From a virus, in the IMG/VR virus record IMGVR_UViG_3300028197_000094, positions 1-30,812 of that record: a DNA stretch of 30,812 bases. One strand, 5' to 3'. Below are positions 1-30,812 of this stretch, one piece after another. Below the pieces are notes generated by a model that searched no databases, was not told where the DNA came from, and saw only the letters and a list, made by a program, of their open reading frames with translations. Position 1 is the stretch's first letter; each line of letters starts with the position of its first letter. Position numbers and translations under genes: made by a program.

Positions 1-1580
1 GTCGCTATAGCTCCAGCACCAGATATTGTAATTCCTGTTCCAGCAGATACATGTGCAAGAACTTCAGCTTGTGAAGGGCCTGTATATGTAATGACACCAG
101 TAGAGTTATTGTAAGCTAAGCTTCCATCTCCACCAGCATCAGTAACACTAATACCTGTTTTAGTAATAAAAGCAGAGTTAGTATTTGAATAATTAGCTAA
201 ATCGTTGTCAACAACGAAATCCATTGTTCCGTCGGAATCATCATAAGTAACAGTTATTAATGTTTCAGTATTACCTGTAATCATTCCGCCGACAAAGTCT
301 TCAATACTTTCTTCTGTTTGTATTTGTGAATCAACATATGCTTTTATTGATTGTTGTGTAGCAAGATGAGTACTGCTATCACTAGCCATGTTATCTTCAT
401 CTTTTACAGGAACAACTAAATCTAATGTTCCATCACTGTCATCATAAGTTACATCTATAAAAGTTTCTGTATTACTTGCAAACATTGGTCCAATGATGTC
501 TTGAACTTGTTCTGAAGTTAATTGGTCTACAACAAAATTTATTCTGCCATTTGTGTCATCGTAAGTAACTGTTACATTAGTTTCAGTTCCTCCATCAACC
601 ATTCCCCCAACAATATCTTGAACTTGCTCAGTAGTTAACTGAGTATTTGTATCAGTTGAAGCAATTGTTAAAGTTCCAGCAGAATCATCATAAGTTAATG
701 AGACATTAGAACCTGCTGTAAGTAAAGAATCTACCCTGTCATCGACTCTTTCATTTAAGTCAGATGTTATTTCCCCTAAATCAGTTGATATTGTTAATCG
801 ACCGTTTGCATCATCATAGTTAATGTCAATTCCAGATGTTGCAGAGTCTATTAATAAAGCACCAACTCTATCGTCTACTCTTTCGTTCGTAAAGTAAAGA
901 TTGCTAGAACCTTCACTTAAACCGTCTGTGTCTAAATTAGAGAGGCTAGAAACTGTACCAGTAACATTACCTTCTAGATTTGCGACTATTGTTCCAGCTG
1001 TACCACTAAATACTTCAGAAGTATTGCTTGCATCTGGAATAAAAGTAAATTTACCACTACTGTCATCGAATCCGAAGAAACCAAGTTTTGCAGTTGAACC
1101 GTTATGGTATCTAAATTCGATACCTCTGTCTTTGTTGTCATCAGAGCTGGGAGCTGTATCTCCACCTAAAGTAAAAATTGGGTCATCAACTGTAACTATT
1201 GTTGAGTTTATTGTTGTAGTAGTTCCATTTATTATTAAGTTGCCACTAAGAGTTAAACCATTAAATGTAGGAGAATCAGAAGTTCCTAAACCTAAAGAAG
1301 CTCTGGCAGTGTTTCCTGTTTCTAGAACAAAGTTAGAACCATCACCAACTATGAAACCACCATCAGTAACAGCTAATCCTGCAACATCAGTAAGTTGAGC
1401 ATCAAAAGCTTGAACATTTGTACCTACAACAACGCCTAAAGCTGTTCTTGCACCTGCAGCTGTAGTAGCACCGGTACCACCATCTCCTATACCTATAAAA
1501 TCAGATGCTTGAAACTCTGACAGACCTGTAAGGTCGCCACTTCCGTTAAAATCTCCTCTTAAGGGTGTTTCTATTGCCAT
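1..1580 (-). CDS. Tail fibre protein, 3' end beyond the window (partial)
   Basis: The minus-strand frame is open from ATG at 1580 to the left edge with no stop, giving at least 526 residues. It begins MAIETPLRGDFNGSGDLTGL. A phrase common in phage and cyanophage fibres, IVTVDDPIFTLGGD, lies near residue 125. The distal part consists of about five degenerate repeats of roughly 40 residues with the consensus EQVQDIVGxM...TExxVTYDDxxGxxxFVV, lying at about 230-890. Such repeats form trimeric beta-structured shafts. The gene starts one base after the stop of the upstream fibre gene, so it is translationally coupled and expressed with the tail operon. The host-binding C-terminus is probably outside the window. 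It acts outside the cell as part of the virion. The fibre assignment is firm; the receptor is unknown. Confidence 0.85.
   Translation of the reverse strand, partial: MAIETPLRGDFNGSGDLTGLSEFQASDFIGIGDGGTGATTAAGARTALGVVVGTNVQAFDAQLTDVAGLAVTDGGFIVGDGSNFVLETGNTARASLGLGTSDSPTFNGLTLSGNLIINGTTTTINSTIVTVDDPIFTLGGDTAPSSDDNKDRGIEFRYHNGSTAKLGFFGFDDSSGKFTFIPDASNTSEVFSGTAGTIVANLEGNVTGTVSSLSNLDTDGLSEGSSNLYFTNERVDDRVGALLIDSATSGIDINYDDANGRLTISTDLGEITSDLNERVDDRVDSLLTAGSNVSLTYDDSAGTLTIASTDTNTQLTTEQVQDIVGGMVDGGTETNVTVTYDDTNGRINFVVDQLTSEQVQDIIGPMFASNTETFIDVTYDDSDGTLDLVVPVKDEDNMASDSSTHLATQQSIKAYVDSQIQTEESIEDFVGGMITGNTETLITVTYDDSDGTMDFVVDNDLANYSNTNSAFITKTGISVTDAGGDGSLAYNNSTGVITYTGPSQAEVLAHVSAGTGITISGAGAIA
229..890 (-). 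repeat. Internal repeats in fibre gene (about 120-nt units)
   Basis: Copies of a unit encoding TYDDxxG followed by a hydrophobic strand and a linker begin at about 229, 439, 558, 686 and 811 on the plus strand. Each can be recognised by tcatc(a/g)taagt. Spacings are about 120-128 nt, with one longer interval of about 210 nt. Copies at 439 and 558 share the EQVQDI helix phrase, and those at 686 and 811 instead share ERVDDRV. This suggests tandem duplication followed by divergence. Confidence 0.75.
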
Positions 1581-1581
1581 T

Positions 1582-2826
1582 TTATGCTGCCATTGTTATA
1601 TCTTTTGTCACTGTTGAACCATTCGCTTTTGTGTAGGTGAGTACCAAGCTCTCTCCACTTGAGTTAGCTGGCATTATCATAAATTTATAAGTGCTACCAT
1701 CTGATTTTAGCATCCTTAAAGCTCGTGTGGATGTACCTACAGCAGAACCTCCACCATTTACAGCTTCAGAAGTTGATTGATTCACAAAGAAGTTTCTTAG
1801 TGCCATTTTTTCTGTAGTGCCGTCAGCTTTTGTAAAAGTTAAATATCCTTCCTTAGATAATCTTTCTAAGGCTTCGTTCCTAAATGTAATTGCTGAAGAG
1901 CCATCATTTGTTGTAATTTCCATACCGTCACCTGCTGTAAGGTTTAAGGTATCTGTAGATGAGGATGCAATAACATTTGCTTGTCCAGAAACTGCTAAAG
2001 TCTTGAAGACTGCATCGGCAGCCGCAGCAGCTGTAACTGTATTTGTAATTGTCATTGTATCAGTAGAAGCATCTGTAGTTATTTGTATACCTGTACCTGC
2101 AGCAACATTGAAAGTATCAGCAGTCGCATCAGCTGCAATTGTTGATTGTCCAGATACTGCTACATTCTGGAAAACATTGGGTTGAGTAGCTGCAATAGTT
2201 AAAGTATTGTTGCTATTGTTTGGTGTCAAAGTTATATTTGAACCACCAGCTATTGTAAATGTATCTCCGACGCTACCAGCATTTAAACTAGTACCGCCAA
2301 CAGTTACCGTTCCAAAAGCATTATTACTTGCTAATGTTGCCCATTCTATTGAACCATTACCAGCATTTCTTATATATTGACCTGCTGTACCTTGCTGACC
2401 TGCGATTTCCATCTTAGTAAAGTCAACATATCCACTTTCTGTAATCTTAAATCTTGATGTTCCATTAGTACCTAAATGTAATTGTTTCTGTCCTGTTGTA
2501 CCAATAGATAGTGTTTTATCAGCAATAATAGATTTACCATCTATATATAAGTTACTTAATGGTATAGAACCAGTAGAAGCACCAGATTGTACTCTAATTG
2601 TTGCATCGTTAACTTGAAATCCGTTGAATGTAGCAGCTGCACCATTATTATTATCTGTTGCGTTAGCTGTTTCCATCTGGTCAGATGGATTATAGAAACT
2701 AATAAGGGTTGAGGTAATATCTGCTCGTTCAACATTATTGAGAACTGCAGTAATCTGAGCGTCGCCAGCGGCACCCGAATCTATTACTTCTACTTTTGAA
2801 TCACCCTCGTTAATAATATCGACCAT
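1582..2826 (-). CDS. Tail fibre or shaft protein with three internal repeats
   Basis: 414 residues. The start ATG at 2826 follows GGAAGGA, which is part of the end of the preceding gene and serves as ribosome site. The sequence is rich in Thr, Asn, Ala and Gly. About residues 170-316 contain three repeats of roughly 45 residues, opening FGTVTVGG, FQNVAVSGQ and FKTLAVSGQ, each with a DTFxxxAGxxIxITxxxxxxTxTI pattern. This is typical of beta-helical fibre shafts. The C-terminus (VLTYTKANGSTVTKDITMAA) is short and lacks the S74 chaperone found in the neighbouring tail-tip protein. It sits between the tail-tip gene (3 nt upstream) and another fibre gene (1 nt downstream). It is probably an accessory fibre or connector; the exact role is inferred from position and composition. 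Confidence 0.75.
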   Translation of the reverse strand: MVDIINEGDSKVEVIDSGAAGDAQITAVLNNVERADITSTLISFYNPSDQMETANATDNNNGAAATFNGFQVNDATIRVQSGASTGSIPLSNLYIDGKSIIADKTLSIGTTGQKQLHLGTNGTSRFKITESGYVDFTKMEIAGQQGTAGQYIRNAGNGSIEWATLASNNAFGTVTVGGTSLNAGSVGDTFTIAGGSNITLTPNNSNNTLTIAATQPNVFQNVAVSGQSTIAADATADTFNVAAGTGIQITTDASTDTMTITNTVTAAAAADAVFKTLAVSGQANVIASSSTDTLNLTAGDGMEITTNDGSSAITFRNEALERLSKEGYLTFTKADGTTEKMALRNFFVNQSTSEAVNGGGSAVGTSTRALRMLKSDGSTYKFMIMPANSSGESLVLTYTKANGSTVTKDITMAA

Positions 2827-2827
2827 A

Positions 2828-5800
2828 TTATCCTTCCAATACTTCTATTCTAGCAGTTAGAGAATCGACTTTTGTTGATAGCTGTTGTATTGCTTTTGTA
2901 AGAACTGGTATAAGCTGGTTATGTCTTAATCCAAATCTTTCAAAATCATGGTCTTCTTTTTCAACAAGGTCAAAACCACCATATTCATCTTCATTGGTTT
3001 TTTCATAGTATTTTTCATAAGAACCTTGTGTGTATACTGCCATATTTTGGTCAGCACCTTTATGAGTAATTAATTTTTCTTTTATATCTTGTGCAGAAAA
3101 ACCTAAGTGAGTTCTGACTCCACCATCTTTCCAAGTAAATTCAATAGGTGTTAAGTCGTTTAAAAAATCTAAACCTAAATCAGTAGTAACGATATTATCT
3201 TTTAGTGTTATATCTGAGGTATTAATACTTCCGTTTGTTGCAAAAACATCGTCAAATCTTCTGTTACTTTGACCTAAATCAAAACTATTATCATTTGATG
3301 GTCTAATATCATCAGAGGTTTGATTTTCAAAACTAATAACTTTAAATTTTTCAGAACCTCCACGAACAAATTGTAAATCACCACCAGAAGCAATATTTAT
3401 CCCAGAAGAGCCATTTCCATAGCTACCACCAGAATAACTACTACCTGAGAAAAAAGCATTACTATTTCCAATAGTTGAACTAGAACTAGGTAATATACTC
3501 ACTGCACCTGTGATAGTTACACCACTGCTATCTGTAGAAAATCTATTACTTAAAGTAGCCGAGTTTGAACCAATAAAGCTACAGAAAATATCATTTCCGG
3601 ATGTTCCAAATGTTCCCCTATTACTAGATGTAGTTACCTCATTAGTAGTTACATTTCCGTCTTTTATTGCATCAGAATTTATAGAGTTTGCACCCATCAT
3701 GTTTTCAATGATAGTTACAGAGCTTGAAGTTATTTTTGCAAAATCTAAAGTACCAGAAATATTAGCGTTGTTAACAGTCACTGAGTTTGCAACTATTTTA
3801 CCGCCATCTATTTGAGTAGAGTTACTATTAATATCACCCGCAGCACCACCTACTTGTAGAACTCCACTTAATGTAAGTCTGTTAGCGTTTATAGAAATAC
3901 CTTCAGACGAAGCATTAATGCTCGCAACAACATTACTACTATTTGTAGGAGTAAAATTTAGTTTTGATGTACTGATACTTCCAGAAGCAATTCTATCTGC
4001 ACTAATAGTTCCAGCATTTATTTTATCTGCTGATAAATTAGCTATCTTTGCAGTATCAATTGTTGCATCAGCTATCAAAGCATTTGTTATTTGTGCAGTA
4101 CCAATTTTTGCAGTAGTAATAGTTGCATCAGCAATATGTGATTCTTCTATTAAGTCTGCAGAAGCTGTTTGTCCATCAGAAGGGTCAGAAGCATTACCAG
4201 ACTTATCTACCGCTACAAATCTAAAATAATGTCCAGAAGAGTCTGCTAAATCTGCACTACCTACTAATGGTATTTGCTGAAGTAAGTTACCTGCTGTAAC
4301 TCTTAATTCACCAATTTTATTTGAAGTAGATACTGTAAAGTTAGCACTGTTTCCAGATTGAACTACAGCGTGAATTGCTAAATAATCTATGTCGCCTTCT
4401 AGTGTGAAGTTACCAAAAGGATTACCGCTACCATCTGTTCCTGCTTTTGCAAGATGATGTGTAACTTGTACTTTTAGTGGGCCAGACGCGATAGCAGTAG
4501 CAGTCTTAGGTTTAGAAGGTGCTTGACCATCTTTATCTATTTCTATTCTTGCGTTAACTGCAAAGTTAGCATTGACAGAAGAAGAGTCAGTATATAAATC
4601 TTCACCAGAACCATCATAAGATGACATTTTTTTAAAACCGGATTGGTCGACTACATTGACTCCTATTTGATAAGTTGCTCCAATTGTTAAATCTTGAATT
4701 AATAAACTCTCTGTTGCAACTCCTGTATAAGGAAAACTTGCAAATGAGTACTGACTATCTGTTGTTTTTTTATACCTTACTGTATAACTATGACCATCTG
4801 TTATTTGTGAACCATTCTCATTAGTTGGTCTTGAAACAACAACTCTTACAAATCCTTTTGAGTTACCAGTTCCATCTAAGTAACTACCTGCTTGTAAAGT
4901 TGGTGTTGATGGTAAATCTGGAATAGAAAATACTCCAGCAGTCTGTCTACTTAGTGAGTACTCTGAAAATCTTAAATCATCACCTATAGTTCTCATTGCA
5001 TCACCAAGCTCTATTTGTGCTGAGCCATTTTCGTAATTTACATATGGTGTTAGGTCTGTATAGTTTCCATTTTTATCTCTGTAATAACATCCCATTCCAT
5101 TTCTAATAGGATAAGTTATACCCTTGACACGAACTTTTATTGGATTTATAGTTTGACCTCTAAAAGATAATTCATACAAGCCTCTTGATTCAGCAGTAGC
5201 ATCTGCAGCACTATCTATAAATCCTATATCTGGGTCAAAAGCATATATAAAATCTCCTACTTTCATATCTCCAGAAACTTCATATTGTTCTAAATCTAAG
5301 TTCAAAACTTTTTTAATTCTAGAAAGCTCATTTAATATTGTTTGAGCTCTGGTATTTAGTAAGTCTTCGTCAACTTGTGGTTCTTGTACCAAGCCAACTC
5401 TTTTTAAAGCGTTACCATGTAAATCTTTATATGGGTTAGATGCTAAGTTTGCTTCTCCAGCAACATCAGTAGGTATTTTAAAATATCCGACTTCACCAGT
5501 AAAGTCAACTCTTGAAACCCAGTCTATTGCATCAAACTCTGTTTTTAAGCCTTGAGGAACAACACCTTCCATTTCTGGGTCTTGTCCGTAAGCACTTTTA
5601 ACAACAATTGATTTAGGCTGTGCAGTACCTACTCCTTCAAATAAATTAGCTGCAGGTCCAGCATCCAAGCTTCCATTCATATTAACTCTAAACTCAGTGT
5701 TTAAAATTTCTGATACGAACTGTAAAGCTGAATAAGCTGTTTCTACAAAGTGTGAACCAGTGTATTTATTGGATGGATTGCTAATTGTTCCTTGAGTTAT

Positions 5801-6214
5801 AGCTTGTAAGTTTCCAGCTTCATCTCTAAGTAAACCAAGTGGCTTATTAGTTTGAGCCGTAGAATTAAAAAGCGTTTCAGCTAATGTGGCCCCTGTATAG
5901 TTTCTAACTTTACCAATGTTATTAGATTCAGCAATAACCATACCTTTGCCTTGGCCATCTCCCAAATAAAGAGCAAGTCCTTGTCCTTGAATAGAAACTT
6001 CTCCTTCTTCTAGTACTCTGTTTAAAACAATTCCTGTAAAAGAAGATAAGTTTTTAATTTCTGTATCTGTTAATGTCTTGATGTCTATTTCTTGTGGAGT
6101 TATAACAATATGTCCCCACTCTTCTATGGCGTGAACTATCTCAGTTGGTGTGAATTCTTGGCTAAAGTTTACAGCAAACCCGCCTCTGCCCATATGTTTC
6201 TCTGTTACTGGCAT
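2828..6214 (-). CDS. Tail-tip / central fibre protein with C-terminal peptidase S74 chaperone
   Basis: 1128 residues. Residues to about 430 resemble a tail-tip (gpJ or prophage-tail type) region, including NTRAQTILNELSRIKKVLNL. About 434-525 look like a fibronectin type III domain, with a second similar stretch at about 560-690. About 694-770 contain short DATIxTAKI / ADKINAGTISADRI repeats usual in central tail spikes. The last 129 residues form an intramolecular chaperone of the endosialidase type, with the Ser-Asp cleavage signature SDITLKDN at residue 1000 and a terminal coiled coil (LSTKVDSLTARIEVLEG). By family knowledge, this domain trimerises the fibre and cuts itself off. It is placed after the distal tail gene in the usual siphophage order. 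Start ATG at 6214, one base after the upstream stop. Confidence 0.85.
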   Translation of the reverse strand: MPVTEKHMGRGGFAVNFSQEFTPTEIVHAIEEWGHIVITPQEIDIKTLTDTEIKNLSSFTGIVLNRVLEEGEVSIQGQGLALYLGDGQGKGMVIAESNNIGKVRNYTGATLAETLFNSTAQTNKPLGLLRDEAGNLQAITQGTISNPSNKYTGSHFVETAYSALQFVSEILNTEFRVNMNGSLDAGPAANLFEGVGTAQPKSIVVKSAYGQDPEMEGVVPQGLKTEFDAIDWVSRVDFTGEVGYFKIPTDVAGEANLASNPYKDLHGNALKRVGLVQEPQVDEDLLNTRAQTILNELSRIKKVLNLDLEQYEVSGDMKVGDFIYAFDPDIGFIDSAADATAESRGLYELSFRGQTINPIKVRVKGITYPIRNGMGCYYRDKNGNYTDLTPYVNYENGSAQIELGDAMRTIGDDLRFSEYSLSRQTAGVFSIPDLPSTPTLQAGSYLDGTGNSKGFVRVVVSRPTNENGSQITDGHSYTVRYKKTTDSQYSFASFPYTGVATESLLIQDLTIGATYQIGVNVVDQSGFKKMSSYDGSGEDLYTDSSSVNANFAVNARIEIDKDGQAPSKPKTATAIASGPLKVQVTHHLAKAGTDGSGNPFGNFTLEGDIDYLAIHAVVQSGNSANFTVSTSNKIGELRVTAGNLLQQIPLVGSADLADSSGHYFRFVAVDKSGNASDPSDGQTASADLIEESHIADATITTAKIGTAQITNALIADATIDTAKIANLSADKINAGTISADRIASGSISTSKLNFTPTNSSNVVASINASSEGISINANRLTLSGVLQVGGAAGDINSNSTQIDGGKIVANSVTVNNANISGTLDFAKITSSSVTIIENMMGANSINSDAIKDGNVTTNEVTTSSNRGTFGTSGNDIFCSFIGSNSATLSNRFSTDSSGVTITGAVSILPSSSSTIGNSNAFFSGSSYSGGSYGNGSSGINIASGGDLQFVRGGSEKFKVISFENQTSDDIRPSNDNSFDLGQSNRRFDDVFATNGSINTSDITLKDNIVTTDLGLDFLNDLTPIEFTWKDGGVRTHLGFSAQDIKEKLITHKGADQNMAVYTQGSYEKYYEKTNEDEYGGFDLVEKEDHDFERFGLRHNQLIPVLTKAIQQLSTKVDSLTARIEVLEG

Positions 6215-6215
6215 G

Positions 6216-7472
6216 TTAGGCTCTTACTAAACGGACATTTTCAAACATACTTTCTAAGTATTGGTCTCTTACAGCATCCGATGCATCTATTGATTGTGGG
6301 TTAGAAGAGTTGTACTCGTAACCAACAAAAGTTTTAAATGAGGCATTTGTTAAATGTATAAGTTTGTTTGTAGTGTCAGCTGTAAAGCCTTGAGGACTTC
6401 CAAAAATAAATTTCTGACCATAACTGTCAGCAGAGGATTCTTTTAAGTAACCAGTAGAACTTCCAAATGCTCCACCACCAGTTACCACATCCATGTTTAC
6501 TCTAGTAGCAGCTGCTCTATCAGCAGTTGGTCCTTGAGCAATATTAATACCAATGTGATGAGCACCTCGTTTAACGGTGGCGTCAACGACTAGACGCCCA
6601 TCTCCATTAGTATCTGAATAGGTAGAAAAACGAACAACACATTCATGAGGTTCATTCCTTAGTATTTGGGCTGTTTGCCAAAGTTTCCATTCTGTTCCAG
6701 AAGAGCCGGAAGTGATAGCTATTGTTCTATCGCTTACCCAGCTTCCATTGTCATAGAACTGAATTGTAAATCTTGATTGATTGCTAGTGCTACCAGATGT
6801 GAGCCTAATAATTCCATTAGATAAAGTAATACCTGTTGGGTTATTTTTAGACAAATACCCTGTCATAATTGTATTGTCTATAAGTATTTTTGATGCTCCT
6901 TTATAAAAATCAGCTGGGTTTACAACCCATTGAGCTGCTGCATCTCTTAAATCTGCGTCATAAAAAAAAGCTACATTACCATTTTCTGAAGCTCTGACTC
7001 CATCGGTTGGAGCTTTTTCATGATTGTAATTAAATGCACTAGTAGGTAAGGCGTGCCAAGGTGCATAAGTAGTCGAACCTGTAGTCACTGAATGACTATT
7101 TGTTAAAAGGGCACCAGACATGTTACTTTCAAACATCATCTCCGATACTCTTCCTTTTATTATAATTGATAAATCATATTCAAATAAGCCAGTTGCTAGT
7201 TTTTTAGAATCTACAGAAGCACTGTCTATTTCGCAATAACCTTCAAACTTATCATCTCCTGTATAAGTAAAAGGCAAAGTTAAAGATGAGTTGCCCATTG
7301 AAATTATTTCATCTCTTAATACTTTCGCTGCTACTACCGTATCAGCAACAAACTGACCTCTAAGATTTACTTCTCTATCTAAAGAATTTCTAGCTCCAGT
7401 TATTACTGAATTAAAATCAATACTTTCTGGAGAAGTAAAAGTCATTCTCCCTACTGTTATAGTATTAGCCAT
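6216..7472 (-). CDS. Distal-tail-like or minor tail protein
   Basis: 418 residues, beginning MANTITVGRMTFTSPESIDF. It follows the tape measure gene and precedes the tail-tip gene, the place of the distal tail protein that caps the tube. The N-terminal 120 residues (TGDDKFEGYCEIDSASVDS...EYDLSIIIKG) suit a beta-sandwich distal-tail domain. The rest (about 180-400) reads like a carbohydrate-binding or jelly-roll module with many aromatic and Gly residues. No catalytic motif was seen. The stop codon of a hidden Cys-rich frame touches its ATG. Assignment rests mainly on position, so the structural role is likely and the exact protein type uncertain. Confidence 0.65.
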   Translation of the reverse strand: MANTITVGRMTFTSPESIDFNSVITGARNSLDREVNLRGQFVADTVVAAKVLRDEIISMGNSSLTLPFTYTGDDKFEGYCEIDSASVDSKKLATGLFEYDLSIIIKGRVSEMMFESNMSGALLTNSHSVTTGSTTYAPWHALPTSAFNYNHEKAPTDGVRASENGNVAFFYDADLRDAAAQWVVNPADFYKGASKILIDNTIMTGYLSKNNPTGITLSNGIIRLTSGSTSNQSRFTIQFYDNGSWVSDRTIAITSGSSGTEWKLWQTAQILRNEPHECVVRFSTYSDTNGDGRLVVDATVKRGAHHIGINIAQGPTADRAAATRVNMDVVTGGGAFGSSTGYLKESSADSYGQKFIFGSPQGFTADTTNKLIHLTNASFKTFVGYEYNSSNPQSIDASDAVRDQYLESMFENVRLVRA

Positions 7473-7637
7473 TTAGCACATATCCTTTGCTCTACATTGT
7501 TCGCAGTATCTATATTTCATTGAATAAAAATAATTACCGCATTTTGAATCTGATTCACATTTTTTAAGAATGTCATCTTGCTTATTGCTTAGAATACCTA
7601 ATTTCTGATTGATTCTCCACCACCCATTCTTTGTTGT
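7473..7637 (-). CDS. Candidate Cys-rich reading frame in the -1 frame after the tape measure gene
   Basis: An uninterrupted frame of 54 codons begins inside the 3' end of the tape measure gene and ends in TAA directly touching the next ATG. It encodes five cysteines spaced C-x5-C-x11-C-x2-C-x5-C (from KCESDSKC to CEQCRAKDMC), a plausible metal site. There is no ATG, GTG or TTG upstream of the first cysteines; the only in-frame ATGs lie inside the Cys cluster. Translation would need a rare start (for example ATT at 7595) or a -1 shift out of the tape measure frame between 7601 and 7637. No convincing slippery heptamer was seen. It is listed because it fills the only sizeable gap in this part of the tail operon and the cysteines look selected. 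Confidence 0.4.
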   Translation of the reverse strand, partial: TTKNGWWRINQKLGILSNKQDDILKKCESDSKCGNYFYSMKYRYCEQCRAKDMC

Positions 7638-10600
7638 TTAAGTTGTATCTGAGTAATCGTTTTTACTGCAGCAGCAGTTGCTTGTGAGTTTGAATTCAAA
7701 AGTCCGTTGAGATTAACAGTATTGTTAGTGGTCTGACCGTTACCAAATCCGCTATTTTTTCCAAAATAACCTCCACCTTGAAAACCAGTTGATAGAGACT
7801 GATTGTACATAGATTGAGCATTTACAGATTTTTTAGGTAGAGTTGCAGAATATTGTCCACCCGGATTAAGTCCAAATTGTGATGTAAAACCAGATATTGC
7901 TGAAGTAGAAACTTGACTTCCAGATATGATTGCTGCAGCAGCGTTGGCTGGTAATCTAAGAGCAGTAGCCATTCTCTGTGCTTGCTTTACAGTAGCATTT
8001 CCTAATAGTTCCATAGACTCTATTATTTCAAGATTAGTTATAATGATTGCTTTTTGAGAATCTAAAACTAATTTATTAGCTTCTACGAACTCACGAGGTA
8101 ATTCTGCAAGTCTTTCATTAATTTCAATTCTTCTCTCTTCAGCATCTGCAATTTCCTCTTGGCGTCTTACCTCAGCTTTTTGAGTGATTTCAGCAGCGTC
8201 TGCTCTAAGTTTATCCGCATCAGCTTGAGTTAAAGCTTTTTCTTCGATATTATCAATATCTTCTAATATTTTTTCTTTTTCTAAGTCTGCAAACTCTAAC
8301 GAACCTTGTGCTGCAGCAAGCTCTACTCTTCTTAAATCTTTTCTTAATCCTTCTCTTCTTAACTGAGCGTTAGCACTTAGGGAAAAACCATTTCTAATTT
8401 GCTCTTCAATTTTAAGAGCTTCATTTATTAAATCTTGTTGCTCTAATATTTCTTCTGCAGTTTCAACTTGAGAATTATTTAAATCTACTAACTCTTCAGC
8501 TAAATCTACTTCTTCAGCTAATAAATCTAGTTCTTCTTTTTCAAGGTCTAGGAGTTCTTCTTTTGCTTCCACTAAATCCATATCCGCAAATTGTTTTGCG
8601 AAATCTAATTCAGCACCAAGAAAGATAGTATCTATCATATCTTTTAAATCTGAGGCTTGTTCCATAGCTTTTTGTATTGGCGTTAACTCTGCAGCCTTCT
8701 CTACTAGATGACCATATCTTATAAGCAATGCATCAATATCTTTGAATTCTCCAACAAGCTCTTTAGCTAACTTGAGTCTTCCTTCTTCAGAAGACATTAA
8801 ATTTCTATTTCTATGTTCTTGTAGTCTTTTAAGGTCTAGTTGGTCTCTTAGCAAAACTTGTAGTTGTTCAGCAAAAGGTATATTTTGTCTCTCGGCTTCT
8901 ATAATTAATAGGTGCATTTGAAGTTGGTCTTTTAAAATTACAACTTTTTCCTTATTATGTTTATTTCCGTGTTTGCTTAAAGTATTAATTTCATCAACAA
9001 GACTTAATATTTCTGAATTTTCAGTCAAACCTGCAGCTTCTAGGTCTTCAACTACTTGAGACACATCTACATCTTTAAATAGCAAATCTCCAACTCCTGC
9101 AATATTTTTTAAATCATTGACTAATCCAGTCTGTAAACCATCAGCTATTTGCTTTGAAGCTTCTATACCTTCTTCTGTCAAACTACCAGATTTTATACCT
9201 TCTTGTACTCCTTTTTTTATAGCTTCTGGTAGACCCTCAGCTATACCTAAAAATACTTCTTCTGTAAATACTTCTGCAAATTCGTCACCTTTAGCATCTA
9301 TTTCAGATAAAGTATTTGCCATACTTTCTACATTTTTTTCAAAATCTCTTATTATTCTTTCTGATTTACCTAGTTGATTTAAAGCAACAAGTATTGCGGT
9401 TATTGGGCCTAAAGCTTTTTTAATAAATGGTGCAATTCTTTGAAAAACTCCTTTTAAGAATGTTACGACTTTACCAGCTTCTTGACCAGTTGCAGCGACT
9501 TTTGCCATACCCGACCTAACTAAATCTAAAATTGCAGCGACTCCAGCGGAACCCGCAAGGACACCTAATAAAGCATTAAATGCGGTACTAGCTTGTCCTA
9601 AAATTCTTTGTAAGCCAAGGAAACCATTAACAATATTTATAGCTACATCTAGTACTGCTTTAAAGACTGGTAAGAAAACATCTCCCATTGGTATTAATAG
9701 TGCATTGAATGCAGCTTTTAATTGTTGAACTTTATTAGATACGGTATCCATTCTTGTTGCTACTTCTGCGTTTAAAGCATTGCTGACTAAAGCTTCATTT
9801 CTCGCTAATGCAATAGCTTCAGCAAGACCTTTATTATTATTAGCTAAAGATAAAACTGCTCTTGATGTTCTTACATTATTAAGGCCTAAAGCTTGTAATA
9901 CTGGAGTTACCGATTCTCCACTTTTTGCCATAAGAGATAATCCTTCTAAGAAAGATTGAACGGCCACAGCTCCATCTTCTTCAAATGCTGTTTTGAAATC
10001 TCCACCAATCATTCTATTAAGAACACTTAATTTTTCAAAGTCTCCCTCCTTGACAGCATTACTTACATTCATAAATAATTTACCAAGTGCTGTAGAACCA
10101 GCTGCTGCTTGAACACCTGCAGCTCTTGTGGCGGCTGAGAAAGCTAATATATCTTCAGCTGATAAACCAGCGACATTACCAGTGGCACCAAAGTTTTGTG
10201 CTAATGTTAATATTTCCGATTCCGTTGCAGCTACATTGTTACCTAACTGAACGAGTACTGAGCCAAATTTTCCAACAGAAGCTGTTGTATTGTTTGTAAC
10301 ATTTAAGAATCTTGCGAGACCAGTTGCTGCTTGGGTACTTGTCATGTTTGTAGCTATACCAAGTTTTGCTGCTACTTCAGTAAAGACAGACACATCTTCA
10401 GCTGCAACTCCAAGCTGACCTGCTACAGAAGCAATCCCCGCTAATTCATTTGCAGTTACAGGAAGTGTAGTTGCTAGACCTAACAAATCTTTTTGTATTT
10501 CTTTAAAAACTTCTGGGTCATCAACATCTGCCATAGTTTTTTTAACCATAGCAAAAGCATCTTCAAATTTTATTGCCGCACTTGCTCCTGCTGTTAGAGC

Positions 10601-10768
10601 TACTGCTAAACCAGCTATGACTGCTAAACCGGCTGCATTTGCAGCTGCATTCATTGGTTTAGCTATAGCTTGAGAAGTTTTAGTTGCCATTGACATTACT
10701 TGACCGCCAAGCTTATCGCCCAGCAGCCTAGGGACTACATCAATTACTATTGTATTATTACCAGCCAC
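7598..10768 (-). CDS. Tail tape measure protein
   Basis: 1056 residues, started by GTG at 10768; its G is the last base of the TAG ending the chaperone extension (TAGTG overlap). It sets tail length and is threaded into the host during DNA injection. At the established scale of about 0.15 nm per residue, the tail would be near 150-160 nm. A hydrophobic segment lies near residues 45-65 (AGLAVIAGLAVALTAGASAA). Residues of about 65-350 match the phage minor-tail / TP901-type domain (GLATTLPVTANELAGIASVAG). Further hydrophobic stretches follow near 370-460. A long charged coiled coil occupies about 690-900 (DLEKEELDLLAEEVDLAEEL). The C-terminus is Gly/Asn-rich. No lytic domain was seen. It lies directly after the frameshifted chaperone genes, the canonical position. 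Confidence 0.95.
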   Translation of the reverse strand: MAGNNTIVIDVVPRLLGDKLGGQVMSMATKTSQAIAKPMNAAANAAGLAVIAGLAVALTAGASAAIKFEDAFAMVKKTMADVDDPEVFKEIQKDLLGLATTLPVTANELAGIASVAGQLGVAAEDVSVFTEVAAKLGIATNMTSTQAATGLARFLNVTNNTTASVGKFGSVLVQLGNNVAATESEILTLAQNFGATGNVAGLSAEDILAFSAATRAAGVQAAAGSTALGKLFMNVSNAVKEGDFEKLSVLNRMIGGDFKTAFEEDGAVAVQSFLEGLSLMAKSGESVTPVLQALGLNNVRTSRAVLSLANNNKGLAEAIALARNEALVSNALNAEVATRMDTVSNKVQQLKAAFNALLIPMGDVFLPVFKAVLDVAINIVNGFLGLQRILGQASTAFNALLGVLAGSAGVAAILDLVRSGMAKVAATGQEAGKVVTFLKGVFQRIAPFIKKALGPITAILVALNQLGKSERIIRDFEKNVESMANTLSEIDAKGDEFAEVFTEEVFLGIAEGLPEAIKKGVQEGIKSGSLTEEGIEASKQIADGLQTGLVNDLKNIAGVGDLLFKDVDVSQVVEDLEAAGLTENSEILSLVDEINTLSKHGNKHNKEKVVILKDQLQMHLLIIEAERQNIPFAEQLQVLLRDQLDLKRLQEHRNRNLMSSEEGRLKLAKELVGEFKDIDALLIRYGHLVEKAAELTPIQKAMEQASDLKDMIDTIFLGAELDFAKQFADMDLVEAKEELLDLEKEELDLLAEEVDLAEELVDLNNSQVETAEEILEQQDLINEALKIEEQIRNGFSLSANAQLRREGLRKDLRRVELAAAQGSLEFADLEKEKILEDIDNIEEKALTQADADKLRADAAEITQKAEVRRQEEIADAEERRIEINERLAELPREFVEANKLVLDSQKAIIITNLEIIESMELLGNATVKQAQRMATALRLPANAAAAIISGSQVSTSAISGFTSQFGLNPGGQYSATLPKKSVNAQSMYNQSLSTGFQGGGYFGKNSGFGNGQTTNNTVNLNGLLNSNSQATAAAVKTITQIQLKQQRMGGGESIRN

Positions 10769-11360
10769 TATATACCTAAGTCTTTCATTGCGTCTTCGAT
10801 ACTAATTTGTACTTTGGGTGGTTCATTTGGTTTATCCATTAATTCCTGTTGCATTTCTCTAATGTAGGGTGCATAGAATGAGGATTCTTCTGAAACAAGA
10901 CTAAAGATGAGATTTTTAAACAATCTCCAAGTTAAGTCAAAAGGTTTTAAGTTAAAGAACCGATGGAAATCTGATTCTACAGTGCTCCATCTTTTTAAAA
11001 TATCATCGTAAGTGATACTTATTTTGGGTCTTCTTCTTCTCCCCCTTCGACATCATCAGTCTCTTTTGGAACAACCCCGTACTCTTGTAACAAGTAATTT
11101 AAGACTTTTTCTAATTGAGTCCAACTTACATTGTTGTCGAGCATATCGTTGAATATTTCTTTGCCTATTAAAGCTGTGAGCCATTCACCGAGATTTTGTT
11201 GCTCAATGCCACCTTGTTCATTTGTTAACTTTAATTGTGTTAACACTACTTTCGCTGGTAGCTGTGCTGGTGCTTCGTACACTTTTCCAGCTACCTTGAA
11301 AGATAATTTTTCTTCGTCGGCTTCCGCCACTGCTTCATCAAAATCTTTAAATTCTGACAT
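10768..11360 (-). CDS. Tail assembly chaperone, -1 frameshift fusion product (gpG-T type)
   Basis: A second reading frame without its own start runs from the end of the 113-aa chaperone to TAG at 10768-10770. The sequence GA-C-CCA-AAA-TAA puts a perfect X-XXY-YYZ slippery heptamer, CCCAAAA (11022-11028), directly before the zero-frame stop. Slipping back one base continues from the shared A at 11022 as ISITYDDILKRWSTVESDFH and adds 84 residues, for a 197-residue fusion. The extension has the pattern usual in chaperone T parts of actinophages (DIL-RW-VE-DF, then TWRLFKNLI). By analogy with lambda G/GT, both forms bind the tape measure protein during tail assembly and are absent from virions. 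The extension is encoded nowhere else. Confidence 0.9.
11019..11360 (-). CDS. Tail assembly chaperone, short form (gpG type)
   Basis: 113 residues, acidic at both ends (start MSEFKDFDEAVAEADEEK, end EGGEEEDPK). The middle (VVLTQLKLTNEQGGIEQQ...NYLLQEYGV) is helical, as in the gp24-like tail assembly chaperones of actinophages. It lies between the major tail protein and the tape measure gene. Its ATG at 11360 follows an ideal ribosome site, AAGGAGG. Most ribosomes should make this form and a minority the 197-residue fusion. The function, keeping tape measure protein soluble and guiding tail-tube polymerisation, is known from the family and not visible in motifs. Confidence 0.9.
   Translation of the reverse strand: MSEFKDFDEAVAEADEEKLSFKVAGKVYEAPAQLPAKVVLTQLKLTNEQGGIEQQNLGEWLTALIGKEIFNDMLDNNVSWTQLEKVLNYLLQEYGVVPKETDDVEGGEEEDPK
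11022..11028 (-). other. Programmed -1 ribosomal frameshift site CCCAAAA
   Basis: The heptamer C-CCA-AAA, read in the chaperone frame and followed directly by TAA, fits the simultaneous-slippage consensus. It lies where lambda, HK97 and many mycobacteriophages place the G/GT frameshift. A stem downstream of the site was not obvious, so the adjacent stop codon may be the stimulating element. Confidence 0.88.
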
Positions 11361-11377
11361 CGATAACCTCCTTATCG
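11361..11377 (-). promoter_or_regulatory. Ribosome binding site held in the loop of a hairpin
   Basis: On the minus strand CGATAA-GGAGG-TTATCG is a 6-bp perfect inverted repeat whose loop is the Shine-Dalgarno core, ending at the ATG of the chaperone gene. Presenting or hiding the site this way could tune chaperone output relative to the major tail protein. It could also be a dimeric protein-binding palindrome. Seen directly; regulation is inference. Confidence 0.55.
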
Positions 11378-11394
11378 TTCTATTTAATTATTAA

Positions 11395-12000
11395 CTATAC
11401 TGTGTCAATAATTTTGAATAAATTTTGGAATGGAGCATCACTATTTGGCTTCAATACTTTATATTCAATAGTAATTGTTACCTTTTGTGGTGCTTTTGCA
11501 TGCGTCATTGAAAACGCTCCAACATTGACTGCTCTAGGAACATGGATATCTCTCAATTTCGCTGTTCCTGCATCGTCATGTCCCGGAGAGTTAACTCTTA
11601 ACAACAAACCATACTCTAAGAAAGAGTCAGTTGCTGGTGGAACTAATGTTGTATAGCCGGATGCCGGTGCACTCGTTGCGATTGTACCGCCAGCCATAGC
11701 TAGTTTCAAGTTTGCAAGGGAACCCTGTGCGAGTTCTCCAGTTATTCTTACTTCTTGAGCAGTTTTGATTGTCTTAATTGGGTCAATCTCTTCTGCTACT
11801 AGAACATCTTCAAATGTCTTATCATATTCTAATGAAAATCCACCTTCAGAATATCCTATATCCGTCCAATATGTATTCGCTGGAGTAACACTTGTATTGG
11901 TTGGGAATACCACATTTGGGCTTCCTCCATTTAAGTCTGACTCTAACGCTGTAAAAAGTGTACCAGTTCCCAAAAGAACTTCAGTAATACTTTGTGCCAT
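11395..12000 (-). CDS. Major tail tube protein
   Basis: 201 residues. It lies just upstream of the tail chaperone genes and after the tail terminator group, the fixed siphophage position for the tube subunit. The sequence starts MAQSITEVLLGTGTLFTALE and includes WTDIGYSEGGFSLEYDKTFE and the VAEEIDPIKTIKTAQEVRITGEL stretch. This resembles the tube-subunit pattern of a beta-sandwich N-terminal half, an exposed loop and a long hairpin. The C-terminus gives VTITIEYKVLKP, the closing strand. The start ATG at 12000 has a strong ribosome site (AGGTAGGTAAG), in keeping with high expression. Each tail contains many hexameric rings of this protein. Confidence 0.88.
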   Translation of the reverse strand: MAQSITEVLLGTGTLFTALESDLNGGSPNVVFPTNTSVTPANTYWTDIGYSEGGFSLEYDKTFEDVLVAEEIDPIKTIKTAQEVRITGELAQGSLANLKLAMAGGTIATSAPASGYTTLVPPATDSFLEYGLLLRVNSPGHDDAGTAKLRDIHVPRAVNVGAFSMTHAKAPQKVTITIEYKVLKPNSDAPFQNLFKIIDTV

Positions 12001-12032
12001 TTTATCTTACCTACCTATATCTAAAGAGCTTG

Positions 12033-12314
12033 TCACTCTTCTTCTTCTATTACTTTGTCAGTCCCATACCATTCATCATCGCTAGATATTTCATCTTTAA
12101 CATCAGAGATACCTTTAATTTCTCCCATTCCTTGACCTTCAGTAACAAATGTAGGAATTAAAACTTCGCCCTGTTTGGTTTGACTATCTTTTAGTCTGTT
12201 CCAATCAGATTCTTTTAATTCTATCCACTCTTTTGAGTCAAAGATAATATCAAGTTTTTCATCCCTAATGGAATCAAAAACTCTAATAAAAGGATTCAAT
12301 TTTACATTTTTCAT
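12033..12314 (-). CDS. Small acidic protein of the tail module, unknown function
   Basis: 93 residues, beginning MKNVKLNPFIRVFDSIRDEK and ending in an acidic tail (DKVIEEEE). The ATG at 12314 overlaps the stop of the tail terminator gene by four bases (ATGA), so the two are co-translated. No domain was recognised. The place between tail terminator and major tail protein suggests a tail-completion or assembly accessory role, which is inference from position only. Confidence 0.7.
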   Translation of the reverse strand: MKNVKLNPFIRVFDSIRDEKLDIIFDSKEWIELKESDWNRLKDSQTKQGEVLIPTFVTEGQGMGEIKGISDVKDEISSDDEWYGTDKVIEEEE

Positions 12315-12763
12315 GTACTTGCTCCGTATATCATTACTACTTCTATATTATAGCGTGCTAAACCGAGCTCTGGTTCTTCTATACGAGTAGGTCCTCCTTG
12401 ATTATTAAATCCATAAATAGTTCCAACCTCTCCACCAGTGCTTGTATATTTTTTTGGTTTAGCATCAAAAGTATTGGCAATAATCTTGGCTGCTAAATCA
12501 TATGCCTGTGCATAATCTGGTTGTCCCTTAGAACCCGTATTACCGTATTTACCACCGTAACAATCTATAAATAAATTAGCTTCGTATATTAAAACTTCAT
12601 CAGCACTTGGTGCACCTCCTAACTGCGTAACCGTTAGAAAAGGTAGTGTTGCTCCATTTGGCAATCTTGTTGCTATTCTTGTTCCTACTAAAGAAGATAT
12701 TTCAGATTGAGCTAATGCCCAAGTTCTAAATAATACTTCTGCGTCTGGTAATTGTTGAACCAT
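12311..12763 (-). CDS. Tail terminator protein
   Basis: 150 residues. The pattern (LPDAEVLFRTWALAQSEISS, TRIATRLPNGATLPFLTVTQ, LFIDCYGG, YDLAAKIIANTF, LARYNIEVVMIY) matches siphophage tail terminators of the lambda gpU / SPP1 gp17 fold. These cap the finished tail tube and join it to the head. It lies between the gp10-like protein and the major tail protein, as expected. The start ATG at 12763 lies one base after the upstream stop. Confidence 0.78.
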   Translation of the reverse strand: MVQQLPDAEVLFRTWALAQSEISSLVGTRIATRLPNGATLPFLTVTQLGGAPSADEVLIYEANLFIDCYGGKYGNTGSKGQPDYAQAYDLAAKIIANTFDAKPKKYTSTGGEVGTIYGFNNQGGPTRIEEPELGLARYNIEVVMIYGAST

Positions 12764-12764
12764 T

Positions 12765-13769
12765 TTAACCTAACTTTAAATTCAATGCATCTCTGACTAT
12801 TGCGTCAAAATCTTTTGTTTTTTTAGTATCTGTCAACACTGTTGCCATTCCAGAAGACTGAAGTCTCTGTATAGCAAGTGTTGCACCTTTTCTCATCATA
12901 GCACCTTTACCGGTTGCTTTATTCACAGCTCTTCTATTAGTGTTGCTTGTTTTTAATGATTGAGCTTCGGTAGGAATATTGGGAAAATATCTTAAGGTAT
13001 ACCCAGCTCCTATATTAAATCCGGGACCTTCTCCATATTCTATTTTTAAAGCATAGTTAACATCTGAGGAACCTATGCTTGCACTACCTACAGGTATTGC
13101 CCCACCTTTAACTTTTTCGTATCTTAAATTTGTTTGTAAAGTACTTCTTAATTTTCCTGTTTTAACAGGAGTAAAGTTATAAGCTTGTTTAGCAATATCT
13201 TCAGTAACTGTTTCAATAACTTTTTGTACTTTTCTATTGTGACTTAAATTCCTAAAATCCACTTTTCCATATGCTTTAGTTATTGGTCCGGGATTCACAC
13301 CTTGTCCCCTAAAAAGTCTTTTAGTTACGCTGTCAAATTCTTTTTGCATATTAGCACCTAATACAGACCTAGCTGCACGAGAAAATACATTAGAACCGGG
13401 AATTTTCATTAAAGCTCTACCAGTTGTACGACCACCAAATCTTCTAAAAGCTCTTTCTCCAGCACCTTCAAAATCCGAAAGGTCTACACCATCTTGAAGT
13501 TGTCTAATAGTCTTTCCTATAGCTTTAGCATCTCCCATAATTCTTCCTGCTGTTAGAAAAACATTTCTTGTTTTATTTACTACTTTTAAAGACGGGATAC
13601 CGGGTAGTGAAGCAATGTCTCCTACAAATATTGAATACTCGTAAAAAAAAGTTCTTAAGTCGGTGATTTTTTTTATTTTGTCAAGATTATACCTTGAATT
13701 TACTTGTCCAGCAGTTCTTCTACCGCTTCTTAAAGTACGACTTATTTTGAGTGCGGCTTTAGCAGCCAT
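12765..13769 (-). CDS. HK97 gp10-like neck/tail-joining protein with N-terminal extension
   Basis: 334 residues, about twice the usual length for this family. The C-terminal part, residues of about 180-300, carries the HK97 gp10 pattern: IAKQAYNFTPVKTGKLRSTL, then a beta segment and VNYALKIEYGEG. The first 170 residues are basic and helical (MAAKAALKISRTLRSGRRTA) with no recognised match, possibly an added domain. Its ATG overlaps the stopper stop by one base (TAATG), so the genes are coupled. The family role is head-tail or tail-completion joining in the virion. Family assignment is fairly sure; the extension is unexplained. Confidence 0.78.
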   Translation of the reverse strand: MAAKAALKISRTLRSGRRTAGQVNSRYNLDKIKKITDLRTFFYEYSIFVGDIASLPGIPSLKVVNKTRNVFLTAGRIMGDAKAIGKTIRQLQDGVDLSDFEGAGERAFRRFGGRTTGRALMKIPGSNVFSRAARSVLGANMQKEFDSVTKRLFRGQGVNPGPITKAYGKVDFRNLSHNRKVQKVIETVTEDIAKQAYNFTPVKTGKLRSTLQTNLRYEKVKGGAIPVGSASIGSSDVNYALKIEYGEGPGFNIGAGYTLRYFPNIPTEAQSLKTSNTNRRAVNKATGKGAMMRKGATLAIQRLQSSGMATVLTDTKKTKDFDAIVRDALNLKLG

Positions 13770-14110
13770 TAGTAACCAGAGTCTATGCGGAGTTCTTTAT
13801 AAAAGTCATTTCCAAATCTATCTTTGATTGACTTTATGTTCCTTACATTATAATTAGTCGAATTGTAAACCAATCTATCAGACATAGATATAGAAGTGCT
13901 TGCTGGTACGATGACTTTGAATTGTTCATTTATTTCTACCCTTCCTTCTGTTTCAGTTTCTATGAACCCACCCATTTCAATAACTTTTGCTTGAATACTG
14001 GTAGCACTACCAAATGATGAAGTTGAAAGACCTCTGTCGTCGACAGCACTTCCGGATAAACTTTGTATTGATATTGTATCGTTTAATAGTGATGTTGGTA
14101 CTTTGGGCAT
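13769..14110 (-). CDS. Head-tail stopper / head closure protein
   Basis: 113 residues with the pattern of SPP1 gp16 / HK97 gp7-like head-tail joining proteins: LLNDTISIQSLSG near the start, a central IQAKVIEMGGFIETETEGRV strand pair, and MSDRLVYNSTNYNVRNIKSIKD near the end. These proteins plug the portal-adaptor channel after packaging. The ATG at 14110 has no Shine-Dalgarno sequence but lies exactly 6 nt after an extended -10 box, suggesting a leaderless message. It is separated from its usual neighbour, the adaptor at 17171, by a 3-kb cassette. Confidence 0.82.
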   Translation of the reverse strand: MPKVPTSLLNDTISIQSLSGSAVDDRGLSTSSFGSATSIQAKVIEMGGFIETETEGRVEINEQFKVIVPASTSISMSDRLVYNSTNYNVRNIKSIKDRFGNDFYKELRIDSGY

Positions 14111-14116
14111 AATGTA

Positions 14117-14125
14117 ATTATACCA
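14117..14125 (-). promoter_or_regulatory. Extended -10 promoter for a leaderless stopper-gene transcript
   Basis: TGG-TATAAT on the minus strand is a perfect -10 with the TGn extension. Only 6 nt (14111-14116) separate it from the ATG at 14110, so initiation would fall at or beside the start codon. It follows directly after the terminator at 14134-14157, restarting transcription of the tail operon. No good -35 box was seen, as expected for extended -10 promoters. Confidence 0.65.
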
Positions 14126-14157
14126 AAAGAAAACCCCCTCACAGTCACATAAGGGGG
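14125..14157 (-). terminator. Rho-independent terminator after the 14181-14897 gene
   Basis: On the minus strand CCCCCT and AGGGGG form a 6-bp G/C-rich stem with a 12-nt loop, followed at once by TTTTCTTTTGG. It lies 24 nt past the stop of the upstream gene and insulates it from the stopper operon. Confidence 0.8.
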
Positions 14158-14180
14158 CTACTTTCTATAAATTATTAGTA

Positions 14181-14897
14181 CTACTTAAGGGAATACCCAA
14201 GTTCTCTAAAATAACTTAAAGTCTCATTTTTAGCCATATCAAAAGAATTATCGAAACCTTGTCTAAGGTACTTCTGATACAAGCCTTGAAATTTCTTAGA
14301 GTATGTTTGTAGTCCAGTTGCACTTCTTGTATTTTTTGCAAAATACTCTTGTGGTAATGGTCCTAACTCTGGTACACCAGAACATATCTTTTGGTCAACA
14401 GTGGGTTCTGTGACATTTCTGTCATAGTAATACTTGCGAGCCATATCTTTTACAATATTTTTACTTCTTACAGAATATCCGTCTAAAGTATTTTTATCTT
14501 TGTAAAACTCTGAAACTGGTAGCCATTCGCCTGTAGTTGCACATCTTTTATGTGTTGGGTTAAGCTTTTTATCATAAGCTTGTTTTAATGCTAGTTGAAC
14601 CTCGTTAGCAAGTGAAGGGTTCTCTTTCATCCAATTTCTAAAAGTTACTTTACCGAAATCATAATGTTCGTAAGTTCTAGCTGTATTTAGTGTACCTTTA
14701 CCTTCTCTAATAAATTCAACGATTTGTCTAGAAATCTCTGGATTATAGTCAATTCTTTTACTAGTAGGCACTCCTAATTTAATCTTCATTAATCTCACAT
14801 TTTCGTGAGACATTTCCCAGTCTTCTCCCCATTCTCTAAGGGTTTTATCTGGAAATCTTTTAAATAAAAACTCTGCTTGGTCAAGCGTGGGTTTCAT
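14181..14897 (-). CDS. DNA-binding-like protein with HTH-like N-terminus and degenerate zinc repeats
   Basis: The start ATG at 14897 (MKPTLDQ) has a strong GGAGG 6 nt upstream, giving 238 residues; an ATG at 14939 lies at the promoter -10 and is unlikely. About residues 1-45 (AEFLFKRFPDKTLREWGEDW...NVRLMKIKLGV) read as a helix-turn-helix, and 50-100 as a second helical region. Two related segments follow: KRCATTGEWLPVSEFYKDKN...DGY near 120 and KICSGVPELGPLPQEYFAKN...TGL near 180. This P-SEFY-K-DG shape is usual in HNH-associated zinc segments, but only one Cys per unit remains and no HNH triad is seen. It has its own promoter and terminator, like a moron or regulator. Function unknown; homing endonuclease remnant or regulator are options. 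Confidence 0.7.
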   Translation of the reverse strand: MKPTLDQAEFLFKRFPDKTLREWGEDWEMSHENVRLMKIKLGVPTSKRIDYNPEISRQIVEFIREGKGTLNTARTYEHYDFGKVTFRNWMKENPSLANEVQLALKQAYDKKLNPTHKRCATTGEWLPVSEFYKDKNTLDGYSVRSKNIVKDMARKYYYDRNVTEPTVDQKICSGVPELGPLPQEYFAKNTRSATGLQTYSKKFQGLYQKYLRQGFDNSFDMAKNETLSYFRELGYSLK

Positions 14898-14929
14898 TTG
14901 TATCCTCCATCTCGTATACTTATATAATA

Positions 14930-14958
14930 AGTATTCCATATAAGTTGTATTTTGTCAA
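14930..14958 (-). promoter_or_regulatory. Promoter for the 14181-14897 gene
   Basis: Minus strand TTGACA (14953-14958), a 17-bp spacer and AATACT (14930-14935; 4 of 6 consensus). The transcript would start near 14923 and carry the GGAGG site. It is divergent from the rightward promoter at 14996-15004. Confidence 0.65.
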
Positions 14959-14995
14959 GGATTTTTTACAATTTTTTCCCTTTTCTGTCAAGATA

Positions 14996-15004
14996 TGCTA
15001 TAAT
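14996..15004 (+). promoter_or_regulatory. Extended -10 promoter of the rightward cassette
   Basis: TGC-TATAAT on the plus strand, a perfect -10 with TGn extension and no clear -35. Initiation near 15011 gives a short leader with the AAAGGAGGAG ribosome site at 15018-15027. It is back to back with the leftward promoter at 14930-14958. Confidence 0.6.
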
Positions 15005-15035
15005 AATGGTGTGTAACAAAGGAGGAGAAGTTATT

Positions 15036-15269
15036 TTGGTAACTGAACCCGAAATTATTGCTGTAGATGAGCATCAAAAACTAATGAAAATTGGTGAAAA
15101 AACTCTTCATTTAACTTGGAATAAATACACTCAATGCTGGGAAGCTGAGATATTTGTTCTGAAACAAGATAGATATGGTCGTTTTTTCAATGAATACCAC
15201 ACATCCGTGACTGGTAACTCTGAACAGGAAACAATAAAGAACGCTATAGAATTAAAAATTAATTCTTGA
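15036..15269 (+). CDS. Small protein of unknown function, first gene of rightward cassette
   Basis: The likely start is TTG at 15036, 10 nt after the GGAGG core, giving 77 residues (VTEPEIIAVDEHQKLMKIGE...). The ATGs at 14952 and 15006 lie before or at the -10 box, so they are less likely. The protein has an HLTWNKYTQCWEAEIFVLKQ strand region and ends LKINS. No domain recognised. Its TGA sits inside the -35 box of the promoter for the transglycosylase gene. Confidence 0.6.
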   Translation: MVTEPEIIAVDEHQKLMKIGEKTLHLTWNKYTQCWEAEIFVLKQDRYGRFFNEYHTSVTGNSEQETIKNAIELKINS

Positions 15270-15294
15270 CAATAGTTAAAATATAGTATACAAT
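15266..15294 (+). promoter_or_regulatory. Promoter for the transglycosylase operon
   Basis: TTGACA (15266-15271), a 17-bp spacer and TACAAT (15289-15294; 5 of 6). The next ATG is exactly 6 nt after the -10 box at 15301, so a leaderless transcript opening the hexapeptide frame is predicted. Confidence 0.75.
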
Positions 15295-15300
15295 TAAGCT

Positions 15301-15321
15301 ATGAATAAAGAAAAACTATGA
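15301..15321 (+). CDS. Leader hexapeptide coupled to the transglycosylase gene
   Basis: ATG AAT AAA GAA AAA CTA TGA encodes MNKEKL. Its ATG lies at the predicted transcription start and its TGA overlaps the transglycosylase ATG (ATGA at 15318-15321). The main gene has only a weak ribosome site (AAAGAAAAA), so a leaderless mini-frame may deliver ribosomes to it by termination-reinitiation. Seen in sequence; translation is inferred. Confidence 0.4.
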   Translation: MNKEKL

Positions 15322-15875
15322 TAACTAGTTGTATGATATTTCTAGCTAGCTTCAGCACCGCTGAAATGCCTGTAAAAGAAAACTACCAAACTATTCAACA
15401 AGTACAAGAATGTACTGAACTTATTCCATCGACAATGATTGAATATATTCCGTTTTATGTAGAGTTTTATGACGAAGAACATTTGTATAAAGCTTTAAGA
15501 ATTGGTTGGTGTGAATCCAGAGGAAAACAATCTGCTTATAGAAAAGAAGATAATGATTCTGGAGTAATGCAATTTATTCCAAATACTTGGAATTGGGTTG
15601 CTGAAATGTTTGATATACCTTTATGGGATGAAAATGTATTGACTTACTTTGGAGTTCCCTATAGGATAGTTGACTTTAATCAAATACCATATATTGATAT
15701 AGAAGGATGGGCTTATACTAAAGCTCAGTTTATTCCATATTTAAATATTCAAATGTCAGCACATTTGGCAGAAGATATATATACTAAGAAAGATTTTAGA
15801 GATTGGAACTCTAGTAAATGGTGCTGGGAAAACCCTAGATACTATGAAAAAAAATGGAGAAGTGAAGGATTTTAA
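15318..15875 (+). CDS. Secreted lytic transglycosylase / lysozyme-like lysin
   Basis: 185 residues. The N-terminus MITSCMIFLASFSTAEM is a short hydrophobic export signal or anchor. The domain follows the SLT/lysozyme-like pattern: LYKALRIGWCESRGKQSAY with catalytic-type Glu at about residue 66, then DNDSGVMQFIPNTWNWVAEM, the GVMQ-F-TW motif. The C-terminus lists helices typical of the fold and ends DWNSSKWCWEN. It cuts peptidoglycan glycan strands, for lysis or for entry. Usually the lysin lies apart from head genes; here it is on the opposite strand between the adaptor and stopper genes. No holin is visible next to it. Confidence 0.82.
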   Translation: MITSCMIFLASFSTAEMPVKENYQTIQQVQECTELIPSTMIEYIPFYVEFYDEEHLYKALRIGWCESRGKQSAYRKEDNDSGVMQFIPNTWNWVAEMFDIPLWDENVLTYFGVPYRIVDFNQIPYIDIEGWAYTKAQFIPYLNIQMSAHLAEDIYTKKDFRDWNSSKWCWENPRYYEKKWRSEGF

Positions 15876-16070
15876 ATGACACAAAATAGTGGTCACATAA
15901 CAGCTAAGAAACTTACCGGTACACCTAGAAAGAGTAAAAATTTTGGTGAAGGTAGAATTTGTAGTAATGAGAATTGTAAACAAATTATGAGTAAATATAA
16001 TCATAATAAGTTTTGTTATGTACATGCTCCAGCAAAAATACCTAGAACTCGTGGACAAATTTTAAGATAA
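15876..16070 (+). CDS. Small zinc-binding protein (C-x4-C...SKYN...C-x2-H)
   Basis: 64 residues. The core RICSNENCKQIMSKYN followed by KFCYVH forms a C-x4-C-x13-C-x2-H site. This C..C-x-x-LS-YN...C..H pattern is one I know from small actinobacterial and actinophage proteins. N- and C-terminal parts are basic (KKLTGTPRKSK, RTRGQILR), fitting nucleic-acid binding. The ATG touches the stop of the transglycosylase gene and uses AAGGA in its end. Role unknown; a regulator of the cassette or of host expression is possible. Confidence 0.7.
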   Translation: MTQNSGHITAKKLTGTPRKSKNFGEGRICSNENCKQIMSKYNHNKFCYVHAPAKIPRTRGQILR

Positions 16071-16162
16071 TGGAAAAAAATAATTGTAAAGTTTATGTAA
16101 ACGAAAGAGGAACTTACCTAAGTATATGCAATTGTGAATACGGCCAAGCCTTTCACGAATGA
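16070..16162 (+). CDS. Minigene, 30 residues with CNC and His
   Basis: ATG at 16070 overlaps the stop of the previous gene by one base (TAATG), and the frame runs to TGA at 16160-16162. The peptide MEKNNCKVYVNERGTYLSIC continues NCEYGQAFHE, giving Cys 6, 20 and 22 and a final His, a possible small metal site. The four-base overlap with the next frame and the tight packing support translation. Function unknown. Confidence 0.5.
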   Translation: MEKNNCKVYVNERGTYLSICNCEYGQAFHE

Positions 16163-16209
16163 TATTTAGTAAAGACTACAGATGGGATGATTTAGACGAT
16201 GAGTTATAA
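16159..16209 (+). CDS. Minigene, 16-residue acidic peptide
   Basis: ATG at 16159 overlaps the previous TGA (ATGA) and the frame ends at TAA 16207-16209, overlapping the SET gene start at 16199 by 11 bases. It encodes MIFSKDYRWDDLDDEL. It may be a coupling frame that carries ribosomes into the SET gene, which lacks a strong ribosome site, or a genuine small acidic peptide. No homology can be claimed. Confidence 0.35.
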   Translation: MIFSKDYRWDDLDDEL

Positions 16210-16510
16210 ACCTTTGCCAGAAGAACTAGAGATAAGAAATAGCGGCATAGAAGGAAAAGGTCTTTTTGCTAAAGTCATCATTGGGCATGGAACGAACTTA
16301 GGCCTTACCCATGTGTTAAATGCAGATTTTGAAGATGGAAGAATAAGAACTCCACTAGGAGGATTTATTAATCATTCTGATAACCCTAATTGTGAGTTAA
16401 TAGCTATAGGAAAATATTTTTACTTAATGACTTTAAAAGATTTAATGCCGGACGAAGAACTTACACTAAAGTACACTTTGTACGATATTAGAAGGACTGC
16501 TTCCGTTTAG
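16199..16510 (+). CDS. SET-domain protein, putative protein-lysine methyltransferase
   Basis: 103 residues, a nearly minimal SET domain. Seen in order: RNSGIEGKGLFAK (S-adenosylmethionine-site start, G-x-GLFA) near 13-25, TPLGGFINHSDNPNC (the NHS-x-x-PN motif) at 51-65, FYLMTLKDLMPDEELTLKY near 74-92, and a closing Tyr (YTLYD). Family knowledge: SET proteins methylate lysines using S-adenosylmethionine; the 119-aa chlorovirus vSET is a comparable compact viral example. There is no post-SET cysteine cluster. It ends the rightward operon and overlaps, tail to tail, the last 23 bases of the FmdB-like gene. A phage or host target is unknown. Domain call fairly sure; activity inferred. Confidence 0.83.
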   Translation: MSYKPLPEELEIRNSGIEGKGLFAKVIIGHGTNLGLTHVLNADFEDGRIRTPLGGFINHSDNPNCELIAIGKYFYLMTLKDLMPDEELTLKYTLYDIRRTASV

Positions 16511-16727
16511 AAGCTTTTCTGGCTTTATTTTTCATAGATTGAGAAACCTTAGAAGGGTCAGTATTCCAATCAACCCCAACAGTTCCGTATAGGTAAACAT
16601 TGTTTGGTAATTGTCTCTTACAAGTTTTTTTACATTTTTCACATTTAATTTTTGGGTCTTCATGGATTGAATGTGTAACTTCAAATAAATGAGAGCAATC
16701 ATTACATTTGTAATCATACCTAGCCAT
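16488..16727 (-). CDS. FmdB-family zinc ribbon protein
   Basis: 79 residues. The N-terminus MARYDYKCNDCSHLFEVTHS, with a second KCEKCKKTC cluster, gives CxxC at 8-11 and 29-32 plus Cys 36. This is the putative regulatory FmdB zinc ribbon, found widely in actinobacteria and their phages. The C-terminus is basic (KNKARKASKRKQSF). Start ATG at 16727 shares a base with the preceding stop (TAATG). The 3' end overlaps the convergent SET gene. The function in phages is unknown; probably nucleic-acid or protein binding. Confidence 0.82.
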   Translation of the reverse strand: MARYDYKCNDCSHLFEVTHSIHEDPKIKCEKCKKTCKRQLPNNVYLYGTVGVDWNTDPSKVSQSMKNKARKASKRKQSF

Positions 16728-16942
16728 TATCTAATAATATTTCCGTGCCTATCAACACCAATATTGAGTTCACGAAGTTTAATTAATTTTTTTTGAGGGT
16801 TGCCATTTTTATTTACCCACTCAACAGTAGCTCTAAATTGTTTAGGAAATTTTTGTTTATAATCACGAACAGCTTCTTTTAAACCTTTGCCTTTAACAGT
16901 AATAGTTTCGTTACCATCGAAAAGATAGTCGTACTTTTTCAC
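16727..16942 (-). CDS. Small basic protein, unknown function
   Basis: 71 residues, beginning MKKYDYLFDGNETITVKGKG and ending IGVDRHGNIIR. The middle (LKEAVRDYKQKFPKQFRATV) is a basic helix. It is coupled to the FmdB-like gene (TAATG). No family recognised. It is part of the minus-strand cassette between adaptor and stopper. Confidence 0.65.
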   Translation of the reverse strand: MKKYDYLFDGNETITVKGKGLKEAVRDYKQKFPKQFRATVEWVNKNGNPQKKLIKLRELNIGVDRHGNIIR

Positions 16943-16948
16943 GGTTAA

Positions 16949-17161
16949 TTACTTTTTAGATTTTTTTTGTTTTATGGGATATTTTTTACAAACAGCCATA
17001 TAAGAGTTAACTACATTGTCCATATCTTGAACTAAGTTAACTTTTTGCATTCTTAAACTGTTCATTTGTTCAATAACAGCTTCTGCAAAGACTGGAAAGT
17101 CTATTCCCATCAAGAAAGCTTTTCGTTGTGCTTTATTAAATTCTATATCTATTTCTGACAT
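16949..17161 (-). CDS. Small helical protein, unknown function
   Basis: 70 residues, MSEIDIEFNKAQRKAFLMGI to a Lys-rich end (KQKKSKK). Mostly helical by composition. It lies 9 nt after the adaptor gene. No Shine-Dalgarno is obvious before the ATG at 17161. Might be a tail- or head-assembly helper because it follows the adaptor, or the first cassette gene. Unrecognised. Confidence 0.62.
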   Translation of the reverse strand: MSEIDIEFNKAQRKAFLMGIDFPVFAEAVIEQMNSLRMQKVNLVQDMDNVVNSYMAVCKKYPIKQKKSKK

Positions 17162-17170
17162 AATTATATT

Positions 17171-17857
17171 CTAGTCTAAAATATGTGCTGATGTGAAGTA
17201 TTGGCGTTTATATTTAGACAGTGTCGATTTATCTTTATTAGTAAGAAGTTCGTTATCTAATAGTTCTGTAACAGATTCGTATGTTGCTGAGTAGTCACCT
17301 AATGATTCTGACTTTACTAATTGAAACTGTGAGTCTGTAGTTTTATCTGCTGCGTGAGTACCTACATCTCCAGTACTTTGTTGAGAACCTAAAGCAGCAG
17401 CAGCTACAAATAGTTTTCCTGCAGCTCTTGCACTTATAAGTTTTATATCTACTGGAATATTTTCAGCAGCACCTTCTGAATCAGAATAACCTGCTACATA
17501 GGTTATAACTACATTTTGCAATCTTATGCTTGACCAGCGTTTACTACCTGTTTTTTTAATTCTTCCTAATTCTTTATATACAACATAGTGCTCTTGATTA
17601 CCTTCTGTTAAAGTAACTGCATCTTCTACAATTGAAGTTACAGAAATAATAGGAGCTACTTTTGTGAATATTTCTTCTTGGTTATTGCCATCAAATGTGT
17701 CTACAACACCAGTGGCGTACTCTAATTCATAACCTAAATAGTTTTTTATAGCAGCATCTGCTGCTTTAATAAATATGTTTGTTACTGTCGTTTCGTCCGC
17801 TGAGGACATATCAACACCAATAACACTTTTAACATCTGAAACAGTACTGAGTGCCAT
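17171..17857 (-). CDS. Head-tail connector (HK97 gp6-like adaptor)
   Basis: 228 residues with the adaptor pattern: MALSTVSDVKSVIGVDMSSA, IFIKAADAAIKNYLGYELEY near 28-47, then a beta segment (VAPIISVTSIVEDAV) and VVITYVAGYSDSEG. A helix IPVDIKLISARAAGKLFVAA follows, and a YSATYES segment lies before the end. Adaptors form the dodecameric ring below the portal. It lies after the capsid gene as expected, but the next core gene, the stopper, is displaced by 3 kb. The N-terminal helices carry most of the evidence. Confidence 0.82.
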   Translation of the reverse strand: MALSTVSDVKSVIGVDMSSADETTVTNIFIKAADAAIKNYLGYELEYATGVVDTFDGNNQEEIFTKVAPIISVTSIVEDAVTLTEGNQEHYVVYKELGRIKKTGSKRWSSIRLQNVVITYVAGYSDSEGAAENIPVDIKLISARAAGKLFVAAAALGSQQSTGDVGTHAADKTTDSQFQLVKSESLGDYSATYESVTELLDNELLTNKDKSTLSKYKRQYFTSAHILD

Positions 17858-17867
17858 TGGCTACGAC

Positions 17868-18104
17868 CTACTTGTCTTCAGCTGGTTTTTGTGCTTTAGT
17901 TTCTGGAGCTTTCTTAGCTGCAGCTTTTTTAGGAGCAGCTTTTTTCTTACCCCATCCGTGCATTTCAAGATAATCTGATTGATATTCTTTACCGGCATGA
18001 GCAATATTGTCTGCGTTACCTTCTGGGCATTCATTTACATTACCTTCCCACAAAGAACCATCTTGAAGCTTCCAGATATCTTTCTCTACTTTTATAAATT
18101 CCAT
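17868..18104 (-). CDS. Small protein with Lys/Ala-rich tail, head module
   Basis: 78 residues. An N-terminal MEFIKVEKDIWKLQDGSLWE region is followed by a histone-H1-like Lys/Ala/Pro tail (KKKAAPKKAAAKKAPETKAQ). It lies between the major capsid and adaptor genes. The basic tail suggests DNA or acidic-protein contact. A minor capsid or decoration role is possible from position, but no family was recognised. Confidence 0.68.
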   Translation of the reverse strand: MEFIKVEKDIWKLQDGSLWEGNVNECPEGNADNIAHAGKEYQSDYLEMHGWGKKKAAPKKAAAKKAPETKAQKPAEDK

Positions 18105-18132
18105 TTAAATTTTTTTCCTTTTTCTTGGTTTG

Positions 18133-18179
18133 TAATGGGGGAACTTAATCCCCCATTACTATTTGTTATTAAAACAAAT
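18133..18179. terminator. Two hairpins after the capsid gene
   Basis: TAATGGGGG (18133-18141) pairs perfectly with CCCCCATTA (18150-18158), a 9-bp stem. Beside it ATTTGTT (18161-18167) pairs with AACAAAT (18173-18179). In the leftward direction no U-run follows, so complete termination is doubtful. Attenuation or 3' protection of the abundant capsid message is more likely. Stems are seen; effect is inferred. Confidence 0.55.
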
Positions 18180-18183
18180 GTTA

Positions 18184-19416
18184 TTACATCTGTGTTAGTT
18201 TACAGAATGCAGTTGGTCTATAGACTACGAGACCTACTCTCATTGTTGCTCTAATAGCTAATTTTCCTTTAAGGAAAAAGTCACTATGAGAGTCTGATAC
18301 AGCAAGGTCGATTCCTTGCTTCATCACAAGATGAGCAGCTTCGCCGCCACCAAACCTACCAACCATTTGTGTTCCTGCAGCAACTGCAGAAGTTGTAACG
18401 ACTGGTAGACCCCAAAGTCTTGGGGTTACATCTGCACCAAAGCCACCAGCAACCATAAATAATGGGTTCTTAGCAGCAGCACCAGATGTTGTAGTAGCGA
18501 TATCAGTAACTGATGTTACGATGTCGTACCAATCTGATGGGTGCATAATTATTGCATCTGGTTCTACAAATGCATCTTTTCTAATTTCTGTAATGGCTTG
18601 ATAGATTTGTCCTAATCTAGCAAGTTCACCGGAATATGACCCATATGCAAATGAGTTAATTCCAGTTGTGTTTAATAGACCTTTTAAGTTAGGTGCAGTA
18701 CCATTACCATCCAAAATTTGTCCGTCAAGTCTTAGTTTCATCATTGTACCAAGTCTTGAGTTGACATAACCTTGAATTCCGTTTACATCTGAAAGAAGTT
18801 CTTCAGTCACAGGCAAGAAAACACCAATTTTTCTTATTGATGCAGTCTTTTCAGTGAAGTCTAATGTAGCTTCAGCTGTTGTTGCCTCTTCTGCTTGTTC
18901 AGCAGCAGCGTTTGTGAATGTAGTTTCTTCCATATATGCAAACGAATTTTGGTCAGTTTCGATTTGGTCAAAAAGACCAATCACTGCGTTTGGGTCTCTA
19001 AGAGCGGACTCTAAGATTCCCGGTTGTCTTAACACTTCTGGTGGGAAGTTCTGAGATAAACCCGCACCTAATGTAGCTTTATAGCCCATAGGTGAGAACT
19101 TAACTGTTGAGTCAAGGCCCTTACTTCCGGATTCTTGATATCCTTTGTAAGCGTCAGTGTTGATAAAGGATTCACCAATTGTTTTAGGTGAATTATCTAC
19201 TTCTTCAGCTGCATATACTGCTTCATCCATAGCTTTTTCGTTTTTAGCTTTGGATTTAGCATTATTAGCTGCATCAACTAACTCAGCAAGCTCAGTATTA
19301 AGTCCATTGATAGCATTTTTTTGCTCAGCAGAATACTTACCGTCATCTACTGGATTATCAAAGACTTCTTTTAACTCAGCCCTCTTTTTTTGAAGTGTTT
19401 CTTTATTATTATTCAT
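18184..19416 (-). CDS. Major capsid protein, HK97 fold
   Basis: 410 residues. About 1-75 are a charged coiled coil (LQKKRAELKEVFDN... LNTELAELVDAANN), matching the delta domain that acts as internal scaffold and is removed by the prohead protease. The rest is HK97 fold: ETDQNSFAYMEETTFTNAAA (E-loop side), TASIRKIGVFLPVTEELLSD, a spine helix and GTMMKLRLDGQILDGNGTAP. The A domain is near 280-380 (PDAIIMHPSDWYDIV, GADVTPRLWGLPVVTT). Strong ribosome site TTTGGAGAAA before ATG at 19416. It follows the protease gene, as in HK97. Delta cleavage site not assigned. Confidence 0.93.
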   Translation of the reverse strand: MNNNKETLQKKRAELKEVFDNPVDDGKYSAEQKNAINGLNTELAELVDAANNAKSKAKNEKAMDEAVYAAEEVDNSPKTIGESFINTDAYKGYQESGSKGLDSTVKFSPMGYKATLGAGLSQNFPPEVLRQPGILESALRDPNAVIGLFDQIETDQNSFAYMEETTFTNAAAEQAEEATTAEATLDFTEKTASIRKIGVFLPVTEELLSDVNGIQGYVNSRLGTMMKLRLDGQILDGNGTAPNLKGLLNTTGINSFAYGSYSGELARLGQIYQAITEIRKDAFVEPDAIIMHPSDWYDIVTSVTDIATTTSGAAAKNPLFMVAGGFGADVTPRLWGLPVVTTSAVAAGTQMVGRFGGGEAAHLVMKQGIDLAVSDSHSDFFLKGKLAIRATMRVGLVVYRPTAFCKLTQM

Positions 19417-19448
19417 TTAATTTTTCTCCAAAATTATTATACTTATAC

Positions 19449-20720
19449 TTAGTCTTCGTCTAGTTCTACAAGAATTGATTCAGTAATAAGATTTTGTGAT
19501 TCAGTAAATAAAGCGTCTATTTCATCATCAGCATCTTCGACACTGGCTTCTGGAACTTCAACTTCCTCTACTTCCTCAACTTCTTCTACTTCTTCTTCAA
19601 CTTCAACATCAACTTCTACTTCAGATTCTTCAATCTCAGCTTCTTCAACGACAGCTTCTTCAGTAACTTCGGTAGTAGCTTCGACGGTATTACCTTGAGT
19701 TTCCTCAACAGGGTCTTTGGCTGCTTCTTCAGTTTCTGCAGTTTCTGCAAGTCGAACATTAGCTTCAACTAAAATATCATCTATTTCAGTCCATGCATCA
19801 TTGAGGTCTTCTTGTACTGCTCTTAAAGCAGAACTAGCCCTCTCCGATAGTGTCCTTCCATCTTTCGAGCGTAAAACTCCAATAGCTTTCGCTCTTACAA
19901 TGAGGTTCTCCAACGCTGCAAGCACATCTTTGACCTCTTCAGAGAATCGTTTTCCTGTCATGCTGGAATCCGTTTCTGAAATCTTTTCTTCACCCTCAGT
20001 AGAAGTATCTTTTTCTTCTTCATCTGGGTCTAAATCTTTCTCATCTTTAGCTATAGTGGCTTCATATTCTGTATGAGATTTACAAGGCATAAAGACATCT
20101 TTGTCTTCTACTTTGTGAATATGGTGACCTGCACAGCCAAGTTCTTTTGCTCTTGCTTCTGCTTCTTCAGCTGAATCAAATACATCAGTTGCTAAAGCTT
20201 CCTTGCTTTCAGAGTTTTCATATACGGTATCTTCACCTGTTTTAATAGCAAGGGTGTAAGTTTCTCTGTTAGCACCAACAAGCACTGGAGATACCTCAAA
20301 GACCTCTAAGTCTTTCAAATATCTGACATCGTGCTCTTCATCGGAACCATCTTTTTTAAAAGCTCCTACTTCGTAATCATTGATTCTAAAACCAAATGAC
20401 CATTCTTGTAGGTCTCCCATTTCTTTGGCTAAATTATAAGCCTCCTTACCAGCCTCAGTTCCCATAAAGAAACTTCCTTCAAATATAGCTTTATCGTCAT
20501 CTGACTTTATGACGCCTTTTCCAATTGGCTGGTCCCACTTATGGGCAAATACCATCGGTACTTGGTTGTCCTTGAAACCCGACTTTATCGCTCCGGGAAC
20601 TATTACATCCCCATCTGTGTCTAGTGTGTTGTAAACTGAAAATACAGCTTGTACTGTACCTTTTTCATCATCTATAGTCTTAAATTCTATAGATTTGTTA
20701 ATCTTTTGTTCTTCACTCAT
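19449..20720 (-). CDS. Prohead protease (S78/HK97 family) with scaffold-like C-terminal tail
   Basis: 423 residues; the usual protease is about 200. Residues of about 1-165 are the protease: DTDGDVIVPGAIKSGF, the catalytic-type His in MVFAHKW (His 60), Ser in EWSFGF (Ser 108), and LEVFEVSPVLVGA with the third acidic residue. About 180-225 hold a small domain with Cys/His (ELGCAGHHIHKV, MPCKSHTEYEA). The C-terminal 190 residues are very acidic, with runs such as EEVEEVEEVEEVEV, and helical. This looks like an attached scaffold segment that would be degraded at maturation. Start ATG at 20720. It cleaves the capsid delta domain and itself inside the prohead. Confidence 0.88.
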   Translation of the reverse strand: MSEEQKINKSIEFKTIDDEKGTVQAVFSVYNTLDTDGDVIVPGAIKSGFKDNQVPMVFAHKWDQPIGKGVIKSDDDKAIFEGSFFMGTEAGKEAYNLAKEMGDLQEWSFGFRINDYEVGAFKKDGSDEEHDVRYLKDLEVFEVSPVLVGANRETYTLAIKTGEDTVYENSESKEALATDVFDSAEEAEARAKELGCAGHHIHKVEDKDVFMPCKSHTEYEATIAKDEKDLDPDEEEKDTSTEGEEKISETDSSMTGKRFSEEVKDVLAALENLIVRAKAIGVLRSKDGRTLSERASSALRAVQEDLNDAWTEIDDILVEANVRLAETAETEEAAKDPVEETQGNTVEATTEVTEEAVVEEAEIEESEVEVDVEVEEEVEEVEEVEEVEVPEASVEDADDEIDALFTESQNLITESILVELDED

Positions 20721-20738
20721 GCTATTAATATCCCTTTT

Positions 20739-20768
20739 CGTATATCATTATATATTTTAGCTTGTCAA
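20739..20768 (-). promoter_or_regulatory. Possible promoter for protease and capsid genes
   Basis: TTGACA (20763-20768), overlapping the last portal codons, an 18-bp spacer and TATACG (20739-20744). It could add transcription for the protease-capsid pair. Second box is imperfect. Confidence 0.45.
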
Positions 20769-23216
20769 ATCGCCCTTAGGAGCAAGAAGTGCCTCAACTG
20801 CTTTTTTCCTAGAGTCTTCCTTTTTCTTTTGTTCATTGACAATTTTTTTCATAGCAGAAACTCCGGATGAAGTAACTCCACCCCATTTCATCACAGCAAT
20901 AGTACCGTTGAGTCTATTGTTCTTTTTGTGACGATTCATAAATCTCTCTCTTCTTTTGACCCAAGACAAAACTGCAGAACTTCTATCTCCACCTTTGTAC
21001 TTAGTCCAGTTTCTATAAGCGTCATTACCCGTAAATGCTGTTGGAGGGTTGCCTCCAGTTCCTGCTCTCTTCCATATCTTTGGATAATTTTCTTTTAGAT
21101 TTTTAACATATGCGTGGTCTGGAAATTGCTTATGTTGTGAATTAGACAAACTTATTTTTTGGTTATCACCACTTCTTGGGTAGTTAGTAATATCTTTTGG
21201 AGCTTTAGATTCTCTCCAATCTGAAATTTTTCTTAATTTAGAAAATGGCATAGTTACATCTCTATCTGTTTTTTTATGAGAACCATTTTCCATAATTGCC
21301 CAAACAGTCATAGTTGCTTCTTTATCTGTACTATTTACAGATTTAACAATTCCGTGAACAACTGATGGTGGGTCTGGGTCTTTATTTATTGACCAAGATA
21401 CAGAATCACCTACTGCAACTGACATAGCTTTAACTGATTTTTTAGAACTTAATGGATGACCACTAGGAAGTAAGTCTTGGTCAAAAGCTGTTCTTGGAAA
21501 TCTACCTTTTAATCCTTTAAGGAATGCATTAACTCTGGCCACTCCCCACTGGGTTGCTGATGAAACATTACCTCTAACAGAAGAAGGATTACCACGATAA
21601 GCGCCAACACCTCTTCTGAATACTTGGGCTAGCATTCCATAGCTAGCTTTATACTTAGGATTTTTAGCATTATGGTCTTTTACTTTTTTCTGTAAAACTT
21701 TTTTAACTTTCGCAGAGATAGGTGCTTTTTCTTCTAATTCATTAATACCATAAGGTACTTCTGAGGATTTAAATTCCATTGAAGTATCAATAATGACAGT
21801 TTTTTTCTTTTTAGGTTTTTTAACAATTCTGCTTCTTCTTACTTGTGGCGGGAATCCTCCAGTGTTTAAAGTTGTTTTTTCATCATCTTTAGGCTCTGGA
21901 ATAAGTACACCTGTGTCTCCTTCAGCTACTGCAACCATGTTTAATGGTCTTAAATAAACATTGTGGGAGTTATCGGCATCAAGTCCTAAGCTATTTCTTG
22001 CTTCACCAATTGTTACAAACCCACCTTGTACAGCTGAGTTCATTGATTTAACTAAATCTTGTCTATCTGTAGATAAGGCTCTAACCATATCTAAGTCGTA
22101 ACTTGCTTGATAGTTATAGTCTCCATCTTCAAAGTCTGTGTGTAATAACTGATGTGTAAGTTCAGAAGCAACAGCTGACCACATAGGAATCATCTTTTGT
22201 TCAGTAAAAAATTCTCTGAGTTCTTTTGTGTTGTTATAAGTAGCAGCATCTAAACCTGCACCTAAGCCAGCAAGAATAGCTGGAACACCAAGTACTGCAG
22301 AAACTCTTTCTTCTGGAAGCCTTCTTAAGGCTTTGAGGTTCATTTGTTCTGGTGTGAAAGATAAAACATCTACATCCATTGCACCAGTCATAATCATTGG
22401 TGCGCCTCTGTTAGCACCAGAAAATTTATTTTTAAAAGCTTGTGCAATTGCGTCAGCTTCTTCTCTTGAAGGGCCACCCATAGAATCATCTTTTGGACTC
22501 AAGATAACTCCGGGTACAGCCATGTTGTGCAACAATGCGACAGCAAATTGACCTGCTGCCTCGTCACCAGCTAACTCTCTCATTACTGAGCGTAGTGGTG
22601 AAAAACCTCTTCGATGGTCGTCTGGGTCCATGCCTTGACGGATGTGGACGACATTCTCACGAGGTAATTCTACAAAATCTGGATTCAAACTGTTACTTTG
22701 CTGTACAGCATGATATTCATAATGTGTGATTAATTCTTTTTGATTACCTCGTACTTTTACATAACTAGGCATCAAAGGAATAAGTTGTACTACTTCTCCT
22801 TTATTATTTTTAACTTTAAGTAAGAAAGCATCACCATGAGCTGCCAAAGAAGTTACTAAGTAATGTGATAAAACTGCACCAGAAATAAATTCGTTAGGCC
22901 TTGACAGAAGTATTTCCATTGGATGGTTTTTTACTTCTTGTTTACCATTCTCTGTTTTTTTATAAATCTTCAGAGTTGACTCTGCGAATGAGGTTGCTAA
23001 AACATTAACACAAGAGACTACAGCAGAGTTTCCTAATCCATCGCCCATTTCTTCAATGAGTTTATCGGGAAAATATCCCGACTTTGTATTGTGACCCCAA
23101 ACAGAACCTTGCGATTGTTCGTATTTGTCTAAAGGCCCTCTTTTTAAATCTATTCTTTGCGGTGGTTTCTGTAGATAATCTACAGTTTTTCTATAAAAAC
23201 TTTTTTCTTCAGCCAT
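20757..23216 (-). CDS. Portal protein with long multi-domain C-terminal extension
   Basis: 819 residues; HK97-like portals are about 400-500. About 1-450 are the portal: VVSCVNVLATSFAESTLKIY, HPMEILLSRPNEFISGAVLS, VVHIRQGMDPDDHRRGFSPL, then the wing and RLPEERVSAVLGVPAILAGL. The extension starts with a Lys/Arg linker (RRSRIVKKPKKKK). It continues with a YGMLAQVFRRGVGAYRGNP... RVNAFLKGL unit (522-592), an Hva1/TUDOR-like segment (GDSVSWSINKD at 601-664), and FPDHAYVKNLKENYPKIWKR ... GTIAVMKWGGVTSSG (698-795). The first and last units recur in actinophage and other phage head proteins in my experience. The portal is the DNA entry ring of the head; what the extension does is unknown. Confidence 0.9.
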   Translation of the reverse strand: MAEEKSFYRKTVDYLQKPPQRIDLKRGPLDKYEQSQGSVWGHNTKSGYFPDKLIEEMGDGLGNSAVVSCVNVLATSFAESTLKIYKKTENGKQEVKNHPMEILLSRPNEFISGAVLSHYLVTSLAAHGDAFLLKVKNNKGEVVQLIPLMPSYVKVRGNQKELITHYEYHAVQQSNSLNPDFVELPRENVVHIRQGMDPDDHRRGFSPLRSVMRELAGDEAAGQFAVALLHNMAVPGVILSPKDDSMGGPSREEADAIAQAFKNKFSGANRGAPMIMTGAMDVDVLSFTPEQMNLKALRRLPEERVSAVLGVPAILAGLGAGLDAATYNNTKELREFFTEQKMIPMWSAVASELTHQLLHTDFEDGDYNYQASYDLDMVRALSTDRQDLVKSMNSAVQGGFVTIGEARNSLGLDADNSHNVYLRPLNMVAVAEGDTGVLIPEPKDDEKTTLNTGGFPPQVRRSRIVKKPKKKKTVIIDTSMEFKSSEVPYGINELEEKAPISAKVKKVLQKKVKDHNAKNPKYKASYGMLAQVFRRGVGAYRGNPSSVRGNVSSATQWGVARVNAFLKGLKGRFPRTAFDQDLLPSGHPLSSKKSVKAMSVAVGDSVSWSINKDPDPPSVVHGIVKSVNSTDKEATMTVWAIMENGSHKKTDRDVTMPFSKLRKISDWRESKAPKDITNYPRSGDNQKISLSNSQHKQFPDHAYVKNLKENYPKIWKRAGTGGNPPTAFTGNDAYRNWTKYKGGDRSSAVLSWVKRRERFMNRHKKNNRLNGTIAVMKWGGVTSSGVSAMKKIVNEQKKKEDSRKKAVEALLAPKGDLTS

Positions 23217-24476
23217 TTAATAAGCTTCCCATTTTCTCTTAGTTGCACTTTCTAGACAAGCATACGCCAAAGTATCCACAATATCATCGTGGACACCAAC
23301 AGGAAAAGTTAGGAGTTCTCGTTCGACTTCTCCTACCCAATCTTCATCCTTAGGGAAGAACACTAGTCCTCTTTCCATCTTAGCAGACAAAGGAAGTGCT
23401 CGTGAACGCTTGTCTTTATCAGCTCTTAGTTCTTTAATCCTTAAGCCTTCTCTTCTTGCAAATTGTACTATAGCTAGCTGATAACCAGTCTTTTCAATAC
23501 CAACCCATTCTAAGTTATGTATACCGACCATCTTTTTAATTGCTGGAACAATATCCGGTGCTTCCATTCTCTGTCTATGCATATCTAACATAAACAACCT
23601 GTCTGATTCAAGATGATGACCGAATACTGATATTACTGTGTAATCTGCAGATTCTTTTGTTGAAGCAGCTAAGTCAACAGTTGCATACTTTACTAAATCT
23701 CTATTGATGTCAAACTTTTCTCCATCAGCCCAAAGAGAGCCAACTCCAAGTTTGTAATAGTTAAACCAGTGATTTCTGAACATTTGAGCACCTTCAGAGA
23801 TAAATTCAGCTAAATATTCTTGTGCAAAGACTAATTCTCCTAAGTCTTCTCTTGCTGATTCAACTTCTGCTGGGTCTATAATCGGATTAGCTACTGTTGG
23901 ATATTGAAATCTACCCCAATCATCTGCTTTTTCTGCCTTTTCCCATAGGTGATAAAACCAATTGTCCATTCCAATAGGGGTTGATATAAATAATGCAGAA
24001 CCTTTATTTTCAGTAAGAGTGGGTCTTAATACTTCTGTCCAAGTTTCTTCTCTAACAAAAGCTGCTTCATCCATAACTAGGAAGTTCAAACCTTCTCCAC
24101 GAAGTCTTTGAGGATTGTCAGCAGATTTAACAGCAATTGAGCCACCACCCGGAAATGTAACAGTCATATCTCCAACTTTTACTTCAACTCCGGATTCTTT
24201 AGGAAAAGCAGCAGCAGCTGCAACTACATCTCTCCAACCAACTCTTGCTATAGAAAAAGTAGGAGCTACCCACCATACACGGCCACCTTCAAGTGCTTGT
24301 TCTATACATAATTGAACTCCAAGTCTAGATTTGCCGAACCTACGACCAGCACACAGTATTTTCCACCTTGATGGGTCATCTTTTACTGTTTGTTGTGCTT
24401 CATGCAAATCTGGAAAGTCTATTGTATAAACTCTTTCTTTTGTGTCAGCTACATCTTCGAGTATATCTCTTGGCAT
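23217..24476 (-). CDS. terL: Terminase large subunit
   Basis: 419 residues. ATPase part: Walker A CAGRRFGKS at 42-50, Walker B LVMDEAAF with Asp-Glu 136-137, and the coupling motif FISTPIG near 163-169. Nuclease part: VDLAAS with Asp 268, VGIEKT with Glu 328, and HDDIVDTLAYA with Asp 397, 398 and 401, the RNase-H-like acidic cluster. It cuts concatemers and pumps DNA through the portal using ATP. It abuts the portal gene (stop and ATG adjacent). The small subunit is about 6 kb away at the right edge, an uncommon separation. The ATG lies 6 nt from a TGn-TACTAT box, possibly leaderless. Confidence 0.95.
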   Translation of the reverse strand: MPRDILEDVADTKERVYTIDFPDLHEAQQTVKDDPSRWKILCAGRRFGKSRLGVQLCIEQALEGGRVWWVAPTFSIARVGWRDVVAAAAAFPKESGVEVKVGDMTVTFPGGGSIAVKSADNPQRLRGEGLNFLVMDEAAFVREETWTEVLRPTLTENKGSALFISTPIGMDNWFYHLWEKAEKADDWGRFQYPTVANPIIDPAEVESAREDLGELVFAQEYLAEFISEGAQMFRNHWFNYYKLGVGSLWADGEKFDINRDLVKYATVDLAASTKESADYTVISVFGHHLESDRLFMLDMHRQRMEAPDIVPAIKKMVGIHNLEWVGIEKTGYQLAIVQFARREGLRIKELRADKDKRSRALPLSAKMERGLVFFPKDEDWVGEVERELLTFPVGVHDDIVDTLAYACLESATKRKWEAY

Positions 24477-24482
24477 AACTTC

Positions 24483-24491
24483 ATAGTAACA
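24483..24491 (-). promoter_or_regulatory. Possible extended -10 promoter for a leaderless terL message
   Basis: TGT-TACTAT on the minus strand, followed by 6 nt and the terL ATG. The -10 matches 4 of 6 and no -35 is clear. It gains support from the same spacing at 14117, 15289 and 29971. Confidence 0.4.
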
Positions 24492-24537
24492 CTAAAATTA
24501 CATGTATTAGAAGAGACTCTCTCTCTTTTATTGAAAG

Positions 24538-24572
24538 ACCTCTAGCCAAGACTGGAGGTTTTTCTTTTTTTA
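24538..24572 (+). terminator. Strong rightward intrinsic terminator
   Basis: ACCTCTAG (24538-24545) pairs with CTGGAGGT (24552-24559), eight pairs including one G-U, with a 6-nt loop. TTTTTCTTTTTTT follows on the plus strand. Its direction opposes all local genes. On the minus strand the same hairpin contains the stop codon of the 24542-25087 gene but is followed only by CTTTC, so it would end that transcript weakly. Confidence 0.65.
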
Positions 24573-25087
24573 AGAGACCAATAGATTTTATTAACTAAAC
24601 CTTTTCGGTAATTTGTTAAGAAAAATAGACTAAACAGTAAAGAATTCCAAATTATAGGAGTAGAGGCATCATTAATGTTTTCTTTAGACCACAGTACATG
24701 TTCTTTTATTTGTTTTTTAATATAATAAATAGCTTTTTTTAAACCTAACTTATACCAAGCATTAAAAAATAAATTTATATAAGATAACCAAGTACGCTGT
24801 TCCCAGCTTATATGACCAAACCAGAATCCATATTCTGAACCATCGTGTGAATGTCCATAATAAGGATGTAGTATTTCTGGATTGTTTAGAAAGCTAGCAA
24901 ATTTGTGTGAGTGTTTATGACACAATCTAAACCACATAGGTTTATCAAATATATCGTCACAAAAATCACCATAACCGCCGGTTACTTTAAGGTCTAAACC
25001 ACCCTCACCATTTGCTTCCATAGGTAACCCACACGAGCTAACAGCACATTTGCTGTATAACTCTACATGTTTTTCTGTTGTTGACAT
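24542..25087 (-). CDS. Cys/His-rich protein with N-terminal zinc-like domain, unknown function
   Basis: 181 residues. The N-terminal half has SKCAVSSCGLP, VTGGYGDFCDDIFD and RLCHKHSHKF, so Cys/His pairs flank a GGYG loop. I associate this arrangement with small phage and bacterial proteins of unknown role. The C-terminal half has aromatic, hydrophobic helices (YINLFFNAWYKLGLKKAIYY and WNSLLFSLFFLTNY) that may be membrane-associated. It ends basic (SLKKRKTSSLG). Ribosome site AAAGGAG before ATG at 25087; overlaps the 48-aa gene by 25 nt. It lies directly before terL. Confidence 0.7.
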   Translation of the reverse strand: MSTTEKHVELYSKCAVSSCGLPMEANGEGGLDLKVTGGYGDFCDDIFDKPMWFRLCHKHSHKFASFLNNPEILHPYYGHSHDGSEYGFWFGHISWEQRTWLSYINLFFNAWYKLGLKKAIYYIKKQIKEHVLWSKENINDASTPIIWNSLLFSLFFLTNYRKGLVNKIYWSLKKRKTSSLG

Positions 25088-25209
25088 GATACTCCTTTAA
25101 TAATATCTAATTTCATCTCTATCTTTGATAGCTCATCCTCTATCTTCATCTTTCTGTTAATGAGCTTTAGAGTCTCATCGTCAATCCATTTAGTTTCTTT
25201 GTAAAACAT
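25063..25209 (-). CDS. Small coiled-coil-like protein, 48 residues
   Basis: ATG at 25209 follows AAGGGAGAT and the frame ends with TAG at 25063-25065. The peptide is charged and helical (MFYKETKWIDDETLKLINRK, then MKIEDELSKIEMKLDIIKG). It fills the space between the hairpin at 25225-25271 and the next gene, which it overlaps by 25 nt. Heptad-like Leu/Ile spacing suggests a small coiled coil. Function unknown. Confidence 0.62.
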   Translation of the reverse strand: MFYKETKWIDDETLKLINRKMKIEDELSKIEMKLDIIKGVSCQQQKNM

Positions 25210-25216
25210 ATCTCCC

Positions 25217-25271
25217 TTAAAAATAGGGATAGTCAGTTCAGCAATTGGGGCTGCCTTCTCTAACTATCCCT
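25217..25271 (-). terminator. Hairpin with U-run after the 25277-25705 gene
   Basis: On the minus strand AGGGATAGT (from 25271) pairs with ACTATCCCT (to 25225), nine perfect pairs. They enclose a loop with a small inner stem CAGC/GCTG, followed by ATTTTTAAGG. It fits a terminator or attenuator 6 nt after the upstream stop codon and just before the ribosome site of the 48-aa gene. Confidence 0.6.
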
Positions 25272-25276
25272 AAAAC

Positions 25277-25705
25277 TTATTTTTTAGCCAACCACTCTTC
25301 TACAGAGTACTTTGGATAATAACCGTCACCAGCAGTTCCCATTTTTGGACATGGACGACTCCAGCTCTCTCCATAATATTCGTGAGATGTTTTTGGCTCA
25401 TCACAAACCCTACAAGGAATTTGTGCTTCTATTCTTTTAAATTTTGCTCGTTCTCTTTTAAGAACTTCTGCATCAGTCAATTTTTCTGTCATAACTTTAA
25501 AAGATGTCTTTAAAGTTTTAGAACGAATAGCCTCACCATCAGAATCTAGAACTTTAGTTCTTATTGATGGAACCGTATTCCCTTTAGGCTCAAAGTAATC
25601 TAACACATCTTGCTTTGAATTAGCTTCCACTGTCACTAGCTTGTGTTTAATCAATTTAACTGTATATATATTTTTAAATGTTCTAGGGCTTTTTCTTCTT
25701 CCCAT
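25277..25705 (-). CDS. Unknown protein with C-terminal zinc-like motif
   Basis: 142 residues. The N-terminus is basic (MGRRKSPRTFKNIYTVKLIK). The C-terminal part has IPCRVCDEPKTSHEYYGE and RPCPKMG, giving CxxC plus a further Cys and His that could bind zinc. It is the first gene after the consensus promoter at 25739-25767, with ribosome site TAGGTAAG. It probably belongs to the expressed-early block; role unknown. Confidence 0.7.
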   Translation of the reverse strand: MGRRKSPRTFKNIYTVKLIKHKLVTVEANSKQDVLDYFEPKGNTVPSIRTKVLDSDGEAIRSKTLKTSFKVMTEKLTDAEVLKRERAKFKRIEAQIPCRVCDEPKTSHEYYGESWSRPCPKMGTAGDGYYPKYSVEEWLAKK

Positions 25706-25738
25706 AACTTACCTACTTTCTGTTTGTTTTATATATTA

Positions 25739-25767
25739 ACTATATCATACTTAACTATATTTGTCAA
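25739..25767 (-). promoter_or_regulatory. Consensus sigma-70-type promoter
   Basis: TTGACA (25762-25767), a 17-bp spacer and TATAGT (25739-25744), with TGA before the -10 box giving an extended -10 as well. It reads leftward into 25277-25705 and may feed the 48-aa gene and terL. Confidence 0.85.
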
Positions 25768-25779
25768 GTATATTTATAA

Positions 25780-25995
25780 TTAATTTTCTTTGGGTTTCGT
25801 CCACATATGAACGCTGTAGTTAAGATTACTATCTTTTAAAGAATCGTTTACCATAGCAATTGCCTCTTCCATTTCAGTGGAAGAGCTAAAAGTAAAATCT
25901 ACTGTCAACTCTGACATAGCTCTTTTTGGGTCTGTATCTGTATATTGATATATACCGTGGTCAATTTCTTCAGTTATTGTATTTTCTTCATTCAT
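25780..25995 (-). CDS. Small acidic protein, unknown function
   Basis: 71 residues, beginning MNEENTITEEIDHGIYQYTD. The strand-helix pattern LTVDFTFSSSTEMEEAIAMV then YSVHMWTKPKEN is compact and could be a small alpha-beta fold. It has its own strong promoter (26026-26054) and the ribosome site AAGGAAG. A single-gene unit between two promoters suggests a regulated accessory or early protein. No family recognised. Confidence 0.68.
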   Translation of the reverse strand: MNEENTITEEIDHGIYQYTDTDPKRAMSELTVDFTFSSSTEMEEAIAMVNDSLKDSNLNYSVHMWTKPKEN

Positions 25996-26025
25996 AATTT
26001 ATCTTCCTTAATTTGGTATATAACC

Positions 26026-26054
26026 AGTATATCATGGATAGATAAATTTGTCAA
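26026..26054 (-). promoter_or_regulatory. Consensus promoter for the 25780-25995 gene
   Basis: TTGACA (26049-26054), a 17-bp spacer and TATACT (26026-26031), again with TGA before the -10 box. It lies directly downstream of the structured element. Confidence 0.85.
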
Positions 26055-26079
26055 GTTTCAATAAAAATTATTCTAGGTA

Positions 26080-26238
26080 CGACTCTCCGAAGAGAGTCGA
26101 CGATGGGAGGGTATCGGTGAGTGTAAATTAGTTGCCTAACTTACAACCGACATATTAATATTATACCCTCTTCAATCGTCCTTATCGTGCAGTTGCCTGT
26201 ACGAAGTTTCAATCATAAATCTTGCTGTCCCACAAGAT
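26080..26238 (-). ncRNA. Structured noncoding element (candidate RNA)
   Basis: No reading frame covers the gap 26055-26249. The following pairings are seen. CGACTCTC/GAGAGTCG (26080-26099) reads on the minus strand as a C(TTCG)G tetraloop hairpin. GACGAT and GAGGGTAT (26099-26114) pair with ATACCCTC and ATCGTC (26163-26180), and the stem encloses hairpin 26115-26149 (CGGT, TGTAA, TTAG arms). TCGTGCA/TGTACGA (26185-26204) and ATCTTG/CAAGAT (26219-26238) form two more. Two loops repeat AGTTGCCT (26130-26137 and 26191-26198). It would be transcribed as the 3' region of the operon ending at 26250, with the next promoter right after. It may be a phage small RNA, a complex terminator or a folded DNA site. 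Strand is inferred. Confidence 0.5.
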
Positions 26239-26249
26239 ATTACGAAAGA

Positions 26250-26531
26250 CTATTCTTCTTCTAAATCAAAACTTACATACTCTTCTATAAGGTCGTCAAT
26301 ACTAATGTCCATATTTCCTAAATTTAACTCAAGAGCTCTGTAAGTTTGCTCAATTCCTTCTTGTTGACCGCTCCATTGAGCCCACTCGTTTGGATTTTGC
26401 AATTTAGAAGGTTGGCTTATTTTGTTTACAAAGTGTAAAGTTTCTAATTCATAAACTCTACCAAGCACTAGTTCATGCTTCTTCATTTTTTTACTTGTAT
26501 CCCATGAGCCACCGAGTATTTTATATTCCAT
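26250..26531 (-). CDS. Small protein of the accessory operon, unknown
   Basis: 93 residues, beginning MEYKILGGSWDTSKKMKKHE with a later WAQWSGQQEGIEQTYRALEL stretch and an acidic end (SFDLEEE). Ribosome site AGAGGAA before ATG at 26531. It is the last gene of the operon from 27427, ending where the structured element begins. No family recognised. Confidence 0.65.
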   Translation of the reverse strand: MEYKILGGSWDTSKKMKKHELVLGRVYELETLHFVNKISQPSKLQNPNEWAQWSGQQEGIEQTYRALELNLGNMDISIDDLIEEYVSFDLEEE

Positions 26532-26533
26532 TG

Positions 26534-26896
26534 TTATTCCTCTTCTTTCAGAAATTCAGCCATTATCTCCTCTGATAAATCTCGATTTTCTTTTAATGCT
26601 TCAACCATTGTAGTCAAATCTTGCAATTGCTTAAACTCGTTATATTGTCCTATAAATTCTTTATAGTCATCACTATTTACATCTTGAGTACCATTCTCAA
26701 CTCTTTTTTTCATTTCTTGATAAAGAGAGTCTTGCCATTTAATAAATTGTTTTAAGAAAGTTGTTCTAGTTTCTTCAAACTCTAATTTGTCTTTTTGAAA
26801 TTCTTCATACTCTTCGAGCTTATTAATTTTATCTAAATCTATTTTTATTTCTTTTCTCCAGTCATCGGCAAAATCAAAAAGGTTTTTCATCATCAC
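26534..26896 (-). CDS. Charged helical protein, unknown
   Basis: Up to 120 residues. The start is ambiguous among GTG 26896, ATG 26893 and ATG 26890; all overlap the previous gene by 17-23 nt. Highly charged helices fill it (DLDKINKLEEYEEFQKDKLE, then LKENRDLSEEIMAEFLKEEE), so a coiled coil is likely. Unrecognised; next to the replication-like gene block, possibly a partner protein. Confidence 0.65.
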   Translation of the reverse strand: MMMKNLFDFADDWRKEIKIDLDKINKLEEYEEFQKDKLEFEETRTTFLKQFIKWQDSLYQEMKKRVENGTQDVNSDDYKEFIGQYNEFKQLQDLTTMVEALKENRDLSEEIMAEFLKEEE

Positions 26897-27149
26897 CTAT
26901 TGTTTCTTCTACAGGAGTATATTCATATTCCGTTTGAATTACATCTCTTGACCTCGTTGCAATATTTACATCGAAGTGTTCAATACCATAACGCTCTATG
27001 AGTTTCTCTATAACTTTGATAGAACTATTTCTATCAAATTTTTTCATTTCACTTTTATTTCTAAAATTAATATAATCATCACCTGCATCTTGAATTACGA
27101 AATCTCCAGTAATAGAAAAATTTACTTTAACATCTCTTGCTTCAACCAT
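26874..27149 (-). CDS. Small protein, unknown (91 residues)
   Basis: The ATG at 27149 (MVEARDVKVNFSITGDFVIQ) is preferred over an in-frame start at 27167. It overlaps the upstream stop (TAATG) and has GGAGGAGG just before it. The protein has alternating strands, then SSIKVIEKLIERYGIEHFDV, and an acidic end. No known domain. Confidence 0.68.
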   Translation of the reverse strand: MVEARDVKVNFSITGDFVIQDAGDDYINFRNKSEMKKFDRNSSIKVIEKLIERYGIEHFDVNIATRSRDVIQTEYEYTPVEETIGDDEKPF

Positions 27150-27427
27150 TATTCCTCCTCCGACCAAACTTCTATTATCTTTTTACTACTCGCTTTAACT
27201 GGACCTAAGTCCATAGGTCGAAAAGCTTCAAACTCGAATGATTTAGGAGTGACCGCTAGGTCATCCGTAGCCATTTTTAGTGCTGTTTTAAGGTCTGGTG
27301 CAAGATAAGTCTTCTTACCTTGAAACCGTATTCCCCATTTATGTATAGTCATTCTCTCTCCAATCGTCTTGTGGTAGTAGTGGGCTTCGCTCCCATCGAG
27401 TTTGCGATACAGGGTATTGAATTTCAA
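27149..27427 (-). CDS. Small protein, unknown (start TTG 27427 or ATG 27352)
   Basis: 92 residues from TTG at 27427, or 67 from ATG at 27352 (MTIHKWGIRFQGKKTYLAPD), which has GGAGAGA directly before it. The upstream choice gains support from the protein-like sequence YRKLDGSEAHYYHKTIGERM. The TTG choice has only a weak ribosome site and lies in an inverted repeat (GGTATT/AATACC). It ends EVWSEEE, whose codons supply the ribosome site for the next gene. Function unknown. Confidence 0.6.
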   Translation of the reverse strand: MKFNTLYRKLDGSEAHYYHKTIGERMTIHKWGIRFQGKKTYLAPDLKTALKMATDDLAVTPKSFEFEAFRPMDLGPVKASSKKIIEVWSEEE

Positions 27428-27431
27428 CCCA

Positions 27432-27456
27432 AGTAATACCTAATTACCTACTACCT
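27432..27456 (-). repeat. Short TAGGTA repeats downstream of a promoter
   Basis: The minus strand reads CTAGGTAGTAGGTAATTAGG and on to TAT, with TAGGTA(A/G/T) three times in 21 nt between the -10 box at 27460 and the TTG at 27427. It could be an operator or ribosome-holding leader. Seen directly; meaning unknown. Confidence 0.4.
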
Positions 27457-27459
27457 AGT

Positions 27460-27487
27460 ATTATAACCTATTTAAAGATATAGTCAA
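27460..27487 (-). promoter_or_regulatory. Promoter for the 26250-27427 operon
   Basis: TTGACT (27482-27487), a 16-bp spacer and a perfect TATAAT (27460-27465). It lies in the last codons of the 235-aa gene. Confidence 0.78.
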
Positions 27488-28175
27488 GAACTGAATCTAA
27501 ATATCCATTCTTTTGAGAACTAGTCTCATCAATTTCTACATTAAACATTGCCTTAGAGATAAGGTCTAAAGCCTTCTCATTTATTTCATCAATATCATCT
27601 CTTCTTTGAGGAAGAGAGGAATTTCCCATTCTCTCTTTTAAGCCGTTTAATTCTTTTACATACTGACTTACAGTTACTTCGTCTTGTTTAACACTAAAGT
27701 CAAAAGACAGGACGGCACTAATGACTGCTTTCACAGCTTGTTGAATTGCCATTGTCTCATCTTCAATATTCCATAAAGCAGATTGCACCATACTTTTTCT
27801 TTCATCTTCTGATATCTTAAAAATACTTCCGCTTCTATATAAATCTTGTATTCCTTTAGATAGAAATTTATTAGATTTAGTTTCTCTTCTAAAATGAGAA
27901 TCAGCATCTATTTCATTGTTTAGTCTTATAATTGAGTTAGCCATTGAAAGCTCTATCATCTCACTAAAAACATAAGGGTCTATAACAGAATCATCTTTTA
28001 ATGGTTTTACAACAAACATTTGGTCTTCTTCTTGAAGCATCCAAACATTTTTCTCTAACTCATCAAGAACTACTACTGCATAGTCTTTAGATTTTAAATT
28101 TGAATAGAAGTTAATGGCTTCCATAACAGTGTCACTTTTTTCTCCAGCAACATCGTTAATAAATTTCCACCTCAC
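27468..28175 (-). CDS. Helical protein of replication-like pair, unknown
   Basis: 235 residues, started by GTG at 28175, which overlaps the previous TGA (GTGA) and has GGAGAAGAAG upstream. The N-terminal 60 residues look alpha-beta (AVVVLDELEKNVWMLQEEDQ); the rest is helical. No known domain. Tight coupling to the helicase-loader-like gene suggests a partner role in DNA replication, but that is inference. Confidence 0.65.
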   Translation of the reverse strand: MRWKFINDVAGEKSDTVMEAINFYSNLKSKDYAVVVLDELEKNVWMLQEEDQMFVVKPLKDDSVIDPYVFSEMIELSMANSIIRLNNEIDADSHFRRETKSNKFLSKGIQDLYRSGSIFKISEDERKSMVQSALWNIEDETMAIQQAVKAVISAVLSFDFSVKQDEVTVSQYVKELNGLKERMGNSSLPQRRDDIDEINEKALDLISKAMFNVEIDETSSQKNGYLDSVLDYIFK

Positions 28176-28891
28176 TCTTCTTCTCCAATTCCTATATCTG
28201 CATCTGTTTGCAGTCTATTCCTATATTTTAGCAGTTCATCTTGTTGCCTTTTACCAAGACTCATAATATTGTTCATAGTATGAATGAACCTCTCTCTAGT
28301 CATAGGGTCTGGTTTAATATCTTTCTGATATTGAGTTAGCACGCTTTCAGATTTTTCTCTCTCCGCATAGCAAGCACCAGTATCAATGCTGTAAGTGTTT
28401 ATACACCATTCAATATAAACTGGATTTCCCACTTCATCATATTCCCAACCCCAGTCTGTAAAACTGTGAACAGCTCCACCCTTGCATTCAGAGTATTGAC
28501 CTTTGGCCGCTCTATCTGCTTGAGCTCTACTGACAACTTGTCTAAATCCAAGCTTGTTACACATTCCAATTATTTGGGATGAGTTAGGTGCATAACTACG
28601 CCCCTCACTATGTAACTTGATTATTGATTTCTGTACATCGTCGAATGTATAATATTGCAAATCTGCAAACATACCTCTGATGTAGGTCTCAGACCATTCA
28701 CTAGGTGCATCTTCACCTTTTGTAAATCTTACTGATAGCCACTGAACTGACTCAACCCAATCGTTCCAAGATAAACCTACTCCAGTTTGTTCTATAACCT
28801 TTTCGAATTCTGTTTTACCTGTATCAATCGAATCAAGAGCTTCTCCGAGTGGAACCATATTAGATTCTTCGTAGGGATTATCATTGTTCAT
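28172..28891 (-). CDS. Possible helicase loader-like (G39P-type) protein
   Basis: 239 residues. About 40-115 (WVESVQWLSVRFTKGED, MFADLQYYTFDDVQKSIIKL, YAPNSSQIIGMCNKLGF) resemble the helical N-domain of phage helicase loader / G39P proteins, with the W-L-F-DV-x-A-I-P pattern. The middle has Cys/Trp-rich sequence (HSFTDWGWEYDE, EWCINTY, GACYAERE) and could bind metal. A promoter with a good ribosome site (GAGGAG) lies upstream. The match is to pattern only and weak. Confidence 0.5.
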   Translation of the reverse strand: MNNDNPYEESNMVPLGEALDSIDTGKTEFEKVIEQTGVGLSWNDWVESVQWLSVRFTKGEDAPSEWSETYIRGMFADLQYYTFDDVQKSIIKLHSEGRSYAPNSSQIIGMCNKLGFRQVVSRAQADRAAKGQYSECKGGAVHSFTDWGWEYDEVGNPVYIEWCINTYSIDTGACYAEREKSESVLTQYQKDIKPDPMTRERFIHTMNNIMSLGKRQQDELLKYRNRLQTDADIGIGEEE

Positions 28892-28925
28892 AATCTCTCT
28901 CTCCTCTTTAATTGTCGATTTTTAA

Positions 28926-28954
28926 AGGATACTATAAAAAGGAAGAGCTGTCAA
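28926..28954 (-). promoter_or_regulatory. Promoter for the 28172-28891 gene
   Basis: TTGACA (28949-28954), a 17-bp spacer and TATCCT (28926-28931; 4 of 6). It starts the two-gene operon that includes the loader-like gene. Confidence 0.7.
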
Positions 28955-28959
28955 ATTTA

Positions 28960-29007
28960 GTGAGGAAGAGTAGAATCCGCTGTTCACAGTTCTACTCCAA
29001 CTCTCAC
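28960..29007. other. Long hairpin between gpgS and the next promoter
   Basis: GTGAG/CTCAC and GAGTAGAA/TTCTACTC arms (28968-28975 with 28990-28997) form a nested stem enclosing CTGT-GAA-CAG. No U-run follows in the leftward direction, so it is a hairpin terminator of the U-poor kind or a protein site. It lies about 36 nt after the gpgS stop. Confidence 0.5.
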
Positions 29008-29042
29008 AATAAATAAACAAAGGAAATGTTTATGTGATTTTA

Positions 29043-29963
29043 TTATAACAAAGAATTTTTTCTGGGTCTCGTTTTTTGAGAATTAGTATGCTCAGTTCTT
29101 TTAGAAGCTTTCATATCATCAATCGTAACTTCTTTCCAAACTCTAAGATAGTTTCCAGAAGGTGAGGCATCTAGGAATTCTATTTTTCCATACTCTTTAG
29201 CCTTCGTCAATATTGTACTCATGATGTCAAAAGCCATCTTGGTTAAAACTTCCATTGGGTGATGGCGATGAACTCTTGTGTGCATGTTAACTTGTCCTAT
29301 ACCCTTGTGAGTATATTTATCAAAGACATCAATCATATGAGATATCTCTACACCGTAACCCGTGGGGTATTCTAAATCTTCTAAAACTCTTCTGAAGGAA
29401 GCATACTCTCCAGATATTGGCTGATAAATTTCTTGAACTTTTGGAAAGAATGCAGCGAGTAAAGGTCTGACAGTAAGCATGGTCACTCTTCCATACTCTC
29501 CTCGGTCATAGTAACTTTTAACATACTTTATATCTTTGTCTAGTAATAAAGGACCAACAAGTCCTCTAATAAATCTATCATCAAAATCTTCTATATCCGC
29601 ATCAACATAAACAATAATGTCTGCTGTTGTAACAAAAAGGCCTTTCCATAGATTCTCTCCTTTTCCAGTACTTTTATCCATATCTGGTTGTATATCGTCT
29701 GCACGGTAAAACTTTACATTATGTTGCGTTACAACTTCTTCTGTGTTATCTGTACTGTTGGAATCTATAACTACTACTTCATCTACTAAATCTCTAGGTA
29801 TATTGTCCAAAATCTTACCAATAGTGGATTCCTCATTCAATGTAGGTATAATAACTGCAATACTTAGCCCAGCTATATCTTTTTTAAGTTCAAGAACCCT
29901 CTCTAGGGGAAAATCATCTTCCCAATAGGTATGTGGTCTATATTGAAAGTCATTCCTATCCAT
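29043..29963 (-). CDS. gpgS: Glucosyl-3-phosphoglycerate synthase (GT81 family), phage-encoded
   Basis: 306 residues. GpgS transfers glucose from an NDP-glucose donor to 3-phosphoglycerate, the first step to glucosylglycerate and methylglucose polysaccharides. Seen in order: VIIPTLNEESTIG (nucleotide site) near 38-49, DSNSTDNT at 67-74, GKGENLWKG near 100-108, the metal-binding DAD at 121-123, TVRPLLAAFFP near 164-174, QPISGEYASFR at 181-191, PTGYGVEI at 200-207, and QVNMHTRVHRHHP near 224-236 with the His of the active site. These match, by recall, the mycobacterial GpgS pattern closely. It sits alone between the iteron region and the loader-like gene, with a -10 box 7 nt before the ATG. No GpgP phosphatase is adjacent. 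Compatible-solute production, or modification of virion or host glycans, are options. Confidence 0.87.
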   Translation of the reverse strand: MDRNDFQYRPHTYWEDDFPLERVLELKKDIAGLSIAVIIPTLNEESTIGKILDNIPRDLVDEVVVIDSNSTDNTEEVVTQHNVKFYRADDIQPDMDKSTGKGENLWKGLFVTTADIIVYVDADIEDFDDRFIRGLVGPLLLDKDIKYVKSYYDRGEYGRVTMLTVRPLLAAFFPKVQEIYQPISGEYASFRRVLEDLEYPTGYGVEISHMIDVFDKYTHKGIGQVNMHTRVHRHHPMEVLTKMAFDIMSTILTKAKEYGKIEFLDASPSGNYLRVWKEVTIDDMKASKRTEHTNSQKTRPRKNSLL

Positions 29964-29970
29964 ACTCTGT

Positions 29971-29976
29971 ATTATA
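29971..29976 (-). promoter_or_regulatory. -10 box for a possibly leaderless gpgS message
   Basis: A perfect TATAAT preceded by TG, 7 nt before the gpgS ATG at 29963. No Shine-Dalgarno is present and no -35 box is clear. A leaderless transcript is likely. Confidence 0.6.
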
Positions 29977-30053
29977 CAGAACTAACAAAATAATCTCTCT
30001 CACCCTATAGTTATATGCTTTTAGTTAATAGGTATAGTTAATGCTTATAGTTT

Positions 30054-30139
30054 TAGTCTAACTGACGGACTACCGTAGTACGCCAAATAGACTGCCGTAG
30101 TCTAAATAACGGACTACCGTAGTCTAAGAGATGGACTAC
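30054..30139. repeat. 22-bp palindromic iterons
   Basis: GGACTACCGTAGTAC (30067), TAGACTGCCGTAGTCTA (30088), GGACTACCGTAGTCTA (30111) and half-site GGACTAC (30133). The GACT steps begin at 30068, 30090, 30112 and 30134, exactly 22 bp apart. Matching right half-sites fall at 30054, 30076, 30098 and 30120. Each unit is a near-perfect inverted repeat, GACTAC-C-GTAGTC, as for a dimeric DNA-binding protein arrayed along two helical turns. Confidence 0.85.
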
Positions 30140-30142
30140 ACA

Positions 30143-30186
30143 ACATATAGTGGTATATATACTGAACTACTACATATTGTGGTATA
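30143..30186. repeat. 15-bp direct repeat with extended -10-like core
   Basis: ACATATAGTGGTATA (30143-30157) and ACATATTGTGGTATA (30172-30186) differ at one base and lie 29 bp apart. Each contains TGG-TATA; the second reads TGG-TATACT, a rightward extended -10 candidate. It may be promoter or operator tissue beside the iterons. Confidence 0.65.
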
Positions 30187-30197
30187 CTAGATATAGA

Positions 30198-30233
30198 GCT
30201 AAAGTGATTCTTTTTCACAAAAGAACATTTAGC
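30198..30233. other. Long hairpin in the noncoding region
   Basis: GCTAAA, TG and TTCTTTT pair with AAAAGAA, CA and TTTAGC, giving 15 pairs with two single-base bulges and a TCAC loop. A U-run is not present on either side, though CCTCCTTTCT follows on the plus strand. Role unknown: terminator remnant, protein site or packaging signal. Confidence 0.6.
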
Positions 30234-30526
30234 CTCCTTTCTGTCGGTATGTACCCTAAAGCTTAATTGTTTTGGGGTCTCCAAAAAGGCTGGCCGGAAC
30301 GGTTAAACAACCCTTATCTATACCTTTAACCCGAGGTCGAAAAATTTTTTTGAGAAAAGCTCGGCATTATAACCTTCATACCCTTATTGATTATATATAT
30401 AGCTATAGAGAGTAGAACATTTGTTCGAATTACCAAATTTTACCAAAAGCTAGTAAAGGAAGAAAGACTATGACAGATGAGATTACAAAGGAATGCATTA
30501 GGAGAGCGGGGAAACCCTAATTCTCT

Positions 30527-30812
30527 CTATTTATCTCCAGAATACTTTATCTTGATATTGACAGGTTCATCATCATCTCCAGCCAAAGTTAACTTGTTAG
30601 GCTTAGACCATTTGTCGAAACTTCTCTCTAACCACCATGCTGCAGCTTGCCATTGTCCACGCTTTGCTGCTGTCTGAATTGAGTTGATAAACATACCCTC
30701 TGCTTCTGCTCTAGAACGCTCCATAGCGTTGCAAAAATCAGCGTATAAACTGTCTATTTCCTGCTCTCTATCTTCTTTACCTTTATCAAGCCAGCGATAC
30801 AAAGTTGTTTTA
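30527..30812 (-). CDS. terS: Terminase small subunit (5' end beyond the window)
   Basis: The frame stays open to the right edge (KTTLYRWLDKG), so the TTG at 30802 is an internal Leu codon and the start lies outside. 95 codons including the stop are present. TLYRWLDKGK looks like the end of a helix-turn-helix. Then RSRAEAEGMFINSIQTAAKR and GQWQAAAWWLERSFDKWSKP give the A-x-x-G-x-W-x-A-A-x-W-x-L-E-R pattern of small terminases. It recognises the packaging site and loads the large subunit. The stop codon borders the noncoding region. Large and small subunits are separated by about 6 kb here. Confidence 0.85.
   Translation of the reverse strand, partial: KTTLYRWLDKGKEDREQEIDSLYADFCNAMERSRAEAEGMFINSIQTAAKRGQWQAAAWWLERSFDKWSKPNKLTLAGDDDEPVNIKIKYSGDK

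Follow-up and report, generated by a model that had tools for sequence, protein, structure and literature searches.

A probable glucosyl-3-phosphoglycerate synthase gene in an uncultivated tailed phage

The protein encoded at 29043..29963 on the minus strand of the DNA analysed here (the window, 30,812 bases recorded from an uncultivated virus) belongs to the glucosyl-3-phosphoglycerate synthase (GpgS) family, with a match far beyond chance. The gene probably specifies a functional, retaining GpgS that the phage carries as auxiliary metabolic cargo and that would depend on a phosphatase supplied by the host. What is new is the accessory distribution of phage GpgS over two sites; the kind of enzyme is already known. 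GpgS makes glucosyl-3-phosphoglycerate, from which a phosphatase then yields glucosylglycerate; it is the first step to glucosylglycerate and, in mycobacteria, to methylglucose lipopolysaccharide.

The initial annotation had called an open reading frame at this place, and the frame proved to be real: it is intact, with 306 codons and an ATG start, and its orientation, unstated before, is added here. Since the contig encodes TerL, portal, prohead protease, major capsid, connector and tail proteins, the window is a tailed phage and the gpgS-like gene is phage-borne; it sits among phage genes, with TerS upstream and TerL, portal and capsid downstream. No record of the phage collection matched TerL at 60% identity or more, and the best of the matches listed reached about 27%, which places the window phage far from cultured phages.

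The downstream neighbour, gp28172, is 75% identical to its counterpart in the relative L002 and 69-75% identical to those in L005-L008; it gave no family match in Pfam, PHROGs and NCBIfam searches. The genes between gpgS and TerL were left without an assigned function by Pfam and PHROGs. The surroundings had been described as a repeat array, a leaderless-type promoter and replication-like genes: the array (22-bp period, upstream) and a TATAAT box, with no Shine-Dalgarno sequence before the gpgS ATG, were found, but no replication gene beside gpgS was recognised in Pfam and PHROGs searches of the window proteins. Another gene near gpgS (window 27468-28175) showed a weak, below-cut-off Pfam match to the ThsA macro domain and evolves fast (dN/dS 0.43 against L002).

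Table 1. Coordinates of the features in the window and the basis of each assignment (Mtb, M. tuberculosis GpgS).
Feature	Coordinates	Strand	Basis
gpgS-like gene, 306 aa, glucosyl-3-phosphoglycerate synthase (GT81-type, GT-A fold)	29043..29963	-	NF010496, PDB, Foldseek, dN/dS
V231-H232-R233-H234-H235; H232 = Mtb H258 (metal-side His); H234 at Mtb N260	29259..29273	-	alignment, PMC2581804
TGYGVEISH 201-209; Y203 = Mtb Y229 (uracil contact), E206 = Mtb E232	29337..29363	-	alignment, PMC2581804
QPISGEY 181-187; S184 = Mtb S210, PLSGE loop, sugar-donor pocket	29403..29423	-	alignment, PMC2581804
G158-R159-V160-T161; V160/T161 = Mtb V186/T187, 3-phosphoglycerate carboxylate	29481..29492	-	alignment, PMC2581804
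D121-A122-D123, DXD metal/nucleotide motif (Mtb D134-S135-D136)	29595..29603	-	alignment, PMC2581804
GKGENLW 100-106; K101 = Mtb K114, Asp-Lys-Glu network	29646..29666	-	alignment, PMC2581804
TATAAT -10-like box, 7 nt before gpgS ATG, leaderless-type	29971..29976	-	slot comparison
Direct repeat array, 22-bp period, four copies, TerS intergenic region	30054..30145		repeat search; relatives
Terminase small subunit (TerS), N-terminus past contig edge; gpgS upstream neighbour	30527..30811	-	phrog_4102 1e-22
gp28172, 239 aa, no function assigned, gpgS downstream neighbour, conserved in phage group	28172..28891	-	identity to relatives
Terminase large subunit (TerL), marks contig as phage	23217..24476	-	PF03237/PF17289, phrog_2

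Assignment to the GpgS family

The GT81 signatures on which the initial annotation relied are all there (DAD 121-123, GKGENLW 100-106, QPISGEY 181-187, PTGYGVEI 200-207). In the HMM search that it had proposed, the window protein matched the NCBIfam equivalog model of GpgS (NF010496) with 284.2 bits (1e-84) and passed the curated cut-off of 262, as did its three closest viral relatives; the NCBIfam families that followed scored 53 and 49 bits only. The solved GpgS structures of M. tuberculosis and M. hassiacum matched at about 1e-49 in the PDB search, followed by R. xylanophilus MpgS at 2e-41 and dolichol-phosphate mannose synthase at 2e-8.

GT2 enzymes with lipid or DNA as substrate, which the initial annotation had named as the competing assignment, scored far lower than the 284 bits of GpgS: such families reached at most 49 bits in NCBIfam, the general GT2 domain, alone in exceeding its Pfam cut-off, reached 57 bits, and a GtrB-type family of PHROGs (phrog_841) reached 47 bits (4e-12). 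GtrB acts on a membrane lipid. The window protein resembles these phage enzymes in the N-terminal half of the GT-A fold, but the match covers residues 35-155 only and GtrB-type enzymes have no GpgS acceptor half.

The predicted model had a mean pLDDT of 64, was built from an alignment of seven rows, and is of low confidence in the acceptor half. A Foldseek search with it placed only GpgS and R. xylanophilus MpgS at ranks 1-41, with E at or below 1e-18; mannosylglycerate synthase came next (E 8e-10). VIA gave GpgS or MpgS for the top 31 (Z 19-22), again with mannosylglycerate synthase next (Z about 15). The latter enzyme, known from Rhodothermus marinus (GT78), has a related fold and a common catalytic network, and differs from the window protein by this distance in the fold lists. 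BFVD held no viral protein of the GpgS family, the best hit being at 2e-8 and 15% identity.

Two variable sites for gpgS

The gene order TerS, GpgS, gp28172 is shared with L002, whose GpgS is 76% identical to that of the window. The copies of L016 and L023 are 56% identical to it; in L016 GpgS adjoins TerS on the same strand, and in L023 it is cut by the contig edge. The slot behind TerS carries GpgS in the window, L002 and L016, and is without it in G003 (L006), L005, L007 and L008, relatives that were found with gp28172 and in which a protein search detected no GpgS. In G003/L006, L007 and L008 the TerS intergenic region, as far as each contig covers it, and the 22-bp repeat array, which thus also occurs in relatives without gpgS, are followed by other small genes, and L005 has roughly 230 bp from the end of the intergenic region with gp28172 directly after them. 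Because the GpgS-less relatives keep the TerS intergenic region with other cargo or none, GpgS occupies a variable slot.

On the TerS side, the intergenic region (window 30054-30260) contains a nearly invariant block, GGGTACATACCGACAGAAAGGAGGCTAAATG, and then a possible 9-codon ORF. The region is conserved whether or not a phage has gpgS and is a candidate packaging, replication or regulatory site.

In the window, L002, L016, G003 and L008 the first ATG of the slot is preceded by a TANNAT sequence that ends 5-7 nt ahead of it, against a background of 5% of the window ATGs; these five slots are related to each other and do not count as independent. As the box is also found in slots without GpgS, the candidate promoter belongs to the slot: the promoter-like box is a slot feature whatever the cargo and is not specific to GpgS. 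Another promoter-like site, TTGACA-17-TATCCT, lies before gp28172 (28954..28926), but the scan for sigma-70 promoters and terminators gave no more sites overall than shuffles. The Rfam search gave no match.

A shorter GpgS of 248 aa, about 45% identical, is encoded in the early region of L011, L017 and L012. Its N-terminal ~36 residues are absent and its NF010496 scores, 245 and 234, are just below the cut-off of 262. The early-region slot is filled by GpgS in G008, G009 and G010 and is empty in G003. G008 and G010 share with G003 a long run of early genes (about 25-81% identity), and their GpgS is inserted in the opposite orientation between two genes that are ~240 bp apart in G003. G008 also has TerS, with no GpgS found in its vicinity. 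The filling of the TerS slot and of the early-region slot in related phages indicates one phage group with GpgS at two alternative places. Together with gpgS-less relatives, these two exchangeable sites provide a natural comparison for the role of the gene.

Selection, exchange and phylogeny

All viral GpgS copies compared are under purifying selection. The dN/dS was 0.11 for window-L002, 0.15 for L016-L023 and 0.05 for L011-L012, pairs in which dS is near saturation, and 0.06 for L011-L017, which differ very little. Between the window and L002, dS was 1.45 for GpgS and 1.21 for gp28172, versus 0.22 for the capsid genes; values so far above that of the capsid suggest that this genome end, with GpgS and gp28172, has been swapped between phages.

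In a tree with seven cellular copies (from three plasmid-collection records and the solved structures), a thin cellular sampling in which the root was not placed, the viral copies formed one group with branch support of 100/99. This tree, without outgroups, replaced one with distant outgroups that had failed to resolve. A scan of genome contigs for cellular relatives returned just one unrelated GT2. One candidate, L047, was rejected as a chance antisense match, since its frame, with MIGRVTELVAHP, lies opposite a 487-aa frame on an unrelated contig.

Active site and predicted function

Residue roles were taken from the structure paper of M. tuberculosis GpgS (PMC2581804) and mapped to the window protein by alignments. 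With the actinobacterial GpgS of M. tuberculosis and M. hassiacum (GT81) the window protein has in common the GT-A fold, the DXD motif, the Asp-Lys-Glu network, the UDP and carboxylate site residues and the C-terminal RP motif, but identity is only about 35-40%, the acceptor-side loop is far shorter, Asn260 is replaced by His, the gene is phage-borne and a phosphatase was not found on the contig. The Asp134-Lys114-Glu232 network and the DXD motif (D134/D136) are present as D121, K101, E206 and D121/D123; the UDP/glucose selectivity residues Ser81, Tyr229 and Ser210 as S68, Y203 and S184; and the acceptor carboxylate site Val186/Thr187 as V160/T161. Glu54, His258 and Met269 are likewise kept, as E44, H232 and M243, and Leu209 of the donor pocket is conservatively changed to Ile183. 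Judged by these residues, the window protein appears to have the donor, metal and carboxylate sites expected of a GpgS.

The enzyme would move glucose from UDP-glucose (or another NDP-glucose) to the 2-hydroxyl of D-3-phosphoglycerate, and the product, glucosyl-3-phosphoglycerate, would be converted to glucosylglycerate by a host phosphatase. A GpgP-type phosphatase (PF00300) was found on none of nine related records, all possibly partial, so the host would need to supply it. The gene would be carried as cargo in the slot behind the TerS intergenic region, and the slot cargo is probably transcribed from the -10 box right before the start codon. The benefit may be a nitrogen-free compatible solute, the diversion of 3-phosphoglycerate, or a polysaccharide or other glycan primed by glucosylglycerate; a change of envelope polysaccharide, which the initial annotation gave as an alternative, would be another possibility. 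The sequences suggest that phages with gpgS steer host sugar metabolism to glucosylglycerate in infection. The reading as an auxiliary metabolic gene, proposed in the initial annotation, is supported by the accessory distribution, the swappable sites and the purifying selection. Beyond gene, family, residues, selection, location and distribution, we infer activity, substrates with the acceptor among them, timing, reliance on a host phosphatase, host and benefit. Counted against a functional GpgS as auxiliary cargo are the lack of a phosphatase hit on the nine records, the short acceptor loop, the change of Asn260 to His, the poor model of the acceptor half and the absence of WhiB.

In M. tuberculosis GpgS the loop 167-184 is disordered and thought to help acceptor binding (PMC2581804); in the window protein few residues are left of the matching stretch, before GRVT, mycobacterial GpgS being longer there by 9 to 13 residues, and H234 stands at the place of Asn260. 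With the truncated, below-cut-off form of the early region and with a PF11397-type glycosyltransferase also encoded by the relatives G006 and G008, these changes could mean a GpgS-derived enzyme with a changed acceptor: another small phospho- or carboxylate acceptor, modified phage DNA or a glycan. We regard this as unlikely, as the residues for the 3-phosphoglycerate carboxylate are kept, and with them the GRVT motif (GRVS in L002), as the window-type copies exceed the equivalog cut-off, and as the searches of window proteins turned up no gene for DNA-base modification.

An MpgS-like or relaxed enzyme, preferring GDP-mannose and making mannosyl-3-phosphoglycerate as R. xylanophilus MpgS/GpgS (3f1y, 3o3p) can, is less probable still. 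That enzyme is alike in fold and layout, having the top VIA Z (21.9, tied with GpgS at 21.4), and shares His at the place of Asn260, but by sequence GpgS is ahead in the PDB search (171.8 versus 145.6 bits). The window protein moreover keeps Ser81 and Ser210, which, as argued in PMC2581804, keep guanine and mannose out of M. tuberculosis GpgS; in R. xylanophilus both positions are Ala. A host gene picked up by chance, of no benefit to the phage and heading for loss, would fit the patchy distribution, but is very improbable: besides the window, six viral contigs retain the frame (in one it runs into the contig edge), every pair tested shows purifying selection, and a single phage group has the gene at two separate sites.

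For the preferred reading, a functional GpgS as auxiliary cargo, a stronger form can be put forward tentatively: the phage group may repeatedly gain or relocate GpgS, at two sites and in two lengths, since glucosylglycerate or a derivative strongly helps infection, for instance as an osmolyte free of nitrogen while DNA accumulates, or because the shortened loop admits a new acceptor. This is doubtful at present; if true, glucosylglycerate metabolism would for the first time be seen under viral control.

Occurrence elsewhere and other observations

INPHARED phages showed no GpgS: the window protein gave a single partial match (26.5%), and the short form gave partial matches of 34-36% in Dickeya and Erwinia jumbo phages. 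A literature search returned no report of a viral GpgS, which is weak evidence of novelty as most subscription journals were outside its scope. A viral GpgS would connect infection with the metabolism of compatible solutes and of 3-phosphoglycerate, a connection unseen in the phage collection and literature searched. As host clues, WhiB, a mark of actinophages, was searched for and not found, and the tRNA search gave nothing.

Several other features were observed on the relatives' contigs. A second glycosyltransferase, of the GlcNAc type PF11397, is encoded at L032:15465-16343, and the protein of L040:5832-6566 is 48% identical to it. In contig G001 (L037:6931-8170) TerL is split into two frames around a run of undetermined letters (X residues in the translation), which probably stems from an error in sequencing or assembly. 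In the relative G007 (L035:16849-18496) the genes for a sulfotransferase, a small P-loop kinase and a cytidylyltransferase-like protein follow one another.
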